NCBI GenBank assembly: GCA_946636615.1
Contig: CAMPBE010000001.1
Coordinates: 1-64,000 of the forward strand
Length of the DNA stretch: 64,000 bases
Direction: 5' to 3'
From: an uncultured bacterium
GTDB taxonomy: Bacteria > Cyanobacteriota > Vampirovibrionia > Gastranaerophilales > Gastranaerophilaceae
Part shown: one piece after another, positions 1-64,000 of the stretch
How the letters are laid out: each line of letters begins with the position of its first letter
Numbering within the stretch: the stretch's first letter is position 1
Notes under the pieces: model-generated
The model's database searches: none
Told to the model about the DNA's origin: nothing
The model's input: only the letters and a program-made list of their open reading frames with translations
Translations under genes and position numbers: made by a program

Positions 1-59
1 TCACGTTTGTGTTCACCGCTGCTCGTCTCTCACTTCGTTCGTGGCTCTGCTCGGGCGGC
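1..59. other. GC-rich low-complexity flank
   Basis: The first 59 bases are far richer in GC than the rest and contain the reiterated core CTGCTCG. One minus-strand frame stays open into the window edge, but no start or stop pair is visible. It could be the end of a dispersed repeat or of a gene lying outside the window. Confidence 0.3.
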
Positions 60-93
60 AAAAAAAAGCTATGTACATAAGAAGTGCATAGCT
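60..93 (-). terminator. Minus-strand hairpin plus T-run
   Basis: Read on the minus strand, a 10-bp stem (one G-T wobble) with a 7-nt loop is followed by eight T. No minus-strand gene lies just upstream inside the window, so its client is unclear. The stem has no T-run on the + strand. Confidence 0.45.
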
Positions 94-197
94 GTTGATT
101 AGGGATATGTGTATCTTAGTTCTCTAAGGAGTATAGTTGTATATTAGCAGATGAAATTTGAAATTAAATCATAAAAATGTATGATGTTTTAAGTTTG

Positions 198-206
198 TGC
201 TATAAT
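198..206 (+). promoter_or_regulatory. Extended -10 of leaderless ffh promoter
   Basis: TGCTATAAT is a perfect extended -10. It ends six bases before the ffh ATG, so transcription is predicted to begin at or next to the start codon. No Shine-Dalgarno sequence is present. Confidence 0.65.
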
Positions 207-212
207 TTTTCT

Positions 213-1646
213 ATGTTTGACAGTTTGAGCGAAAAACTACAAAATATTATTAGCAAAACCAGAGGGAAAGAACTTACGCAAGACAACATGCAAGAGGCCT
301 TGCGCGAAATTAGACGTGCGTTGTTAGAAGCTGATGTAAATTTGCGTGTTGTTAAATCTTTTATTTCTTCAATCAAAGATAAAGCCGAGGGCGAAAAGGT
401 TCTTGAAGGTGTTGATCCATCCCAACAGTTAATAAAAATTGTTCATGATGAACTCGTGGACTTATTGGGGCATGAACAAAAACCTTTAGATTTTTCAGGA
501 AGTCCAAATTTGATTATGATGCTTGGTCTTCAAGGTTCAGGTAAAACTACATCATCTGCAAAACTCGCAGTTAAATTAAAAAAAGAAGGTAGAAAGCCAT
601 TATTAGTAGCATGTGACGTTTACAGGCCGGCGGCAATTTCCCAATTACAAACTTTAGGCAAAGAAATTGAAACCGAAGTATTTACTATTGAAGGCAGTAA
701 AGATGTTCAAAGTATTGTTCAAAGTGCTATTGATTATGCAAATTCAAACGATTTTAATACTCTTATTCTGGATACTGCAGGACGTTTGCAAATTGATACC
801 GATATGATGGCAGAACTTTTACTTATTGACAGAATTTTCAAACCGAATGAAAAATTGCTTGTTATAGATGCTATGACAGGGCAAGAAGCTGTTAATGTTG
901 CAGAAAATTTTGATGCTCAACTTGGTTTGACAGGTCTTGTTTTGACAAAACTAGATGGTGACAGTCGTGGCGGCTCTGCATTGAGTGTTTCATATTGCAC
1001 AGGAAAACCTATAAAACTAACAGGTACAGGTGAAAAATTAAATGCGCTGGAAGATTTTTATCCTGAACGTATGGCAACACGTATTTTGGGTATGGGTGAT
1101 ATTGTTTCTCTGGTTGAACGTGCACAAGAAGTATTTGATGAAAAACAAGCACTTGAACTTGAAGAAAAAATGTCTAAAAACAATTTTTCTTTTAACGATT
1201 TTCTGAAAATGCAAAAGCAAATGAAAATGTTTGGTTCTATGGATCAGATTCTTGGAATGTTGCCGGGAATGAATATCAGTAAAAACGACAGAGAAAAACT
1301 TTCGCATGAAGGTGATAAACAATTTAAAAAAATGGAAGTTTTTATTTCAAGCATGACGCCTGAAGAAAGAAATAATCCCGACTTGTTAAACACAAGCAGA
1401 AAAAAACGTATTGCAAAAGGTTGTGGTATGGATTTGGCTGAATTAAATACTTTCCTGAAACAATTTGAACAAATGCGAATGATGATGAAGGGCATGACTG
1501 ATATGAAGTCAATGTTTGGTAAATTTGGCGGCGGAATGCCTGATTTTAGCAAAATGGGAAATCTAGGCGGTCTCGGCGGATTTAAAGGTAAACTCGGCAA
1601 ACACGCTATGAATAAAGCCATGAGTATGATGAGAAGATTTAAATAA
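213..1646 (+). CDS. ffh: Signal recognition particle protein Ffh
   Basis: Ffh is the GTPase subunit of the signal recognition particle. It binds 4.5S RNA and signal sequences on ribosomes and docks on FtsY (also in this window at 53758). The N-terminal helical bundle is followed by the G domain with P-loop GLQGSGKTT, DTAGR and TKLDG, then a methionine-rich M domain with many GM and MM pairs ending in RRFK. The ORF track starts at 177, but the family normally begins MFDSLSEKL, so I place the start at 213. That choice also puts a consensus -10 box exactly six bases upstream with no SD, consistent with a leaderless mRNA. The length of 477 residues is normal. No 4.5S RNA gene is seen next to it. 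Confidence 0.97.
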   Translation: MFDSLSEKLQNIISKTRGKELTQDNMQEALREIRRALLEADVNLRVVKSFISSIKDKAEGEKVLEGVDPSQQLIKIVHDELVDLLGHEQKPLDFSGSPNLIMMLGLQGSGKTTSSAKLAVKLKKEGRKPLLVACDVYRPAAISQLQTLGKEIETEVFTIEGSKDVQSIVQSAIDYANSNDFNTLILDTAGRLQIDTDMMAELLLIDRIFKPNEKLLVIDAMTGQEAVNVAENFDAQLGLTGLVLTKLDGDSRGGSALSVSYCTGKPIKLTGTGEKLNALEDFYPERMATRILGMGDIVSLVERAQEVFDEKQALELEEKMSKNNFSFNDFLKMQKQMKMFGSMDQILGMLPGMNISKNDREKLSHEGDKQFKKMEVFISSMTPEERNNPDLLNTSRKKRIAKGCGMDLAELNTFLKQFEQMRMMMKGMTDMKSMFGKFGGGMPDFSKMGNLGGLGGFKGKLGKHAMNKAMSMMRRFK

Positions 1647-1660
1647 ATTCAGCTTTTATA

Positions 1661-2491
1661 TTAAACATCAGCTAAAGGCGGTATATCAATACGTTTTAAA
1701 CGTTGTTCAATTCTTCTGTACCATTTTAAGTGCTGTTTAAATAAAATATTATATTTAGAAACATCACCGTTAGAAATATCTTTAAATTGCTCATCACAAG
1801 TTTGTTCCAAAGCATGTTCCAATATGTGGTTTAATTCTTTTCTGTCTTTTGGAATATTGTTTGCATCAAATTCTATTCTATTACCGAAATTTACAACAAC
1901 CTCAGGTCTGTTATCTCTGAAAAACGTATAGTCAAAAGCAACAGGAATTAAGTTTATTCTTCCGTACCTTTTAACTGCATTTTGAGCAATAAACGCCAAA
2001 CCTGTTTGAAACTTTATAGGTCTAAAATGCGGCGGACGAATTATTCCCTGAGGAAATATGCACAACATGTTCCTAAAATCCGCCAATAAATCTACAGAAT
2101 ATTTTAAGGCTTTCATTGCAGATTGTGCCGATTTTTTATTAACCGAATATGCTCCCCCTTTACTGAATAGTGGAAATCTGTTCAGTTCTTCAATCATCAA
2201 TCTTATTTCTTTATGAAAAATTCTGTGAGTGATATTGTAAAACACAATCCCATCCCACCAATTTGAATGTGGAGCAAAAAGAATTGTTTGTACAGATTTA
2301 TCACTGTCAAAATAATTTTCAGCACCTTTGTATCTGAAAGCATAAAATCTGTTTTGCAACATGTTAAAGAAAAACATACTAGCAACCCAAACCCAAAATT
2401 TCGTGGTTTTGGCTGGTGTAAATTTCTCCTCTTTATTCCTTAACTTTGTAGGTGGGACGTCAGAATATAATTGTTCTTCTTCTGTAACCAT
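1661..2491 (-). CDS. Lysophospholipid acyltransferase (PlsC-like)
   Basis: This is probably a membrane-associated 1-acyl-glycerol-3-phosphate acyltransferase-type enzyme that transfers a fatty acyl chain to a lipid acceptor. The catalytic HX4D motif is seen as HSNWWDG, and the second conserved block as FPQG about 75 residues later. A hydrophobic segment near residues 30-45 could anchor the enzyme. The acceptor cannot be told from sequence; glycolipid or lyso-ornithine lipid acylation are alternatives. It is convergent with ffh (14-bp gap) and upstream of lipA on the opposite side. The start is the ATG at 2491, preceded at exactly six bases by TACAAT and by no SD, so it is probably leaderless. 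Confidence 0.85.
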   Translation of the reverse strand: MVTEEEQLYSDVPPTKLRNKEEKFTPAKTTKFWVWVASMFFFNMLQNRFYAFRYKGAENYFDSDKSVQTILFAPHSNWWDGIVFYNITHRIFHKEIRLMIEELNRFPLFSKGGAYSVNKKSAQSAMKALKYSVDLLADFRNMLCIFPQGIIRPPHFRPIKFQTGLAFIAQNAVKRYGRINLIPVAFDYTFFRDNRPEVVVNFGNRIEFDANNIPKDRKELNHILEHALEQTCDEQFKDISNGDVSKYNILFKQHLKWYRRIEQRLKRIDIPPLADV

Positions 2492-2497
2492 AAATTA

Positions 2498-2526
2498 ATT
2501 GTACCTCATTACTATTAATTACGCAA
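2498..2526 (-). promoter_or_regulatory. Leaderless promoter of acyltransferase gene
   Basis: On the minus strand TTGCGT, 17 bp, TACAAT, then six bases, then ATG. The position fits a transcript beginning at the start codon; no SD is present. Confidence 0.55.
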
Positions 2527-2554
2527 ATTAACTAATAGATTATTTTAAGAAACA

Positions 2555-3397
2555 TTAACACAAATCAACTGCCTTGTATGAACTTCTAACAAGCGGACCT
2601 ATTTGATGCTTCTTAAAACCTATTTTGTCTGCTAAATGTTTTAATTCTTCATATTCATCAAGTGTATAATATTTTGCTACTTCAAGGTGTTCCTTTGACG
2701 GTTGAATATATTGTCCTATAGTTAAAATGTCACAACCAACAGATTTTAAGTCAAGCAGAGTTTGTTCTATTTGTTCAAAGGTTTCGCCTAAACCAATCAT
2801 TAAACCTGATTTTGTAAGGATATCACTGTTTTCTTTCACATATTTCAAGACCTCTAAAGAACAGTTATAATCACCTTGTGGTCTTGCCGTTTTAAAAATG
2901 TCTCTAACAGTTTCTATGTTGTGATTAAAGACGTCAGGGTGTGCTTTTATAATTGTATCAAGAGAGTTTTTATTTCCTTTAAAATCAGGTGTTAAAATTT
3001 CTATTTTTGTATCAGGTGAGATTTTTCTTATTTCATATATGCAATTTGCAAAATGTTCTGCTCCGCCATCTTCTAAATCATCACGAGTGACTGATGTTAT
3101 AACCGAATATTTTAACTCTAAAGAGTTTACAGCTTTCGCTACTCTTTTGGGTTCTTCAATATCAAGCGGTTCTGGACGATTGCAGGAAATATTACAATAT
3201 CTGCAATTTCTTGTACAATTATTTCCCATAATCAAAAACGTTGCCGTTTGTTTTGTGTAGCACTCGTTTTTATTTGGGCAGCGTGCGTTTTCGCAAACGG
3301 TATTTAAACATTGAGTTTTTAATACTTTTCGTACTGTTCGTGTTTTATCCGTATCTATAACGGGCCGTTTTAAATATTCGGGTAATCTTTGTCGCAT
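2555..3397 (-). CDS. lipA: Lipoyl synthase LipA
   Basis: LipA is a radical SAM enzyme that inserts two sulfurs into protein-bound octanoyl groups to give lipoyl cofactor. Two cysteine sets are visible: the auxiliary-cluster motif (CENARCPNKNEC) and the radical SAM motif CTRNCRYC. The C-terminal RSSY block typical of LipA is also present. The length of 280 residues is normal. The octanoyl donor enzyme is probably the LipM-like gene at 49397, and a lipoyl-dependent E3 lies close by at 3828. The ATG at 3397 lacks an SD; a TAAAAT box lies six bases upstream, a weaker leaderless candidate. Confidence 0.95.
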   Translation of the reverse strand: MRQRLPEYLKRPVIDTDKTRTVRKVLKTQCLNTVCENARCPNKNECYTKQTATFLIMGNNCTRNCRYCNISCNRPEPLDIEEPKRVAKAVNSLELKYSVITSVTRDDLEDGGAEHFANCIYEIRKISPDTKIEILTPDFKGNKNSLDTIIKAHPDVFNHNIETVRDIFKTARPQGDYNCSLEVLKYVKENSDILTKSGLMIGLGETFEQIEQTLLDLKSVGCDILTIGQYIQPSKEHLEVAKYYTLDEYEELKHLADKIGFKKHQIGPLVRSSYKAVDLC

Positions 3398-3403
3398 ATG
3401 TAT

Positions 3404-3431
3404 ATTTTATTATTAAAAATTTTATATACAA
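3404..3431 (-). promoter_or_regulatory. Possible leaderless promoter of lipA
   Basis: Minus strand: TTGTAT, 16 bp, TAAAAT, six bases, ATG. It is weaker than the other examples because the region is very AT-rich and several -10-like boxes overlap. Confidence 0.35.
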
Positions 3432-3517
3432 GTTTATAAATATTTTTAAACTAATTAGCAAAAAAGTTGATTTTTGAGTTTTGAATAATTATAATGTTGC
3501 TATAAAAGGAGAACGAT

Positions 3518-3778
3518 ATGAAGAAAAATTTGATAACAATGTTATGTTTAATTGCTTTTGCAGGTTGTACATACGCAGAAATGTATCAAGTTCCGGGTTC
3601 TTATAAAGAAACTGTTACGGAAGTTACTGTTCAAGAAGGTGAAAATATTCAACAACCTGAAACTGTTGTAAAAGAAAAAAGAAAGTTTAAATTATTTAGA
3701 AGACGTCGTAAAGATTACAACCCTGCAAACACATATTGGAATTTTGGCAGACCACCTTTTTGGACAGGTTCTATTTAG
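3518..3778 (+). CDS. Small exported basic protein
   Basis: I do not recognise this 86-residue protein. It starts with a short basic segment and a hydrophobic core, then either a lipobox-like FAGC or a signal peptidase I site after TYA. The mature part has a Thr/Val-rich stretch, a strongly basic KFKLFRRRRKDY block and an aromatic C-terminus (WNFGRPPFWTG). An AAAAGGAG SD precedes the ATG at good spacing. It is a single-gene unit ended by a strong bidirectional terminator shared with lpdA. An envelope-associated protein is plausible; no function can be named. Confidence 0.7.
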   Translation: MKKNLITMLCLIAFAGCTYAEMYQVPGSYKETVTEVTVQEGENIQQPETVVKEKRKFKLFRRRRKDYNPANTYWNFGRPPFWTGSI

Positions 3779-3798
3779 TTTGTAATAATAAAATAATT

Positions 3799-3834
3799 AA
3801 AATAAAAGACGACATAAAAGTCGTCTTTTATTTT
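3799..3834. terminator. Bidirectional terminator, 15-bp stem
   Basis: A perfect 15-bp stem (AAAATAAAAGACGAC and its complement) has a 6-nt loop and T-rich tails on both strands. It separates the convergent small exported gene and lpdA. The lpdA stop codon lies inside the stem. Confidence 0.85.
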
Positions 3835-5051
3835 ATGTTGAACAAACTTTCGAAAATCCCTTCAGAATATGTAGGATGTGCAAAACAAACTTTTTTCAAA
3901 TCATCAATTGTCAAATCGTTTTGCATTGCGATAGTTATTTGCTGAATTAATGCTGATGCCTCTTTTGAAACGATATGTGCGCCAACGATTTTGCCTTCTT
4001 GTACCAAAATTTTTATAAATCCGTCTGTACAATTATCACAATGAGATTTGCCAAGCGCTGAAATCAATATATTGGATTTTTGATAAGTACCTTCCTGTAA
4101 ATCTTGTTCTCGTTTTCCTATCCAGGCAATTTCAGGACATCCATAAACGACTGACGGAACTAAAGATTCATCAAACTCTATATCAGAGATTTCTTTTATA
4201 GCTTGTTTTATTGCAAAATGTGCAAGTTGAATTTTGCCTGATGCATCGCCGAGTAATATTTCGTTACCTTCATGTGGCTTTCTGCCCACTGCTAGTAAAA
4301 CGGATTCCGGAGTTAATACATCTTGTGATTTTAAAATTACATTCCCGTTTTCAATTTTTTCAACACTGTTTGAAAGATACATTTTAATTTTTTTTGCTTT
4401 AAAAATTCTTTCAATTCTTTTTGAAACTTCAATATCAGCAAGTGGTAAAAGATGTTCTGCCGTTTCTACTATAGTAACTGCCACATCAAAAGCAGAAAAA
4501 ATTCTTGCCCATTCTATGCCGATTGCTCCGGAGCCAACAATTACAATATTTTTTGGTAATTCTGTCATATTAAGAATATCATCAGAGCTAAGTACAAATT
4601 TATGGTCAAATTTTAAAGATGGAAAATCTTTTGGCTCTGAACCTATTGCAGAAATTATTTTTTTACACTCATATGTTTCATTGTTTGCAACAATTTTATT
4701 ATTAACAATTTTTGCTTCTGCATTTACTACAATAACTCCTGCATTTTTAAGTGAGAGTTCGAGCGTTTTTCTAAGTTTTTCAACTACTTTATCTTTTCTT
4801 TCAACAACTTTTGCATAGTCAAACGATAAATTTTTAGTTGAAATACCAAGTTCTTCTCCACATTTCATTTCTTCATAAATTTCTGCGCTGTGTAAAATAG
4901 CTTTTGTAGGAATACAACCTTTATTGAGGCATACCCCGCCAACTTTATCTTTTTCAAATAAAACAACTGAAAGCCCCTGTTTTCTCGCTTGAAAAGCTGC
5001 TGTGTATCCTGCAGGTCCTCCGCCTATTATTCCCAAATCATATTCGTTCAT
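3828..5051 (-). CDS. lpdA: Dihydrolipoamide dehydrogenase-like E3 (compact)
   Basis: This is a flavoprotein of the dihydrolipoyl dehydrogenase family that reoxidises dihydrolipoamide with NAD+. Visible are the FAD GXGXXG motif (GIIGGGPAGY), the redox disulfide GGVCLNKGCIPTK, the NAD-binding GSGAIG and the C-terminal catalytic HPTYSE. The ORF track starts at 5096; I use M16 (MNEYDLG) because GAGG sits five bases upstream inside the end of alr. The protein has 407 residues against about 460-475 for typical E3. The missing residues fall between AVGRKP and the FAD-binding GD, where the usual VD...T.VPGIYA segment is absent. The dimer interface and active-site residues are kept, so it is probably functional. 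It is cotranscribed with alr. Confidence 0.85.
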   Translation of the reverse strand: MNEYDLGIIGGGPAGYTAAFQARKQGLSVVLFEKDKVGGVCLNKGCIPTKAILHSAEIYEEMKCGEELGISTKNLSFDYAKVVERKDKVVEKLRKTLELSLKNAGVIVVNAEAKIVNNKIVANNETYECKKIISAIGSEPKDFPSLKFDHKFVLSSDDILNMTELPKNIVIVGSGAIGIEWARIFSAFDVAVTIVETAEHLLPLADIEVSKRIERIFKAKKIKMYLSNSVEKIENGNVILKSQDVLTPESVLLAVGRKPHEGNEILLGDASGKIQLAHFAIKQAIKEISDIEFDESLVPSVVYGCPEIAWIGKREQDLQEGTYQKSNILISALGKSHCDNCTDGFIKILVQEGKIVGAHIVSKEASALIQQITIAMQNDLTIDDLKKVCFAHPTYSEGIFESLFNIK

Positions 5052-5053
5052 TT

Positions 5054-6178
5054 TTACCTCGTATAAACTCTTGGCAGCCTTACTTTTAGTCGGCAAGTTA
5101 GTTCATAATTGATTGTACCCAATATTTTTGCCCATTCATCTATTGAATGATTTTCGTCAAGTAAAGTAATTACGTCGCCCAAATTTGCATTAACATCTGT
5201 TATATCAAACATCATCTGATCCATTGTGATGTTGCCGATTTGTTTTATTTCTTTTCCATTTAGAATTCCTGAAATTTTATTTGACAAACCTCTTGGAACT
5301 CCGTCCGCATACCCTAAAGGAATTGTTGCAATTTTTCGTGTTCCTTTTGCAACAAAAGTATGACCGTAGCTGACACCTTCACCATCTTTTGCTTTGTGAA
5401 TATTTACTATTCTTGCTTTCAATGACATTACAGGTTTTAAATCAGGCTTTATTACATTTGCATCTTCAGGTAAATCCGGATACAGACCGTACAGTGCAAT
5501 CCCAGCTCTGCGCATATTAGAATTCGGTACATCATAGCACATTGCACCTGCAGTGTTTAATATGTGTAAAGTCAAACCTTTTGTGTCAATGTTTGAAATT
5601 ACGCTGTTCCATCTTTCAATTTGAATTTTAGTTTTTTCTCTTATCTCTGCGTTTGCCAGATGCGTGAATATTCCGCCGAAATCCAAATAATCTGCATTTT
5701 GTACCTCTTTAATAAAATCAATTGCGTCATCAATTGAAATACCGATTCTGTTCATACCTGTGTCTAGTTTTACGTGAACTTTCGGTTTTTTCCCTGTTCT
5801 TTCATATGCCTTTTTGCAAGCGTCAAGATGTTCTTTTGAAAATATTGAAATTATTAAATCTGCATTCACTGCAGTTTCAACAGCCCAAATTGGAACTGCT
5901 CCCAAAACAAGTATGTCACAATTAATTTTTGCCTGTCTTAAATCTACCCCTTCATCTATTGATGCAACTCCAAGCATATCCGCACCTGACGCCAAAAGTG
6001 TAGGTGCGAGCATAACAGAACCATGGCCGTATGCGTCAGCTTTTACTACGGCAAGAAGTTTTATATTTTCAGGTGTGTTTTTTCTTATTGCGCGCATATT
6101 ATGCGCTACATTTTCAAGATTAATCTCTACCCAACTGTCCCTGTGAATATTTATGTTTGTCTGTCTTACGTTTTTCAT
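5054..6178 (-). CDS. alr: Alanine racemase
   Basis: This PLP enzyme interconverts L- and D-alanine for peptidoglycan. The PLP-lysine motif VVKADAYGHG lies near residue 45, followed by the GMNRIG and GYADG blocks. The length of 374 residues is normal. The start codon at 6178 has no SD but is preceded by a near-consensus promoter TTGCCA-17-TATACT-6 nt, so the mRNA is probably leaderless. The next gene, lpdA, starts two bases after its stop codon and uses an SD inside the alr end, so the pair forms an operon. Confidence 0.96.
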   Translation of the reverse strand: MKNVRQTNINIHRDSWVEINLENVAHNMRAIRKNTPENIKLLAVVKADAYGHGSVMLAPTLLASGADMLGVASIDEGVDLRQAKINCDILVLGAVPIWAVETAVNADLIISIFSKEHLDACKKAYERTGKKPKVHVKLDTGMNRIGISIDDAIDFIKEVQNADYLDFGGIFTHLANAEIREKTKIQIERWNSVISNIDTKGLTLHILNTAGAMCYDVPNSNMRRAGIALYGLYPDLPEDANVIKPDLKPVMSLKARIVNIHKAKDGEGVSYGHTFVAKGTRKIATIPLGYADGVPRGLSNKISGILNGKEIKQIGNITMDQMMFDITDVNANLGDVITLLDENHSIDEWAKILGTINYELTCRLKVRLPRVYTR

Positions 6179-6184
6179 AAAACT

Positions 6185-6213
6185 AGTATATTACCATTTA
6201 AAATTAATGGCAA
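6185..6213 (-). promoter_or_regulatory. Leaderless promoter of alr-lpdA
   Basis: Minus strand TTGCCA, 17-bp spacer, TATACT, six bases, ATG. It is one of the best-formed promoters in the window. No SD is present. Confidence 0.7.
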
Positions 6214-6244
6214 TTGTAAATTATTAAAAAATAATAAATATTTC

Positions 6245-6290
6245 TTGTTTATTAAAATTAATAAACTATAATTTTAATATAGAAAGAGGT
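6245..6290 (+). promoter_or_regulatory. grpE promoter and Shine-Dalgarno
   Basis: TTGTTT, 16 bp, TATAAT, followed by a short leader with SD AAAGAGGT five bases before the grpE ATG. This is a conventional leadered start. No CIRCE-type inverted repeat is seen. Confidence 0.55.
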
Positions 6291-6295
6291 AAACT

Positions 6296-6868
6296 ATGGG
6301 AAAAAGTAATAATCCGTTTAAAAATCCTGACAGTATTGAAGATGCTGTTAGTCAGGATGAAATAAAAGAAGAAGTTAAGGAAGAAAATTCAGAAAATATC
6401 AAAGAAGAAGATAATTCTGAATTAAATTCACTTCAAGAAAAATATGAAGCTTTAAATCAGCAATACATAAGACTTGCTGCGGATTTTGATAATTACAGAA
6501 AACGTCAAGAACATGAGAGAGAAGAACTTTTAAAATTTGGAACTGAAAATGCACTTAAAAAATTATTAGAAGTACTTGATAACTTTGAAAGAGGTAAAAA
6601 AGCTCTTGAAAATGTTGAAGATTGTGCAAAAGTTAAAGAAAGTTTTGATTTGGTGCATAAACAAGTTGTAGAGGCGCTTTCAAAGTTAGGTTTGGAAACG
6701 ATAGATACAACAGATAAAGAATTTGATCCTAACTTCCATGAGGCTGTTATGCAGACTCCTACATCAGAAAAGCCGGAGCATACGATAATAAATGAATTGC
6801 AAAAAGGATACAAGTTTGGAGATAAAGTTTTGCGTCCTGCGCTTGTTAATGTTGCTACTGCCGAATAA
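6296..6868 (+). CDS. grpE: GrpE nucleotide exchange factor
   Basis: GrpE releases ADP from DnaK in the Hsp70 cycle. The protein has an acidic N-terminal tail (many Glu-Glu-Asn runs), a long central helix (RLAADFDNYRKRQEHERE) and the C-terminal beta domain with DKEFDPNFHEAV and VATAE. The length of 190 residues is normal. It is followed after 49 bp by dnaJ; dnaK and hrcA are not adjacent. A conventional promoter and SD precede it. Confidence 0.96.
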   Translation: MGKSNNPFKNPDSIEDAVSQDEIKEEVKEENSENIKEEDNSELNSLQEKYEALNQQYIRLAADFDNYRKRQEHEREELLKFGTENALKKLLEVLDNFERGKKALENVEDCAKVKESFDLVHKQVVEALSKLGLETIDTTDKEFDPNFHEAVMQTPTSEKPEHTIINELQKGYKFGDKVLRPALVNVATAE

Positions 6869-6917
6869 TTTATTTTTATGATAAAATATTATCAATTAAA
6901 GAATGTGGAAGAGTTAA

Positions 6918-8051
6918 ATGACAGATTACTACGAAATATTAGGCATATCAAAAGATGCTACAAAAGATGAGATAAAATCCGCTTTTAGAAAAAAAGCTCG
7001 TACATTGCACCCCGACGTAAACAAAGCTCCGGATGCTGAAGAAAAGTTTAAAGAGCTTGGTAAAGCATATGAAACTCTTATGGATGACAATAAAAGAGCA
7101 ACATATGATGCTTATGGTGAAGATGGCTTGAAAAATGCAGGTTTTGATACCGGTGGACCTTTTGCTGGCGGTTTTGGCGATCTGAACGATATATTTAATT
7201 CTTTCTTTGGGGGAATGGGCGGCTTTGGATTTGGCGGAAGACCTGATCCTAATGCGCCAATTGAAGGTGATGATCTTAGACTTGATATAGAAATTGAATT
7301 TGAGCAGGCAGTTTTCGGTATGGAAAAAGAAATAAAATTTGACCATCTTGAAACTTGTCCTGAATGCTCAGGTACAGGTGCTCAAAAAGGTTCATCTCCC
7401 GTTACTTGTCCTACTTGTCATGGAACAGGTCAGGTTCAGCAAGTTATGAGAACTCCTCTAGGAGCGATTTCACAGATTGTAACTTGTCCTGATTGTAGAG
7501 GAAAAGGCAAAAAAATAGCCAATCCTTGTAAAGCTTGCTCAGGTCATGGAAAAATTGAAAAAGAAAAGAAAATTAAAATTAAAATTCCTGCAGGTGTTGA
7601 CAATATGTCAAAAATCAGAGTTTCAAGAGAAGGAGATGCCGGTACTAACGGGGGGCCTGCAGGTGATCTGTATGTAGTTTTGCATGTCAAACCTTCAGAT
7701 TATTTTAAAAGAGAGGGCAATGATGTATATACAAGGCTTGATATAACACAATCTCAAGCTGCTTTAGGCGATGAGGTTGTTGTCAAAACTCTTGATGGAG
7801 AACGTAAAATATTAATTCATGCAGGAATACAAACAGGTAATAACATAAAGATAAAAGGAGCGGGTGTTCCATTTATAACGAGACCTTCTCAAAGAGGTGA
7901 TCATATTGTAATAGTTGCAATTCATACACCTACTAAGTTGACTGACGAAGAACGTAATTTGTATAAAAGGTTGTATGAAATTCAAAATAATGCTAAGCTT
8001 AAACAATCATCTGTGATGGATAAAGTTAAAGGAGTATTTAATAATGTTTAA
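6918..8051 (+). CDS. dnaJ: Chaperone DnaJ
   Basis: DnaJ is a full-length type I Hsp40 that delivers substrates to DnaK and stimulates its ATPase. The J domain carries the HPD motif (LHPDVNK). A Gly/Phe-rich linker (GGFGDLNDIFNSFFGG) follows, then four CXXCXGXG zinc repeats (CPECSGTG, CPTCHGTG, CPDCRGKG, CKACSGHG) and the C-terminal beta domains. The length of 377 residues is standard. GGAAGAG precedes the ATG. The end overlaps the next gene by 8 bp, and an AAAGGAG SD for that gene lies inside the dnaJ end. Confidence 0.97.
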   Translation: MTDYYEILGISKDATKDEIKSAFRKKARTLHPDVNKAPDAEEKFKELGKAYETLMDDNKRATYDAYGEDGLKNAGFDTGGPFAGGFGDLNDIFNSFFGGMGGFGFGGRPDPNAPIEGDDLRLDIEIEFEQAVFGMEKEIKFDHLETCPECSGTGAQKGSSPVTCPTCHGTGQVQQVMRTPLGAISQIVTCPDCRGKGKKIANPCKACSGHGKIEKEKKIKIKIPAGVDNMSKIRVSREGDAGTNGGPAGDLYVVLHVKPSDYFKREGNDVYTRLDITQSQAALGDEVVVKTLDGERKILIHAGIQTGNNIKIKGAGVPFITRPSQRGDHIVIVAIHTPTKLTDEERNLYKRLYEIQNNAKLKQSSVMDKVKGVFNNV

Positions 8052-9510
8052 AACTCATAATTTAACTAAAAATGCATTAAAATTCTTTTTAATAGTGTTG
8101 TTGGTCATATCGATTAATATACCGTCATATGCGGAAAAAATTCCTGATAATGTACAGGAATTTATTGAACAAAGTTTTCCTAAAACAAATTTCCGTTTTG
8201 ACGGGCTTATTACATTGCCTGATAATACTGTTTATTTACCGTTGTTCCCAGCAAAAACTGATAATGTGGAAAAACTTGAAATAAAACAAACTTATCCGGC
8301 TGATAAGAAAATGATTGACAAGCCAAATGTTGTTATTTTTAATAATGATTTTTCATTATTAAAAGTTTTGTATAATACAAAAGGTCAAAAAACTGTTTAT
8401 TCAATGGCAAATCCACCTATTGAGCTCAGAACGGGTATGCTTCCTCAAGAGTTGTTAATTCCAAACGGTTTGGTAATTCCAGAAAACCTTAAATCTATAG
8501 CAGGAAATCTTATTATTAATACTGTTGAAACACAAGGAATTAAAATAGAAAGTACTAAACCTGTTGTAACTCAATTATCCGGTTCTACTTTGAAAACACT
8601 TTCGCAAATTCCACAACTAAAAAATAGAAATTTTTATGTTTCATCACCATATTCAAAAAATATTCAAGTTTTAAACCTTGGCGCAAAGACTCCTGAATAT
8701 TCTTTAGCTCAGACAAATGTTCCTATTTCTATGAAAGCATATAATGATGAATTTCTTTTTGTAACAGCTTATGAAAAACCTTCTGTTGATATAATCGCTT
8801 TGGCGGATGATCAAATAATTAAACAAATTCCGACAAATACTCAGCCTGATGAAATATTGATAGACAATAACAAAAAACTTGCGTATATTTCTAGCTCAGT
8901 TGATTCAAGTATTTATGTTTTGAATTTGGAAACAATGACACTGTGCAGACAAATCAGAATTACAGGCATGTGTGAAAAATTAACACTTTCTGAAGATGGG
9001 ACAAAATTGTTCTATTATGACAAAAAAACAAAAGATATTTGGTCTATAGAGCTTGATAATAACTATTTATTAAAAGAAATAGGCAAGTTTCCAAATGTGT
9101 CAAGGATTGCGTATACCAATGGTAAAATTTATATAACAAGCCGTACTAAAAACAGAATAGCAATAATTGATTACGACACTGTAGGCTTTATGGGTGAATT
9201 TGAAATCTGTGAAAAACCAATTGATATGTTGGCATATAAGGATAAATTATTTGTTTTGGGTGCAGAAGATAATTCTATTCAGATTATTGATCCTAAAACT
9301 GATGAAGTTACTGATTCCATATACTTAAATACGAACGGATTTTCTACAAAAATATCGTATGTAGATGGCACAAACATAGCATTGATTACTGATACAAAAG
9401 CTTCTTTGTATACAATATTTGATTTGGATGCAAAAAAAGCTATCAGCTTTGTACCAATTGATATTCCTGCAAACTCTATTGTTGTTACAAAAAAGATTGA
9501 AAAGCACTAA
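8044..9510 (+). CDS. Exported beta-propeller (YncE/NHL-like) protein
   Basis: This is a secreted or periplasmic protein of 488 residues. The N-terminal signal peptide has a hydrophobic core FFLIVLLVISINI and a probable cleavage after SYA. From about residue 190 there are repeated blades of the type IYVLNLETMTL...IRITG...LSEDGTKLFYYD, as in YncE-like or 40-residue YVTN propellers. The first 150 residues are not recognised. It overlaps dnaJ by 8 bp and precedes a methyltransferase by 2 bp, so it is cotranscribed. Its ligand is unknown. Confidence 0.7.
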   Translation: MFKTHNLTKNALKFFLIVLLVISINIPSYAEKIPDNVQEFIEQSFPKTNFRFDGLITLPDNTVYLPLFPAKTDNVEKLEIKQTYPADKKMIDKPNVVIFNNDFSLLKVLYNTKGQKTVYSMANPPIELRTGMLPQELLIPNGLVIPENLKSIAGNLIINTVETQGIKIESTKPVVTQLSGSTLKTLSQIPQLKNRNFYVSSPYSKNIQVLNLGAKTPEYSLAQTNVPISMKAYNDEFLFVTAYEKPSVDIIALADDQIIKQIPTNTQPDEILIDNNKKLAYISSSVDSSIYVLNLETMTLCRQIRITGMCEKLTLSEDGTKLFYYDKKTKDIWSIELDNNYLLKEIGKFPNVSRIAYTNGKIYITSRTKNRIAIIDYDTVGFMGEFEICEKPIDMLAYKDKLFVLGAEDNSIQIIDPKTDEVTDSIYLNTNGFSTKISYVDGTNIALITDTKASLYTIFDLDAKKAISFVPIDIPANSIVVTKKIEKH

Positions 9511-9512
9511 AA

Positions 9513-10082
9513 ATGATAGAAAAATTTGATAAAATAACACAGGATAAATTAATAGAGCTTGAGAAAACTCAACATCAATTTTGGAATATTTCAAGGGTTA
9601 CGGCAGAATTTTTGTATTCTTTAATAAGAACTCAAAAATCAAAGAGCGTGTTAGAAATAGGAACTTCTAACGGTTATTCAGGCATTTGGCTTGGCAAGGC
9701 AGTAAAAGCTACCGGCGGACATCTTACAACTATTGAATTTTATGATAAGCGTCTTGATGTTGCTAAAGAAAATTTTAAATTGTGCGGTGTTGATGATGTT
9801 ATTACAACACTTCAGGGCTCTGCTCTGATGCATTTGGAGTATTTGCCTGAAGATTTTGAAATTGATTTTGCTTTTGTAGATGCTAATAAATCAGAATATG
9901 TAAAGTATTTTCAGTTTATAGATAAACATATGAAAAAAGGCGGAATTATTGCTTGCGATAATGTTTTGTCGCATGAAGCAAAATGTAAACCTTTTATTGA
10001 TGCAATTAATGCAAATTCAAATTATGAAAATGTTGTACTCCCATTACCTGCTGGTTTGTCTTTGGGTAGAAAACTTAAATAG
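9513..10082 (+). CDS. Class I SAM O-methyltransferase
   Basis: This resembles the family-3 (catechol/caffeoyl-CoA type) O-methyltransferases. Motif I VLEIGTSNGYSGIWL is followed by the acidic TTIEFYDKR loop, and DFAFVDANK provides the metal-binding Asp region. The length of 189 residues is slightly short for the family. The start is 2 bp after the preceding stop with only a weak SD, so translation is probably coupled. The substrate cannot be predicted; tRNA hydroxyuridine methylation (TrmR-like) is an alternative. Confidence 0.8.
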   Translation: MIEKFDKITQDKLIELEKTQHQFWNISRVTAEFLYSLIRTQKSKSVLEIGTSNGYSGIWLGKAVKATGGHLTTIEFYDKRLDVAKENFKLCGVDDVITTLQGSALMHLEYLPEDFEIDFAFVDANKSEYVKYFQFIDKHMKKGGIIACDNVLSHEAKCKPFIDAINANSNYENVVLPLPAGLSLGRKLK

Positions 10083-10099
10083 AATTTTTATAAATAATA

Positions 10100-10108
10100 T
10101 GATATAAT
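10100..10108 (+). promoter_or_regulatory. Extended -10 of leaderless ruvC promoter
   Basis: TGATATAAT is a perfect extended -10 ending six bases before the ruvC ATG. No SD lies between it and the start. No good -35 is seen. Confidence 0.6.
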
Positions 10109-10114
10109 ATTTTT

Positions 10115-10582
10115 ATGAAAATTCTTGGAATTGATCCCGGTATGGCAATAGTTGGTTATTCATTAATTGAGTTTGACAACGATATTCCGTTGTTAAAGCA
10201 TTCCGGTTCAATTCAGACCGACAAAAATAAGCGTGAATCTGCAAGGCTTCTTGAAATATATGAAGATATGACAAAGATTGTTGAAACATATAAACCAGAT
10301 GTTGCAGCAATTGAAAAACTGTTTTTCTTTCGTAATCAAACAACAGTTATGCCGGTTGCACATGCAAGAGGTGTTATTTTAGCGGTTCTTGAAAAATTCA
10401 ATATACCAATATATGAATATACCCCAATAGAAGTTAAGCAAACTCTTACAGGCTACGGTAGAGCAAGTAAAAAAGAAGTTGAACAAATGGTAAAAATTTC
10501 TCTGGGTGTTGATAAGTTACCAAAATTAGATGATACCGTTGACTCTATTGCTATAGCAATTTGTCATACAAGGGGGCAATAG
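10115..10582 (+). CDS. ruvC: Holliday junction resolvase RuvC
   Basis: This endonuclease cleaves four-way junctions made in recombination. The first catalytic Asp is in ILGIDPGMA, followed by the conserved AIEKLFF block containing the catalytic Glu, and the C-terminal acidic pair lies in LDDTVDSIAIAICH. The length of 155 residues is normal. ATG at 10115 has no SD, and TGATATAAT ends six bases upstream, so it can be transcribed as a leaderless message even though it follows the methyltransferase by only 32 bp. Confidence 0.96.
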   Translation: MKILGIDPGMAIVGYSLIEFDNDIPLLKHSGSIQTDKNKRESARLLEIYEDMTKIVETYKPDVAAIEKLFFFRNQTTVMPVAHARGVILAVLEKFNIPIYEYTPIEVKQTLTGYGRASKKEVEQMVKISLGVDKLPKLDDTVDSIAIAICHTRGQ

Positions 10583-10583
10583 T

Positions 10584-11948
10584 ATGAAAAAATTTTTGAC
10601 AAATTATTTTATTAAATTTATATGTTATTCAATATGTTTTTCGCTTATTTATGGAGCTTTTTCATATTCAACATCTGATAATGAGCTTACTTATAGTGAA
10701 CAAAGTAGTGTAAATAAATCTGTACAAAGACCCAAAGTCGATTCTAGCATTAATAAATCTAATAAATCTGCAGATTTATCAAAAGAATACAGCGCAAATA
10801 ATAATCAAGCTGCGATAAACAGAAAAATATTAGAAAAGCAGTTTCCTAATCACTATATTGCAAGAGCCATAACAAACGGTTATATTGTGAGGTGGAATCC
10901 TGAAACTTTTCCTTTAAAAATTTATATTCAGCATAAAACAGATTTGCCTGAATATTTTTATTCAGAGGTTAAAAAAGCATTTATAGAGTGGCAGGATGAA
11001 ACGAATAAATTTATAAATTTTACTTTTGTAGATTCTCCCAAAAATGCTGATATAAAGTGTTATTTCCCAAAAAATGATAAAGAAGCCGCAGATTTTTCAA
11101 AAAAATTCGGTGGAATTACCAATTCTGAAATAAAAAATAATACTTTAAAATATATGACAATTGTTTTTTCTACAAAATATAACGGCTCAGATCAATATTA
11201 TAAAGATTATATAATTCATTCAATAGCTTTGCATGAAATAGGTCATGCACTTGGAATTTTAGGACACAGTGTAAATCCGAATGATATTATGTACCCAAGG
11301 ACATCTTTATCAAGAGGTGAGATAAGTGCTGGCGATATTAATACTTTAAAACTTATTTATTCAATCGTTCCGGATGTATCAAATAAAAATTTTTTAAAAG
11401 AAGATAGAGATAAATTTTTGACAATAGCTGACATATTTGGTGATGATGATGAACGGATAAATCTTGAACTTGCAAATACAATTGAGGATAAAGAGATTAC
11501 AAAAGATGATCCGCATAAAATAATGCATATAGGAAGTTTATATTATAAAAAAGGCGATTATAAAAAAGCTATCGAAAATTATAAACTTGCTTCAGAGAAA
11601 ATAATTAATGATGATCAAATGCTTGCAAAAGTACATTATAATATAGCTTTATCAAATTATAAATTAAAAAAATATCAGGATGCAATTGAGCATGTAAAAC
11701 AGTCGCAAAACTTATTTCCAAGTGACAACACTTTGGAACTTATGGGCAGAATATATTATAAATCCGGAGATAATAAAGCTGCAAAACGTGTTCTTGTAAA
11801 CTTATTGAATAAAAATCAGAAAATCTATAACGCATATGTTACTCTTGCGCATATTTATAAAGAAGAAAACGATATGAAAAATTGGAATGTCTTGTATGAA
11901 ATGGGTAAGGAAAACTTTCCAGACAATCCTCCATTGAGACGTCATTAA
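10584..11948 (+). CDS. Exported matrixin-type zinc protease with TPRs
   Basis: The protein of 454 residues has an N-terminal signal or anchor segment. A metzincin domain carries the full zinc motif HEIGHALGILGH and the Met-turn DIMYP, as in peptidase family M10A (matrixin) and related bacterial enzymes. The C-terminal 160 residues are tetratricopeptide repeats (YYKKGDYKKAIENYKLA and following). A Ser/Asn/Lys-rich spacer (30-90) separates the signal from the protease. It starts 1 bp after ruvC with a GGGGG SD. The likely role is extracytoplasmic proteolysis with TPR-mediated partner binding; the partner is unknown. Confidence 0.85.
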   Translation: MKKFLTNYFIKFICYSICFSLIYGAFSYSTSDNELTYSEQSSVNKSVQRPKVDSSINKSNKSADLSKEYSANNNQAAINRKILEKQFPNHYIARAITNGYIVRWNPETFPLKIYIQHKTDLPEYFYSEVKKAFIEWQDETNKFINFTFVDSPKNADIKCYFPKNDKEAADFSKKFGGITNSEIKNNTLKYMTIVFSTKYNGSDQYYKDYIIHSIALHEIGHALGILGHSVNPNDIMYPRTSLSRGEISAGDINTLKLIYSIVPDVSNKNFLKEDRDKFLTIADIFGDDDERINLELANTIEDKEITKDDPHKIMHIGSLYYKKGDYKKAIENYKLASEKIINDDQMLAKVHYNIALSNYKLKKYQDAIEHVKQSQNLFPSDNTLELMGRIYYKSGDNKAAKRVLVNLLNKNQKIYNAYVTLAHIYKEENDMKNWNVLYEMGKENFPDNPPLRRH

Positions 11949-11988
11949 AATATTTACAACATATACAATTATATGATAAGGTATTTAT

Positions 11989-12438
11989 ATGAAATTTGAT
12001 TATATATTATTAAGACAGATATCTATATTAAGCGCATTTTTTGGCGCAATCGCAGGAATCATTACAATAATACCTTTTATCGGTGCGTATTCTTTTATAT
12101 TTTTGTTATGTTTTATGGCTCCTGTAGTAATTTGGCTGTTGTACAAATATAATTGTATTTCTATAGATTCTATAAAAGACGGTATAATAATTGGAGCAAT
12201 TTCAGGGTTTGTTGCATATTTGGCTTTTTCTTTTATTTATATACCGATTTCCGTAATTCTTTTAAAGGTTTTAAATTTTACTGCGAATCAAGGAATAGGC
12301 TTATTGTTGAATAATGCTGGATTTTTTATTTTAACAGTAACTTCAATATTTCTAGGTGTCGTAGGGGCTACAGTGAATGCATTCACAGGGTTTATAACAT
12401 TTTATGTAATTGAATTTTTAAATTCGGCAAAAAAATAA
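11989..12438 (+). CDS. Four-helix membrane protein, unknown
   Basis: The 149-residue protein is almost entirely hydrophobic with four predicted transmembrane segments (near 12-33, 36-52, 60-90 and 105-143). I see no recognisable motif beyond Gly-rich helix faces such as GIIIGAISGFVAY. An AAGGT SD precedes it. It is the last gene of the + strand run and is followed by a strong bidirectional terminator. Confidence 0.6.
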   Translation: MKFDYILLRQISILSAFFGAIAGIITIIPFIGAYSFIFLLCFMAPVVIWLLYKYNCISIDSIKDGIIIGAISGFVAYLAFSFIYIPISVILLKVLNFTANQGIGLLLNNAGFFILTVTSIFLGVVGATVNAFTGFITFYVIEFLNSAKK

Positions 12439-12470
12439 TTATGCTATTAGAAATAACATAATTATTTTTT
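12430..12470. terminator. Bidirectional terminator, 14-bp stem
   Basis: A perfect 14-bp stem (AAAAAATAATTATG and its complement) with a 13-nt loop has A/T tracts on both sides. It terminates the membrane-protein gene on + and the cysE operon on -. Confidence 0.75.
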
Positions 12471-12488
12471 AATATTAATTATAATAGT

Positions 12489-12689
12489 CTAACCCTCAGC
12501 GACGACTCTTGCGATAAGTTCGCCGTAGCTGTTCATAGAACCGTCAGTTTCTTCGATTATATAATTGTATCCTTCTTTGCCTTCGATTGCTTTTTGAGCT
12601 TTTTGCAATGCTGTATCATAATCTTTGCATTGTGCAACTTCAGTTTTTGAAAATTCTGAGTGATTTCTTTCTGTGTAAACGTGATACAT
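12489..12689 (-). CDS. Small protein downstream of cysE, unknown
   Basis: The 66-residue soluble protein begins MYHVYTERN and has a mixed charged helix (DYDTALQKAQKAIEG). I do not recognise it. AAGGAGG precedes the ATG at ideal spacing. It begins one base after the cysE stop, so it is the second gene of that operon. Its size and charge suggest a small adaptor or regulator, but nothing in the sequence proves this. Confidence 0.6.
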   Translation of the reverse strand: MYHVYTERNHSEFSKTEVAQCKDYDTALQKAQKAIEGKEGYNYIIEETDGSMNSYGELIARVVAEG

Positions 12690-12690
12690 T

Positions 12691-13347
12691 TTATACCTCC
12701 TTGTTTTTTAATGTTTCTTTAATTTCAAGCATTTCATATTTTAGTCTGTTCAATTCGCATTTTATAGGGTCTGGAATTCTGTTGTGCATAAGAGTTCCGT
12801 TTTCATCCCTAAAGTGCCTTTGGACAATTCTGCCGGGTACTCCGACAACAGTTGAGTTTTCCGGAACATCATCAACAACAACTGAACCTGCACCTATTCT
12901 TGAATAATCGCCTATTTTTATATTGCCTAAAACCTTTGCACCTGCGCCGACAATTACGTTATTTCCCAATGTCGGATGTCTTTTGCCATGTTCTTTTCCT
13001 GTTCCGCCCAGAGTTACTTGTTGGTATATTAAAACATCATCCCCAATCTCTGTCGTAGCGCCGATTACGACACCTTCGCCATGGTCAATAAAAAATCTTC
13101 TTCCGATTTTTGCTGCAGGATGAATTTCAATTCCTGTAATAATTCTTGTAAGGTAAGAAATCATTCTTGGTAATATAGGGATATGCCATTTATAAAACTT
13201 ATGTGCCAAACGATATGCAATGAGTGCGTGTAGGCCGGGATAACACAATATTACCTCTAGCAGATTATCTGCAGCGGGATCCTTGTCATATATAACTTGG
13301 ATATCTTCTTTTACTTTTGTTATTCCACGTTTTAATGTTCTAAACAT
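12691..13347 (-). CDS. cysE: Serine O-acetyltransferase
   Basis: CysE acetylates L-serine with acetyl-CoA, the first step of cysteine synthesis. The left-handed beta-helix hexapeptide repeats are clear ([25 protein letters not shown] and [19 protein letters not shown]), with the catalytic His in DHGEGVVIG. The ORF track begins 117 bp earlier; I choose the ATG at 13347 (MFRTLKR...EDIQV), which matches the usual N-terminus and has TATAAT six bases upstream with no SD. The length of 218 residues is typical of the short, Bacillus-type enzymes. It is cotranscribed with the small 66-residue gene. Confidence 0.94.
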
Positions 13348-13353
13348 AAGTAA

Positions 13354-13359
13354 ATTATA
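13354..13359 (-). promoter_or_regulatory. Leaderless -10 box of cysE
   Basis: TATAAT on the minus strand lies exactly six bases before the cysE ATG. There is no SD and no convincing -35 at 17 bp. Confidence 0.55.
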
Positions 13360-13395
13360 GCGCAAAAATTTTTGTTTACGGTTTTTATTGAAAAT

Positions 13396-13776
13396 ATGAG
13401 TAAAGTAGATAATATACATTTTACCGGTTTTAAAAATCCCCATTATTATAGAAAATCCGGTCATAACTTTTTATATGCAGAGTTGAACGGACAAGATTTA
13501 CACTCATTTAGACGGGCTGTTAGACAAGCTGCCTTTGATAAAGGGACATATGACAGCAAATTGCAAAATAATGTTTGTGTTTTAAATTCTGATGATGGTG
13601 TTTTATACATAAATAATATTCCTGTCGAAGAAATTGATGAAAGTATTCCGCTATTCTCTTTTGCCGCAAAAATGACAAGACGTCTGGCAAAAAGATTTGA
13701 TTCTAATATTCAGCAAGGAGCCAAAGATATTAATAATCGAATTTCAAATATTATGATGAATTATTTTGAAGTTTAA
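13396..13776 (+). CDS. Unknown 126-residue protein with IHFTG start motif
   Basis: This soluble protein is not recognised. The ORF track begins at a TTG (13372); I prefer the ATG at 13396. The N-terminus [15 protein letters not shown] shares an (I/V)xFxG pattern with two other signal-less proteins in this window. The C-terminal third is amphipathic and basic ([12 protein letters not shown]). No clear SD is present. The gene diverges from cysE and ends at a bidirectional hairpin. Confidence 0.55.
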
Positions 13777-13801
13777 AAAACCGGAGGGAAGCTCCGGTTT
13801 T
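13777..13801. terminator. Bidirectional terminator
   Basis: A 10-bp stem AAAACCGGAG with its complement and a 5-nt loop. The minus strand continues with six T, making it a strong terminator for the tail-fibre pair; it also ends the + strand 126-residue gene. Confidence 0.75.
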
Positions 13802-13804
13802 AAA

Positions 13805-14215
13805 TTATTCAGTTATAGATTTTAATTCTTCTCTGAGTTTTTGAACTTGTTTGTTGTAATATTCAAGCCAGCTTGTGTCTTCGTCCATCAATGACGGCTC
13901 AGCTATTGCTCGGATTCTCTTTTTATCAAGAAGTTCAAGTTGTTCATTAATCTCATTTATTCTTATTTTATTTTGTTCTTCTTGTTTTTTTATTTCTACT
14001 TCAACCGGTGAAAGTTTTTGCCATTTTCCGTTTACAAAAGAATATTCATTATAATCAACAGCTATAACAGAATTTTCATACATAATTATTATTTTTCCGT
14101 TGTTCTGTTCTTTGAGTAAATTCATCCAATATTCATCGGATATTTCTATGGCGTTTTCAAATTTATCAAGGTAAAAACCATAATCTTTACCGTTTTTTGT
14201 TCCGTAATATTTCAT
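13805..14215 (-). CDS. Phage tail-fibre assembly-like protein
   Basis: The 136-residue protein has a layout seen in phage tail-fibre assembly or DUF4376-type proteins. An N-terminal compact part resembles a substrate-binding head (GFYLDKFENAIEISDEYW). The C-terminal coiled coil includes RIRAIAEPSLMDEDTSWLEYY, a pattern common in such chaperones. AAGGAGG precedes the ATG. It lies 9 bp after the tail-fibre gene. Assignment rests on pattern and context only. Confidence 0.6.
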   Translation of the reverse strand: MKYYGTKNGKDYGFYLDKFENAIEISDEYWMNLLKEQNNGKIIIMYENSVIAVDYNEYSFVNGKWQKLSPVEVEIKKQEEQNKIRINEINEQLELLDKKRIRAIAEPSLMDEDTSWLEYYNKQVQKLREELKSITE

Positions 14216-14224
14216 TTTTCCTCC

Positions 14225-14914
14225 TTAATGTCCTATTGCAATCCAATTTATTAATAAATCGGTTGTGTTGCTGCTTGCATAATACTTAAACCCTGTTCCA
14301 CTTTGGTTTGTAAAACCTTCATCTGAACGTGAAGAAGATGTTGAATAGCCTTGTTTTGAAACAACAACTGCGGGACTTGTTGCGAAAGCGACAGGATATG
14401 TGACATTTGGTGATTTATACACTCCCCATTGCATAATAATACCGTTTGGAAATTTAAAATAACCTGGGTTACCTAATGTAACATCTTTAAAAGAGTTGTT
14501 CCATTCTGTCCAGCTTGAATTTGTATAATTTCTGGTATATATGCGTAAAATACTTTCATCATAAAACCACAGTTGTTTGAAACCCGAAGTTTCATCACCT
14601 AAAACAACTAATGTTCCTGCTCCTGATATAGGTGCATTTAATGGTTCATAGCTGCTTGAAAAAAAGTAAATCCCTTTTCTTTTGTAATCATCTAAATCAG
14701 TAGAACTTTCAACAATATTTTTTTGTATAAAAAGCTCATCATCCAATGTGTTATTTATTTCATCAAGAATGTTATTGATTGTTTCTATATCATAATCTGC
14801 AGAAATTTTGTTCTGAGTAATGGTTTCGGCAAGAGCAATAAAATTAGCATTTACTTCTCCGGCTTTTGCTTTCATACCCGGCACAAATGAATAAGGTATC
14901 ATTGAGTCAGTCAT
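14225..14914 (-). CDS. Phage-type tail fibre protein
   Basis: The 229-residue protein begins with a segment like phage fibre N-termini (SFVPGMKAKAGEVNANF), continues with a helical stretch, then a beta-rich distal part. GYFKFPNGIIMQWG followed by PVAFATSPAVVVS is the pattern of tail-fibre C-terminal receptor-binding domains. No other phage genes are found nearby, so it is a remnant, a domesticated receptor-binding protein or part of a split locus. An AAAGGA SD lies inside a small hairpin that also covers the start codon. Confidence 0.7.
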   Translation of the reverse strand: MTDSMIPYSFVPGMKAKAGEVNANFIALAETITQNKISADYDIETINNILDEINNTLDDELFIQKNIVESSTDLDDYKRKGIYFFSSSYEPLNAPISGAGTLVVLGDETSGFKQLWFYDESILRIYTRNYTNSSWTEWNNSFKDVTLGNPGYFKFPNGIIMQWGVYKSPNVTYPVAFATSPAVVVSKQGYSTSSSRSDEGFTNQSGTGFKYYASSNTTDLLINWIAIGH

Positions 14915-14932
14915 AAGTTCCTTTCTGACTGA
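14907..14932 (-). promoter_or_regulatory. Hairpin over tail-fibre start codon
   Basis: A 7-bp stem TCAGTCA/TGACTGA encloses the SD AAAGGA in its loop and includes part of the ATG. It could reduce translation of the tail-fibre gene. Confidence 0.35.
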
Positions 14933-15004
14933 TTTAATGAATTTTATAAGGCATTGAGTATATTATACCATTTTTTTATTATTATTACAAATTTGATTTT
15001 AAAA

Positions 15005-15871
15005 TTATAATGTTACGGGTTTAGCTTTTTTATAAGAGCCTAAAAATTTCATAAATTTTGCTTTTTCTTTTACTTCTTGCAGTGTTTTTATAATTTGCGG
15101 ATTTCTGACATGTCCATCAAAAGTTACGGTTAAAATATATTCTCCGAATTGATGATTAGACGGATGTGAAGCAATATATGAAAGATTAATGTCATTTTTC
15201 ATAAATATATTCAGTATTTGTAAAAGAGCTCCCGGTTTATTGCTTGCCGAAAAAGCTATTGAGGTCTTATCATTGCCTGTTTCTTCCGTTTCGAAATCTC
15301 CGAACAAAATGTATCTTGTTTGATCTGTTTTATCGTCATTTATATTTTCTTTTAAAACGTTGAGATAAAATGTTTCTGCAGTTTTTGGAGTTCCGATTGA
15401 AGAATATGTGAGATTGTAGTTTTGCAAGCTTCTTGCAGCTTCTGGCATGCTTGGGGATTCTATAATATTAACATTAAACGGCATATCGTTTTTTACAAAA
15501 TCTCTGCATTTTGCAAGCATATCAGGAGGTGCAATTATTCCTGATATAGAATAAATTTCAGTTGTTCTGGAAAGTAAGCAATAATTTATCGGTTGATAGT
15601 ATTCTGCCAAAATTTTGATGTTTGGATTTTTAGCTAATATAAGATTGTCAAGAGTTTCTCTAATTGTTCCTCTAATTGAATTTTCAACAGGTAAAACACC
15701 CAAAGTGTCAGGATTATTATTAACGTATTCTACAATTTGTTTTATTGTTTCAAACGCTTGTCCATATGCATTTATTTTCAATTTCTCAGAAAAATAATCT
15801 TTTGCCATTTCGGTAAAAGAACTTTGTGGACCAAGGTAGCATATTGTTTGTACATTCTCAAAATTTTGCAT
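15005..15871 (-). CDS. pheA: Prephenate dehydratase
   Basis: The enzyme converts prephenate to phenylpyruvate for phenylalanine synthesis. The 288-residue protein has the two periplasmic-binding-like lobes starting CYLGPQSSFTE, the conserved ESPSMPEAA region, and the catalytic block DQTRYILFG (Thr-Arg-aromatic). A C-terminal ACT domain (NKPGALLQILNIF, then YIASHPSN) is expected to bind phenylalanine. It is monofunctional, with no chorismate mutase domain. A TATAAT lies about 30 bp before the start with a weak purine-rich SD. Confidence 0.95.
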   Translation of the reverse strand: MQNFENVQTICYLGPQSSFTEMAKDYFSEKLKINAYGQAFETIKQIVEYVNNNPDTLGVLPVENSIRGTIRETLDNLILAKNPNIKILAEYYQPINYCLLSRTTEIYSISGIIAPPDMLAKCRDFVKNDMPFNVNIIESPSMPEAARSLQNYNLTYSSIGTPKTAETFYLNVLKENINDDKTDQTRYILFGDFETEETGNDKTSIAFSASNKPGALLQILNIFMKNDINLSYIASHPSNHQFGEYILTVTFDGHVRNPQIIKTLQEVKEKAKFMKFLGSYKKAKPVTL

Positions 15872-15926
15872 TTGATAAACTTTCTTATTTCTTATATGAT
15901 TATAACAAAAATGATAGGATGAAGCA

Positions 15927-17321
15927 ATGACAAATATTAAATTTGGTACAGACGGTTGGAGAGCTGTTGTCGGAAAAGATTTTAATGATGAAAATGTGGC
16001 AACCGTAACTAAGGCTATTGGTAAATATGTATTTGATAAGTTTGGTTTGGGTAAAAAAATTATAGTCGGTTATGATCCTCGTAATATGGCTTTTGAATAT
16101 GCACAACAAACTGCACAACAACTTTCAGGATACGGTTTTAATGTCTTGTTATCCGATAAAGTTATTCCGACGCCTGTTCTTGCTTATAATGCAAAGCATT
16201 TAAATGCTTGTGCTGTGATGTTTACTGCTTCTCATAATCCTCCTGAATATTTAGGAATAAAATTTATTCCCGATTATGCAGGGCCGGCAACTTCCGATAT
16301 AACTGATGAGTTGGTAAAGAATTTGTCTTGCTCTAATACTGAACTAGTTTCAGAATCTAATAATAGTGGGAGTGTTGAAAAATATGATTTTTCAAAAGAT
16401 TATTTTGAACATATTGAAAAACTAATTAATTTTGATAAAATCAAAACATTAGATACAAATATTATATTTGACGGATTATATGCTGCAAGCATTGGATATT
16501 TCGATAAACTTTTGGAAAAACATAATATAAAATTTGATAGTTTACATATGTATCATGATGTAAACTTTGGCGGTGGTATGCCTGAACCAAAACCAAAATA
16601 TCTGAAAGAATTGATAGAGCGAGTTAAATCACATAAGAATTCTGTTGGTTTTGCAAATGACGGTGACTCTGACAGGTTTGGTGTTATAAATGAGAATGGT
16701 GAGTATGTTTCTCCAAACGAAGTAATATCAATTTTACTCAGACATTTAAAGAAAAATAAAAAGTATGACGGTCCGCTTGTAAAAACAGTTGGTGCAAGTT
16801 TATTACTTAACAAAGTTGCAGAAAAGGCGGGGGTTGAAGTTATTGAAACTGCAGTAGGATTCAAACATGTAGGCGAGGCTATGCGTAAATTCAATCCGAT
16901 TATTGGCGGCGAAGAATCGGGTGGCTTGAGCATTCAAGGACATATTCCGGAAAAAGACGGAATACTTGCTAATCTTTTAATTCTTGAAGCCATGGCATGC
17001 GAAAACAAATCCCTTGTTGAACTTCAAAAAGATTTGTACGATTTTGTCGGTTGTCAATTTTATAATGACAGAATAGATAAAAAACTTGAAAATTTCGAAA
17101 TGATAAAATCAATTTTGGAAGAGTATAAAAACAAAAAGGAAATTGGAAATTTTAAAGTTATTAAAATTGATACAAAAGATGGAGTAAAATTGTATTTTTC
17201 CGACAACTCAAGCTGGGTTCTGATTAGGCCAAGCGGAACAGAACCTTTACTTAGAATATATTTTGAGAGCGACAGCATAGAAAAACTGAATACTCTCAAA
17301 AAACTTTTAAGTGAAATTTAA
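15927..17321 (+). CDS. Phosphohexomutase (phosphoglucomutase/phosphomannomutase)
   Basis: This is an alpha-D-phosphohexomutase family enzyme of 464 residues. The catalytic phosphoserine loop TASHNPPEYLGIK, the metal loop NDGDSDRFG, the sugar-binding GGEESGGLS and the phosphate-binding RPSGTEPLLRIY are all present in order. It could act on glucose, mannose or glucosamine phosphates; the GEESGG loop favours glucose/mannose over GlmM (typically GEQSGH). The start MTNIKFGTDGWR is canonical. The end overlaps the convergent zinc-ribbon gene by 4 bp. Confidence 0.92.
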   Translation: MTNIKFGTDGWRAVVGKDFNDENVATVTKAIGKYVFDKFGLGKKIIVGYDPRNMAFEYAQQTAQQLSGYGFNVLLSDKVIPTPVLAYNAKHLNACAVMFTASHNPPEYLGIKFIPDYAGPATSDITDELVKNLSCSNTELVSESNNSGSVEKYDFSKDYFEHIEKLINFDKIKTLDTNIIFDGLYAASIGYFDKLLEKHNIKFDSLHMYHDVNFGGGMPEPKPKYLKELIERVKSHKNSVGFANDGDSDRFGVINENGEYVSPNEVISILLRHLKKNKKYDGPLVKTVGASLLLNKVAEKAGVEVIETAVGFKHVGEAMRKFNPIIGGEESGGLSIQGHIPEKDGILANLLILEAMACENKSLVELQKDLYDFVGCQFYNDRIDKKLENFEMIKSILEEYKNKKEIGNFKVIKIDTKDGVKLYFSDNSSWVLIRPSGTEPLLRIYFESDSIEKLNTLKKLLSEI

Positions 17322-17842
17322 GATAAGAAGAATTTGTCTAGCAATTTAAGGAAAGCTGATCTGTTAGATCTGTTGATTTGGTTTTGCATTTCCATAGCAT
17401 CAATTTTTGAACCGATTTCTTTATATGTTTCTGCCATAAATGCTTGTTTTCTGTCTTTTTCGGTCGGATATTCTTCTCTCATTCTTGTGAGTTCGCCACT
17501 ATCCATAAATTTTGCACCGCAATTGTAGCATTCATCTATTTGTACGGCATGTTTTGCGCTGACATAATTCTTTACCATTTTGTTGCCACATACGGGGCAA
17601 ATTCTTGTAACTGATTCATCAGTTTTTTCAAAAGTTCTATTTTTCAAAATTTCTTTTAAATCATCAATATTTTCATGATTTTCATCAAAATGTTTTAATT
17701 CAAGCCCATCAAAAAATATTCCGCCGCATCCGTCGACACAAACATCTAAGTTAAAGCCTGCGTAAGGCATAAAAACTTTAAGCATAGGTTTGCCGCAAGC
17801 CGGACAATTGATTGTTTCAATAGTATCGTTCATATATTTCAT
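17318..17842 (-). CDS. Tandem zinc-ribbon (TFIIB-type) protein
   Basis: The 174-residue protein has two TFIIB-type zinc ribbons: CPACGKPM...CVDGCGGIFFD near residues 10-47 and CPVCGNKM...CYNCGAKFMDSGEL near residues 75-110. The C-terminal tail is helical. The ORF track starts at 17896; AAAGGA nine bases before the ATG at 17842 favours that start. Proteins of this type are common and of unknown function; nucleic-acid binding is a guess. Confidence 0.75.
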   Translation of the reverse strand: MKYMNDTIETINCPACGKPMLKVFMPYAGFNLDVCVDGCGGIFFDGLELKHFDENHENIDDLKEILKNRTFEKTDESVTRICPVCGNKMVKNYVSAKHAVQIDECYNCGAKFMDSGELTRMREEYPTEKDRKQAFMAETYKEIGSKIDAMEMQNQINRSNRSAFLKLLDKFFLS

Positions 17843-17899
17843 ATAATTAATTCCTTTTTGTAAATAAATACTAACAATATTTTCAGATAATGTCAAATA

Positions 17900-17926
17900 A
17901 AAAGACCGATTGAAAATCGGTCTTTT
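17900..17926 (-). terminator. Terminator of the M48-like gene
   Basis: A perfect 12-bp stem AAAAGACCGATT with a very short loop, followed on the minus strand by a T-rich run. It lies just downstream of the M48-like gene and upstream of the zinc-ribbon gene. Confidence 0.8.
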
Positions 17927-17931
17927 GGAAT

Positions 17932-18771
17932 TTATTTTGTTTCAGCTTGTTCTGAAAGATTTTTTAGAATTGAATAAGTTGCATCCCAACCGTTCAAACC
18001 GCCTGTCGCTTTGTATTTTGCAATTTGCTTTGCTCTTTCTTTTTTAAGTTTTGCTTGTGTTTTTTCAAACTTTTTCAATGCTTTTTTGTTTGAATTTCTT
18101 TCAGAAATTGTTGGTTCAATGTAAGCCAAAAAGTTTCTGTATTCTTGGCAGTTATAGCCTGCTTTAACTTTTGAAGGGTAGTTGTATGTTAAGTAATCAT
18201 AGATATATTGAGTTCTTTTGATATTGTTTAATTGTCCTGTCATTGTTTCCCAAGTAGTACCCGGTTTTTTACCAAGAACAACAATCATTGCAAGCGGGTT
18301 ATATCCGGCTTGAATCATCAGATCTATACCTGTGATATCGGCATTCATTTGGTCTTTTTCAGACATAGAATTAAGTGTTATTTGATTTAATAAAATAGCT
18401 TTGTTTTGAGCTGATTCGGATTCAAGACTTCCTGCAAAAGCTGAAGCTATGTTTGATACAAATTTTTTCTTTGAAGCGTTTGCGTTAATCAAAGCTCCAA
18501 GCTCCTGACAAATTACAGCAGCAACTTCGTTGTCGTTGCCTGTGTATCCCAGATCTGTTTTTTGGATATAAAATTCGTTGTTAGTGTTTGTTGAGCTGTT
18601 TGTTACTGCAGTTTCGGTAACTACAAATTTTGTGGCTGTAGGTAAATTGTTTTTAGATAAAATCTGAGCACCAACAGTTGGAACTCTGTCTACTGCACTC
18701 CATGTTGTTGCAGCATACGATGGAACTGAAATTAATAATGCCATCATTAATGATAATAAGATTTTTTTCAT
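17932..18771 (-). CDS. Exported M48-like protein without zinc motif
   Basis: The 279-residue protein has a clear signal peptide (cleavage after SYA). Its layout resembles M48-family metalloproteases of the periplasm: the stretch NEVAAVICQELGALI aligns with the usual LAAVLAHEIGH helix, and DITGIDLMIQAGYNPLAMI with the EADxxGxxxxxxAGYDP helix. However, the first zinc-ligand His is Gln and the second is Ala, so it should not bind zinc or cut peptides in the usual way. The C-terminus is strongly basic (KKFEKTQAKLKKERAKQ). An AGGAG SD precedes it. It follows the glycosyltransferase by 23 bp. A chaperone or binding role is inferred. Confidence 0.6.
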   Translation of the reverse strand: MKKILLSLMMALLISVPSYAATTWSAVDRVPTVGAQILSKNNLPTATKFVVTETAVTNSSTNTNNEFYIQKTDLGYTGNDNEVAAVICQELGALINANASKKKFVSNIASAFAGSLESESAQNKAILLNQITLNSMSEKDQMNADITGIDLMIQAGYNPLAMIVVLGKKPGTTWETMTGQLNNIKRTQYIYDYLTYNYPSKVKAGYNCQEYRNFLAYIEPTISERNSNKKALKKFEKTQAKLKKERAKQIAKYKATGGLNGWDATYSILKNLSEQAETK

Positions 18772-18794
18772 ATTTCTTCTCCTTTATATATGAC

Positions 18795-19481
18795 TTAATC
18801 CATAAATCTGTACTTTATTAATGCAATTGCCGCATATATTCCGTCTTTCCAAGTTATTTTTTTACCCTCAGAAATATCCCTGCCATAATAAGAGATTGGA
18901 ATTTCATATAACCTTGCACCACGTTTCAATACTTTAGCCGTTATTTCAGGTTCAAAATCAAATCTGTTTGATTTTATTTTTATTCCCTTAATAAATTCAG
19001 TTTTAAAAGCTTTGTAACATGTTTCCATATCAGTAAGTGTAGAACCGTATAAAACATTTGTCAGTAATGATAAAAATTTGTTACCCAACAAGTGGTGAAA
19101 CATAAAAGAACGTGTTGGTTTTCCGCCGGAAAGGCGAGAACCGTAACACACATCAGCCCTGTTTTCAACAATCAGTTTTATTAACGGTTCGTAGTCCTCT
19201 GGATCGTATTCTAAATCGGCATCCTGAATAACTGTTATGTCGCCTGTGGCTTCTTTAAAACCGGTCCTGAGTGCTGCGCCTTTCCCTTGATTAAACTCGT
19301 GATACAAAACTTTATAAGGTAATTTTTTATAAAGCTCTCTTGTACCGTCTGTTGAGTAGTCATCAATTAATATTATTTCTTTTTCTAATCCATAAAAGTT
19401 TGCTTGTTCAACTTTTTTTAAAATTTCACAAAGCGTATTCACTTCGTTATAAACAGGAATTAAAATAGTAACCTTTTTCAT
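18795..19481 (-). CDS. Family 2 glycosyltransferase (DPM1-like)
   Basis: This resembles polyprenyl- or dolichyl-phosphate mannosyltransferases. The GT-A fold motifs are PVYNEVNTL, the IIDDYSTDGT loop, QGKGAALRTGF and the metal-binding QDADLEYDPEDY. The length of 228 residues fits the soluble DPM1 type with no C-terminal membrane helices. The ORF track includes two TTG codons; the ATG at 19481 has AAAGG at good spacing. The sugar and acceptor cannot be read from sequence. Confidence 0.85.
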   Translation of the reverse strand: MKKVTILIPVYNEVNTLCEILKKVEQANFYGLEKEIILIDDYSTDGTRELYKKLPYKVLYHEFNQGKGAALRTGFKEATGDITVIQDADLEYDPEDYEPLIKLIVENRADVCYGSRLSGGKPTRSFMFHHLLGNKFLSLLTNVLYGSTLTDMETCYKAFKTEFIKGIKIKSNRFDFEPEITAKVLKRGARLYEIPISYYGRDISEGKKITWKDGIYAAIALIKYRFMD

Positions 19482-19545
19482 CAACAACCTTTAATATTTG
19501 TCTTATTTATAAAAATATTGTACAATAAAAACATACATATGTAAA

Positions 19546-21255
19546 ATGGCGGATTATATGACTAAATGCGATAATAAATTAATAAAAGACGGTCTGTCTT
19601 TATTAGAAGATAAAAATTATGAAAGTGCAGTAAAGCATTTTGAACAAGCACAGAAGTTTTATTCTGAAAATAATTCTGAAGAATATGTATCTGTTTCATT
19701 AAGTTTGTTGGGTATGTCAAAATACTTGTTGGATAAAAATTTTTTTAAAGAAGCATTACAGTTTACAAAAGATGCTGAATATATGGCAAAATATTCCAAA
19801 AATCAATCAGCAAAACTTGTAAATGAGTATGCAGTTGGTACAATTTCCTTCGGTCAAGGCAATAATGATTTAGCGGTGATGCATTTCGAAAATGCTCAAA
19901 ATATTGCTAAAAATTATGATGACGAATTTTCTATTATAGGGTATGTAAATACAAGATTAAAACAAATAAAAAGTGGTATAGGTTTTGAAGTTCCTATTAA
20001 AAGTGATCCTTTGGTATCATTGGTAAAAATTGGGCGTTCTATTACTGCTGTTACAGATATCAATGTGTTGTTAAAAGTTATTGCAGAAGAAACAAAAATT
20101 GCCATTCAAGCTGACAGATGTACTGTATTTTTATTGGATAAAGATACTAATGAATTGTGGAGTAAGGTTGCTCTTGGAATGGATAGTCAGGAAATCAGAT
20201 TTCCTGCTGACAAAGGCCTTGCCGGTTATGTTGTTAAAACAGGAGAACCTTTAAATATTCCTGATGCATACAACGATTCAAGGTTTAATCCTGATATTGA
20301 CAAAAAAACAGGTTACAGGACAAAAACAATTTTATGTATGCCTATAAAAAACAATAATCAGGAAATAATAGGTGCTTTTCAGGTATTAAACAAACTTGAT
20401 GGTGTATTTACAAAGAGCGACGAAGATTTGCTTGTTGCAATTGGCGGTAGTGCATCGATTGCGCTTGAGAATGCTCAATTATTTGAACAGCAGAAAGAAC
20501 TTTACAAAGAACAAAAAGCTCTATTCGAAAGCTTTATAGATACTCTCGCAACTTCTATAGATGCTCGAGATAAGATTACAGCAGGTCACTCTAGCAGAGT
20601 AAAATTATATGCAATGCTTTTGGTTGAGCAACTTGGTTGTGATGATAAGTTTAAGGAGCTTGTTGAAAAAGCTGCTATTTTGCACGATATAGGGAAAATT
20701 GGTATCAGAGATTCTGTTCTTCAAAAAGAAGGTAAATTGACTGATGAGGAATACAAACATATTCAAGAACATGTAAAAATTACGCATGATATTTTGGATA
20801 AAATTTATATGTCCGAAGATTTTAAACAAATAACAGACATGGCTTGCTCTCATCATGAAAAATTTGACGGTTCAGGTTATTACAGGCACTTGAGTGGTGA
20901 AAATATTCCATATGGAGGCAGAATTTTGGCTGTTGCTGATGTGTTTGATGCGATTACATCAAAACGTCATTATCGTGACAAAATGCCTATTCAAAATGTT
21001 ATTGATATCTTAAAAAGCGGTAAAGATAAACATTTTGACGGAAAATTAGTAGATGAGTTTTTGGCAATCCCTGTGGATAAAATTATAAGGGTATTTTTGA
21101 CAGAAAATCATCATAATTTTACGGAAGAAGATGCAGAGATTTTAAGTCATTATAATTTAAATGATATTTGTAATTTTATAACTGATGAAAATAGTGATAA
21201 GAAAGAAATAGCGTTATTATTTAATTTTTATTATTCGGGGAAAAAAGAGGATTGA
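19546..21255 (+). CDS. TPR-GAF-HD-GYP phosphodiesterase
   Basis: The 569-residue cytoplasmic signalling protein probably hydrolyses cyclic di-GMP. TPR-like helices occupy residues 9-150, a GAF domain about 165-312 (ADRCTVFLLDKDTNELW through GAFQVLNK), a short coiled coil follows, and the HD-GYP domain spans about 337-500 with HDIGKIGIRD and HHEKFDGSGY. The GYP triplet position reads NIPYGGRI, close to the family pattern. Start at 19546 or the in-frame ATG at 19558; neither has a good SD. It heads a tightly packed run with a secreted TPR protein and two response regulators. Confidence 0.88.
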   Translation: MADYMTKCDNKLIKDGLSLLEDKNYESAVKHFEQAQKFYSENNSEEYVSVSLSLLGMSKYLLDKNFFKEALQFTKDAEYMAKYSKNQSAKLVNEYAVGTISFGQGNNDLAVMHFENAQNIAKNYDDEFSIIGYVNTRLKQIKSGIGFEVPIKSDPLVSLVKIGRSITAVTDINVLLKVIAEETKIAIQADRCTVFLLDKDTNELWSKVALGMDSQEIRFPADKGLAGYVVKTGEPLNIPDAYNDSRFNPDIDKKTGYRTKTILCMPIKNNNQEIIGAFQVLNKLDGVFTKSDEDLLVAIGGSASIALENAQLFEQQKELYKEQKALFESFIDTLATSIDARDKITAGHSSRVKLYAMLLVEQLGCDDKFKELVEKAAILHDIGKIGIRDSVLQKEGKLTDEEYKHIQEHVKITHDILDKIYMSEDFKQITDMACSHHEKFDGSGYYRHLSGENIPYGGRILAVADVFDAITSKRHYRDKMPIQNVIDILKSGKDKHFDGKLVDEFLAIPVDKIIRVFLTENHHNFTEEDAEILSHYNLNDICNFITDENSDKKEIALLFNFYYSGKKED

Positions 21256-22775
21256 TGAGGAAATTTTTAAGCATAATTATTATAATGTTTTTGGCAAATG
21301 TTGTAAATGCTGAAGGATTTGAGCAAATTCCCGCAGTAAATCCGCTAATGCCTCAACCTATGTCTGCAAATACGATTGCACTTCCTGTGAAAAAGGCTAC
21401 ATTGACTCATAATAATATACACAATCTATACGTACTTGCTTTCGAAAGATTTATTCAAAGTAATGTAAAATCTGCATATAACGATTTTAAAATAATGATT
21501 GATTCTATAGGTGAAAATGATTATGTATATATGAAGTTTGCGGAAAATATGGCAGATATAGGCTTTTTTGATTTGTCAGAAAAAGCAGCTGGAAAAATTC
21601 AAGATAAATCACTTTCGGGTTTTCTTGTGGATGATATAAAATTATATTATTTCCCTATAAAAAAATTAAAAGTTGATGATGAAATCTATTTGAGCGAAGT
21701 TTTTTCAAATATTATTTATAACGATCAAAGTAAAGAAGCTACTGATGAATTAATAAAAAATACGATGCTTATGTCTAATTCAGATTATGCAAATTATGTA
21801 GCTGCACTTGGTTTTTTGAAATCTAATAATTTTATTGATGCTTCAAAATACATAGACAATGCAATTAAAATGAATCCTCAAAATTTGAATTATAAAAAGT
21901 TAAAAGCAGAAATTTTGGCACAAGGTAAAAAACCTCAAAATGCAATAAAGTTAGTACAAAGTATAAAATCAGAAAAAATATATTCTGAGGACTTTATCCG
22001 TAAAGTAAATTCTTTAGAACAGTATGTTTTGTATAAATCTAAAAAGAATTATTCTGAAAAAATGTATCATTTAGGTTATTACTATTATTATGAAAATGAG
22101 TTGACAAAGTCTATAAGAACTTTACAAGGGGCATTGAGTAATAAAAAGAAATTGAATAAAGATATTTATGCTCTTTTATCAAGAGTTTATTTTGATTCTC
22201 AAGATTTTGAAAAAGCTCAGGATGCAGCAACCAAATCTTGTAAAATTTCAAAAAATACTACCTCTCTTATTGTTTTAGGTGATCTAAGTTACAGAACAAA
22301 AGAATATAAAAATGCATTAAAATATTACAAGTTAGCTGAATCTTGTGATAAAAATTCATCAGCTCCAAAAATAAGAATAGCTCAAGTTTATGAACAGACA
22401 GGCAAAAATAAAAAAGCTTTAGATATTTATGAAAAAATGTTGAAAAATTACGATGATTGTTATATAGCTTATTATAAAGTTGCGCTTAGTGACAAATCAA
22501 AAGAAATTGCCTATCTAAAGAAAGCTATAGCAATAAATATGAACTTTGCGGAAGCTTGGATTGATTTGGGCAGAGTGGCTTATGAACAGAAAAAATATAC
22601 GGATGCAAAAAACTATTTGCGAATAGCAAATTATATTGATGATAATAATTTTAGGAGTTATTATTATCAAGGTTTAATTGCAAAAAAACAAGGTGTTGAG
22701 TCAACTTTGTATTTTAAAAAATCATTATCTATAAATCCCAATTTTGAATTAGCGCAAAAGGAGTTAGGAATATGA
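21255..22775 (+). CDS. Exported TPR protein
   Basis: The 506-residue protein has an N-terminal signal peptide (FLSIIIIMFLANVVNAE) and then mostly tetratricopeptide-like repeats, clearest from residue 265 on (YHLGYYYYYENELTKSIRTL, then ALLSRVYFDSQDFEKAQDA). The ORF track starts at a TTG; the ATG at 21255 overlaps the previous stop (TGATG) and has a GAGG SD. It is translationally coupled to the HD-GYP gene and overlaps the next response regulator by 4 bp. It is probably a periplasmic or envelope scaffold. Confidence 0.75.
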   Translation: MRKFLSIIIIMFLANVVNAEGFEQIPAVNPLMPQPMSANTIALPVKKATLTHNNIHNLYVLAFERFIQSNVKSAYNDFKIMIDSIGENDYVYMKFAENMADIGFFDLSEKAAGKIQDKSLSGFLVDDIKLYYFPIKKLKVDDEIYLSEVFSNIIYNDQSKEATDELIKNTMLMSNSDYANYVAALGFLKSNNFIDASKYIDNAIKMNPQNLNYKKLKAEILAQGKKPQNAIKLVQSIKSEKIYSEDFIRKVNSLEQYVLYKSKKNYSEKMYHLGYYYYYENELTKSIRTLQGALSNKKKLNKDIYALLSRVYFDSQDFEKAQDAATKSCKISKNTTSLIVLGDLSYRTKEYKNALKYYKLAESCDKNSSAPKIRIAQVYEQTGKNKKALDIYEKMLKNYDDCYIAYYKVALSDKSKEIAYLKKAIAINMNFAEAWIDLGRVAYEQKKYTDAKNYLRIANYIDDNNFRSYYYQGLIAKKQGVESTLYFKKSLSINPNFELAQKELGI

Positions 22776-23419
22776 AATTAAATATTTTGATTGTAGAGGA
22801 TCATGAACTGACAAGATTTGGATTAAAAACAACATTTGAAGGTGTTGATTTTATAGATAATATTTATGAAGCAGATTCTGCTGAAGCTGCAATTGAAATA
22901 TTTAATAATAACAACGTAGATATTGTCATTATGGATTTAGGTCTGCCAAATATGAATGGCATAGAAGCTACAAGACAAATAAAAAGTTTTAACAAGGATG
23001 TTAAAATAATTATTTTAACATCTCATAATGATGAAAAAGAGGTTCTGAATAGTTTAAAAGCAGGTGCCAATGCTTACTGTTCAAAAGAAATAAATCCTCA
23101 GCGGCTTATACAGGTGGTACAATCAGTAGCGGACGGTGCTGCTTGGTTTGATCCGAGTATTGCTCATATTGTTTTAAAAGCAAGCTCTAACTCTCCTGTT
23201 TATGATGCTGAAGATAATCGTAAAAATTATGATTTAACAGCAAGAGAAGCTCAAATTTTGAAACTTATGACTGAAGGTTACAGTAATATGGAGATTGCAC
23301 AAATTCTTGTCATAAGTATAAATACTACTAAGGCGCATGTCGCAAACATATTGCAAAAGTTGGAAGTTGATGACAGATTGCAGGCTGCCTTAAAAGCTTT
23401 GAAAAACAAAATAGTGTAG
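22772..23419 (+). CDS. NarL/LuxR-type response regulator
   Basis: The 215-residue protein has an N-terminal receiver with the phospho-acceptor Asp in IVIMDLGLPNMNG, LTSH as the switch Thr/Ser, and the conserved Lys in YCSKE. The C-terminal LuxR helix-turn-helix is LTAREAQILKLMTEGYSNMEIA. It overlaps the preceding gene by ATGA. It is expected to bind DNA when phosphorylated. No histidine kinase lies in the operon. Confidence 0.93.
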   Translation: MKLNILIVEDHELTRFGLKTTFEGVDFIDNIYEADSAEAAIEIFNNNNVDIVIMDLGLPNMNGIEATRQIKSFNKDVKIIILTSHNDEKEVLNSLKAGANAYCSKEINPQRLIQVVQSVADGAAWFDPSIAHIVLKASSNSPVYDAEDNRKNYDLTAREAQILKLMTEGYSNMEIAQILVISINTTKAHVANILQKLEVDDRLQAALKALKNKIV

Positions 23420-23429
23420 AGGGTCAAAT

Positions 23430-24029
23430 TTGCCAAAAGTATTATTAGTTGATGACAATTCAAAATATTTAAAAGATGCTTTGCCTTTTTATGGCTATGA
23501 AGTTTTTACTGCATTTGACGGAATGCAGGCACTTAAAGTACTTGAAAAAGAAAACCAAAATATTGATATTGTATTGTTGGATGTAATGATGCCGAATATG
23601 GATGGTTGGCAAACTTTGAAAGCAATACGTTCCAATCAAATGTTTAAACATTTGCCTGTAATTATGCTTACTGCCGTAAATGAAGATCAAAAAATGATTT
23701 CAGGTTTAAAAAATGGTGCTGATGATTATATTGTTAAACCGTATATTTTACCAAATTTGTTGGCCAGAATGGAGGCAGTTCTTCGTCGTTCAAATTGGCA
23801 AAATGATAAACCAAAAATAAAAAATAAATTATCTTTGGAACCTTTAACATCAAAAGAAAAAGAAGTCTTGCAGCTTGCAGCAAAAGGATTTTCAAATAAA
23901 GATATTTCGGAAAAATTAGTTGTAAAAGAAGTTACAGTTAAAACACATCTAAACAGTATTTTTAAAAAACTTAAAGTTTCTAACAGAACTCAAGCTGTTT
24001 TACTTGCAATGCAGGCAGAAATAGTGTAA
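23430..24029 (+). CDS. Response regulator with OmpR-like receiver and LuxR output
   Basis: The 199-residue protein has a receiver whose motifs (LLDVMMPNMDGW, MLTA, YIVKPY with Lys-Pro) look like those of OmpR-type regulators. It is fused to a LuxR helix-turn-helix (LTSKEKEVLQLAAKGFSNKDIS). The start is TTG with GAGGG upstream. It lies 10 bp after the other regulator, so the two are coexpressed. Two LuxR-output regulators in tandem suggest heterodimers or a cascade (inference). Confidence 0.92.
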   Translation: MPKVLLVDDNSKYLKDALPFYGYEVFTAFDGMQALKVLEKENQNIDIVLLDVMMPNMDGWQTLKAIRSNQMFKHLPVIMLTAVNEDQKMISGLKNGADDYIVKPYILPNLLARMEAVLRRSNWQNDKPKIKNKLSLEPLTSKEKEVLQLAAKGFSNKDISEKLVVKEVTVKTHLNSIFKKLKVSNRTQAVLLAMQAEIV

Positions 24030-24072
24030 AATGTATTCGCCCAAATATGCATTTAGCACAAGGAGAAATTGA

Positions 24073-24606
24073 ATGATAGATTATACAAAAGAAGAATTAG
24101 TTGAATTGATAAGAAAGCATCCGGAAAAATTTAGTGAATGGAAAGGTGAACAAGATGATATAGATTTATCTGAGGTAGATTTTTCGGGAATATCACTTGC
24201 AGAAATTGATTTTTCAGACGTTGATTTAAATTCAAGCTCTTTTGCAGATTGTTCATTATCGTTTGTAAATTTCTCAAATACAGATTTAACATCTGTTGAT
24301 TTTACACGCTCAAAAGTTTTGGAATGCGATTTTTCGGATGCTCTTTTGACCGGTGCAGATTGTAGTTATGCAGAAATGACTTATTGCAATTTCTCTGATG
24401 CGGATATGGCCGGCTGTATATTGTCAGAAACAGATTTATCAAATTCAGATCTTACTGCTGCAATAAATATTAATGCAAGCAGATATGATGAGGATACTGT
24501 TTGGCCGGATGATGACTTGATGCCGGAAGATTTTGACGGAACAGGTCATAAAGATTTATCATCATTGCAAGATGATGAAGAAGATACTGCTTCTTCTGAT
24601 TGGTAA
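24073..24606 (+). CDS. Acidic pentapeptide-repeat protein
   Basis: The 177-residue protein has about 16 A(D/N)LxX-type pentapeptides between residues 30 and 135 (IDLSEVDFSGISLAEIDFSD), expected to fold as a right-handed quadrilateral beta-helix. The C-terminus is very acidic (LQDDEEDTASSDW), so the protein mimics DNA charge. Some such proteins bind gyrase, but nothing here shows that. An AAGGAG SD precedes it. It closes the signalling run and is 3 bp from the next gene. Confidence 0.85.
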   Translation: MIDYTKEELVELIRKHPEKFSEWKGEQDDIDLSEVDFSGISLAEIDFSDVDLNSSSFADCSLSFVNFSNTDLTSVDFTRSKVLECDFSDALLTGADCSYAEMTYCNFSDADMAGCILSETDLSNSDLTAAININASRYDEDTVWPDDDLMPEDFDGTGHKDLSSLQDDEEDTASSDW

Positions 24607-24609
24607 ATT

Positions 24610-25032
24610 ATGAAAAAGAAATACCAAAAAAGAATAATAACTTTTTTAATATCTTTTGCTTTGGTAGCTTCTGGATTGTTATATTTGGGACTAAATTATG
24701 TTCCAAAGAGTCTTTATGATATGCAAATTATGAAAAGCGGAGAAGTTGAGTCATATTATGTGAATCAATGGTGTACTCCGAGCTTTGGTAAAAAAGAATT
24801 TCGTTTGTGGGATGCAACAAGAGTTGATTGTTTAACAAAAGAATATGCTATTGAATTTGATTTTGCAAAAAAATGGGCTGAAAGTATTGGGCAATCACTT
24901 TATTATGCCAAAATGACCGGAAAAAAGCCGGCTGTAGTTTTGATTTTGACAAGCATAAACGATATGAAATATGTAAAGCGAGTTGAAAGACTCAATAACG
25001 GAATTCAAATATTTTTGATTAAAGCTTTTTAA
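24610..25032 (+). CDS. Membrane-anchored PD-(D/E)XK-like protein
   Basis: The 140-residue protein has one N-terminal membrane anchor or signal (ITFLISFALVASGLLYLGL). The conserved core ATRVDCLTKEYAIEFDFAKKW, then IGQSLYYAKMTGKKPAVVLIL, looks like the strand-turn-strand of PD-(D/E)XK nucleases (Asp in VDC, Glu-x-Asp in IEFDF, Lys after). I recall similar short exported proteins in many bacteria with no known role. The location outside the cytoplasmic face would be odd for a nuclease. No good SD is seen; it starts 3 bp after the preceding stop. Confidence 0.55.
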   Translation: MKKKYQKRIITFLISFALVASGLLYLGLNYVPKSLYDMQIMKSGEVESYYVNQWCTPSFGKKEFRLWDATRVDCLTKEYAIEFDFAKKWAESIGQSLYYAKMTGKKPAVVLILTSINDMKYVKRVERLNNGIQIFLIKAF

Positions 25033-25036
25033 GTTT

Positions 25037-28000
25037 TTATTTTGCTAAAATTGCTAATTTAGAACCGACCTCTACATTGTTTGGTTTTGTGTTTATGTAA
25101 GGATTTGATACAAAATTGTATTGCGGATTATACAAAACTCTTCTGCCTGTAAAGCTTGGTTGGTGGCAAAGTATTAATGTTGAATCTTGGAAAGTAATTG
25201 GTTGTCCGTCTTCTCTTTTTATTACATTACCTTTTGTAACATATGTAGTTCTTTGATTTTGTGGTTTGTTCAATTCATTTGCATCGTAGAACTTCAAACC
25301 GTCTTTTAAACCGCCGTTAACTTGCTGCTTTTCATATCTTCCACTGCCAAGTCCGATTTCAGATAAAGTAATTTTTGCAGGTCTGTAATATTCATCAAAT
25401 TTATGCGTAATACCTTCTGTATTAAACAAAGAAACTGTCATTGCACCATTAGGACTTTGTCTTAATAATGCTGAAATTTGAGTAACACCATTTTGATACC
25501 CTTTTACATTGTTATGGAAATTATCTTCATAGATCGGTTTTTCATAATTTGCGTTATGAACATCAAGCAAAAATGGAGCACCATCATTAAGAGCTTCAAG
25601 TTCAGGTCTTTTTCTCAAACCAAATTGGTAGTCTACGTAATTTTTAAATCTGATTACAAAATCTTTATGATCAGGATGTTTCGGATCAGCCCATTCTTCG
25701 TGAATAATATTTCTATTTTGAATAAATACATTTTTTGTAGTAGCTTCAAAACCGCTGGAGCCGTACTCGTCGCCGCTAAATAATGTAGGATTACCTGTCA
25801 ATGCAACTAAAAATTTTATATGACCTAATAGTTTTGACATTGCAGGATCAAGAATCATTTCTAAAGTTTTATCTTTTAACCTTTTCTTCTCATCAGGAGT
25901 AAGTTGTTTGTAGGTTTCTTTTTCTACAAAATCCATTTCATCAAGCACAATATCTATTGCTGTACTAAAGTCTTTTGTTCCAAAGCCGTCAGCTTCATAT
26001 ACTCTGCCTTTGTGCTCTCCGTTTGTAAGATTTTTTAAAGCATCAAGCATTGCGCCATATATATATTTGGCTCTATCATCTCCGACACCGATTTTGTATG
26101 CGGCTTTTCCCATTCCGCTTGATATAGATTCGGCTTTTGCAATTGCAAGAGTACTTACTCTGCTGAAATCGTGGTTTCTCACATCGTGTTCGTACGGTTC
26201 TTTTCCATATGGCATTGCGTTTAATATTTTTAGTGCTCTTTGACGGTATTCATAGTTTGATTCATCAGTCAAATCAGTATAAACCATATCCATATCAACA
26301 GCATAACCTTCAAGAGCGCGGCATTTATCGTGATTGCCGGCAAATGTGTATGAATACATAAGAGATTCAAGTGGTTCGTTTGCATAAAATCCTGCTAATT
26401 GATTGTTAACAGTATTTCCTTGCATCAAACCTTTTTCAGGACTATTGCCGTCATAATCAAACAATTTTCCGAAAATTTGAGTCAAACCTGATGAAAAATA
26501 ATCATAATTGGCAATTGTTGTAAAACCACCCTCATTAATAAGTTTTTTGATGCCTTCTTTGTCGCTTGAAAATCTTGAACCGGACTTGTGTCCTGCACCT
26601 TTACTGTAAACAAATGAAGGATCTGTAACTTCAGCAGCGATGTATGCATCCGGGTGATATTCTTTTACACCGTCAGTAAATCTTGACCAGAATTCTATTA
26701 TTTTATTCCAAGTGTATTCATAATCTGTCTTTCCGCTTTTTAAAGAATCAATATCAGCCATGTCTTTTGTGGCATCAATTCTCCAATCTAAACCTGCCTG
26801 ACTTCTGTTTACAATCATATCGGCAAGTGCAAAGCTTTCGTAGCTTGTTCCTTGTATAGATTTTGTTAAAGCTTTTTTTAATTCGGCTTTATCATTTGAA
26901 CCTATTTTCTTTATGTTATTTTTTAATTTGTTTGTAAGTGAAATCGCTTCGTCTTCAGGGCTGTCTGCAATAATTCCCATTTGGATTAGTGAGGTCTTTT
27001 TCAAAGATTTGTAATCATATGAAATTTCACCTGTTGAATCGTTATATTTAAATGCTGATGACGGTGCAACGGATTTGATTACTGCAAATTTTGCAATTTC
27101 AGAAGTTAAATAAGGGATTACATATTTGCCGTAAGGGGTTGTGTTGCCTTTGCTATCTTTTAATTTTTTGTTATTTGGTAATGAAGCATCAATAGAATTG
27201 ATAATTTCTTTTGCAAATGCAGACATTTCTTTTTCATAAAGTTTATCTGTATTTTTGTATGCGTCAGCAATTTCAGGTGTTAAATGAGGATTCTTTTGAA
27301 CATACATATCGTACCTTGAAACACCAATTTGTTCGCCTTTAATAGCTCTTTTAGTCATAAATGGTGATGCTAAAACAGATACAATATCATCTCCAACTTC
27401 AACTGAATCAAGCGGTGTATTCATTAAACCTTGCAAAATAGCTTTATCATAATTATCTTCAGTATCTGTGCCTTGAAGGGAATATCTACCTCTTATGACA
27501 TTTTTAATTATTTCTTTGTCTACATCCAAATCTTTTGGTAAAACACCTTTATTGATAAGTTTTTCAATTTCATCATCTATTTGTTTTGGAGATTTTCCGT
27601 CAATATCTTTAAGATTTTGTGCAACATATAAATTTAAAATATCTCTTGTTTTTTTTGTCCAATATTTTGCGGAAGAAACGGCATAATCTTGAACTTCCAT
27701 ATTTTTTTGCAGAAGTTCTTTTTTTAGTTTTGCTCTGAGTTCAGGATCTTGAATATTTTTTAATTTTTGGGTTTCGTTGTGTGACGGAACATAATTTAAC
27801 TTTGCAATATCAGGATTTGCATCCCAAGTCTCAAATCCGCTTTCATGTTTTCCATCAAGTCCAAAAAATTCAAACTGCGCAACGGCTCTTGTACCTTCAC
27901 CGCTGTACATGTCTATTTTTTGAGCTTTATCTTTTGTGTTTTTATTGAAATCACTCAATAATTTAACATTTTTCATGTATGTATCAGGGTTAATTCTGAA

Positions 28001-29242
28001 ACTATAAGGGATAACAGAATCATTATGTGTGTTTATATCGAGATGATTTTCAAGAAGTTTATCATATTCTAATAAAAGTTCTTTTTCGTTTAGATTTTCT
28101 GCGTTAACTAATCTATCATCATAAATTTGAATATATGTAGGTTTTTTAGAATCGTATGTTTTGCTTGATTTAATTTTTACGCTTCCGTCAGCTTGCGGAA
28201 TAAAATCATATTTTGAATTTATAATTCTATGTGTAACGTGATTTAATTTTTTGCCAAATACACCCATATTCAAAGGACTATCTTCAAGTCCTGAAATTCT
28301 AAACCAATTGAAATAAGGTGATTTTCTTCCCCATTTTAATACATGTTGGAAATGTACGCCTTCAAGTCCTTCATTTACATATGCACCGTCAGACACCAAA
28401 TTCATTCCTTTTGAGAAAAGTTTTCTTTGTAGTGAAGCATAATTGTTGATATTACCTAAACTTAAAGCCATTTGAAAACAGTTTTTGTTCCAATAACCAT
28501 GCGCAGTTAGGCTATCATCAGTAAATAGGGGAGTAGTAATAATTCTTGTGAAATTATCTAATTTACCTTCATCTAAATCTTTTTCAATACCTGCTAGAGA
28601 ACCGCCTATTTTATTTACCAGATTTTTACTTGTTTTTCTGGCTTTGTCAATATTAGGATTAGGGACTATATTGTTATCTTTATCATAAATCCAAGCAACA
28701 TTATTAATATCCGGTAAAATTAACTTCATTGAACCGCCTTTACCGACAGTTGAAGCTCTGTCGCCAACAAAGTTGTATATATCATGTGCTTGACCGGTTG
28801 AGCTAATATCGTTTATAACGTTACCGTAATCTATTTTATATTCCGGTAATCCGTCCGGCATATTTTTGGGACGTAAAACATAATGATATGCAAAAGCTTG
28901 ATCCGGTGCAATTCCATAATCTGCTGCTAAATCTACTACTGTTGGTTTGCCACTTTCAAGCTTTAGGCTTAAGCCATTTTCTCCGTTTATTGCTGCAGTA
29001 TAATTCTGAAGGGGGATCTTATTACCTGCATAATCTCTGTCACCGGTAACAAAATAATTACCGTTATCATCTTTGTCTACAAGGAAAATCTCTAAATAAC
29101 AATCTTTTTCATTGTCATTATAAACATAATTGAATTCATATTCCCTGTCGCCATATTCGGATTTTATAGGTTTATAACCTTCAAATGAGACTTTTCGGCT
29201 GTTTATTTTTGGTTGATTTAAATTTACTGATCCTACTTTCAC
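25037..29242 (-). CDS. Giant GH13-type glycoside hydrolase
   Basis: The 1401-residue protein has no signal peptide and begins at GTG with AAGGGA upstream. Around residue 290, GMNLVSDGAYVNEG followed by SPYFNWF matches the GH13 alpha-amylase (beta/alpha)8 barrel region. The three catalytic acids are in place: Asp in DWRIDATKDM (about residue 817), Glu in YIAAEVTD (about 870) and Asp in GNHDK (about 970). PTLFSGDEYG follows in the C-terminal part of the barrel. The N-terminal 250 residues and a roughly 500-residue insertion between barrel segments are unusual. It probably acts on an alpha-glucan inside the cell; substrate unknown. The N-terminus carries VSFEG, shared with other signal-less proteins here. 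Confidence 0.78.
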   Translation of the reverse strand: MKVGSVNLNQPKINSRKVSFEGYKPIKSEYGDREYEFNYVYNDNEKDCYLEIFLVDKDDNGNYFVTGDRDYAGNKIPLQNYTAAINGENGLSLKLESGKPTVVDLAADYGIAPDQAFAYHYVLRPKNMPDGLPEYKIDYGNVINDISSTGQAHDIYNFVGDRASTVGKGGSMKLILPDINNVAWIYDKDNNIVPNPNIDKARKTSKNLVNKIGGSLAGIEKDLDEGKLDNFTRIITTPLFTDDSLTAHGYWNKNCFQMALSLGNINNYASLQRKLFSKGMNLVSDGAYVNEGLEGVHFQHVLKWGRKSPYFNWFRISGLEDSPLNMGVFGKKLNHVTHRIINSKYDFIPQADGSVKIKSSKTYDSKKPTYIQIYDDRLVNAENLNEKELLLEYDKLLENHLDINTHNDSVIPYSFRINPDTYMKNVKLLSDFNKNTKDKAQKIDMYSGEGTRAVAQFEFFGLDGKHESGFETWDANPDIAKLNYVPSHNETQKLKNIQDPELRAKLKKELLQKNMEVQDYAVSSAKYWTKKTRDILNLYVAQNLKDIDGKSPKQIDDEIEKLINKGVLPKDLDVDKEIIKNVIRGRYSLQGTDTEDNYDKAILQGLMNTPLDSVEVGDDIVSVLASPFMTKRAIKGEQIGVSRYDMYVQKNPHLTPEIADAYKNTDKLYEKEMSAFAKEIINSIDASLPNNKKLKDSKGNTTPYGKYVIPYLTSEIAKFAVIKSVAPSSAFKYNDSTGEISYDYKSLKKTSLIQMGIIADSPEDEAISLTNKLKNNIKKIGSNDKAELKKALTKSIQGTSYESFALADMIVNRSQAGLDWRIDATKDMADIDSLKSGKTDYEYTWNKIIEFWSRFTDGVKEYHPDAYIAAEVTDPSFVYSKGAGHKSGSRFSSDKEGIKKLINEGGFTTIANYDYFSSGLTQIFGKLFDYDGNSPEKGLMQGNTVNNQLAGFYANEPLESLMYSYTFAGNHDKCRALEGYAVDMDMVYTDLTDESNYEYRQRALKILNAMPYGKEPYEHDVRNHDFSRVSTLAIAKAESISSGMGKAAYKIGVGDDRAKYIYGAMLDALKNLTNGEHKGRVYEADGFGTKDFSTAIDIVLDEMDFVEKETYKQLTPDEKKRLKDKTLEMILDPAMSKLLGHIKFLVALTGNPTLFSGDEYGSSGFEATTKNVFIQNRNIIHEEWADPKHPDHKDFVIRFKNYVDYQFGLRKRPELEALNDGAPFLLDVHNANYEKPIYEDNFHNNVKGYQNGVTQISALLRQSPNGAMTVSLFNTEGITHKFDEYYRPAKITLSEIGLGSGRYEKQQVNGGLKDGLKFYDANELNKPQNQRTTYVTKGNVIKREDGQPITFQDSTLILCHQPSFTGRRVLYNPQYNFVSNPYINTKPNNVEVGSKLAILAK

Positions 29243-29369
29243 AAGAATATTCCCTTCTTCAGTTATAACTCAACTAAAGATTAATTTTTGACATAATATG
29301 GTCGATTATTAACAAATTTTTACAATAAATTATTTATATAGTATGTTTTTGTTATAATCCACTTGTTAA

Positions 29370-30656
<1,287 letters not shown>

Positions 30657-30663
30657 TAGCAAA

Positions 30664-31542
30664 TTAAAATAAATATGATATAAGTACCGTCAAAATTAAT
30701 TTGGCGGTATTTCTTTTACCGAAATTTTGTTTTTCCTGCCATAAAAATTTTATTGTTTCAGGCCGAATTTTTATATTATTTTCAATATTTTTTATTGTTG
30801 TTTTGTCGCTGTGAAATTTTTTATTTCCCGTAACTTGAGAGCATGCGCCTGCATTATTTTTGTGTCGTCTGTATGCTACAAGAGGTTTGTATATTATTAT
30901 TGAACCCCCAACTAAATTTGCAAAATTAAATATAAATTTATCAGGACATATTTGCCATTTATCAGGAGTTTTGTAATTCAAAAGGCTTTCTATTGATGCT
31001 TTTCTAAACATTGCGGAACTGTTTGGTGACCAATACCAGCCGCCAAATCTTTTCTTTTTTAATATTTCATATTTCGGAGTTTCTTCACTAATAAAATCTT
31101 CAATTCTTTCGTTATGAGGTGACGAAATGGAATAAAATGTTTGTATTTCATCATTTTCACCTATTTCTAAAATTTGGCATGATGTGAATGCAACAGAGGT
31201 TTTTAGGTGTATTTGTATATGGTTTTGAGCATATTCAGGCATTAATATATCGTCACTGTCAATAAAGCTAACAAACTGTCCTTTAGCTATACGTAGCCCA
31301 TCAAGCATTGCAGCCATTTGCCCGAGATTTTTTTTATGTTTAATCAGAGTAATTTTTAAATCCTGATTATCTGATATAAATTGTTCAGCTATGTCTGTAG
31401 AGTTATCTTCAGAACAATCGTCAACAATTATAATTTCGTAATTTTGGTATGTTTGCGCTTTTATGCTTTCAAGTGTTTTAGGAAGAAATTTAGCATAATT
31501 AAAGGATGTTACTATAAATGATACCAAAGGAAGTTTAAGCAT
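30664..31542 (-). CDS. Family 2 glycosyltransferase
   Basis: The 292-residue protein has the GT2 N-terminus FIVTSFNYAKFLPKTLESI, the IIIVDDCSEDNST loop and the metal-binding FIDSDDILM. The middle WYWSPNSSAMFRK and the DKFIFN segment resemble transferases for surface glycans. I use the ATG at 31542 (MLKLPLVSF), which has AAAAGGA upstream; the ORF track begins 21 bp earlier. It overlaps the TerC-family gene by 8 bp, so the two form an operon. Confidence 0.85.
   Translation of the reverse strand: MLKLPLVSFIVTSFNYAKFLPKTLESIKAQTYQNYEIIIVDDCSEDNSTDIAEQFISDNQDLKITLIKHKKNLGQMAAMLDGLRIAKGQFVSFIDSDDILMPEYAQNHIQIHLKTSVAFTSCQILEIGENDEIQTFYSISSPHNERIEDFISEETPKYEILKKKRFGGWYWSPNSSAMFRKASIESLLNYKTPDKWQICPDKFIFNFANLVGGSIIIYKPLVAYRRHKNNAGACSQVTGNKKFHSDKTTIKNIENNIKIRPETIKFLWQEKQNFGKRNTAKLILTVLISYLF
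30685..30709 (+). terminator. Terminator of ahcY
   Basis: Stem TACCGTCAAA/TTTGGCGGTA (one G-T wobble), 5-nt loop, T-rich tail. It overlaps the C-terminal codons of the convergent glycosyltransferase gene. Confidence 0.7.
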
Positions 31543-32605
31543 TTGAATTTTCCTTTTCAGCAAGTAATCTGTCCATTTTTTTATTATGCATTATAGAAGA
31601 AATTAATGCAGCTATAATGAATGTTAAACCGATTCCGCCTGTAACAACTTCCGGTAATTCTTTAACGGTAGAAACCAGCATTAAAACCGCCAATGCTCCT
31701 ATTGCCCAATGAGCGCCGTGTTCAAGATACAAAAATTGTTTTAATGTTTTCTTTTCAACTAACATGATTGTTAAAGAACGAACGAACATTGCACCTATCG
31801 CAAGACCTATGGAAATTATTATAATATCTTTGCTTATAGCAAAAGCACCTAATACACCGTCAAGAGAGAATGATGCATCAATTAATTCCAAATATATAAA
31901 GCTTACTAATCCTGTACAACCGGCAGCTTTTACAGAGCATTGTTCTAATCTCATTTGTTCATGTTTTTCCAAATAATGAGTAAAACCGTCTATCAACAAA
32001 TATGTGACAATACCGCATATGCCGGCAATCATAACTGATATTTTATGTTCTGAAGGTATAACATATTGTGTTGCTAAAAGTGCAAATAAAGAAATTAAAA
32101 TTTCAATACCTTTCATATGATCTAAATGTGCGAGCCAATTTTCTATTGGTCTAATCCAATGTACTTCTTTTTTATTGTCAAAGAAATAATTAAGAAATAA
32201 CATTATCAAAAACATTCCGCCAAATGTAACAATTGGGTCATGAGTTTCATGCAGATAATAAGCATATTTATCAACATCAGTAATTGCTATTTTTGCAACT
32301 TCTAACATTTTTAATTTTGCAAAAATCGAAACAACCAATATTGGGAATAAAAATCTCATTCCAAAAACTGCAATAATAATGCCCCAAGTAAGGAATCTGT
32401 GTCTCCATACGTGTGACATCTTTTCTAATTTCATTGCATTTACAACAGCGTTATCGAAAGATAGACTAATTTCTAACGATCCAAGTACCAATGCAATAAA
32501 AACGCATGCAAAACCACTCCCCGGATGTGTGTGTTCTCCCCAAAGAAATGCGCCAACTAAGCCTAAAAAAGTTACTATATATGATTCTAAAAAATATTCA
32601 AGCAT
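31535..32605 (-). CDS. TerC/DUF475-family membrane protein
   Basis: The 356-residue integral membrane protein has about nine hydrophobic segments. Conserved acidic transmembrane motifs SLEISLSFDNAVVNA and ELIDASFSLDGVLGAFAIS are those of the DUF475 branch of TerC proteins, linked to metal (manganese) export or metalation of secreted enzymes and to tellurite resistance. The start ATG (32605) has an AGAGGTG SD, but both lie in a perfect 12-bp hairpin. It overlaps the glycosyltransferase gene by 8 bp. A role in loading metal into metal-dependent transferases is speculative. Confidence 0.85.
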   Translation of the reverse strand: MLEYFLESYIVTFLGLVGAFLWGEHTHPGSGFACVFIALVLGSLEISLSFDNAVVNAMKLEKMSHVWRHRFLTWGIIIAVFGMRFLFPILVVSIFAKLKMLEVAKIAITDVDKYAYYLHETHDPIVTFGGMFLIMLFLNYFFDNKKEVHWIRPIENWLAHLDHMKGIEILISLFALLATQYVIPSEHKISVMIAGICGIVTYLLIDGFTHYLEKHEQMRLEQCSVKAAGCTGLVSFIYLELIDASFSLDGVLGAFAISKDIIIISIGLAIGAMFVRSLTIMLVEKKTLKQFLYLEHGAHWAIGALAVLMLVSTVKELPEVVTGGIGLTFIIAALISSIMHNKKMDRLLAEKENSNA

Positions 32606-32634
32606 AATACACCTCTGTTAATATTATGCTTGAA
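32597..32634 (-). promoter_or_regulatory. Perfect 12-bp hairpin sequestering TerC start
   Basis: TTCAAGCATAAT and its exact complement flank a 14-nt loop. On the mRNA the SD AGAGGTG is in the loop and the ATG is in the 3' arm. It could be an RNA switch, thermometer or operator. It is not a recognisable yybP-ykoY motif. Confidence 0.65.
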
Positions 32635-32694
32635 AAGTGTTAAATATCAATCATACATTATTATGAAATAGATAAATTTATAAATTTGATGTGT

Positions 32695-32722
32695 TTGAAA
32701 ATTTTCATGTTCTTGTTATACT
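32695..32722 (+). promoter_or_regulatory. Leaderless promoter of prfA-ylxR-infB
   Basis: TTGAAA, 16 bp, extended -10 TGTTATACT, then six bases to the prfA ATG. No SD is present. Confidence 0.7.
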
Positions 32723-32728
32723 TGAGTT

Positions 32729-33814
32729 ATGAAAGATATGTTAGACCAAATACTTCAAATAGAGAAGAAATATAACGAATTAGGTGTTACACTGTCTGAT
32801 CCTGCGGTAATTCAGGATTATAACAAGTTTAGAGATTTATCAAAGCAAAGAAAATCAATGGAAGAAACTGTAAATCTTTATTATGAGTGGAAAAGAGCCG
32901 TTGATGCAATTGAAGAAGCTAAAGAAATGATTCACGCAGAGTCAGATGAGGAAATGAAGTCGTTTTTGAAAGCAGAAATGGCTGAGAATGAGGCAAAACT
33001 TCCTGAATATGAAGAAAGAATGAAGGTTCTTCTTCTTCCTCGTGACCCTATGGATGATAAAGATATTATGCTCGAAATTAGAGGTGGTGCAGGCGGTGAT
33101 GAAGCAAATATTTTTGCAGGTGATTTAGCAAGAATGTATATGCGTTATGCAGATAAACAAGGCTGGCAAACTCAGGTTTTGAGCAAAACTGAATGCGAAG
33201 CCGGTGGTGTTTCAGAAATTATTATTTCAATGAAAGGTGATAGTATTTATTCAAAATTGAAGTATGAATCCGGTGTACACAGGGTTCAAAGAGTTCCTGC
33301 AACTGAATCTCAAGGCAGAGTTCATACCTCAACAGCAACAGTAGCTGTTATGCCTGAAGTTGATGATGTTGAAGTTGATTTGAATATGAATGATGTAGAA
33401 ATTACAACAGCCCGTTCAGGTGGCGCAGGCGGACAAAATGTTAATAAGGTAGAAACGGCTGCCAGAGTCTTTCACAAACCTACAGGTATTATGATTTTCT
33501 GTACTGAAGAACGTTCGCAGCTGCAAAATAAAGAAAGAGCTTTACAAATTTTGAAAGCGAAACTTTATGATATGGAAGTCCAAAAACAAATGCAAGAAAT
33601 TACAGACCTTCGTCGTTCGCAGGTTGGTACAGGTGACAGATCGGAACGTATTCGTACATATAATTTCCCACAAGGACGTTTGACAGATCACAGAATTAAC
33701 CACAACCTAAATGTTAATACTGTTATTGATGGTGATTTGGATGAATTGATAAAACTTCTTATGGAGCACGATCAAAAACTAAAACTTGAAAAACTTGCAG
33801 AGGTGAATGGTTAG
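32729..33814 (+). CDS. prfA: Peptide chain release factor 1
   Basis: RF1 recognises UAA and UAG and triggers peptide release. The GGQ loop [14 protein letters not shown] is near residue 233, and the decoding-domain region precedes it with [24 protein letters not shown]. The length of 361 residues is standard. The stop is UAG, overlapping the ylxR GTG start by one base. The start lacks an SD and has TATACT six bases upstream, a strong leaderless candidate. Confidence 0.96.
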
Positions 33815-34059
33815 TGGTAGAACGTAAATGTATCGGTTGTGGACAGATAAAAGATTCAAAAGAACTTATAAAAATTACAAAAGAAAATTCGCACGGTGAC
33901 ATTGTTATAAACCACAGTAATAAAATATTTGGCAGATCGGTATATCTCTGTTATAATAAATCTTGTATAGAATCAGCTTTTAAAAAGAATAAAATTTCAA
34001 AAATATTAAAAGCATCTGTACCGGAAGATTTGAAAGGAAAATTAGTAAATGAGTTTTGA
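33814..34059 (+). CDS. ylxR: YlxR-family RNA-binding protein
   Basis: The 81-residue protein of the YlxR/DUF448 family has the typical N-terminus RKCIGCGQ and GRSVYLCYNKSCIESA. YlxR usually sits between nusA and infB; here it lies between prfA and infB and no nusA is present. The GTG start overlaps the prfA stop, and it overlaps infB by 11 bp, so translation is coupled. Proposed roles elsewhere include RNA binding and RNase P regulation. Confidence 0.9.
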   Translation: MVERKCIGCGQIKDSKELIKITKENSHGDIVINHSNKIFGRSVYLCYNKSCIESAFKKNKISKILKASVPEDLKGKLVNEF

Positions 34060-36544
34060 TACAATAAGAATTAATGAATTAGCAAAAGAACTTGGAATGA
34101 CAAGCAAAGAGGTCATTGAAAAATTTGCGCAAATATCAGTTACAGGCAAAACTCATTCAAGTACGGTTACAGTTGATCAAGTAAAAAGATTGAAAGATTT
34201 TATAGCATCAGGTGGTGTGAAAGAAGTTAAAAAACCTAAAGTTTTAGTCGTTAAAAAGGCTAAAAATACTGAAGCACCTGTTGTTGAAGAAATAAAAAAA
34301 GAAGAAAAGAAAGAAAAAACAGTAAAACCCGAAGCTTCAACCTCAAAAGTTGAAATTATAAAACCAAAAGCTTCTGCAAGCAGATTGGAAATTGTAAGAC
34401 GCGCGCCCCAAAGGCCGGATGGTTCTGATAGAAAATTCCCACCCAGAGCTACTAGACCAGAAAGACCTACTAGGGGAGAAAGACCGCAGAGACCCGAAAG
34501 AGTAGAAAGACCTAATAAAGAGGGAGTAAAGAAACCTTTTGAAAGACCATCAGGTGAAAGAAAGCCTATACAAAGAACAATAATTTCTCAAGATATTTAT
34601 GAAAATAAAGGCCCAGGCAGAAGACGTTCTGATAACAAAAAGAAAACAAAAGATTTTAATTCTAAAAAAGAAGAACAGGAACGAATTTCTTTAGAGAAAG
34701 CTGCAGCTCAAAAACATAAAAAAAGATCACATAAGGAGGAAGAAGCTGAAAAAGTAACTCAGATTGTTGTAAACAGAGCAATGACAATTTCTGAACTTTC
34801 TGAAAAAATTCAAAAAACTCCTGCCGAAATTATTAAGTTTTTAATGTTTCAAGGTGTTATGGCTACTGTAAATCAACTTATTGATGTTGATGTTATAAAA
34901 AAGATTTGTGCCGAATATGAGCTTGAAGTTCTTGATGAAGATATAGATGCTTTTATGGAAGAAGAGCTTGAAAAAGAAGAAAAAGTTAAAAAGCTCACTG
35001 AAGTAGATAAAAAATTATTAAAGAAACGCGCTCCTGTTGTTAGTATTATGGGACACGTTGACCACGGTAAAACAACGCTGTTAGATAGTATCAGAGCTTC
35101 AAAGCACAAAATTGTTGCAACCGAGGTTGGTGGTATTACGCAGTCAATAGGTGCTTATACAGTTTATCTTGACAATAAACAGGAAAAGAAAATAGTATTC
35201 GTTGATACTCCAGGTCACGAAGCGTTTACGGAAATGAGGGCACGTGGTGCTAAAGCTACGGATATTGCAATTCTTGTTGTTGCAGCTGATGACGGTATAA
35301 TGCCTCAGACTATTGAAGCAATTAACCACGCAAAAGCTGCAGATGTTCCTATTATTGTAGCGGTTAACAAAATTGATAAACCGGATGCAAACCCTGATAA
35401 GATTTTGCAACAATTGACAGAACATGGACTTGTTCCTGAAGAATGGGGCGGTGACACAATCACTGTAAAAGTTTCTGCTTTGCAAGGCTTAGGTATTGAT
35501 GAATTGTTAGAATATATTCTTCTTGTAGCTGATGTACAAGATTTGAAAGCTAATCCGAAAGCTGAAGCGTCAGGTGTTGTAATTGAAGCTAATTTGGATA
35601 AAGGTAAAGGCCCTGTTGCCACATTATTGGTTCAAAACGGAACATTAAGAGTTGGTAATTGTTTAGTTGTAGGTACTGCATGTGGTCGTGTCAGAGCATT
35701 ATTATCCGATGCCGGTGAAAGAATTCAAAAGGCTGAACCTTCTACTCCTGTAGAAATTTTAGGTTTGACAGAAGTTCCTCAGGCTGGGGATTATTTTGAA
35801 GTTGTTCAAAATGAAAAAGAAATGAAACAAATTGTTGAAGAAAGAAAACAAAAAGAACGTGAAAAACGTCTTGATGCTATGCTTCCTGCACACGTTAGAC
35901 GTGAGGCTGTTGCAGGTGAAGACGATATTCCTCAACTTAATTTGATTATCAAAGCCAATACAAACGGTTCTGCAGAGGCTGTATCACAAGCTATTGCGCA
36001 GCTTGAATCAACGGAAATTAAGACAAAAATTATTCACGTTGGTGTTGGCGATATTTCAGAAGCTGATGTTATGTTAGCTTCTGCGTCAGGTGCGTTGATT
36101 TTAGGATTTACAGTAAAAGAAGATTCAAATGCCTTGATTGCAGCTGAAAAAGAAGGTGTTACAATCAAGAAATACGATATTATTTATCAAATCCTAGAAG
36201 ATATTGAACAAACAATGTTGTCGCTTCTTGAACCTGAAGTTAAACAGGTTGAGCTTGGTAAAGCTGAAGTTCGTCAGGTATTTACTATTGGTAAGACAAC
36301 GAAAATCGCAGGATGCTATGTAACTGAAGGTAAAATTGTAAGAAGCAAGGATGCTGTTCTTTACCGTAACGGAGAAGAAGTATTCAGAGGTGCAATTGAT
36401 CAATTAAAACGTTTTAAAGATGATGTTAAAGAAGTTGCACAAGGCTTTGAATGCGGTATTTCTTTTGCTAAGTGGAATGATATTGAGGTTGGTGATATTA
36501 TAGAAGTTTCTACAACAGAAGAAGTTGAAAGAAAGAGTTTATAG
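34049..36544 (+). CDS. infB: Translation initiation factor IF-2
   Basis: IF-2 is a GTPase that places initiator tRNA on the ribosome. The N-terminal helical motif (IRINELAKELGMTSKEVIEKF) is followed by a long charged Pro/Arg/Glu-rich linker (residues 60-240, ERPTRGERPQRPERVERP). A second IF2-N domain comes next, then the G domain with GHVDHGKTTLLD near residue 334, DTPGHEAF and NKIDKP, and domains II-IV. The length of 831 residues is normal. It overlaps ylxR by 11 bp and ends at a strong terminator. Confidence 0.97.
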   Translation: MSFDTIRINELAKELGMTSKEVIEKFAQISVTGKTHSSTVTVDQVKRLKDFIASGGVKEVKKPKVLVVKKAKNTEAPVVEEIKKEEKKEKTVKPEASTSKVEIIKPKASASRLEIVRRAPQRPDGSDRKFPPRATRPERPTRGERPQRPERVERPNKEGVKKPFERPSGERKPIQRTIISQDIYENKGPGRRRSDNKKKTKDFNSKKEEQERISLEKAAAQKHKKRSHKEEEAEKVTQIVVNRAMTISELSEKIQKTPAEIIKFLMFQGVMATVNQLIDVDVIKKICAEYELEVLDEDIDAFMEEELEKEEKVKKLTEVDKKLLKKRAPVVSIMGHVDHGKTTLLDSIRASKHKIVATEVGGITQSIGAYTVYLDNKQEKKIVFVDTPGHEAFTEMRARGAKATDIAILVVAADDGIMPQTIEAINHAKAADVPIIVAVNKIDKPDANPDKILQQLTEHGLVPEEWGGDTITVKVSALQGLGIDELLEYILLVADVQDLKANPKAEASGVVIEANLDKGKGPVATLLVQNGTLRVGNCLVVGTACGRVRALLSDAGERIQKAEPSTPVEILGLTEVPQAGDYFEVVQNEKEMKQIVEERKQKEREKRLDAMLPAHVRREAVAGEDDIPQLNLIIKANTNGSAEAVSQAIAQLESTEIKTKIIHVGVGDISEADVMLASASGALILGFTVKEDSNALIAAEKEGVTIKKYDIIYQILEDIEQTMLSLLEPEVKQVELGKAEVRQVFTIGKTTKIAGCYVTEGKIVRSKDAVLYRNGEEVFRGAIDQLKRFKDDVKEVAQGFECGISFAKWNDIEVGDIIEVSTTEEVERKSL

Positions 36545-36567
36545 TATTGTGATTTTAAAATAAAAGT

Positions 36568-36596
36568 AAAAAGGCTTATGATATATAAGCCTTTTT
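36568..36596 (+). terminator. infB operon terminator
   Basis: A perfect 12-bp stem AAAAAGGCTTAT with a 5-nt loop, its 3' arm ending in five T. A second poly-T tract of 17 T follows at 36604-36620. Confidence 0.85.
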
Positions 36597-36639
36597 CATT
36601 TTCTTTTTTTTTTTTTTAATTTTTTTCAAAGAATTGATT

Positions 36640-37134
36640 TTATAAGCCCAGAAGTATTCTGTTGTTTATAGAAATCATATCCAGTTCGTTAAAAATATTC
36701 TGTTGTCTGTTAACTAAAACTTCAGCTCTCTGAGCTATGTCCTTCAAATCTGCTTGATAAACTTGAACTTGTTCATATTTAGATGGATCTTTTGCCATTA
36801 TGTATAATTTATTAGAAATTTTTTCAAGTAATTTTTCAAGCGAATCTTGATCGTTGTATTTTGCTCCGACATTTTGAGCAAAGTCTCTAGCTTCTGAAAC
36901 GAGCTGCTCTCTTGATGAATTACCTCCTCCTTGTTGTTGGTTGCCTGTACTGTTTTGTTTTGGCGCAGCCTCCGCCTGCGCTATTAATATTTGTGCCTGT
37001 GATTCAGTTGAAACGTATGATGGGTCTATGCCAAGTGCTTCAAGTCTTAACTTTGTAGAAGTACTTAATTCTTCTCCTTTATAGTTTGAAATCGCTGCAG
37101 ATTGTGTACTATAGATGTAACTGATTGACGACAT
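36640..37134 (-). CDS. Lineage-specific helical protein
   Basis: The 164-residue soluble protein has no signal peptide. The N-terminus is MSSISYIYSTQ, the middle has GIDPSYVSTESQAQILIAQAEA, a Gln/Gly/Asn-rich linker follows, then a helical C-terminus ending NNRILLGL. I do not recognise a family. AAAGGA lies eight bases before the ATG at 37134, which I prefer to the ORF-track start. It stands alone between the infB terminator and the TonB-like gene. A secreted flagellar- or pilus-like adaptor is possible but unsupported. Confidence 0.55.
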   Translation of the reverse strand: MSSISYIYSTQSAAISNYKGEELSTSTKLRLEALGIDPSYVSTESQAQILIAQAEAAPKQNSTGNQQQGGGNSSREQLVSEARDFAQNVGAKYNDQDSLEKLLEKISNKLYIMAKDPSKYEQVQVYQADLKDIAQRAEVLVNRQQNIFNELDMISINNRILLGL

Positions 37135-37293
37135 AACCCAAATCCTTTCTTTCAACTATTTAATGTTCTTTTTTTTTAAGTCAATCAGTTTTGATATATT
37201 TTATTACGGCTATTTTTTTTAAAACTTTAGATAATTTTTAGTTAATTTTACATTTCTTAAATCTTATGTTACAATTTTAATAAGGATTTATAT

Positions 37294-38034
37294 ATGAAGA
37301 AAGCGGTTACTTTATTTATAATAATGCTTCTAATGAGTTCAGCAACTTTTGCTGTAGGTTACGAAAAAATAACTCCAGAGTATTTAAAATCTTCTCAAAG
37401 TACAAGTTATGAGCTTGTTAATGAAACATTAGCTATTATATTTAATAAGATAAAACCTCAAATTAGAACAAATAAATACCCTAAATATTTTGTTGATTAT
37501 AAATTGATTGCAGATGATGGAACGCAAAGTAAGAATTACAAATATGTGAAAAGTGGCAATGCTGAATTATTGTATACGGTTGATACAAATGAATTAAAAT
37601 ATGTGGCATTAGTTTGTCCTGAATTACAAAAATGTAGAATATTGTATGATTATCCAGAAGGAAAGCTGCATGCAGTACAGGTTTATGTATCAAAAGATGA
37701 ATATTTTACGTTTGGCCCTGACGGCAAATATGTTGATTATACTCCTTACGTAAAATCAGTACATGAAAAGGTGCAAAAAAATTGGAAAGTTCCAAAAAGA
37801 AAACAAATAGAAGCTCTTGCAAAAGGTCAAAAAGATTTGTTGGTTCAATTGGCGGTTACCGTTGGCAGGGATGGTAATGTTAAAAAGATGCTTGTGTTAA
37901 AATCTTCTAAAATAAGAGATTTGGACAACAATGCAATAAGTTCGGTTAAATTAGCTGCGCCGTTTGATGCTTTCCCTGAGAATTTTTTTAATGATGAAAT
38001 AGTAATTACGCTGAATTTTAATTTTAGCTTATAA
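37294..38034 (+). CDS. Exported TonB C-terminal-like protein
   Basis: The 246-residue protein has a signal peptide (VTLFIIMLLMSSATFAV). The C-terminal 90 residues fit a TonB-like fold: VQKNWKVPK, LAVTVGRDGNVKKMLVLKSSKIRDLDNNAISSV, then EIVITLNFNFSL. The central part (40-140) has repeated Tyr and no known motif. It lacks a membrane helix with a Pro-rich linker, so it is not a classical TonB. An AAGGA SD precedes it. It overlaps the convergent ATPase gene by 6 bp. Confidence 0.75.
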   Translation: MKKAVTLFIIMLLMSSATFAVGYEKITPEYLKSSQSTSYELVNETLAIIFNKIKPQIRTNKYPKYFVDYKLIADDGTQSKNYKYVKSGNAELLYTVDTNELKYVALVCPELQKCRILYDYPEGKLHAVQVYVSKDEYFTFGPDGKYVDYTPYVKSVHEKVQKNWKVPKRKQIEALAKGQKDLLVQLAVTVGRDGNVKKMLVLKSSKIRDLDNNAISSVKLAAPFDAFPENFFNDEIVITLNFNFSL

Positions 38035-40977
38035 TTCTAAACCGTTGAGTTGGCAGAATGAACGTAATACATTTTGAGCTTTTTTAAGGTCTTTGTATAC
38101 ATATTTATTTTGAGTTTCTTCTATAAGAACTCTTGCCATGGCATACAATTTATCTGCGGTCTGAAGATAATTTAGTTGGTGTTTAGATTTGACAAGCCCT
38201 ACTTCTTGATAATATTTACCGTATAACAGATATAATCTTGATAATATATCTTTAAGATTATATTTTTTAGCAATCATTATTGCGCTTTCAATGTTTATTT
38301 TAGCTGTTTCAAAATCTGATGTTGTAATACAGCATTTTGCAATAACTGTTTTTAACAATATTGTAAAGAAATAATTATCAATTTTTGGATTTTGAGCTAC
38401 AGCAAGAGCCTGCTCTGCAATTTCCATTGCATTTTGAGGACCTTCTATATCCAATGTCGCGTCGGCTATCAAAAACCAAGTTAGCAATGCGCCAAGAGCC
38501 ATTTTTTCTTTTGCAAAATAAGCAATCTGGTCATTATAGATATTCATTGCCTGTTTTGTATTGTCGCTATCTCTAAATACTTTTCCTAATAAAGTTTTCA
38601 GAATATTTTTTGTAAAATTATCACCGTTATTATTGGCAAAAGTTACAATTTGGAATAAATCTTCTTGCATACGATTATAATTTTTTCTAAAGAAATTATT
38701 GATTATGTTTATAAAATTCCATCTTAAAATTGTCATGTTATCCATAACATTTTCTCTGTACAATTTTAATACTTCTTCAAGAATTTTTTCAGAAGCTTGG
38801 AAATTTCCTTTCATGGTGTTGGCAAAAGCAAGTGTCAATTTGGTTTTGCATATAAATAATTCGTCTTGAATGTTGTTGCGTTCAATAATTTCAAAGATTA
38901 TGGTTAAAATTTCAAAAGCTCTGTCGTTACCTTGAAGAACAAGTGCGTTAGCTAATGTCAAATATGTTTTTAGCCAAGTCTCGTATAATAATGGTGCACG
39001 AGAATCTCGCATGCAACTCTTTTTGCTAAAAAATTTGTCAAATACAGGCATTATTTCGTTATCTATCATATTTATAACTTGGCCACAGTTTCCGATATTT
39101 AACAGAGCATTAAGCTTTGTAGTTTTTAAAAGAGCTATTTCAATTGTATTTTCCGGCTTTGTTTTTTCCAATACGGAATCAACACATTCGACTTCTCCAA
39201 AATAATTACCTGTTTTTCTGCAGCAAGAAGAAAGATATGCCAATAATTCAATTTCTCTTGGACTATCACCTATTGCTTGGGCATTAGAAATTGCATCCGG
39301 TAAGTATTCCATTGCTTCTTGAGGATTTGAATTTGCAAGAAGCTTGCCAAGGCGCTCTGATATATTGTATCTGATTTTTAAAGTCTCACTCTCGTCAAGC
39401 TCATTGATCAATGCCATTGATTGTTTTTGTGAAATTGCATATAAATTTAAATCTCCTACATATGCGGCTAATCGGGTGTTTTTGCTCCAAATATCCAATG
39501 CTAATTTAGGTTGCTTTAAATTTTGGGCAATTATGCCTAAAATGGCATGTGAATTTAAAGTGAAAGCTGAAAGATATTTAAATATTTGTTTATTAATTTT
39601 GTCGTAATTTTCATCTTTTGATGCTGTTTTTATAATTGTTTCCCACAAAAGTTGAGATGAAAATTCAAAATATATTTCATTAACAGGGTTGATATAGTTC
39701 ATATTTTTTAAATATATAAGAATTTTCTTAAATTTTTTATTGTCAATATTAAAAATTTCTTTTAAAAGATTAACATTTATTTTATCTCCTATAATAGCAG
39801 ATGCGAGTAAAACATTGTATGCATTGGGGTTCAAATAAGATAAAAGTGCCAAACGATGTTCTAATAAAGATTTGAATGTTGTACCGAGCTCAAATGGTTG
39901 TTCGCTTAATACACAATCATTTTTTAAACAAAGTGCGTGGTTTATATATGATGGGTTGCCTTTACTGATTTTATAAATTTCTTGTAGTTCAGATGTTGAT
40001 ATTTGTGGAAAATTTTTTATCTTTTTTGTTTTTTGGTTTGTTAACAATGTTAGTTGCTTGTATTCAAGCGGTGCAATGCATACATCTAAGTATATACTGT
40101 CTTCTCTGTTGGTCTGGAAATAAAAATAACCCTTTGATGGCTTAGCTTCATTGTATAAAAGAAGTAGTTTTAAATTTTTCCAAACATTTTCATTTTTAAT
40201 ATATCTGTTTATAAATTCATATGAAAAGCCGTCTATAAATTCAAAATTATCTATTACAAAAATAAATTTTTTAGATTCAATAATTTTGTCAAATATTTTA
40301 TTTAAAAAGTTAAAAGTTTTATTTTTACAAGTTGCTATATCTTCAAATATTCCTTCTTTTGTTGGGTATAAAAAATTTAGCAAATCAAAAATTTCATTAC
40401 TATTTAATTCAGGAAATTCATTTGTAAAATAATCGGATGCATCCTGTTTGAATTGCAAATTATCTATGCAAAAATTGGGTAACTTAAATATATTTAATAA
40501 TATATCTTGAATAATTCCGCCAGGTGTTATTTGTGTTATTGGAGTACACTTGCCGTACAACCATAAATAATCTTTAAGTTCTTTGACTATTGTCTTTAAT
40601 ACAAGGCTTTTACCGCTACCTTTTTCTCCGCATATTGAAAAAATCTTTTTTTCCGGTGATGATATCCCTTTTATTATAAGTTCTTTCGCACTTTGCTGAG
40701 ACACCATATTAGCACAGTATTCAAGTGTAATGTTGTCGGTTATTGCCGGTTTTTCAAAAGAATAACCGCATTTTCTGCACTTATCTGTATTAGGGAAATT
40801 TACGCTGCTACAATTGGGACAAAGTTTTAGAATTTCTGTTCCACATTTTTTACAATTATATTCAAATAAAGAATTAATAGTCCCGCATTTTTTACAAATC
40901 AACCCGGTACGAGCCTTACAATAAGGGCATTTTAGCGTATTGTCAGGAATTGTTTTTTTACATATAGGACAAATCAT
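38029..40977 (-). CDS. Zinc-ribbon / STAND-type ATPase / TPR protein
   Basis: The 982-residue cytoplasmic protein has three zinc ribbons in its first 72 residues (CPICKKTIPDNTLKCPYC, CKKCG...CKKCG, CPNCSS...CRKCG). An AAA/STAND-like ATPase follows with Walker A GEKGSGKS near residue 119 and Walker B FVIDNFEF near residue 240. The remaining 500 residues are TPR-like helices. The layout resembles ATPases joined to adenylate cyclases or LuxR regulators, but no output domain is present. The start overlaps the sigma-factor stop (TAATG), so expression is coupled. It may sense a ligand and control the sigma factor (inference). Confidence 0.75.
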   Translation of the reverse strand: MICPICKKTIPDNTLKCPYCKARTGLICKKCGTINSLFEYNCKKCGTEILKLCPNCSSVNFPNTDKCRKCGYSFEKPAITDNITLEYCANMVSQQSAKELIIKGISSPEKKIFSICGEKGSGKSLVLKTIVKELKDYLWLYGKCTPITQITPGGIIQDILLNIFKLPNFCIDNLQFKQDASDYFTNEFPELNSNEIFDLLNFLYPTKEGIFEDIATCKNKTFNFLNKIFDKIIESKKFIFVIDNFEFIDGFSYEFINRYIKNENVWKNLKLLLLYNEAKPSKGYFYFQTNREDSIYLDVCIAPLEYKQLTLLTNQKTKKIKNFPQISTSELQEIYKISKGNPSYINHALCLKNDCVLSEQPFELGTTFKSLLEHRLALLSYLNPNAYNVLLASAIIGDKINVNLLKEIFNIDNKKFKKILIYLKNMNYINPVNEIYFEFSSQLLWETIIKTASKDENYDKINKQIFKYLSAFTLNSHAILGIIAQNLKQPKLALDIWSKNTRLAAYVGDLNLYAISQKQSMALINELDESETLKIRYNISERLGKLLANSNPQEAMEYLPDAISNAQAIGDSPREIELLAYLSSCCRKTGNYFGEVECVDSVLEKTKPENTIEIALLKTTKLNALLNIGNCGQVINMIDNEIMPVFDKFFSKKSCMRDSRAPLLYETWLKTYLTLANALVLQGNDRAFEILTIIFEIIERNNIQDELFICKTKLTLAFANTMKGNFQASEKILEEVLKLYRENVMDNMTILRWNFINIINNFFRKNYNRMQEDLFQIVTFANNNGDNFTKNILKTLLGKVFRDSDNTKQAMNIYNDQIAYFAKEKMALGALLTWFLIADATLDIEGPQNAMEIAEQALAVAQNPKIDNYFFTILLKTVIAKCCITTSDFETAKINIESAIMIAKKYNLKDILSRLYLLYGKYYQEVGLVKSKHQLNYLQTADKLYAMARVLIEETQNKYVYKDLKKAQNVLRSFCQLNGLEL

Positions 40978-41540
40978 TATACCAGTGCCTGTCTAATTTC
41001 ACCCATTAATTTGAATAGTCGCTTTGAAACTTCAGATTGTGATATGCTTAATTCATCAGATATTTCTTTTTGAGTTAAGCCGTGTTCATATCTTAAATAA
41101 TATAATTTTAAATAATTTTTGTCAGGATTACTTTTATCAATTTCATATACAGAATCTGAAATTTTTTGTAATATATCTTTTTTTAATGCTAAATCTTCAG
41201 GAGTATCAATAATATCCACAGGTTCATACACTATTTTTATGTTTGAATAATTTGGTATTAGGGCTTGTTCTTCAATCGAAATTGTTTTTGTTGGAACAAA
41301 ACTGCCCTGACTGCGTCTTAAACGACCTTCATTTTTTAGCACATTTAGAATTGATGTGGTTGCAATCTTTTTTAGGTATGCTTCTAAAGTAGCATCTGAC
41401 GTGATAGTTTTAATAATTAATAAAGATCTTTTGCATGTTTCGTTAAAAAAATCTTCATACAAATCTTCATTATTTGTATATTTTCTATCATTTTTTATTA
41501 TTTTTTCAATTAAATTGATTTTGTCCTGCTCTAATTCCAC
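40977..41540 (-). CDS. ECF-like sigma-70 family factor
   Basis: The 187-residue protein resembles small alternative sigma factors. The N-terminal half has region-2-like helices (ATLEAYLKKIATTSILNVLKNEGRLRR). The C-terminal half has a clear region-4 helix-turn-helix (YYLRYEHGLTQKEISDELSISQSEVSKRL). The start is GTG with GGAG upstream. The downstream ATPase gene starts on its stop codon, and the TonB-like membrane protein lies 34 bp upstream. It presumably directs RNA polymerase to its own regulon; promoter sequence unknown. No anti-sigma zinc protein is adjacent. Confidence 0.8.
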   Translation of the reverse strand: MELEQDKINLIEKIIKNDRKYTNNEDLYEDFFNETCKRSLLIIKTITSDATLEAYLKKIATTSILNVLKNEGRLRRSQGSFVPTKTISIEEQALIPNYSNIKIVYEPVDIIDTPEDLALKKDILQKISDSVYEIDKSNPDKNYLKLYYLRYEHGLTQKEISDELSISQSEVSKRLFKLMGEIRQALV

Positions 41541-41574
41541 AATAAGGTCTCCGTTTACCTAAAGTATATCATAA

Positions 41575-44500
41575 TTAAAAGTAAATGATAAGATTTAGGC
41601 TCAATTCCTTGCCTTTAACGTCTTCGACAGGCGGTTTTATGGCATTTAAAGTTTCTTTAACAGATTGTAACACAATATTGTCAATTTGGCTAGAGCCACT
41701 GCTTGAAATTATTTTTACAGATTGTATGGAACCGTCTTTCCCAAATACAATACCGGTCTTTACGCTGTCTGCATATGCGTATTCTGTTGCTAATAATAAA
41801 TCTGTAGATAATGTTAATTTTATGCTTCTTCCTGTTGTTCTTAGGTAATTTTGCATTCTTGTGCTATATGATATATTATCAGGAACATCCCACACCAACT
41901 TACTTACTGACATATATGCGGTAGATATAGGTTTTTGTGTCAAATTACTTTTTAGCTCCTTAACAACTTGTTTTTTTGTTGTTTCTTTTGTCTGTTTTAC
42001 ATCAGGAGCGTTTGTTTTTAGTACATTTTCAATATTGTTATTATCTTCTGTTATTTTATCAGTTTTTGCATTATCGGAATTTTGGGATTTATCTGATGTT
42101 ACGGGTTTATCAGTGTTATTTGAAATTTTGTTATCTGTCAATGCGGAAGACGAATTATTTGGCAATGGTTCGAAATCTGCAACGTTGTTGTCTTTCGGTT
42201 TAATAAAATAGAAAGCTGAAGCAGCAGCTATAAGTCCAACCATAACCGCAGCTAAAATAAGTATTTTGCCGCCGGATTGTTGTTTTTGTTGGTTCATAAT
42301 AGGTGCTCCCACAACTGCAGGGTCAGGCTCTATATCTTCAAGTTCTTCTATATCGCCGAAAGATTGAGTAGCATCTTGAGCTGATTCTTCAGATTCTGTG
42401 TACAATACATCTAAATTTTCGCCTTCAGCTTCAGACTCCTCAGATGGTGTTGTGTTTTCTGTATCTAACAGTTCTTCAACGAAATCTTGAGGTTCAGATG
42501 TATTAACATCTGTCGTATCAGCTTCTGCTACTTCAGTTTTGTCGGTTGTAGAAGGCTCGATACCATCTGGGATTACATTTTCAATGACGGAATTTTCTTG
42601 TAAAACTTCAGATTCCAAATGGCTATCGTCAGTTTCGTTTATAAAATTATTTGTTGTTGTCTGAACTGTATTATCGTTTTTTTTATTTTGCAATACAAGA
42701 TCTTCTAAATCAGATGTTTCAACGTCAGTTGTCGATAATGTATCAAGCAAATCTGTTCCTTCTATGTTGTCTTCCTGTTTTATTGGTTCTACAGGTGTAT
42801 CAGACAAAGCTGCTTTATCTATAATGTCATCAACTTGAGATAATAGGTCTTCGTTAACTGATTGTTCTAATTTTATATCATTTGGGGGAATAATATCTAT
42901 TCCATCTATTAAAATATTATCATCATCTTCTTCTGAAAGATTTCCTAAAAGATTTTTGCCAAAACTTTCGGAAGAATTTTCTTCAGAATCTATTATTAAA
43001 TCTTCAGTATTGCTATCATCTACATCTAAACCAAAAGCTCCAATTATATCTCCGCCGACATGCGAATCATCTATATCATCTAATGAGATGCTATCATCTA
43101 ATCTTGAATCAGGTTTTTCTTCAGGGAATGTATCCATATAAGAGCTTTCATCATCAAGATCTAATTGAAAATCTTCTTCTTTATCTTCAGGAATATCAGG
43201 AATATCTATTGTTTCTAATGAAATCGCATCTTCAGGTAATGTATTATTTTCAACAACATTTGTATCTACGTCAACATCATTAAGCGCAACTGCGTCTTCC
43301 AGGATATTACCTTGCAATTCTGATATGTCGAAGTTATTATCCAAAATTTCATTTTCATTTGGTAAATCAAACTTTTCGATTGGTTCAACCTTAACTTCTT
43401 CAACAGTTTCATTAATGCTGACATTATCTACAGAGATTGCATCTTCAGGTAATGTATTATTTTCAACAACATTTGTATCTATGTTAACATCATTAAGTGC
43501 AACAGCATCCTCCATAATATTACCTTGCAATTCTGATATGTCGAAATTGCTATCCGAAATTTCATTTTCATTCGGTAAATCAATTGTTTCATTCTGTTCT
43601 ATATTATTATCATTATTAATATCATTAATAACATCTTCAGCATTGTCAGATGCTAAATCAACTAAATCTTCAGCCATATCAGAAGCTTTTTCGATTATTT
43701 CTTGAGCATTAGCAGATGTTGTTTCAACAATATCATCAATTATAGGCTCTGCTCCTGCAGCCATTCCTGCAGATGCCGTAGCAAGCCCTGCAGCAGTAAT
43801 TGTTGTACCTGCATCTGCATCTGAATTTAACAAGTCTAAAGAATCAGTGTTTTCAATCTCATTTGTTTCTTGTTCTTCTGCTGGTTCAACTAAAATGCTA
43901 TCAAGGTTATCCAAATTTATATCTTCATTAAATCCGTTTTGTGCATCTGTGTTTTCAATAATTTCTGTTATATCTGATGCTTCAGGATTGATATTTTCTT
44001 GTGTTAATATATCGAGGGTTTCATTATCTGTATCAGTTAAATCTGTTGCAGAATTTTCATTAAAGGATTCAAACTCATCAACAGGTGTAATATCCTGCGC
44101 AATATTGTGCTTATCAACAGATGGATCGGTCATTGCCTTGTATGACAATATTTCAAATGTTTCGTATTCAATAAATTTTTCTCTTAATTCAGAATTATTT
44201 GTTAATTGTTCTAACAAATATTTTTTATTATTTTCCGATATGTCATCGTCAATCATAGAAATAATAAGATCTTCACATTTTTCTATAACTTCTGAAGATA
44301 AACTTGTATCTTTTCCGGATTTATTAGATTCAATGTATTTTGCTAAATCCAATGCCGGACTTAATTTTTCTTTTTCAATAAAATAATATTCATCATTGGC
44401 ATTATTTTTATTTATCAGTTTTGGTTCAAAAAAGCCCAGAAATGCAACATGTGAATAATCTTTTTCAATTTTTAAAACAATATAAATGTCAGGAACAAGC

Positions 44501-44808
44501 CCGTATTCAAAATGTGACTTTGGAACAAAAATAGCATTTTCATCAAATACAACTCTTACATCAATATTAATTCCATTAAGTTTAATATCCGCAATATCAA
44601 ATTTTTCAATAATTTTCTTTATTGAATGCATATTTTTCAAATCTGATGTATCAATATTTTCAGAGTTTAAGTATTTTATACCCAATTCTGCGCCAAGAGT
44701 GTTTGTGTAAACTCTGTTCTTGATATCGTTATTAGTAAAAAAGTTTGCAGCAACGCTTGCATCGTATTTTTGTTTATCATCAATATAAATAAGAGTTTCT
44801 TGTTCCAT
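41575..44808 (-). CDS. Long acidic TonB-like membrane protein
   Basis: The 1077-residue protein starts with a folded domain of about 215 residues containing VPDIYIVLKIEKDYSHVAFLGFF, reminiscent of DUF1822 proteins of Cyanobacteria. A 600-residue acidic, Asp/Glu/Asn/Ser-rich linker follows with an in-frame duplication. One transmembrane helix is near residue 863 (GGKILILAAVMVGLIAAASAFYFI). The last 90 residues form a TonB-like domain (GIVFGKDGSIQSVKIISSSGSSQIDNIVLQSV). The N-domain should therefore be cytoplasmic and the TonB-like domain periplasmic. GGAGGG lies upstream of the ATG. It is the first gene of the sigma-factor operon. Confidence 0.75.
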   Translation of the reverse strand: MEQETLIYIDDKQKYDASVAANFFTNNDIKNRVYTNTLGAELGIKYLNSENIDTSDLKNMHSIKKIIEKFDIADIKLNGINIDVRVVFDENAIFVPKSHFEYGLVPDIYIVLKIEKDYSHVAFLGFFEPKLINKNNANDEYYFIEKEKLSPALDLAKYIESNKSGKDTSLSSEVIEKCEDLIISMIDDDISENNKKYLLEQLTNNSELREKFIEYETFEILSYKAMTDPSVDKHNIAQDITPVDEFESFNENSATDLTDTDNETLDILTQENINPEASDITEIIENTDAQNGFNEDINLDNLDSILVEPAEEQETNEIENTDSLDLLNSDADAGTTITAAGLATASAGMAAGAEPIIDDIVETTSANAQEIIEKASDMAEDLVDLASDNAEDVINDINNDNNIEQNETIDLPNENEISDSNFDISELQGNIMEDAVALNDVNIDTNVVENNTLPEDAISVDNVSINETVEEVKVEPIEKFDLPNENEILDNNFDISELQGNILEDAVALNDVDVDTNVVENNTLPEDAISLETIDIPDIPEDKEEDFQLDLDDESSYMDTFPEEKPDSRLDDSISLDDIDDSHVGGDIIGAFGLDVDDSNTEDLIIDSEENSSESFGKNLLGNLSEEDDDNILIDGIDIIPPNDIKLEQSVNEDLLSQVDDIIDKAALSDTPVEPIKQEDNIEGTDLLDTLSTTDVETSDLEDLVLQNKKNDNTVQTTTNNFINETDDSHLESEVLQENSVIENVIPDGIEPSTTDKTEVAEADTTDVNTSEPQDFVEELLDTENTTPSEESEAEGENLDVLYTESEESAQDATQSFGDIEELEDIEPDPAVVGAPIMNQQKQQSGGKILILAAVMVGLIAAASAFYFIKPKDNNVADFEPLPNNSSSALTDNKISNNTDKPVTSDKSQNSDNAKTDKITEDNNNIENVLKTNAPDVKQTKETTKKQVVKELKSNLTQKPISTAYMSVSKLVWDVPDNISYSTRMQNYLRTTGRSIKLTLSTDLLLATEYAYADSVKTGIVFGKDGSIQSVKIISSSGSSQIDNIVLQSVKETLNAIKPPVEDVKGKELSLNLIIYF
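43219..43584 (-). repeat. In-frame duplication in acidic linker
   Basis: Two copies of about 150 bp (51 codons) lie 213 bp apart (exactly 71 codons). Both encode LPNENEI...NFDISELQGNI and EDAVALNDV...LPEDAIS. The DNA copies are nearly identical, which suggests recent duplication. Confidence 0.9.
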
Positions 44809-44965
44809 AATTTTATCCCTCCAATTAATATGATTACAGATGATAAAAAATTATTCCAAAAATATTGTAAATTTTTGTAACAATTATTGAAAACCTTACA
44901 ATTTTCCGTCAAAATAATTCTATCAGTCGTTTTTTATATTTAGTGTGTTAAAAGGAGGTAATTCC

Positions 44966-45412
44966 ATGATAGATGCTGTTTCTAATGTTAATTTTCGCGG
45001 AGATGTTGCAGGTTCTAATGATATAATTAATGCACCAAGCAAGTTTTCTGTGCAAGCTCCTATCTCAGATACTCCTGCAGATTCTTTTGAAAAAGCTGGA
45101 ACTGAAGAAAGTAAAAAATCAGGTAACGGATTGGCTGTTGCAATTGGTGCCGCAATCGCCGCAATAGCAATATTTGCAGGATTAGGTTACGCCGTAAAAA
45201 ATGGTAAATTAGAAAAAGTAGATTTAGATAAAACTGAAGGTTTCTTCAACAAAGCATGGGCAAGAGTTAAAAATGCCGGTGTATATATTGGAGAAAAAGC
45301 AAACAGTTGCTACGAAACTGTTGCAGGTTGGTGCGGCAAAGAAGTTAAAGATGCAAAAGATGCAAAGGCTACAACTGAGGCTGCAACTGAAGCGGCTGCT
45401 GAAACAAAATAA
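44966..45412 (+). CDS. Small membrane protein with NFRG start motif
   Basis: The 148-residue protein begins MIDAVSNVNFRGDVAG, with no classical signal peptide. One glycine/alanine-rich transmembrane helix (AVAIGAAIAAIAIFAGLGYAV) is near residue 55. The C-terminal part is amphipathic and ends in an Ala/Glu/Thr/Lys-rich tail. A consensus AAAGGAGGT SD is six bases before the ATG at 44966, so the ORF-track start is not used. It diverges from the sigma operon. Function unknown; the N-terminal motif recurs in other proteins here. Confidence 0.65.
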   Translation: MIDAVSNVNFRGDVAGSNDIINAPSKFSVQAPISDTPADSFEKAGTEESKKSGNGLAVAIGAAIAAIAIFAGLGYAVKNGKLEKVDLDKTEGFFNKAWARVKNAGVYIGEKANSCYETVAGWCGKEVKDAKDAKATTEAATEAAAETK

Positions 45413-45440
45413 AATTAGGAACAGAAATTTATATATTTTA

Positions 45441-45466
45441 AAAGAGCTCCCTGAAAGGAGCTCTTT
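45441..45466. terminator. Bidirectional terminator
   Basis: A perfect 10-bp stem AAAGAGCTCC with a 6-nt loop has T-rich flanks on both sides. It ends the small membrane-protein gene and msbA. Confidence 0.8.
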
Positions 45467-45472
45467 ATATTT

Positions 45473-47299
45473 TTAAACCGTAACTTCTTCTTGTTTTTTA
45501 AATTGCATTTCATAAAGTGTTTTATATTCGCCGTTAGGAATTGCCATTAACTCATCGTGTGTCCCTAATTCAACAAGTTCACCTTCATTAATTACAGCAA
45601 TTCTGTTTGCATTTTTAATTGTTGATAATCTGTGAGCGATAATAAATACGGTTCTATTTTGCATCAGGTTATCCATTGCTTTTTGAACAATTGCTTCAGA
45701 TTCGTTGTCTAGTGCGGATGTCGCTTCGTCCAAAATTACAATTGGCGCATTTCTTAGCATTGCTCTTGCAATTGCGACACGTTGTCTTTGTCCGCCTGAT
45801 AGAGTAAGACCTCTTTCCCCTAACATAGTTTCAAGTCCATCCGGAACTTCTTTGATCATATCTTGCAAGTGTGCAGAAATAATTGCCTGCTGTAATTCTT
45901 CTTCACTTGCGTTTGGATTACCCATCATTATGTTTTCTCTGATCGTGCCGGAATATAAGAAATTATCTTGGAAAACCATTGATATATTTTTTCTCAAAGA
46001 TTTTATAGTATATTCACGAATATCAACATCATCAAATTTTATATGACCAGATTTTATATCATAAAATCTTGGTATAAGATTTACAAGTGTTGATTTTCCA
46101 CCGCCTGAATTTCCGACTATTGCAAGAGTTTCATTTTTACTAACTGTTAAATTTAAATTTTTTAATACAGGATGATCCGGAATATATTCAAAATTAACGT
46201 CTTCAAATTTAATAGAATCTTCCAAACCTTTTAATTCTTTTGCGTTTGGTAAATCTTTAATTTCAGGTTCTAAATCAAACAGTTCAAACACACGTCCCAT
46301 AGCTACAAACAAGTTTTGAATACTTGTAAGTGTGTTGCCTAAAGTTTTTACGGGTTTATATAAAAGTAATAATGATGTTACAAATGATGCAAAAGAACCT
46401 GCTGTCATCTGTCCTGAATTAATTAAATATGTACCAAATCCCAGAACGGTTGCAATACCGATTGATGCTATTAAATACATAATCGGTGACATCCAGCCTG
46501 CTCTTTTATACAATGACATATTGACTCTGAAAGAGTCCCAAGTCTGTTCTCTAAAATACTTATTTTGTCTGTCTTGCAATTCATATGCAGCCATGACTTT
46601 GTTACCGTTGTATGTTTCATTAATATTGGTTGTAATGTTACCTCCAATAACCATGTTTTTGTTTGAGGCAGCTTTAATTCTTTTTCTGATTAAAGCGACA
46701 GGTACAAATGCTACACATAATACAACAACACCAATTATGGCAAGTTTCCAAGAGCTGTATAACATTACAGCAATTAGTCCTAAAGCTCCAAATAAACTTG
46801 TTGTAATTGATTTTATCTGATCAACAATTCCTGCAGATGCTGTTTGAGGGTCACCCATGTACCTAGAAATTATGATACCTGAAGAATTTTCGTCAAAAAA
46901 TTGAGGATGCATATGGATTAACCTGTCAAATAAATCAAATTTAACATCATTTGTAATTCTTTGAGATGTCCAAGTTGATAAATAGCCGTTTAAGTATCTG
47001 AGTAATCCCTGAAAACCTGCGAATAAAACAACACCAAATGGAATTATAAATGACATTTGTATACTTGTAATTGTGAAGTTGTGATTCAATATAGAAAATT
47101 CAAGAACTTTTTCTCCAATTACGTAATCCATATATGGTTTTAAAGCAAATGCAGTAACACCATCCAACAATCCCAATGGAATAGCTACTAAAAATCCTAA
47201 TAAAATTCTAAACCAATAAGGTTTTATATATGGCCAAATTCTTGATAGTAACCAACCATATTTAAAAGAATTTTGTGCCGTTGTTGCGTTTAATTTCAC
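45473..47299 (-). CDS. msbA: MsbA-type lipid-flipping ABC transporter
   Basis: The 608-residue protein is an ABC exporter half-molecule. Six transmembrane helices occupy residues 20-320, followed by an ATPase domain with Walker A GNSGGGKSTL, signature LSGGQRQRVAIARAM and Walker B IVILDEATSALD. Family members flip lipid A-core or other lipids across the inner membrane; a drug exporter is the alternative. The GTG start has GGAG upstream. It implies an outer membrane with lipopolysaccharide-like lipid, in line with the porin at 58792. Confidence 0.85.
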   Translation of the reverse strand: MKLNATTAQNSFKYGWLLSRIWPYIKPYWFRILLGFLVAIPLGLLDGVTAFALKPYMDYVIGEKVLEFSILNHNFTITSIQMSFIIPFGVVLFAGFQGLLRYLNGYLSTWTSQRITNDVKFDLFDRLIHMHPQFFDENSSGIIISRYMGDPQTASAGIVDQIKSITTSLFGALGLIAVMLYSSWKLAIIGVVVLCVAFVPVALIRKRIKAASNKNMVIGGNITTNINETYNGNKVMAAYELQDRQNKYFREQTWDSFRVNMSLYKRAGWMSPIMYLIASIGIATVLGFGTYLINSGQMTAGSFASFVTSLLLLYKPVKTLGNTLTSIQNLFVAMGRVFELFDLEPEIKDLPNAKELKGLEDSIKFEDVNFEYIPDHPVLKNLNLTVSKNETLAIVGNSGGGKSTLVNLIPRFYDIKSGHIKFDDVDIREYTIKSLRKNISMVFQDNFLYSGTIRENIMMGNPNASEEELQQAIISAHLQDMIKEVPDGLETMLGERGLTLSGGQRQRVAIARAMLRNAPIVILDEATSALDNESEAIVQKAMDNLMQNRTVFIIAHRLSTIKNANRIAVINEGELVELGTHDELMAIPNGEYKTLYEMQFKKQEEVTV

Positions 47300-47384
47300 T
47301 TTTTATCTCCATTTAAATAATACATGCAACATAATAGCTAAAAAAAAACGTATAGTAAAGCAAAGCAATTAAAGTAAAAAAAAT

Positions 47385-47413
47385 GACCTTGTTGTATAAA
47401 CCAAGGTCTTTTT
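47385..47413. terminator. Terminator downstream of 440-residue gene
   Basis: A 7-bp GC-containing stem GACCTTG/CAAGGTC with A and T tracts on both sides. On the minus strand it follows the 440-residue gene. Confidence 0.7.
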
Positions 47414-47470
47414 CTTTCACTAACCTACTTTTTTACTTTTACCAATTATGAGGAATCACTAAATAATCTT

Positions 47471-48793
47471 TTATGCTTTCGTATCAACCTTTCTGACCAA
47501 TGCTTTTTCAGGGTCGATATTGTATTCTTCAAGTTGAGCTATAATATTTTCAAAAGAGCTGCCCTTGAATGGTGTATAACCAGGGATGGTAACTTCATAT
47601 TCTTTAAATTCGCCGTTATCATCTGTTATAACTTTGAAACCGGCAACCAATTCAGGAAGTTTATCTCCTAAGTCATAAGCTTTTCTTAATGCATTTTGAA
47701 ATTCTTGTTTCTTTTGAGCTTCAACTTCAGGTCTTCTTTTATCAGCTTCTTTTTTATTGTCAGTTTTAGTTGTTGAATCGATGTCTTTTTGTACGCTTTC
47801 TGCAAGTTTTTCTGTTTGTTTTGTGTATATAGCTGCAGCAATTGCTTTCAAAGCGTTGTCTACTGCTTCTTCATCAACGCAAGTATCATCTAATTCATCA
47901 AATGCAACTGTGAATTGACCTGCCAAATCATTATAGATACCTAATTCTTTAGCTTTTTCTCTTAAGCATATTGTCATATTCCAAAGAATATCCATATTGT
48001 TTGCATTGCTTAAATCGTTCTTTTTGTTTTGATCTTTTCCGTGCAAACTTGGATTCCAACCGTGTTCACCATCGAATAAAGCTTTAATTATGCTTTTTCC
48101 TTTAGCTGAACCGAATTGTTCTTCCCAATAAACTATTATATTTGCAATATTATCTTTATTTATTTTTTTAGCGGCTTCTCTTAATTTTGGATAATCTATA
48201 TCATTATCGGGGTTGTACCATTGGCTGTATCCTTCAGTTGCTTGGTATATGCCGTTGATAATGTCTAAAGCTTCTGTCTTTTCTTTTTCCTGTTTTTCTT
48301 TAGCTTTTTCAGCAGCTTCTTCACTTACTTCAGCGCTTCCTTCGTCAGAGTCTGAAGCACCACCGGTAGCTCCTGTACCTGTTGATTCATCGGCGCTGCC
48401 TGTGTGACCTTGAATCAATTCTTGAGCTTCTGCCATCGCATTTTGTATAGCAATTCCTACAGCTTTTTCAACTTGTTCCATTTGATCAGGTGTAGGCAAA
48501 TTAGCTAAACCTGCCTGAACTTGTTGACCCAATTTTTGTAATGATTCTATTTGAGCTTGAATTTTTCTTTTTTCATCTGCTGTTAAATTTGGATTTTGTA
48601 AAGCTTGTGTTAATTGACTAATAGCTCCTACAATAGTTTGTAATAAACTTTGTACTCTTTGGGTCATACCCATTGTGTAGCCATAATTATAGCCTGTGTT
48701 TGCAGCAATTGCTGTGTTGCAATTTGACATATAAGGTGTGTATTGCATTCCACAGCCATTCATATAGAAATTGTTTCCAATTGCGCTAAACAT
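47471..48793 (-). CDS. Unknown helical protein with Tyr/Cys/Gly-rich start
   Basis: The 440-residue protein has an unusual N-terminus rich in Asn, Tyr, Gly, Met and Cys (MFSAIGNNFYMNGCGMQYTPYM), with no normal signal peptide. Helical segments, an acidic Ser/Glu/Ala linker (130-170) and a longer helical and mixed domain follow. I recognise no motif. AAGGAG precedes the ATG. Both this gene and the next upstream one (48966) carry Gly/Cys/aromatic-rich starts and their own terminators. Function unknown. Confidence 0.55.
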   Translation of the reverse strand: MFSAIGNNFYMNGCGMQYTPYMSNCNTAIAANTGYNYGYTMGMTQRVQSLLQTIVGAISQLTQALQNPNLTADEKRKIQAQIESLQKLGQQVQAGLANLPTPDQMEQVEKAVGIAIQNAMAEAQELIQGHTGSADESTGTGATGGASDSDEGSAEVSEEAAEKAKEKQEKEKTEALDIINGIYQATEGYSQWYNPDNDIDYPKLREAAKKINKDNIANIIVYWEEQFGSAKGKSIIKALFDGEHGWNPSLHGKDQNKKNDLSNANNMDILWNMTICLREKAKELGIYNDLAGQFTVAFDELDDTCVDEEAVDNALKAIAAAIYTKQTEKLAESVQKDIDSTTKTDNKKEADKRRPEVEAQKKQEFQNALRKAYDLGDKLPELVAGFKVITDDNGEFKEYEVTIPGYTPFKGSSFENIIAQLEEYNIDPEKALVRKVDTKA

Positions 48794-48905
48794 TTTTAAC
48801 TCCTTGATATTCCCCGTACTTATATAAAGAATTTTTGTTTTAAATAATTGCCTTTTTTGTAAACATAAATTTTAACGATATGGCTAAAAACCCTCTTATA
48901 ATAGT

Positions 48906-48944
48906 AAAAACAGACTGTTTACATTTTGTAACAATCTGTTTTTT
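48906..48944. terminator. Bidirectional terminator
   Basis: An imperfect long hairpin (AAACAGA, one mismatch, then TGTTTAC pairing) with a 5-nt loop and T-runs at both ends. It follows the 102-residue gene on the minus strand. Confidence 0.65.
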
Positions 48945-48965
48945 ATTATTGTTTTTGTTATGATT

Positions 48966-49274
48966 TTAGGCAATAAAACAATGACCGCATCCTGCACCGC
49001 CGCTAGGTAACAGTCCCAATAGCAATGGATTTGTTTCCATCAAACAAGGATTGTTTGCCAAGAAATATGACATTGGCGGATAACCTGCGGGTAATTGTAC
49101 GTATTGATTTTGCATTCCGAAATCTCTTATAACACCACGACCGGTTCCTCGCCAAGCACATAAATTAACCGGTGGAAATGCCACGTCGTATCCAGGGACA
49201 ACGTTGTTTGTTGTTCCTGTTCCGTATATCGTTGAGCCGGTAAACATTGAATTGAAACCACCTATACAAGTCAT
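48966..49274 (-). CDS. Small Gly/Cys-rich protein, unknown
   Basis: The 102-residue protein is rich in glycine, threonine, asparagine and proline, with Cys near both ends (MTCIGGF and GCGHCFIA). It has no obvious signal peptide or transmembrane helix. GGAG lies nine bases before the ATG. Its own terminator follows, so it is monocistronic. I do not recognise it. The CGHC near the C-terminus resembles a thiol-redox or metal-binding pair, but the context is not thioredoxin-like. Confidence 0.5.
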   Translation of the reverse strand: MTCIGGFNSMFTGSTIYGTGTTNNVVPGYDVAFPPVNLCAWRGTGRGVIRDFGMQNQYVQLPAGYPPMSYFLANNPCLMETNPLLLGLLPSGGAGCGHCFIA

Positions 49275-49396
49275 AATAACAAACTCCTATTTAATAACTA
49301 ACCTTACTTTTATAAAGTTTTTTTGTAGTTAAAAATTGCGTTTTTATGATTTTTTTTGTAATAAAAATGGCTGGAAATGCAATAAAAACAGTAGTG

Positions 49397-50059
49397 TTAG
49401 TTTTGTTTACAATACTTAATAAAACAATTTATAATATCAGATTTTGTAATTGAAGGATTAATTTCTTTTATGCAAGTGATTGCTGATGTGTCGACATTTT
49501 CTTGAAATACTGATTCCAATAAATCTTTATTATAGTTGTATAATATAGAACCATGTTGCAAAATATACCCATTTTTTCTAAATTGTGCCGAACCTATCAG
49601 TTTTTTGTTTTTGTAGCAAAGATCTGCTCCTGTTGAGATTAGCATGCAATAATCAATATGTCCTTTGTATTTTTTTATACCTCCAAAATCAAGCTCAATT
49701 CCTAATCCTGCGAGGCTGTTTATTAATATTTCGGATATTTTTTTATAAGATTCTGTTACATTTTCTCCGTTTTTAATTGATTTTACGGGACAAACATAGC
49801 TATAAGTTATTTCGTCATCGTGTAACAGGGCTCTGCCGCCTGTTAAGCGTCTTACTACATCTATATTATGTTTGTTTAGGATTTCTTTATTTACAAAGTT
49901 TTCTTTTTGATTTCGTCCTAAAGAAACACATGCCGGTGACCAACCGTATAAACGAAATATTGGTTCATCTGATTGGTTATTAATTGCAAAATCTAATAAA
50001 TCAGAATCTGTTTGCATATTTTCTTTACCGGTTTTTACATCATAAGGTATAAATATCAT
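49397..50059 (-). CDS. lipM: Octanoyltransferase LipM-like
   Basis: The 220-residue protein belongs to the lipoate ligase/octanoyltransferase family. RRLTGGRALLHDDEITYS and IGSAQFRKNGYILQHGSIL are the substrate-binding blocks. The Cys of DYCMLIST lies 18 residues before the GSAQ block, the same spacing as the catalytic Cys of LipM. I therefore prefer octanoyltransferase to lipoate ligase; a ligase remains possible. It would feed LipA (2555). Its start overlaps the preceding stop (TAATG). Confidence 0.78.
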   Translation of the reverse strand: MIFIPYDVKTGKENMQTDSDLLDFAINNQSDEPIFRLYGWSPACVSLGRNQKENFVNKEILNKHNIDVVRRLTGGRALLHDDEITYSYVCPVKSIKNGENVTESYKKISEILINSLAGLGIELDFGGIKKYKGHIDYCMLISTGADLCYKNKKLIGSAQFRKNGYILQHGSILYNYNKDLLESVFQENVDTSAITCIKEINPSITKSDIINCFIKYCKQN

Positions 50060-50952
50060 TACTGAGCTTCTTCTTTTTCTCGTTTGTTTAAGTCTGTTTC
50101 GAATTGTTTAAATGTTTCATTGCCGACAAATTGTTCAAGAGCAGCTCTTTTGGCAAAAAATTCTGAACGTGCACGCATTTGGTTGTCGAGTGCCGTTCTA
50201 TAATATGCGTCAGTTACTAGGACAACCTCTCGTGATAAATTTTGTGCTATATCAAAATTTCTTTTTCGATCTTTGACGATTTTGTCGAATAGCTGAAGCT
50301 TTTTTCTTGATGTCATGTAGTCGTAGTATAAATTTACTGTTCGTTGTTGTAAATCTTCGATTTTTCTGACTAAAACTATCATATCAGCATCTGTAACTTT
50401 TGTGTATTTATAGTTAAGAGCTTTTGTATCCTGTGACATTATACCCAGAACATTCCCTCCGATTAGTGAGCCTGCAGCAAGTGCGGGATTGCCCAAGCCT
50501 GCACCAACAAGTGTTGACATTCCGGCAATTGTTGTTAAAACTTTTTTTACGGATTTTTCGTTAGGTTTATCTTCATCCGGATTGGCGAGTTTGTAGAGTG
50601 CAAAATTAATTGTATCACTTTGTGATGCTGCCCCTTGCCATAATACTGATAAATCACCTACCAAATCTTGTTGTTCAATTTCGAGTTCTGCTGAAACCTC
50701 TTTAGAAATTTGTTTAATGCTCAAGTCTGCATAGGTTAAGTCGTTGATATCAAATTGTTGTACATCTTTTTTGGCGTATTCCTGATGCAACTTATTTTGG
50801 GCTTGAGCTTCCATATATTCTTGTTCCGGTTGTTCAGACAATCCTGCTCTGTATGCAGGTTTTTTAGGTGTAATTAAATCTTCCAATTCTGTTGCACCAA
50901 ATGCAGGGAGTATTAAATTTATTAAAAGGCATATCAGTATAATTTTTTTCAT
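50059..50952 (-). CDS. Exported coiled-coil protein, paralogue 1
   Basis: The 297-residue protein has a signal peptide (IILICLLINLILPAFG) and is mostly helical. A glycine-rich hydrophobic stretch (LTTIAGMSTLVGAGLGNPALAAGSLIGG) lies in the middle. The C-terminal half (DIAQNLSREVVLVTDAYYRTALDNQMRARSEFFAKRAALEQFVG) looks like one TolC-type helical hairpin. It shares the layout and several motifs (LWQG, FALYKLANP) with the next gene upstream, so the pair arose by duplication. The two genes overlap by 4 bp. A periplasmic export or scaffold role is inferred. Confidence 0.65.
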   Translation of the reverse strand: MKKIILICLLINLILPAFGATELEDLITPKKPAYRAGLSEQPEQEYMEAQAQNKLHQEYAKKDVQQFDINDLTYADLSIKQISKEVSAELEIEQQDLVGDLSVLWQGAASQSDTINFALYKLANPDEDKPNEKSVKKVLTTIAGMSTLVGAGLGNPALAAGSLIGGNVLGIMSQDTKALNYKYTKVTDADMIVLVRKIEDLQQRTVNLYYDYMTSRKKLQLFDKIVKDRKRNFDIAQNLSREVVLVTDAYYRTALDNQMRARSEFFAKRAALEQFVGNETFKQFETDLNKREKEEAQ

Positions 50953-51860
50953 TTTCTAACCGCCTTTTCTCCAATTAATGTAGCATCAGTGTTAAATTGG
51001 TATAAGTTAAGTTTGTCAACAACCTTTTTACCTGCCAAACGTTGAAGTTCAAGATGATATTTTTTTGATTGTTCCATGTAGTTGAATTCTTCAACCCGCA
51101 TATTGTCATATAGTGATGAAGATATTGCAATTTCCATTAAGTCCTCGTCATCTAATGCTTTGGCATAATTTTTGTTGTACAAAAGTAATTTTTGTCTGGA
51201 TTCTTTGAGCATAGAAAGTGAGCTTTTGTAATTGTAATATGCTGTAATGATTTTATCTTGAAGGTTTTCTACAAGCGTTGCAAGTTCTATTAATTCTGTA
51301 TCGGTTAAAGGAATTTCTGTCGGTACATTTTTTCTGTTAATTAAATTTTGCGCTAATTTGCCTGCCGCAAAAGAACCTGATTGAATTCCATAATTTGCAC
51401 CGAGCAATGATGGTGCCAGAGAAGCTCCGGCAACTACTGCGGAAAGAGTTTTTGCCATTAGTGAGGAATGGATTCTTCTTTGACTTTCAGGGGTTGCAAG
51501 CTTTTTAAGAGCAAAACCTATAATCTGATTGTTTTCAACAGTCCCCTTCCATAAGCTTTCTATATCTTCCATATCTTTTTCTTTTTGAAGAGCTACAAGT
51601 TCTTGCAGAATCTTTTCATCATTAATAAGCAGTGATTCCTTTGTATTAACCTTATTTTTAGGTAATTGAATGTTTTGTTTTTCATATCCGGATAAATGCA
51701 CTTCATTCTCTTTTACTGCCGGCGGTGTGTATAAAAGATTATTTGTTTGTCTGTTTTTGTAAACAGGCATGTCAGCTGCATCCTCATCAAAGAATGTTGA
51801 AGGGAATGAATATACACAACTCCCTGAAAGTAATAATAAAATTAACAAAATCCTTTTCAT
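50949..51860 (-). CDS. Exported coiled-coil protein, paralogue 2
   Basis: The 303-residue protein starts at the ATG at 51860 (MKRILLILLLLSGS), with a signal peptide. Shared features with paralogue 1 are LWKG, FALKKLATP, a Gly/Ala-rich hydrophobic middle and a C-terminal coiled coil (FNYMEQSKKYHLELQRLAGKKVVDKL). A Cys after LLSGS could be lipidated, but the lipobox is poor. TATAAA lies exactly six bases before the ATG and there is no SD, so it is a leaderless candidate and heads the operon with paralogue 1 and lipM. Confidence 0.65.
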   Translation of the reverse strand: MKRILLILLLLSGSCVYSFPSTFFDEDAADMPVYKNRQTNNLLYTPPAVKENEVHLSGYEKQNIQLPKNKVNTKESLLINDEKILQELVALQKEKDMEDIESLWKGTVENNQIIGFALKKLATPESQRRIHSSLMAKTLSAVVAGASLAPSLLGANYGIQSGSFAAGKLAQNLINRKNVPTEIPLTDTELIELATLVENLQDKIITAYYNYKSSLSMLKESRQKLLLYNKNYAKALDDEDLMEIAISSSLYDNMRVEEFNYMEQSKKYHLELQRLAGKKVVDKLNLYQFNTDATLIGEKAVRK

Positions 51861-51866
51861 AACAAA

Positions 51867-51895
51867 TTTATACCACAACTTTATAATAAATCCAA
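51867..51895 (-). promoter_or_regulatory. Leaderless promoter of coiled-coil/lipM operon
   Basis: Minus strand TTGGAT, 17 bp, TATAAA, six bases, ATG; no SD. Confidence 0.5.
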
Positions 51896-51916
51896 TGATT
51901 GATAAAGTTCTACATC

Positions 51917-51935
51917 AAATGAATGTTATTCATTT
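51917..51935. promoter_or_regulatory. Palindrome between divergent genes
   Basis: AAATGAAT-GTT-ATTCATTT is a perfect 8-bp inverted repeat with a 3-bp centre. It lies between the divergent coiled-coil and TPR genes and is a candidate operator. Confidence 0.4.
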
Positions 51936-51974
51936 TATAAAAAATCTTTATTATAGAGAATACGGAGGAGAAAA

Positions 51975-52715
51975 TTGGTTTTAAATACAAGTATAAAAGG
52001 GGTTAATTTTAGTAAAAAAGCAGATTCTTTGCGCAATGAAAGTATGTACAAAGAAGCTATTTCTATGTATTTGAATGCAATTTTGATAGACAGAAAAAAT
52101 GCTAAAAGCTACTATGGATTAGGTTTGTGCTATAAAAATTTAAAAGACTACAAAAAAGCAATTGAATATTTTGAAAAAGCTGTAACATTACAAGAAGATT
52201 ATTATGAAGCTTTTTTTGAATTGGGTGTTTGTAATCAGTTAGAAGAAATGAATTGTAAAGCTATAAAGTGTTTTATTAAAGCAATTCAAATAAGACCGGA
52301 TAGTGTTGAAGCTATTTTACAGCTTGGAATTTGTCATGAATTGTGCGAAGAAGATGATTTGGCTCTAATGATTTATCAAAAACTTATTGAGAATAATCCT
52401 GAATTTGTGAAGGCATATAGCCATAAATCTGCGCTATTGATGAAAATGGAAAAATATAGAGAAGCATCCTCAATTTATAACAAGCTATTAAAAATTAATG
52501 CAGATTTTTATAGTGCCTATGTAGGTATTGGAGTTTGTTTTGAAAAGTTGGGTAAAATGAATGCAGCAGGTAGATATTATAGAAAATTTTTATCATTGAA
52601 TCCTTTTTCAAATGAGAGTGAATTTATATTTAACAGATTGAAAAAAATTCAACAGTACAGAATGGCTGATACATATAAAAGAAAAAATTCTGTTTCTATG
52701 GTGTTGTGCAAATAA
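51975..52715 (+). CDS. TPR protein
   Basis: The 246-residue cytoplasmic protein consists of about six tetratricopeptide repeats (KEAISMYLNAILIDRKNAKSYYGLGLCYKNLKDYKKAIEYFEKAV and following). It starts at TTG with GGAGGA upstream. No enzymatic domain is present; it probably mediates protein contacts. It diverges from the exported coiled-coil operon and precedes a small 66-residue gene by 69 bp. Confidence 0.8.
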   Translation: MVLNTSIKGVNFSKKADSLRNESMYKEAISMYLNAILIDRKNAKSYYGLGLCYKNLKDYKKAIEYFEKAVTLQEDYYEAFFELGVCNQLEEMNCKAIKCFIKAIQIRPDSVEAILQLGICHELCEEDDLALMIYQKLIENNPEFVKAYSHKSALLMKMEKYREASSIYNKLLKINADFYSAYVGIGVCFEKLGKMNAAGRYYRKFLSLNPFSNESEFIFNRLKKIQQYRMADTYKRKNSVSMVLCK

Positions 52716-52784
52716 TAAATTAGACAACTGGCTAGTATTAAATTCAACATAAAATAATATAATTTTATTGGAGGTTTAATACAG

Positions 52785-52985
52785 ATGAATAATATTGTTT
52801 CGAGTGAGTTGTTAGAAGTTCTTGGCTCATTGGACAAGATGGAAACTATTACTAAAGTACTAAATCAAACTGTTTTTGAGGATAGAGAATTTAATGTGGC
52901 AGATAGTCAGAATCTATGCTCTGTTCTTCTTAGGGAAATAAATTATACAAAATCTAAAATATCAAAAATTGAAAATAACTGTTAA
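52785..52985 (+). CDS. Small helical protein, unknown
   Basis: The 66-residue protein (MNNIVSSELLEVLGSL) is predicted helical, mildly acidic and has two cysteines near its C-terminal part. GGAGG is ten bases before the ATG. I do not recognise it. The spacing to nusB (66 bp) includes a TATAAT, so it may be separately transcribed. Confidence 0.55.
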   Translation: MNNIVSSELLEVLGSLDKMETITKVLNQTVFEDREFNVADSQNLCSVLLREINYTKSKISKIENNC

Positions 52986-53051
52986 TAAATCTTGTAGATT
53001 AAAATTTTTGTGCTAATATTGTGGCTGTAAAGTTATAATAAGGATTATAAA

Positions 53052-53711
53052 ATGCAAGCACGCAGAGCAGCCAGAGAATTGGCGTTTATATTATTTTCAC
53101 AATTTGATAAAAAAATAACAAATTATAAAAAAGAAGATTTAAAAGATATAATTTTAAAATCTGTCAGAATATTAACAAGCAGCGCAAATGATGAATTGAA
53201 AATTGCTTTGGGCTCATTGATTTCTATGAGAGATCAAATAGAGACATATGAAGCTGAGTCTGAAACAAATTTAAACAGACCTTTGGAAGCCGCAAACATT
53301 CCTGTGCCAATTCCGATGACATCTGATATGGTTGGCAGAATAAATGAAATGATTGATATTGCTGAAAAATCAATTTTGGCATTAGAAATTGCTGAGTTTA
53401 CAACTTTAGATTCTCAAAATGATGTTAAAGAGTATGCAATTCAAATTGCGGAATTTTTCCAAAAAAATCAAAAAGAAGTAGATAATATTATTCAAAAGTA
53501 TGCAACAAATTGGGATTTAGGCCGCTTGGTAAAGATGGATAAAGATATATTGCGTATTGCGATTGTTGAGTTGTTGTATATCAAAGATGCTCCAATGAAA
53601 GTTGTTGTAGATGAAGCTCTTGAACTTGCAAAGAAATATTCTACAGATGATAGTGCTTCATTCATTAACGGAATTTTAGCAAAAGTTATTGTAGATTATG
53701 GTTTAAATTAA
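53052..53711 (+). CDS. nusB: NusB antitermination factor with insertion
   Basis: NusB binds boxA RNA with S10 during rRNA antitermination. The N-terminus (QARRAARELAFILFSQFD) and C-terminus (NWDLGRLVKMDKDILRIAIVELLY...VVVDEALELAKKYSTDDSASFINGILAKV) are canonical. An extra stretch of about 75 residues (60-130) lies between them, making 219 residues against about 140 in E. coli. Similar long NusB proteins are usual in Cyanobacteria, which supports the lineage call. An AAGGA SD precedes it. It is followed by a palindromic repeat and ftsY. Confidence 0.93.
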   Translation: MQARRAARELAFILFSQFDKKITNYKKEDLKDIILKSVRILTSSANDELKIALGSLISMRDQIETYEAESETNLNRPLEAANIPVPIPMTSDMVGRINEMIDIAEKSILALEIAEFTTLDSQNDVKEYAIQIAEFFQKNQKEVDNIIQKYATNWDLGRLVKMDKDILRIAIVELLYIKDAPMKVVVDEALELAKKYSTDDSASFINGILAKVIVDYGLN

Positions 53712-53717
53712 AGTTAA

Positions 53718-53758
53718 TCCCCTCGTCCTATTGGGGAGAGGGTTAGGGTGAGGGGCTA
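53718..53758 (+). repeat. GC-rich palindromic repeat copy 1
   Basis: CCCTCGTCC-TATTGGGGAGAGGG hairpin followed by TTAGGGTGAGGGGCTA. Its last A is the A of the ftsY ATG, and its GAGG provides the only SD for ftsY. Confidence 0.85.
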
Positions 53759-54666
53759 TGTTCGGATTTTTCAAGGATAAATTTAATAACCTTAAAGAAA
53801 CGGTTTCTAACACAGCACAAGCGTTAGTTGAAAATGTAATAAATTCCGTCAGTCAGGAAGAAGAATTTTCTGAATTTGTACTTGACGATATGGAAGATAC
53901 ATTAATCAGCGCGGATTTAGGTGTTGGTTATGCTTCTGAACTTGTTGACAAACTAAGAGATCAAACAAAAATTAAACCGTCAGATGTAAAAAATTACCTG
54001 AAAGAAGAATTTTTAAAAGTACTAAAAGATGCAGGAAGCAATGTTTTGAATTATCAAGACGGGCTGAATATTTACTTTATATGCGGAGTTAACGGAGTCG
54101 GTAAAACAACTTTAATCGGAAAACTTGCTTATAAATTTAAAAATGAGGGTAAAAAAGTTCTTATTGCTGCTGCTGATACGTTTCGTGCGGCTGCTGAGGA
54201 ACAGTTGGATATTTGGTCAAAACGTGCCGGTGCTGATATTGTAAGACATGACAAGGCTGATCCCGCATCTGTTGTTTATGAAGCAATAGACAAGGCAAAA
54301 TCACAAAATTATGATGTAATTTTGGTTGATACGGCCGGAAGATTACAAAATAAGTTTAATTTGATGGAAGAACTTTCTAAAATAAAATCGGTGATTGACA
54401 AAAAGGCTCCTGAAAATTTGAGAGAATGCATGCTTGTATTGGATGCAAATACGGGACAAAATGGATTGCAACAGGCAAAGGTGTTTACCGAAGCCGTAAA
54501 TCTTACATCTGTTGCACTCACAAAGCTCGATGGTTCTGCAAAAGGGGCTATAGTTTTAGCGGTTGCAAAAGAAATGAAATTACCGGTAAAACTCGTTGGA
54601 GTTGGTGAAAAAATGGAAGATTTAAAGGAATTTAATTCTGAGGAGTTTATAGAGGCAATTTTTTAA
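53758..54666 (+). CDS. ftsY: SRP receptor FtsY
   Basis: FtsY is the membrane-associated GTPase that receives Ffh-ribosome complexes. The 302-residue protein lacks a long acidic A domain and is essentially the NG domain: GVNGVGKTTLIGKLA, ADTFRAAAEEQL, DTAGRLQNKFNLMEEL, TKLDGSAKG. The N-terminal amphipathic start (MFGFFKDKFNNLKETV) may aid membrane contact. The SD comes from the adjacent repeat unit. It pairs with ffh at the other end of the window. Confidence 0.96.
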   Translation: MFGFFKDKFNNLKETVSNTAQALVENVINSVSQEEEFSEFVLDDMEDTLISADLGVGYASELVDKLRDQTKIKPSDVKNYLKEEFLKVLKDAGSNVLNYQDGLNIYFICGVNGVGKTTLIGKLAYKFKNEGKKVLIAAADTFRAAAEEQLDIWSKRAGADIVRHDKADPASVVYEAIDKAKSQNYDVILVDTAGRLQNKFNLMEELSKIKSVIDKKAPENLRECMLVLDANTGQNGLQQAKVFTEAVNLTSVALTKLDGSAKGAIVLAVAKEMKLPVKLVGVGEKMEDLKEFNSEEFIEAIF

Positions 54667-54686
54667 TTGAGCGAGAAGTGAAAATT

Positions 54687-54725
54687 TCCCTCGCCCATTG
54701 GGGAGAGGGTTAGGGAGAGGGGCTA
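54687..54725 (+). repeat. GC-rich palindromic repeat copy 2
   Basis: CCCTCGCCC-ATTGGGGAGAGGGTTAGGGAGAGGGGCTA, same orientation as copy 1. GAGGGG six bases before the following GTG serves as its SD. Confidence 0.85.
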
Positions 54726-54728
54726 AAG

Positions 54729-55835
54729 GTGAAAATTTTAAAATCAGCAAAGACAAAACTTGGTAATGAAATCAAACTTATTTCAACTGATTTTTCAACC
54801 GTTCAACCACTCAATAAATCAACAGCCTTAGTAATCGGAGTTTTTCATGGTGACGAACCACAGGGAAAGTATCTGATTGAAAAATATTTGAAAAATAGCC
54901 CCTCTCCTTACTCCTCTCCACAATGGGGCGAGGAAATAAATCTGCACAAACATAATTATACCGAATTTGCTAAATTAAAATCGAAAGAATTAAGAAAAAA
55001 TTCTACCGATGCTGAACAAAAAATGTGGGATTTATTAAGAAGAAACCAAATTGCAGGATTACATTTCAAAAGACAAAAACCAATAGGGAAATATGTTGCA
55101 GATTTTGTTTGTGCATCAAAAAAAATAATAATTGAAATTGATGGCGGACAGCATAATGAATCGGATAACATAATAAACGATAATATCAGAACAAAATATT
55201 TTGAAGATTTAGGTTATAAGGTTATAAGATTTTGGAATAACGAAGTTATAGAAAATATTGAAGGAATAAAAGAATTCTTATTTAATTCCCTCGCTCCCTT
55301 GGGGAGAGGGTTTGGGAGAGGGGCTAATATTTTATTTATCCCTTGTCTGAACCCTGACGGTATGCAATTAGGTACAAGAACAAACGCAAACAGTGTTGAT
55401 TTGAACAGAAATTTTCCGACAAAAAATTGGGGCGAAGATGGAAGTGAAGCCGGCAATTTTAGCCCCTCACCCCAACCCTCTCCCCAAGGGGGCGAGGGAA
55501 AATCCCCATATTTTGGCGGGAAATCAGCAGGAAGTGAAATTGAAACCAGATTTGTTATGGAAATTATCGAAGAATACAAACCTGAAAGGATTTTGACACT
55601 ACACGCACCATACAAAGTCGTAAACTATGATGGACCGGCACAAGATTGGGCGGAAGAAATTTCAAAAATTATAGGTTATCCCGTTGAAGCAAGTATAGGT
55701 TATCCAACCCCAGGAAGTTTCGGAACATATTGCGGTATTGAAAGAAACATCCCGACAATTACGTTGGAATTAGACGAAAAAATACCGGTCGAACAACTTG
55801 AACAACCGGTATTTGAAATTTTTGATAAGTTATAA
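54729..55835 (+). CDS. M14 peptidase interrupted in frame by DUF559 nuclease
   Basis: The 368-residue chimera has three parts. Residues 1-56 and 199-368 are a zinc carboxypeptidase of the M14 type (MpaA-like murein peptide amidase): zinc ligands in FHGDE, substrate motifs NPDG and DLNRNFP, a third zinc ligand in LTLHAP and the catalytic Glu in ITLELDE. Residues 57-198 are an insertion. It is a DUF559/Vsr-like nuclease domain (RKNSTDAEQKMWDLLRR, FKRQKPIGKYVADFV, IIIEIDGGQH) flanked by repeat-encoded peptides (SPSPYSSPQWGEE and SLAPLGRGFGRG). Removing 429 bp restores KYLKNNILFIPC. A second repeat adds SPSPQPSPQGGEG at residues 245-257. The start is GTG, with its SD from repeat copy 2. Whether the peptidase still works is unknown. 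Confidence 0.85.
   Translation: MKILKSAKTKLGNEIKLISTDFSTVQPLNKSTALVIGVFHGDEPQGKYLIEKYLKNSPSPYSSPQWGEEINLHKHNYTEFAKLKSKELRKNSTDAEQKMWDLLRRNQIAGLHFKRQKPIGKYVADFVCASKKIIIEIDGGQHNESDNIINDNIRTKYFEDLGYKVIRFWNNEVIENIEGIKEFLFNSLAPLGRGFGRGANILFIPCLNPDGMQLGTRTNANSVDLNRNFPTKNWGEDGSEAGNFSPSPQPSPQGGEGKSPYFGGKSAGSEIETRFVMEIIEEYKPERILTLHAPYKVVNYDGPAQDWAEEISKIIGYPVEASIGYPTPGSFGTYCGIERNIPTITLELDEKIPVEQLEQPVFEIFDKL
54896..54934 (-). repeat. GC-rich palindromic repeat copy 3
   Basis: TAGCCCCTCTCC...CAATGGGGCGAGG, the left terminal inverted repeat of the nuclease element; translated in frame as SPSPYSSPQWGEE. Confidence 0.8.
55287..55326 (+). repeat. GC-rich palindromic repeat copy 4
   Basis: CCCTCGCTCCCTTGGGGAGAGGG...GAGGGGCTA, the right terminal inverted repeat of the nuclease element; translated in frame as SLAPLGRGFGRG. 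Confidence 0.85.
55460..55499 (-). repeat. GC-rich palindromic repeat copy 5
   Basis: TAGCCCCTCACC...CAAGGGGGCGAGGG, a solo copy in the same gene, read through in frame as SPSPQPSPQGGEG between the DLNRNFP block and the GGKSAGSE block. Confidence 0.85.
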
Positions 55836-55837
55836 GC

Positions 55838-56314
55838 TTATTTTTTATTATTATTAAATACAGACATATAATATTCTTCTCTATGACCTTTTGAATTAGT
55901 TCCATTGTGAATAATTGAAAGTCCACCATTTTTTGCAGGATCTCTACTAAAGATTGTCTGAGAAGAAACGAAATGACCACCTGAACCAATCCAACTAGCC
56001 ATTTGATTTGGATTAGCTGCTTTTGCTTGTTCGATATCATCTGAATTTAACACATATATATACTCACCTTTTGGATTTTTGTAACCATCTTCTTTTGCAT
56101 GCGATAATCCTAATAAATTGTATGCATCTTCTTTTGCTAAAGCCCAAATGTGCGCTTGACCTTTAGTCTGACAAGCTTTTGGCTGCAAATTATTTTTTCC
56201 AGATTGCTCAAAATTGAACGTCATTCCTTCTTCAATATTAATTGTTCGCTGTTGAACTATTCCATCTTCATTCCATCTGACTACAATTGGAATATAACGT
56301 ACCGGTTCTGTCAT
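55838..56314 (-). CDS. Unknown 158-residue soluble protein
   Basis: The protein starts MTEPVRYIPIVVRWNEDG and has mixed alpha/beta composition with many Asn, Gly, Lys and Gln. A single His-rich loop (HREEYYMSVF) is near the C-terminus. It has no signal peptide and no motif I recognise. AAAGGAG is well placed before the ATG. It is convergent with the peptidase chimera with 2 bp between them. Confidence 0.5.
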   Translation of the reverse strand: MTEPVRYIPIVVRWNEDGIVQQRTINIEEGMTFNFEQSGKNNLQPKACQTKGQAHIWALAKEDAYNLLGLSHAKEDGYKNPKGEYIYVLNSDDIEQAKAANPNQMASWIGSGGHFVSSQTIFSRDPAKNGGLSIIHNGTNSKGHREEYYMSVFNNNKK

Positions 56315-56460
56315 AATAAATCTCCTTTTTATACTCTTTATTGCACGTATATATCTATTAAATATTTTTTATATACAAATTTGCGCATGTTTTTAGATTT
56401 TTTTACATTTGTTAACATAAAATTTTGTTTGTAATAATATAGAATTATTAGTAGCATTTG

Positions 56461-56528
56461 TCATTCTGAGGTTGATAAGTTATGAGATTCTTCGCTCTGC
56501 TCAGAATGATAGACAACCGAAGAATCTC
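56461..56528. repeat. Interleaved inverted repeats upstream of cysS
   Basis: TCATTCTGAG (56461) pairs perfectly with CTCAGAATGA (56500), and GAGATTCTTCG (56484) pairs with CGAAGAATCTC (56518). The two arms interleave. The sequence resembles the widely dispersed CATTCTGAG...GAATCTC repeat family I know from many bacterial genomes. Confidence 0.7.
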
Positions 56529-56581
56529 GTAATAAACTATAATAAATAATTGCATTTATATAGCTTTGCAAAGAGGATTTT

Positions 56582-57955
56582 ATGAGATTACATAACACAT
56601 ATTCAGGAAAAATTGATGAATTTACACCTATAGATGGTAACAAAGTTAAAATGTATGTTTGCGGACCTACGGTTTATGATTACGCACACTTGGGACATGC
56701 AAGATGCTATATTACTTGGGATGTTTTATACAGATATTTAAAATTTCGCGGATATGATGTTACATATTGCCGTAATGTTACTGATGTTGATGATAAAATT
56801 CTTAAGAAAGCAGAAAAAGAAAACAAAACTCCGGAAGAAGTTTCTCAATATTGGTATAAACAGTTTGACAATTCAATGAAAGCTCTGAATAATTTGAAGC
56901 CCGATATTGAACCATTTGCAACAAAAACATTAGGCGAAATGATTTCTATTGTTAAAGATCTGATAGCAAAGGGATATGCATATGAGGTCAACGGAGATGT
57001 TTATTTTAGAGTTAAAAAATTTGGCGGATATGGAAAACTTTCAGGTCAGCCGATAGATCAGTTAGAAAGTGGAGCAAGAATTGAGGTTGGCGAACAAAAA
57101 GAAGATCCTTTGGATTTTGCTCTTTGGAAGAAGGATGAAAAATTCGGCTATAATTCACCTTGGGGTGTTGGACGTCCGGGTTGGCATATTGAATGTTCCG
57201 CAATGAGCCGTAAATATTTAGGCAAAACCATTGATATTCACGCTGGCGGTGCAGATTTAATATTTCCGCATCATGAAAATGAAATTGCGCAATCCGAATG
57301 TGCAAACGGCTGCAAGTTTGTAAATTATTGGCTTCATAACGGCTTTGTTACTATTAATAAAGAAAAAATGTCAAAATCTTTGGGCAATTTCTTAACGATA
57401 GACGATTTGTTAAAAAAATACGACTCAAACACAATAAGATTTTTTATACTTACAAACCATTACAGAATGCCTGTTGAATTTTCTGATGAAGCATTGTCAT
57501 CAGCTCAGGCAGGCGTAAAACGTATGCTAAACGCTAAACGTACAGAAATTAATGAAAATCTTGATATCACTCAAACTGATGAATACAAACAATTTGTAGA
57601 AGCTATGGATGATGATTTGAATACGTCAAAGGCTTTGGCGGTGCTTTTTGATTTGACAAACAAAGCTAACAAAGATGATAAAGATGCATTTACAATTTTA
57701 TATAAACTTGCTACAACGCTTGGCTTTACGTTTGAAAAACCAACTTTGTCAGAAGAAGAATTGACAGATGCGGTGAAATATGTTTCTGAAAAACTTGGCA
57801 AAGATTTTGCAACGATGGAAGAACTTATTGCATACCGTAAGGAAGCTCGTGAAGCAAAGAATTGGGATGTCGCTGACAAAATCAGAATTGCACTTGATGA
57901 AAAAAATATTGTTCTTAAAGATTCCAAAGACGGAACTGTTTGGGAATTAAAATAG
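56582..57955 (+). CDS. cysS: Cysteinyl-tRNA synthetase
   Basis: A class I synthetase that charges tRNA-Cys. HIGH-type motif in GPTVYDYAHLGHARCY, zinc-ligand region including CSAMSRK, AGGADLIFPHHENE, and KMSKS as EKMSKSLGN. The length of 457 residues is normal. GAGG lies five bases before the ATG. The leader contains interleaved inverted repeats. It ends 3 bp from the convergent tyrA. Confidence 0.97.
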   Translation: MRLHNTYSGKIDEFTPIDGNKVKMYVCGPTVYDYAHLGHARCYITWDVLYRYLKFRGYDVTYCRNVTDVDDKILKKAEKENKTPEEVSQYWYKQFDNSMKALNNLKPDIEPFATKTLGEMISIVKDLIAKGYAYEVNGDVYFRVKKFGGYGKLSGQPIDQLESGARIEVGEQKEDPLDFALWKKDEKFGYNSPWGVGRPGWHIECSAMSRKYLGKTIDIHAGGADLIFPHHENEIAQSECANGCKFVNYWLHNGFVTINKEKMSKSLGNFLTIDDLLKKYDSNTIRFFILTNHYRMPVEFSDEALSSAQAGVKRMLNAKRTEINENLDITQTDEYKQFVEAMDDDLNTSKALAVLFDLTNKANKDDKDAFTILYKLATTLGFTFEKPTLSEEELTDAVKYVSEKLGKDFATMEELIAYRKEAREAKNWDVADKIRIALDEKNIVLKDSKDGTVWELK

Positions 57956-57958
57956 ATT

Positions 57959-58714
57959 TTATTTATACATGTTTGAACGAATTTGTTTTAATTCCGAAAT
58001 TATTTCAGGATAATTTCCTGATGTGAGTTCGCCTACTGATTTGTACAATTTTAGAATGGCTTGTTCGATATTTTTATGGTTCATATAAACCATATCGCAA
58101 GCCATTTCTTCATTTGAAAGTGCAAGACGTGTCATGTCTTTAAATCCGCTAGCTGCAATCTTTTGTGCCAAAGGATTATCTTTTACAGACAGTACAAGGG
58201 CCTGTGCAATAACCATAGGCATGTGAGAAATTAGTGCTGCGGCTTTATCATGCTCATCTGCATTTGCAAAAACAGGTTCAGCTCCAACTTCTCTTATTAT
58301 TGAACATAGTTTTTCCGTTTCTTCTTTATAGTTATTGTTAATTACAACCCATTTGGCATTTTTAAACAAACCTTCAAACGAATTTTCAAATCCTTTGTGT
58401 TCCGTTCCTGCCATTGGATGTGACGGAATAAATTTATAAGGTCTTTCTTTTTGGCATACAAATTCTTTTAGACTGCAAACATCTGTAACTATAGTGTTTA
58501 AATTTACTATATTTTCTAATTCATCTAAGATGGTAAGTGTTTTATTCATCGGGGTACAGACAAATATAATTTTTCTGTCTTTTAAAACATCATATGATTT
58601 ATATATGTTTTCTCCGTTTTGAGATTTTGAAACAGCAACTACATCATGTTTTTTGCTCAAATCCTTAAATAGAGAACCGCCAATTAAACCTAAACCAATA
58701 ATTCCTATTTTCAT
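57959..58714 (-). CDS. tyrA: Prephenate dehydrogenase
   Basis: The 251-residue monofunctional enzyme converts prephenate to 4-hydroxyphenylpyruvate with NAD(P)+. The Rossmann motif is GIIGLGLIGGSL, followed by SHPMAGTEHKG and the helical C-domain (AALISHMPMVIAQAL). No ACT domain or chorismate mutase is attached. The ATG lacks an SD; an extended -10 TGCTATACT ends six bases upstream, so it is a leaderless candidate. Confidence 0.94.
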   Translation of the reverse strand: MKIGIIGLGLIGGSLFKDLSKKHDVVAVSKSQNGENIYKSYDVLKDRKIIFVCTPMNKTLTILDELENIVNLNTIVTDVCSLKEFVCQKERPYKFIPSHPMAGTEHKGFENSFEGLFKNAKWVVINNNYKEETEKLCSIIREVGAEPVFANADEHDKAAALISHMPMVIAQALVLSVKDNPLAQKIAASGFKDMTRLALSNEEMACDMVYMNHKNIEQAILKLYKSVGELTSGNYPEIISELKQIRSNMYK

Positions 58715-58720
58715 AAAAAG

Positions 58721-58729
58721 AGTATAGCA
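58721..58729 (-). promoter_or_regulatory. Extended -10 of leaderless tyrA promoter
   Basis: Minus strand TGCTATACT ends six bases before the tyrA ATG; no SD and no good -35. Confidence 0.6.
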
Positions 58730-58791
58730 TAAATGAGTTTTTTTATTTTATTGTAACAATGTGTAAAATCCTATGAAACTATTTATATAAT

Positions 58792-60063
58792 CTATAGTAG
58801 TAGCTGTAATCCTACAACAATTCTATGACTGTCTGCAGAAGCTTGATTTTGGCAAAAAACGTAGTTTAATAAGATTCTTAATGCTTGACCTTTTATATAA
58901 TAATTAATGCCTGCAGAATATTCTCTGCGATTGTTATTTCTTACATTTTTGTCAGGATCAAACTCATCATATCTTGCGACAAGTTCTAATTTTTTTGTTA
59001 AACTATACCCTGCTGTAACATACCAACCCTGACGCTGTTTTGTTGTAAAACCGCTCAGACCGTTTGAACCATTTGCATTTGCAAATTCGGCTTTTGTCCA
59101 AAATTTCTTATATCTGTAGCCAATATATGCTCCAATAACATTGAAACTTTCAGAATTTCTTTGACCTGCTGTTATACCGCCACCAAGAGTTAATTTACCA
59201 TATTTTCCGTTAGTTTTGCCAAGTGGTTTGAAATTTACCCATCCGTCAAATTCAGCACCGGGGAAAAAGCTTGAAAAATTAGTGCCGGAACTGTATCCGC
59301 CTAAATCATAATCGAGCATTGAATAATTGCCCATTACTCTGATACCCAATTTTCTTGCTGTTCCAAAATTTCTTGAAATTTGTGAACGTGCAGCAAAAGG
59401 TAATGTAAACGCAGAACTTGCGCCTTCATATCCTACTCCGGGACGGGAATTGCCGATTAATATTCTGTGGTGAGGAATACGTTTTGTATCTATGTACAAG
59501 TCTTGGAATAAGTGTTGCATAAATGGTTCGGCTGGGTTAGGGCTCGGATCTAACATTATTCTGAAATTTTCTTTTCCGCCCTTAAATTTACCGTCTATAA
59601 ATACGTTAATTAAACTCATTTTTAAAACATTTGTAGCTACTCCATCTTCACCTGAAATATTTGTAGTGTTATCAAGTTTAAAACCTGCCCAATAGTGGAT
59701 ACTGTCTAATGGACCTTTTTCAAAATGTTGAGTTGTATATTCTTTAAATAAACTCGCAGGAACTCTTGTATTTTCTATTTGCAATTTATAAACGTCTTCT
59801 GCTGCATTTCTGAATCTATCTATTATTTTTGTATTTTCAGTTTCAAGACTCTGCGGTTTTGAAATATCAGGTATTTCATTAATTTCTGTTTTTTCAACCT
59901 CTGATTCCAAAAAAGGTGTTTCTAAAACTGCAGGATCAGGAACTAAAACGTCTTTTGATGCTTTAGCTTGATCTTCATCCAAATTCAAGACAATATCTTC
60001 CTCGGCTATAGCTGGGGAAAATGCAAGAATAATTATAGCTAGGGTCAATAAAATTTTTTTCAC
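58792..60063 (-). CDS. OprP/O-type outer-membrane porin
   Basis: The 423-residue protein has a signal peptide (ILLTLAIIILAFSPAIAE), an acidic and coiled segment (30-95), then a beta-barrel rich in aromatic-ended strands (HYWAGFKLDNTTN, FDGWVNFKPLG, YSAGINYYIKG). It resembles phosphate- or polyphosphate-selective porins. The acidic and helical N-terminal segment could contact the cell wall. The ORF track starts at 60102; I use the GTG at 60063 (MKKILLTL). That start has an extended -10 TGATATTAT seven bases upstream and no SD. Confidence 0.75.
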   Translation of the reverse strand: MKKILLTLAIIILAFSPAIAEEDIVLNLDEDQAKASKDVLVPDPAVLETPFLESEVEKTEINEIPDISKPQSLETENTKIIDRFRNAAEDVYKLQIENTRVPASLFKEYTTQHFEKGPLDSIHYWAGFKLDNTTNISGEDGVATNVLKMSLINVFIDGKFKGGKENFRIMLDPSPNPAEPFMQHLFQDLYIDTKRIPHHRILIGNSRPGVGYEGASSAFTLPFAARSQISRNFGTARKLGIRVMGNYSMLDYDLGGYSSGTNFSSFFPGAEFDGWVNFKPLGKTNGKYGKLTLGGGITAGQRNSESFNVIGAYIGYRYKKFWTKAEFANANGSNGLSGFTTKQRQGWYVTAGYSLTKKLELVARYDEFDPDKNVRNNNRREYSAGINYYIKGQALRILLNYVFCQNQASADSHRIVVGLQLLL

Positions 60064-60070
60064 TATAAAT

Positions 60071-60079
60071 ATAATATCA
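60071..60079 (-). promoter_or_regulatory. Possible leaderless promoter of porin gene
   Basis: Minus strand TGATATTAT ends seven bases before the GTG start; no SD. Confidence 0.4.
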
Positions 60080-60140
60080 TAAAAAACTTGCGTATACGTC
60101 ATTCAAGAAATGTATGCGCAAGTTAATATTATAATTATGC

Positions 60141-61157
60141 TTAAGCAATTGTTCTAATCCAACCTTCAGGAGCTTCTAGTCTACCCATCTGAATGCCGGT
60201 AAGTGTTTCATATAGTTTTTGTGTTACAGGACCCATTGTTTCGTTACCAAAGTCGATTTCATTACCGTGGTCAACAATTTTTCTAACAGGTGAAAGGACT
60301 GCAGCGGTTCCACATAGAGCACATTCTGCAAAATCCTTAACCTCAGAGAATAAAATTTCTCTTTCTTCAGCTTCCAGACCCAAATAATGTTTTGCAACAT
60401 ACATCAATGAACGTCTCGTAATTGATGGCAGAATTGTATTTGATTTAGGTGTAACAATTTTATTATCTTTAGTAACGAAAATTATATTTGCACCGCCTGT
60501 TTCTTCAACTTTTGTATGTGTTGCAGGATCAAGATAAATATTTTCGCTAAATCCTTGTTTATGTGCATCAACTATAGGGTGCAAGCTCATAGCGTAGTTT
60601 AATCCTGCTTTGATATGGCCTGTTCCTCGAGGAGCAGCTCTGTCAAAATCAGGAACTCTTACTGTAATTGCTTTTGCCCCGCCTTTAAAATACGGACCTA
60701 CAGGTGTTGTAAATATTCTGAATTGGTATTCATCTGCAGGTTTAACTCCAATGACAGGGTTGCTTCCGAACATATAAGGTCTTAAATACAATGTTGCTCC
60801 TGAACCATATGGAGGTACAAAATCAATATTAGCTTTTACAACTTTATCTACAGCATCCAAAAATCTTTCTTTGGGGAATGTTGGCATTTCTAATCTTTTA
60901 CAAGTGTCAATCATTCTCTCTGCGTTTAAATCAGGTCGAAAACAAACAACTTTACCATCTTTTGTTCTGTACGCCTTTAATCCTTCAAAGCAAGTTTGAG
61001 CATATTGTAAAACTCCTGCACTTTCGTTTAAAACTATGTTAGAATCTTCTGTTAAAACTCCATCATCCCATTTGCCGTCTTTGAAATTTGAGACATAACG
61101 AAAATCTGTTTTGACATAACCAAAGCCCAAACTTCCCCAATCAATGTTCTTTACCAT
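60141..61157 (-). CDS. ilvE: Branched-chain aminotransferase
   Basis: A fold-type IV PLP aminotransferase for leucine, isoleucine and valine. The 338-residue protein has the GHIKAGLNYAMSLHPIVDAHKQG block with the likely PLP lysine, EETGGANIIFV, and TILPSITRRSLM. This matches the larger bacterial/eukaryotic BCAT2-like branch. GGAGG precedes the ATG at good spacing. It diverges from aroF. Confidence 0.93.
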   Translation of the reverse strand: MVKNIDWGSLGFGYVKTDFRYVSNFKDGKWDDGVLTEDSNIVLNESAGVLQYAQTCFEGLKAYRTKDGKVVCFRPDLNAERMIDTCKRLEMPTFPKERFLDAVDKVVKANIDFVPPYGSGATLYLRPYMFGSNPVIGVKPADEYQFRIFTTPVGPYFKGGAKAITVRVPDFDRAAPRGTGHIKAGLNYAMSLHPIVDAHKQGFSENIYLDPATHTKVEETGGANIIFVTKDNKIVTPKSNTILPSITRRSLMYVAKHYLGLEAEEREILFSEVKDFAECALCGTAAVLSPVRKIVDHGNEIDFGNETMGPVTQKLYETLTGIQMGRLEAPEGWIRTIA

Positions 61158-61325
61158 ATTAATAACCTCCGTTTACTCGGTTATATCATGCATATAAACT
61201 TAAATCAAATACCAATAAATTTGAAAATTTTTAATATATCATGTTATCTATATAAAAATAATTATTGCCACTATGTTTTTTTATTAAACTTTTTTATGAT
61301 AATATTGTTTTACAAGGAGATTAAT

Positions 61326-62372
61326 ATGATTATTATAATGGAGCCAAAAGCCACAGAGGCTCAGGCACAAAAAGTTATTGATTTATTAAAAGAATCAGGT
61401 TTTGATATAAGATATAAAAAAGGCGAAATATACACAGTTATTGATGCAATAGGTGATAAAAACACTTTAACACCTGACAGATTATATGCTCTTGATGGAG
61501 TGAAAGAAGTTAAAGTTATTAGAGAACCTTTCAGATTGGCATCAAGAGAAAGAAAAGAAGAAGATACAGTTATTGAATTTTCAAACGGAGTAAAAATCGG
61601 TGGTAATAACAAACCCGTTGCAATGGTTGGCCCTTGCTCTATTGAAGATTACGAAGGTCTTTTAGAAGTTGCTAAAGCTGCTAAAGAAATGGGCTGTGAA
61701 TTTTTACGTGGCGGCGCTTTTAAACCGAGAACCTCTCCGTATGATTTTCAAGGTTACGGCGAAAAGGCACTTAAATTTATGCGTCAAGCAGCTGATGAAA
61801 CAGGATTGTTAACAGTTTCTGAAGTAATGGATGCATCAGACCTTGATATGATGTGCGATTATATTGACGTCTTACAGATAGGTGCAAGAAATGTTCAAAA
61901 TTTTAAATTGTTACATGCTGTAGGTAAATGTAATAAACCTGTAATTTTGAAACGCGGTTTGGCAAGCACTATAAGAGAGTTTTTACTCGCTGCAGAACAT
62001 ATTTTGTATAACGGAAATCCAAACGTTATCCTTTGCGAAAGAGGGATAAGGAGTTTTGACAGCTCTTTTACGCGTAATGTAATGGATATAGCTTCAATTC
62101 CTGTTATCAAAAAGATTTCTCATTTGCCGATAATAATTGATCCAAGCCATGGCACAGGCCAAAGATATTTGATTGAACCTATGGCTAAAGCAGGTTTGGT
62201 TGTCGGTGCTGACGGGGTTATGATAGAAGTTCACCAAAATCCTGAAAAAGCACTGTCTGATGGAAAACAAAGTTTGCCCATACCGATGTTTAAGGATGTT
62301 ATGGGAAGATTAAATAAATTGACAGAGGGGCTGCAATACGAAAAAAGCCAACTGTCAGCTAATATTAAATAG
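61326..62372 (+). CDS. aroF: 3-deoxy-7-phosphoheptulonate synthase
   Basis: The first enzyme of the shikimate pathway condenses erythrose-4-phosphate and PEP. The ORF track starts at 61188; AAGGAG five bases before the ATG at 61326 fixes the start. An N-terminal ferredoxin-like domain (residues 1-70) precedes the barrel (VGPCSIED, GGAFKPRTSPYDFQG, KRGLA, DPSHGTG). This is the Thermotoga-type layout that allows feedback by tyrosine or phenylalanine. The length is 348 residues. pheA and tyrA in the window complete much of the branch. Confidence 0.95.
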   Translation: MIIIMEPKATEAQAQKVIDLLKESGFDIRYKKGEIYTVIDAIGDKNTLTPDRLYALDGVKEVKVIREPFRLASRERKEEDTVIEFSNGVKIGGNNKPVAMVGPCSIEDYEGLLEVAKAAKEMGCEFLRGGAFKPRTSPYDFQGYGEKALKFMRQAADETGLLTVSEVMDASDLDMMCDYIDVLQIGARNVQNFKLLHAVGKCNKPVILKRGLASTIREFLLAAEHILYNGNPNVILCERGIRSFDSSFTRNVMDIASIPVIKKISHLPIIIDPSHGTGQRYLIEPMAKAGLVVGADGVMIEVHQNPEKALSDGKQSLPIPMFKDVMGRLNKLTEGLQYEKSQLSANIK

Positions 62373-62425
62373 ATTGCAAAAATTATAGATTGGGCATAAT
62401 AACCCAACGGAAAAGGAAAATATAA

Positions 62426-63523
62426 ATGTTAAGAACAGGAATAGTGGGATTACCAAACGTAGGAAAATCAACTTTATTTAATGCATTGACAAGTGCGAAA
62501 AATGCACAAAGTGCAAATTATCCGTTTTGTACAATTGAGCCTAATATCGGTGTTGTGAATGTGCCTGATGAAAGATTGCCAATACTTGCAAAACTATGCA
62601 AAACCGATGTAATAATTCCAACAGCGATAGAATTTGTTGATATTGCAGGACTTGTAAAAGGAGCAAGTAAAGGTGAAGGGTTAGGCAACCAATTTTTACA
62701 TAATATAAGAGAAGTTGATGCAATTATTCAAGTTGTAAGATGTTTTGATGACCCGAATACTATTCACGTTGCAGGAAAGGTAAGTCCGCTTGACGATATT
62801 GAGGTAATAAATACAGAGCTTGCTCTTGCAGATTTGGCTTCCGTAGAAAAACAAATTGCAAAAGTTTCTAAAGTCGCAAAATCTGGTGATAAAACTGCGG
62901 TTTTAACACTTTCAGTTCTTGAAAAAATGCAAAATCTTTTAGAAGAAGCTACATTTATTAACATTAATGACCACTTTGTAGATGATGAAATTCCGATTGC
63001 CAAAGGATTGAATCTCATGTCTACAAAACCTGTAATTTATGCAGCAAATGTGTCAGAATACGATTTGAAAGACGGTAATAATTATACAAAACAGGTTCAA
63101 GAATATGCCTCCAAACATAAGGCAGAAGTAGTACTTATTTCTGCAAAAATTGAAGAAGAATTGGCTGAACTTGGCGAAGAAGAAGCAAAAGAATATCTGT
63201 CGGAATTAGGAATTGAGGACAGTGGAATTAACAGGATGATTAAATCCGTATACAGATTACTAAATCTTTTGACCTTTATAACTGCAGGTGAAAAAGAAGT
63301 TCATGCCTGGACTGTTCAAAAAGGTGCAAAAGCACCGCAGGCTGCAGGTGTTATTCACACAGATTTTGAAAAAGGATTTATAAGAGCAGAAATCACACCG
63401 TATGAAGAATTTGTTAAAAACGGTTCATACGCAGCATGCAAAGACAAAGGTGTAACTCGTCTTGAAGGTAAAGATTATGTTGTTCAAGACGGTGATCTGG
63501 TGCACTTTAGATTTGCAGTCTAG
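62426..63523 (+). CDS. ychF: Ribosome-binding ATPase YchF
   Basis: An Obg-related ATPase that binds 50S subunits and acts in stress and translation. The 365-residue protein has GLPNVGKSTLFNALT, NYPFCTIEPNIG, DIAGLVKGASKGEGLGNQFL, a coiled coil, and the C-terminal TGS domain ending VVQDGDLVHFRFAV. AAAGGAAAA precedes the ATG. It overlaps the convergent small HTH gene by 4 bp. Confidence 0.97.
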   Translation: MLRTGIVGLPNVGKSTLFNALTSAKNAQSANYPFCTIEPNIGVVNVPDERLPILAKLCKTDVIIPTAIEFVDIAGLVKGASKGEGLGNQFLHNIREVDAIIQVVRCFDDPNTIHVAGKVSPLDDIEVINTELALADLASVEKQIAKVSKVAKSGDKTAVLTLSVLEKMQNLLEEATFININDHFVDDEIPIAKGLNLMSTKPVIYAANVSEYDLKDGNNYTKQVQEYASKHKAEVVLISAKIEEELAELGEEEAKEYLSELGIEDSGINRMIKSVYRLLNLLTFITAGEKEVHAWTVQKGAKAPQAAGVIHTDFEKGFIRAEITPYEEFVKNGSYAACKDKGVTRLEGKDYVVQDGDLVHFRFAV

Positions 63524-63732
63524 TTTTTCTCTTTTATAACAAGTTCGTATCCCAGATAATCAAGAATTTCTTGAACTGTCTGAAATCTTATGCGTTTTTT
63601 GTTTATAGAGTCAGATACTCCACCCGCTTTTGGAATATCATATCCTTTTTCACGAAGAATTTTAGCGACTTTTCTCATTGAAAGTCCACGCCTCAAGAGA
63701 CATATTGTAATTTCTTCTTTTAAGTTTATCAT
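63520..63732 (-). CDS. Small helix-turn-helix protein
   Basis: The 70-residue protein has the helical pattern of Cro/C1-type DNA-binding domains (ITICLLRRGLSMRKVAKILREKG, then RFQTVQEILDYLGYELVI). The C-terminal LDYLGYELVI is typical of short XRE-like regulators. No SD is evident at the ATG. It could control the divergent partial gene at 63800 (inference). Confidence 0.65.
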   Translation of the reverse strand: MINLKEEITICLLRRGLSMRKVAKILREKGYDIPKAGGVSDSINKKRIRFQTVQEILDYLGYELVIKEKN

Positions 63733-63761
63733 ACCAACAGTTTAATTTATATAATCAAACA

Positions 63762-63790
63762 TTGACAAATATATAAAACAATGTTAGATT
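63762..63790 (+). promoter_or_regulatory. Promoter of partial terminal gene
   Basis: TTGACA (perfect -35), 17 bp, extended -10 TGTTAGATT. The predicted start is about three bases before the ATG at 63800, so it is near-leaderless. Confidence 0.5.
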
Positions 63791-63799
63791 ATATCTATC

Positions 63800-64000
63800 A
63801 TGTCTGAAAATAACGACCAAAAGTTACAAGAATATTTGCTGGAAGATTTTGATGAAAATGAAGATTGTGTTTTGCCTGATACAATTTGGGGTGAATTAAT
63901 CTTAATCTTTTATATGATAAAAGATTTGTTAAAAAGTCCTGATAAAGATATGAAAATGAAAAATCTTAAAAGACAAATCCGTGTCTACATCAGTTGGTTA
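63800..64000 (+). CDS. Acidic N-terminal fragment, truncated by window
   Basis: An ORF missing from the track because it runs off the end. It begins MSENNDQKLQEYLLED, is very acidic for its first 35 residues, then has a hydrophobic helical part (ELILIFYMIKDLLKSPD). No SD; a strong -35/-10 lies immediately upstream. Not recognised. Confidence 0.55.
   Translation, partial: MSENNDQKLQEYLLEDFDENEDCVLPDTIWGELILIFYMIKDLLKSPDKDMKMKNLKRQIRVYISWL

Follow-up and report, generated by a model that had tools for sequence, protein, structure and literature searches.

The window, that is, the whole stretch of 64,000 nucleotides analysed here, comes from the genome of an uncultured member of the Gastranaerophilaceae, assembled in 83 contigs for a total of 1.66 Mb. 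Three genes follow each other closely, encoding a membrane protein, an ECF-type sigma factor and a zinc-ribbon/STAND NTPase/TPR protein (hereafter, the ATPase); the genes, the parts of the membrane protein and the elements upstream of the operon are collected in Table 1. The first two genes are separated by 34 nt, and the TAA stop of the sigma gene shares one base with the ATG of the ATPase gene (TAATG). The earlier note on this DNA had described three tightly packed genes with the ATPase start overlapping the sigma stop: the open reading frames confirmed the packing, the coordinates and the strand, and the overlap was found to be real, but of 1 nt only. On the ATPase side, a secreted-looking TonB_C protein of 246 aa is encoded on the forward strand (37294-38034), with its stop overlapping that of the ATPase gene, a neighbourhood not kept in relatives. 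At the other end, a small single-TM protein (44945-45412, forward strand) is divergent from the operon and lies beside it in many relatives. No RNA families or tRNAs were found within the window.

Table 1. Features of the three-gene locus, in window coordinates.
Feature	Position	Strand	Basis
Zinc-ribbon/STAND NTPase/TPR gene	38029-40977	-	ORF, 982 aa
ECF-type sigma gene	40977-41540	-	ORF, 187 aa, start GTG
Membrane protein gene	41575-44808	-	ORF, 1077 aa
TonB_C-like domain, residues 958-1077, predicted periplasmic	41578-41937	-	Conservation and profile scans
Predicted single TM helix, residues 849-867	42208-42264	-	Hydropathy scan
Acidic linker, residues 233-840	42289-44112	-	Composition, low conservation
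Degenerate class I anti-sigma domain, residues 172-227	44128-44295	-	AF2, Foldseek, orthologues, hhalign
DUF1822 domain, residues 1-161	44326-44808	-	PF08852, profile-profile match, AF2
Predicted operon promoter GGAATA-N14-GTAATC (ECF-type -35, -10)	44832-44857	-	Conservation; start codon at 44808
Conserved element TTACAAAAATTTACA upstream of the promoter, perhaps an operator or UP-like element	44866-44880	-	

The claimed layout also holds in relatives. The order membrane protein-sigma-ATPase was observed in 100 of 100 close-relative loci of Gastranaerophilales, wherever the contig reaches, with gaps mostly of 29-40 nt between the first two genes and of -11 to 20 nt between the second and the third. 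In a smaller set of 20 loci from about 11 genera the order was constant while the outer neighbours varied, and most of the divergent genera retaining the sigma gene show the same order. Since all 100 relatives preserve the order and differ in their flanks, the association of the three genes is more than chance. Several sister genera encode the membrane protein with no sigma gene beside it; such orthologues have among their neighbours an aminotransferase (L342, L348) and a glycosyltransferase (L353). At L044 and L176, both from one genome, and at L180 and L372, the gene of the membrane protein is broken into two frames.

The earlier calls of an ECF-like sigma factor and of a zinc-ribbon/STAND-ATPase/TPR protein were both borne out. 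The sigma protein matched TIGR02937 (sigma70-ECF) over residues 19-186 with an E-value of 1.4e-15, and Sigma70_r4 with 2.6e-7; as in the ECF layout, it is short and has regions 2 and 4 only, region 2 alone giving a weak match (0.017). The gap between the two regions, about 60 aa or slightly more, exceeds the 50 usual in ECF sigma factors (PMC11119718). In the ATPase, matches were obtained to a double zinc ribbon (1.3e-7), AAA_16 (1.1e-4) and TPR (8.2e-9); 12 invariant cysteines make up three CxxC..CxxC ribbons (residues 3-70), a Walker A motif lies at 117-124, and, among 21 orthologues, AAA_16 was recognised in 19 and TPR_12 in 17. The best fold match in the PDB of its AF2 model (pLDDT 86.7) was 6mfv, a STAND-TPR protein (E 3.2e-11). 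Family scans of the ATPase gave no cyclase, DNA-binding or defence match, and PADLOC found no significant defence-system match for either the ATPase or the membrane protein.

The sigma gene is single-copy in its own genome. It was found in 268 of 383 genomes of the family (E<=1e-10) and, in a class-wide sample, in 52 of 146 genomes, all belonging to the window's own genus or family. When the sigma alignment was used for a scan, most of the named relatives retrieved were Candidatus Gastranaerophilales/Melainabacteria MAGs; a search for relatives of the sigma on plasmids found none. In genus g67 the sigma genes encode much longer products, of 582 aa (L344:7897-9645) or 476 aa (L347:8842-10272), the former with a long acidic repeat insert between the region 2-like and region 4-like parts. 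About ten proteins of the window's genome exceed the cut-off for sigma region 4, and an ordinary zf-HC2 anti-sigma gene (G000:C17:31962-32264) lies beside a gene for a 201-aa sigma in the same genome; the three-gene unit is therefore not the only sigma switch of this organism.

As for the expression of the operon, GGAATA was present in 78 of 78 close-relative upstream regions, and in all the 63 of these 78 with a match to the -10 pattern a GTMATC-like sequence follows at a spacing of 14 nt, a conservation that, inside one clade, is partly due to shared ancestry. The same promoter form, searched as a strict pattern, precedes the operon at 7 of 15 divergent loci that retain the sigma gene, and at none of the sigma-less ones examined. 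Just upstream of the GGAATA promoter, close relatives carry TTACAAAANTTTACA, and the element listed in Table 1 is 94-100% conserved at nearly every position over the 78 upstream regions; its other genomic copies pointed to no coherent target genes. Since relatives have an ECF-type promoter, GGAATA-N14-GTMATC, in front of the operon, the latter is likely autoregulated by its own sigma factor, which would recognise this sequence. The pattern GGAATA-N14-GTNATC has one exact match in the window's genome, at the operon itself; in five congeners there was one match each in three, and 3-4 in two. The reversed control pattern also gave 0-1 matches per genome, so that this search for a regulon beyond the operon tells only that no exact copies were found elsewhere in the window's genome.

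The membrane protein had been read in the earlier note as an N-terminal domain, possibly DUF1822, followed by a long acidic linker, one membrane helix and a TonB-like end, and all these parts were recovered by composition, hydropathy and profile scans. The PF08852 match of the window's protein lies close to the threshold (E 9.4e-6, 25.4 bits against a cut-off of 25); the same profile matched 21 of 21 orthologues (best 1.2e-12), and the profile-profile comparison (hhalign) with cyanobacterial DUF1822 gave a probability of 95.8 and an E-value of 7.9e-9 over 143 columns. Foldseek matches of this domain to a restriction-endonuclease-like fold were of low probability only, and were left unused. The linker contains 29% D/E and 2% K/R (orthologue medians 28% and 3%), and a motif search detected in it weak, genus-level motifs only. 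Within it, about 70 residues (DLPNENEI...LPEDAIS) form a tandem repeat of two near-identical copies (43200-43580); moreover, residues 333-355 are Ala/Gly-rich and hydrophobic, in some orthologues only, and might be a second membrane-associated segment. By hydropathy, exactly one TM helix is found past residue 250 in 88 of 92 orthologues. The last ~115 residues are well conserved among orthologues, and their TonB_C score was 22 bits in the protein scan, below the cut-off of 24.6, and 28.2 bits in the genome scan, above it. The cytoplasmic nature of the N-terminal domains, together with the single TM helix, suggests that the N-terminus is inside and the TonB_C-like domain outside. We rejected a TonB energy transducer, which has a short cytoplasmic tail, a TM helix, a Pro-rich spacer and TonB_C, because more than 800 residues, including DUF1822 and the anti-sigma helices described below, precede the TM helix.

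According to the earlier note, no ordinary anti-sigma gene is present, and the layout suggests that the membrane protein and the ATPase take over the usual anti-sigma and sensor roles. The first part of this statement had to be revised, as a degenerate zf-HC2-type domain sits inside the membrane protein; the same domain supports the idea that the membrane protein has the anti-sigma role. In the AF2 model of residues 1-245 (pLDDT 88.9 overall, pTM 0.83), three helices (172-186, 192-204 and 206-227) form a bundle; within these 245 residues the model has no counterpart of the fourth helix that binds sigma2 in known class I domains. When this model was compared with the PDB by Foldseek, the matches of highest probability were MucA anti-sigma chains (probability 0.75-0.94, E 0.85-2.4); the best, 8z6g_A, combines a probability of 0.94 and a TM of 0.67 on MucA with a poor E of 0.85, and no match fell below E 0.001. 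The zinc ligands Hx3Cx2C are absent in the window, being replaced by Q201, N205 and L208, and sister-genus orthologues have them at the equivalent positions in ungapped register. The motif occurs in 30 of 237 alignment rows, some of which are duplicate loci of one genome. PF13490 (zf-HC2) was matched by 9 of 10 zinc-plus orthologues tested, 7 of them above the curated cut-off (best 9.3e-7), and the genes of several zinc-plus orthologues are immediately followed by the same sigma and ATPase genes. At other loci (L342, L343, L345, L346, L348, L349, L353) the intact motif is found in the orthologue and the sigma gene is not adjoining. In an unrooted tree of the DUF1822 part alone, one single branch (99/96) divides the zinc-plus from the zinc-minus forms, so that loss of the ligands in the window's clade would be the simplest reading. 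Moreover, the zf-HC2 profile of the phylum aligned by hhalign to the helices of this clade over 42 columns, scoring 21.4 against 18.6 for the best of 65 decoys. Orthology thus traces residues 172-227 to a zinc-type anti-sigma domain.

The clade's own helices had no match to an anti-sigma domain in the Pfam scan, a profile search of PDB sequences with the window's helices reached no anti-sigma chain, and hhalign to the single sequence of E. coli RseA gave the same register, not significantly. A mean-field coupling analysis of sigma and N-domain (148 pairs, Meff 81) yielded no clear signal: among the 40 strongest inter-protein pairs, 15 fell within the anti-sigma region, where 10.9 were expected. 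Since the helices themselves lack a Pfam match and the E-value to MucA is poor, the case is built on the orthologues and on the fold, which indicate that the membrane protein is likely an anti-sigma factor.

We therefore favour, with a rough probability of 0.68, an autoregulated ECF sigma switch in which the membrane protein is the anti-sigma factor and the ATPase most likely a co-sensor or adaptor. As a hypothesis for the full mechanism, the zinc-less class I helices beside DUF1822 would hold the co-encoded sigma off RNA polymerase, and the TonB_C-like domain, across the membrane, would report an envelope condition, a signal suggested by the predicted topology alone. The signal would alter the membrane protein, by conformational release or by proteolysis, and the freed sigma could then transcribe its own operon from GGAATA-N14-GTMATC. 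The co-translated ATPase would promote or gate the release from the cytoplasmic side, in the place that CHAT proteins have in cyanobacteria.

The ATPase might instead be the main regulator, binding sigma or the anti-sigma domain in the cytoplasm and switching with ATP and a cytosolic ligand, with the membrane protein as a mere anchor. It shows the same degree of conservation as the sigma gene (46-76% identity to the window over 21 loci), its gene starts before the sigma stop codon ends, and STAND switches of the MalT, Apaf-1 and Avs3 type are among its fold matches; however, the anti-sigma-type domain belongs to the membrane protein, and the divergent loci L374 and L385 keep membrane protein and sigma without an adjoining ATPase gene, which makes this arrangement rather unlikely.

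The place of DUF1822 in the preferred switch can be compared with that in other Cyanobacteriota. DUF1822 was found in most sampled oxygenic cyanobacteria, at 1-9 copies per genome, and in family f1, and was absent from the other sampled, listed families of the window's class. In 20 of the first 30 DUF1822 loci fetched, which are the best-scoring and hence an uneven sample, the adjoining gene matched the sigma profile of the window's family, and two more matched TIGR02937. At further cyanobacterial loci the neighbour is a protein of 220-255 aa that no library assigned confidently to sigma factors; at L074, L076, L077, L079 and L081 these proteins occupy the sigma position upstream of DUF1822. 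Ten genes downstream of DUF1822 were scanned, and nine encode CHAT proteins (four with CHASE2, three with a periplasmic-binding domain) and one a chloride channel. Neighbourhoods of ECF sigma and DUF1822 have been mentioned in passing (PMC8195603). Since in oxygenic cyanobacteria DUF1822 genes also lie beside sigma or sigma-like genes and ahead of CHAT genes, the window's unit resembles a diverged version of a cassette found across the phylum, with the zinc-ribbon STAND-TPR ATPase replacing CHAT. More tentatively, DUF1822 could mark an undescribed, phylum-wide sigma-regulating module with a constant sigma and an interchangeable sensor-switch as third gene (CHAT with CHASE2 or periplasmic-binding domains, or zinc-ribbon STAND-TPR), in which STAND and CHAT proteins might control sigma directly.

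These neighbourhoods, in which the DUF1822 proteins examined have no zf-HC2-type segment, and the loss of zinc ligands in the window's clade also speak for an alternative in which the helices are an inherited remnant devoid of anti-sigma activity, DUF1822 binding sigma and perhaps acting as a positive regulator. We judge this improbable, as D187, R209, F218 and E219 stayed near-invariant in orthologues after zinc loss, and as Hx3Cx2C, found in about 56% of known class I domains and missing from about 44%, is optional (PMC7406223).

The unit is a new form of known ECF sigma/anti-sigma signalling. Class I anti-sigma factors (zf-HC2/ASDI: ChrR, RsrA, RseA, MucA, RsiW) share with it a three-helix cytoplasmic domain, one TM helix, an extracytoplasmic domain and a gene beside that of the ECF sigma, in zinc-plus and zinc-less members (PMC7406223); here, by contrast, DUF1822 precedes the anti-sigma domain, an acidic linker of ~600 aa precedes the TM helix, the periplasmic domain is TonB_C-like and a STAND ATPase is co-encoded. 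The cyanobacterial cassettes (for the ECF sigma and DUF1822 neighbourhoods, see PMC8195603) have DUF1822 beside a sigma or sigma-like gene and a large multidomain third protein, in the order sigma-DUF1822-CHAT, where CHAT comes with CHASE2, periplasmic-binding, TPR or HEAT parts and the DUF1822 protein has ~320-500 aa; in the window, instead, the DUF1822 gene precedes that of sigma, its product also carries the anti-sigma, TM and TonB_C parts, and STAND-TPR takes the position of CHAT. SigG-SapG of cyanobacteria is likewise an ECF-like sigma co-transcribed with a regulating binding partner (PMC2758279); a multidomain membrane/STAND layout does not appear in the parts of its description available to us. 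Anti-sigmas of the FecI/FecR type and dual-membrane-spanning ones likewise combine a helix in the inner membrane with a periplasmic part that receives the signal; here the long segment is on the predicted cytoplasmic side. TonB-dependent cell-surface signalling of the FecI/FecR type, with the TonB_C-like domain touching an outer-membrane transducer, would fit the anti-sigma, TM and periplasmic TonB_C-like layout, but it is improbable, given that the conserved unit includes no receptor gene. Finally, STAND NTPases (PH0952/6mfv, MalT, Apaf-1, Avs) have an NTPase followed by TPR or other repeats as well, whereas the ATPase described here begins with three zinc ribbons, lacks any recognised effector or DNA-binding domain and has no significant defence match. 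Among the papers of the library searched, none combines Gastranaerophilales with 'sigma factor'.

On the reading that we prefer, DUF1822, present in most sampled oxygenic cyanobacteria, gains a testable role in the control of sigma factors. The same reading illustrates how an anti-sigma domain can hide in a large membrane protein once its zinc site is lost, and would tie a STAND switch, a type familiar from immunity and cell-death proteins, to the signalling of sigma factors in an uncultured lineage of the gut.
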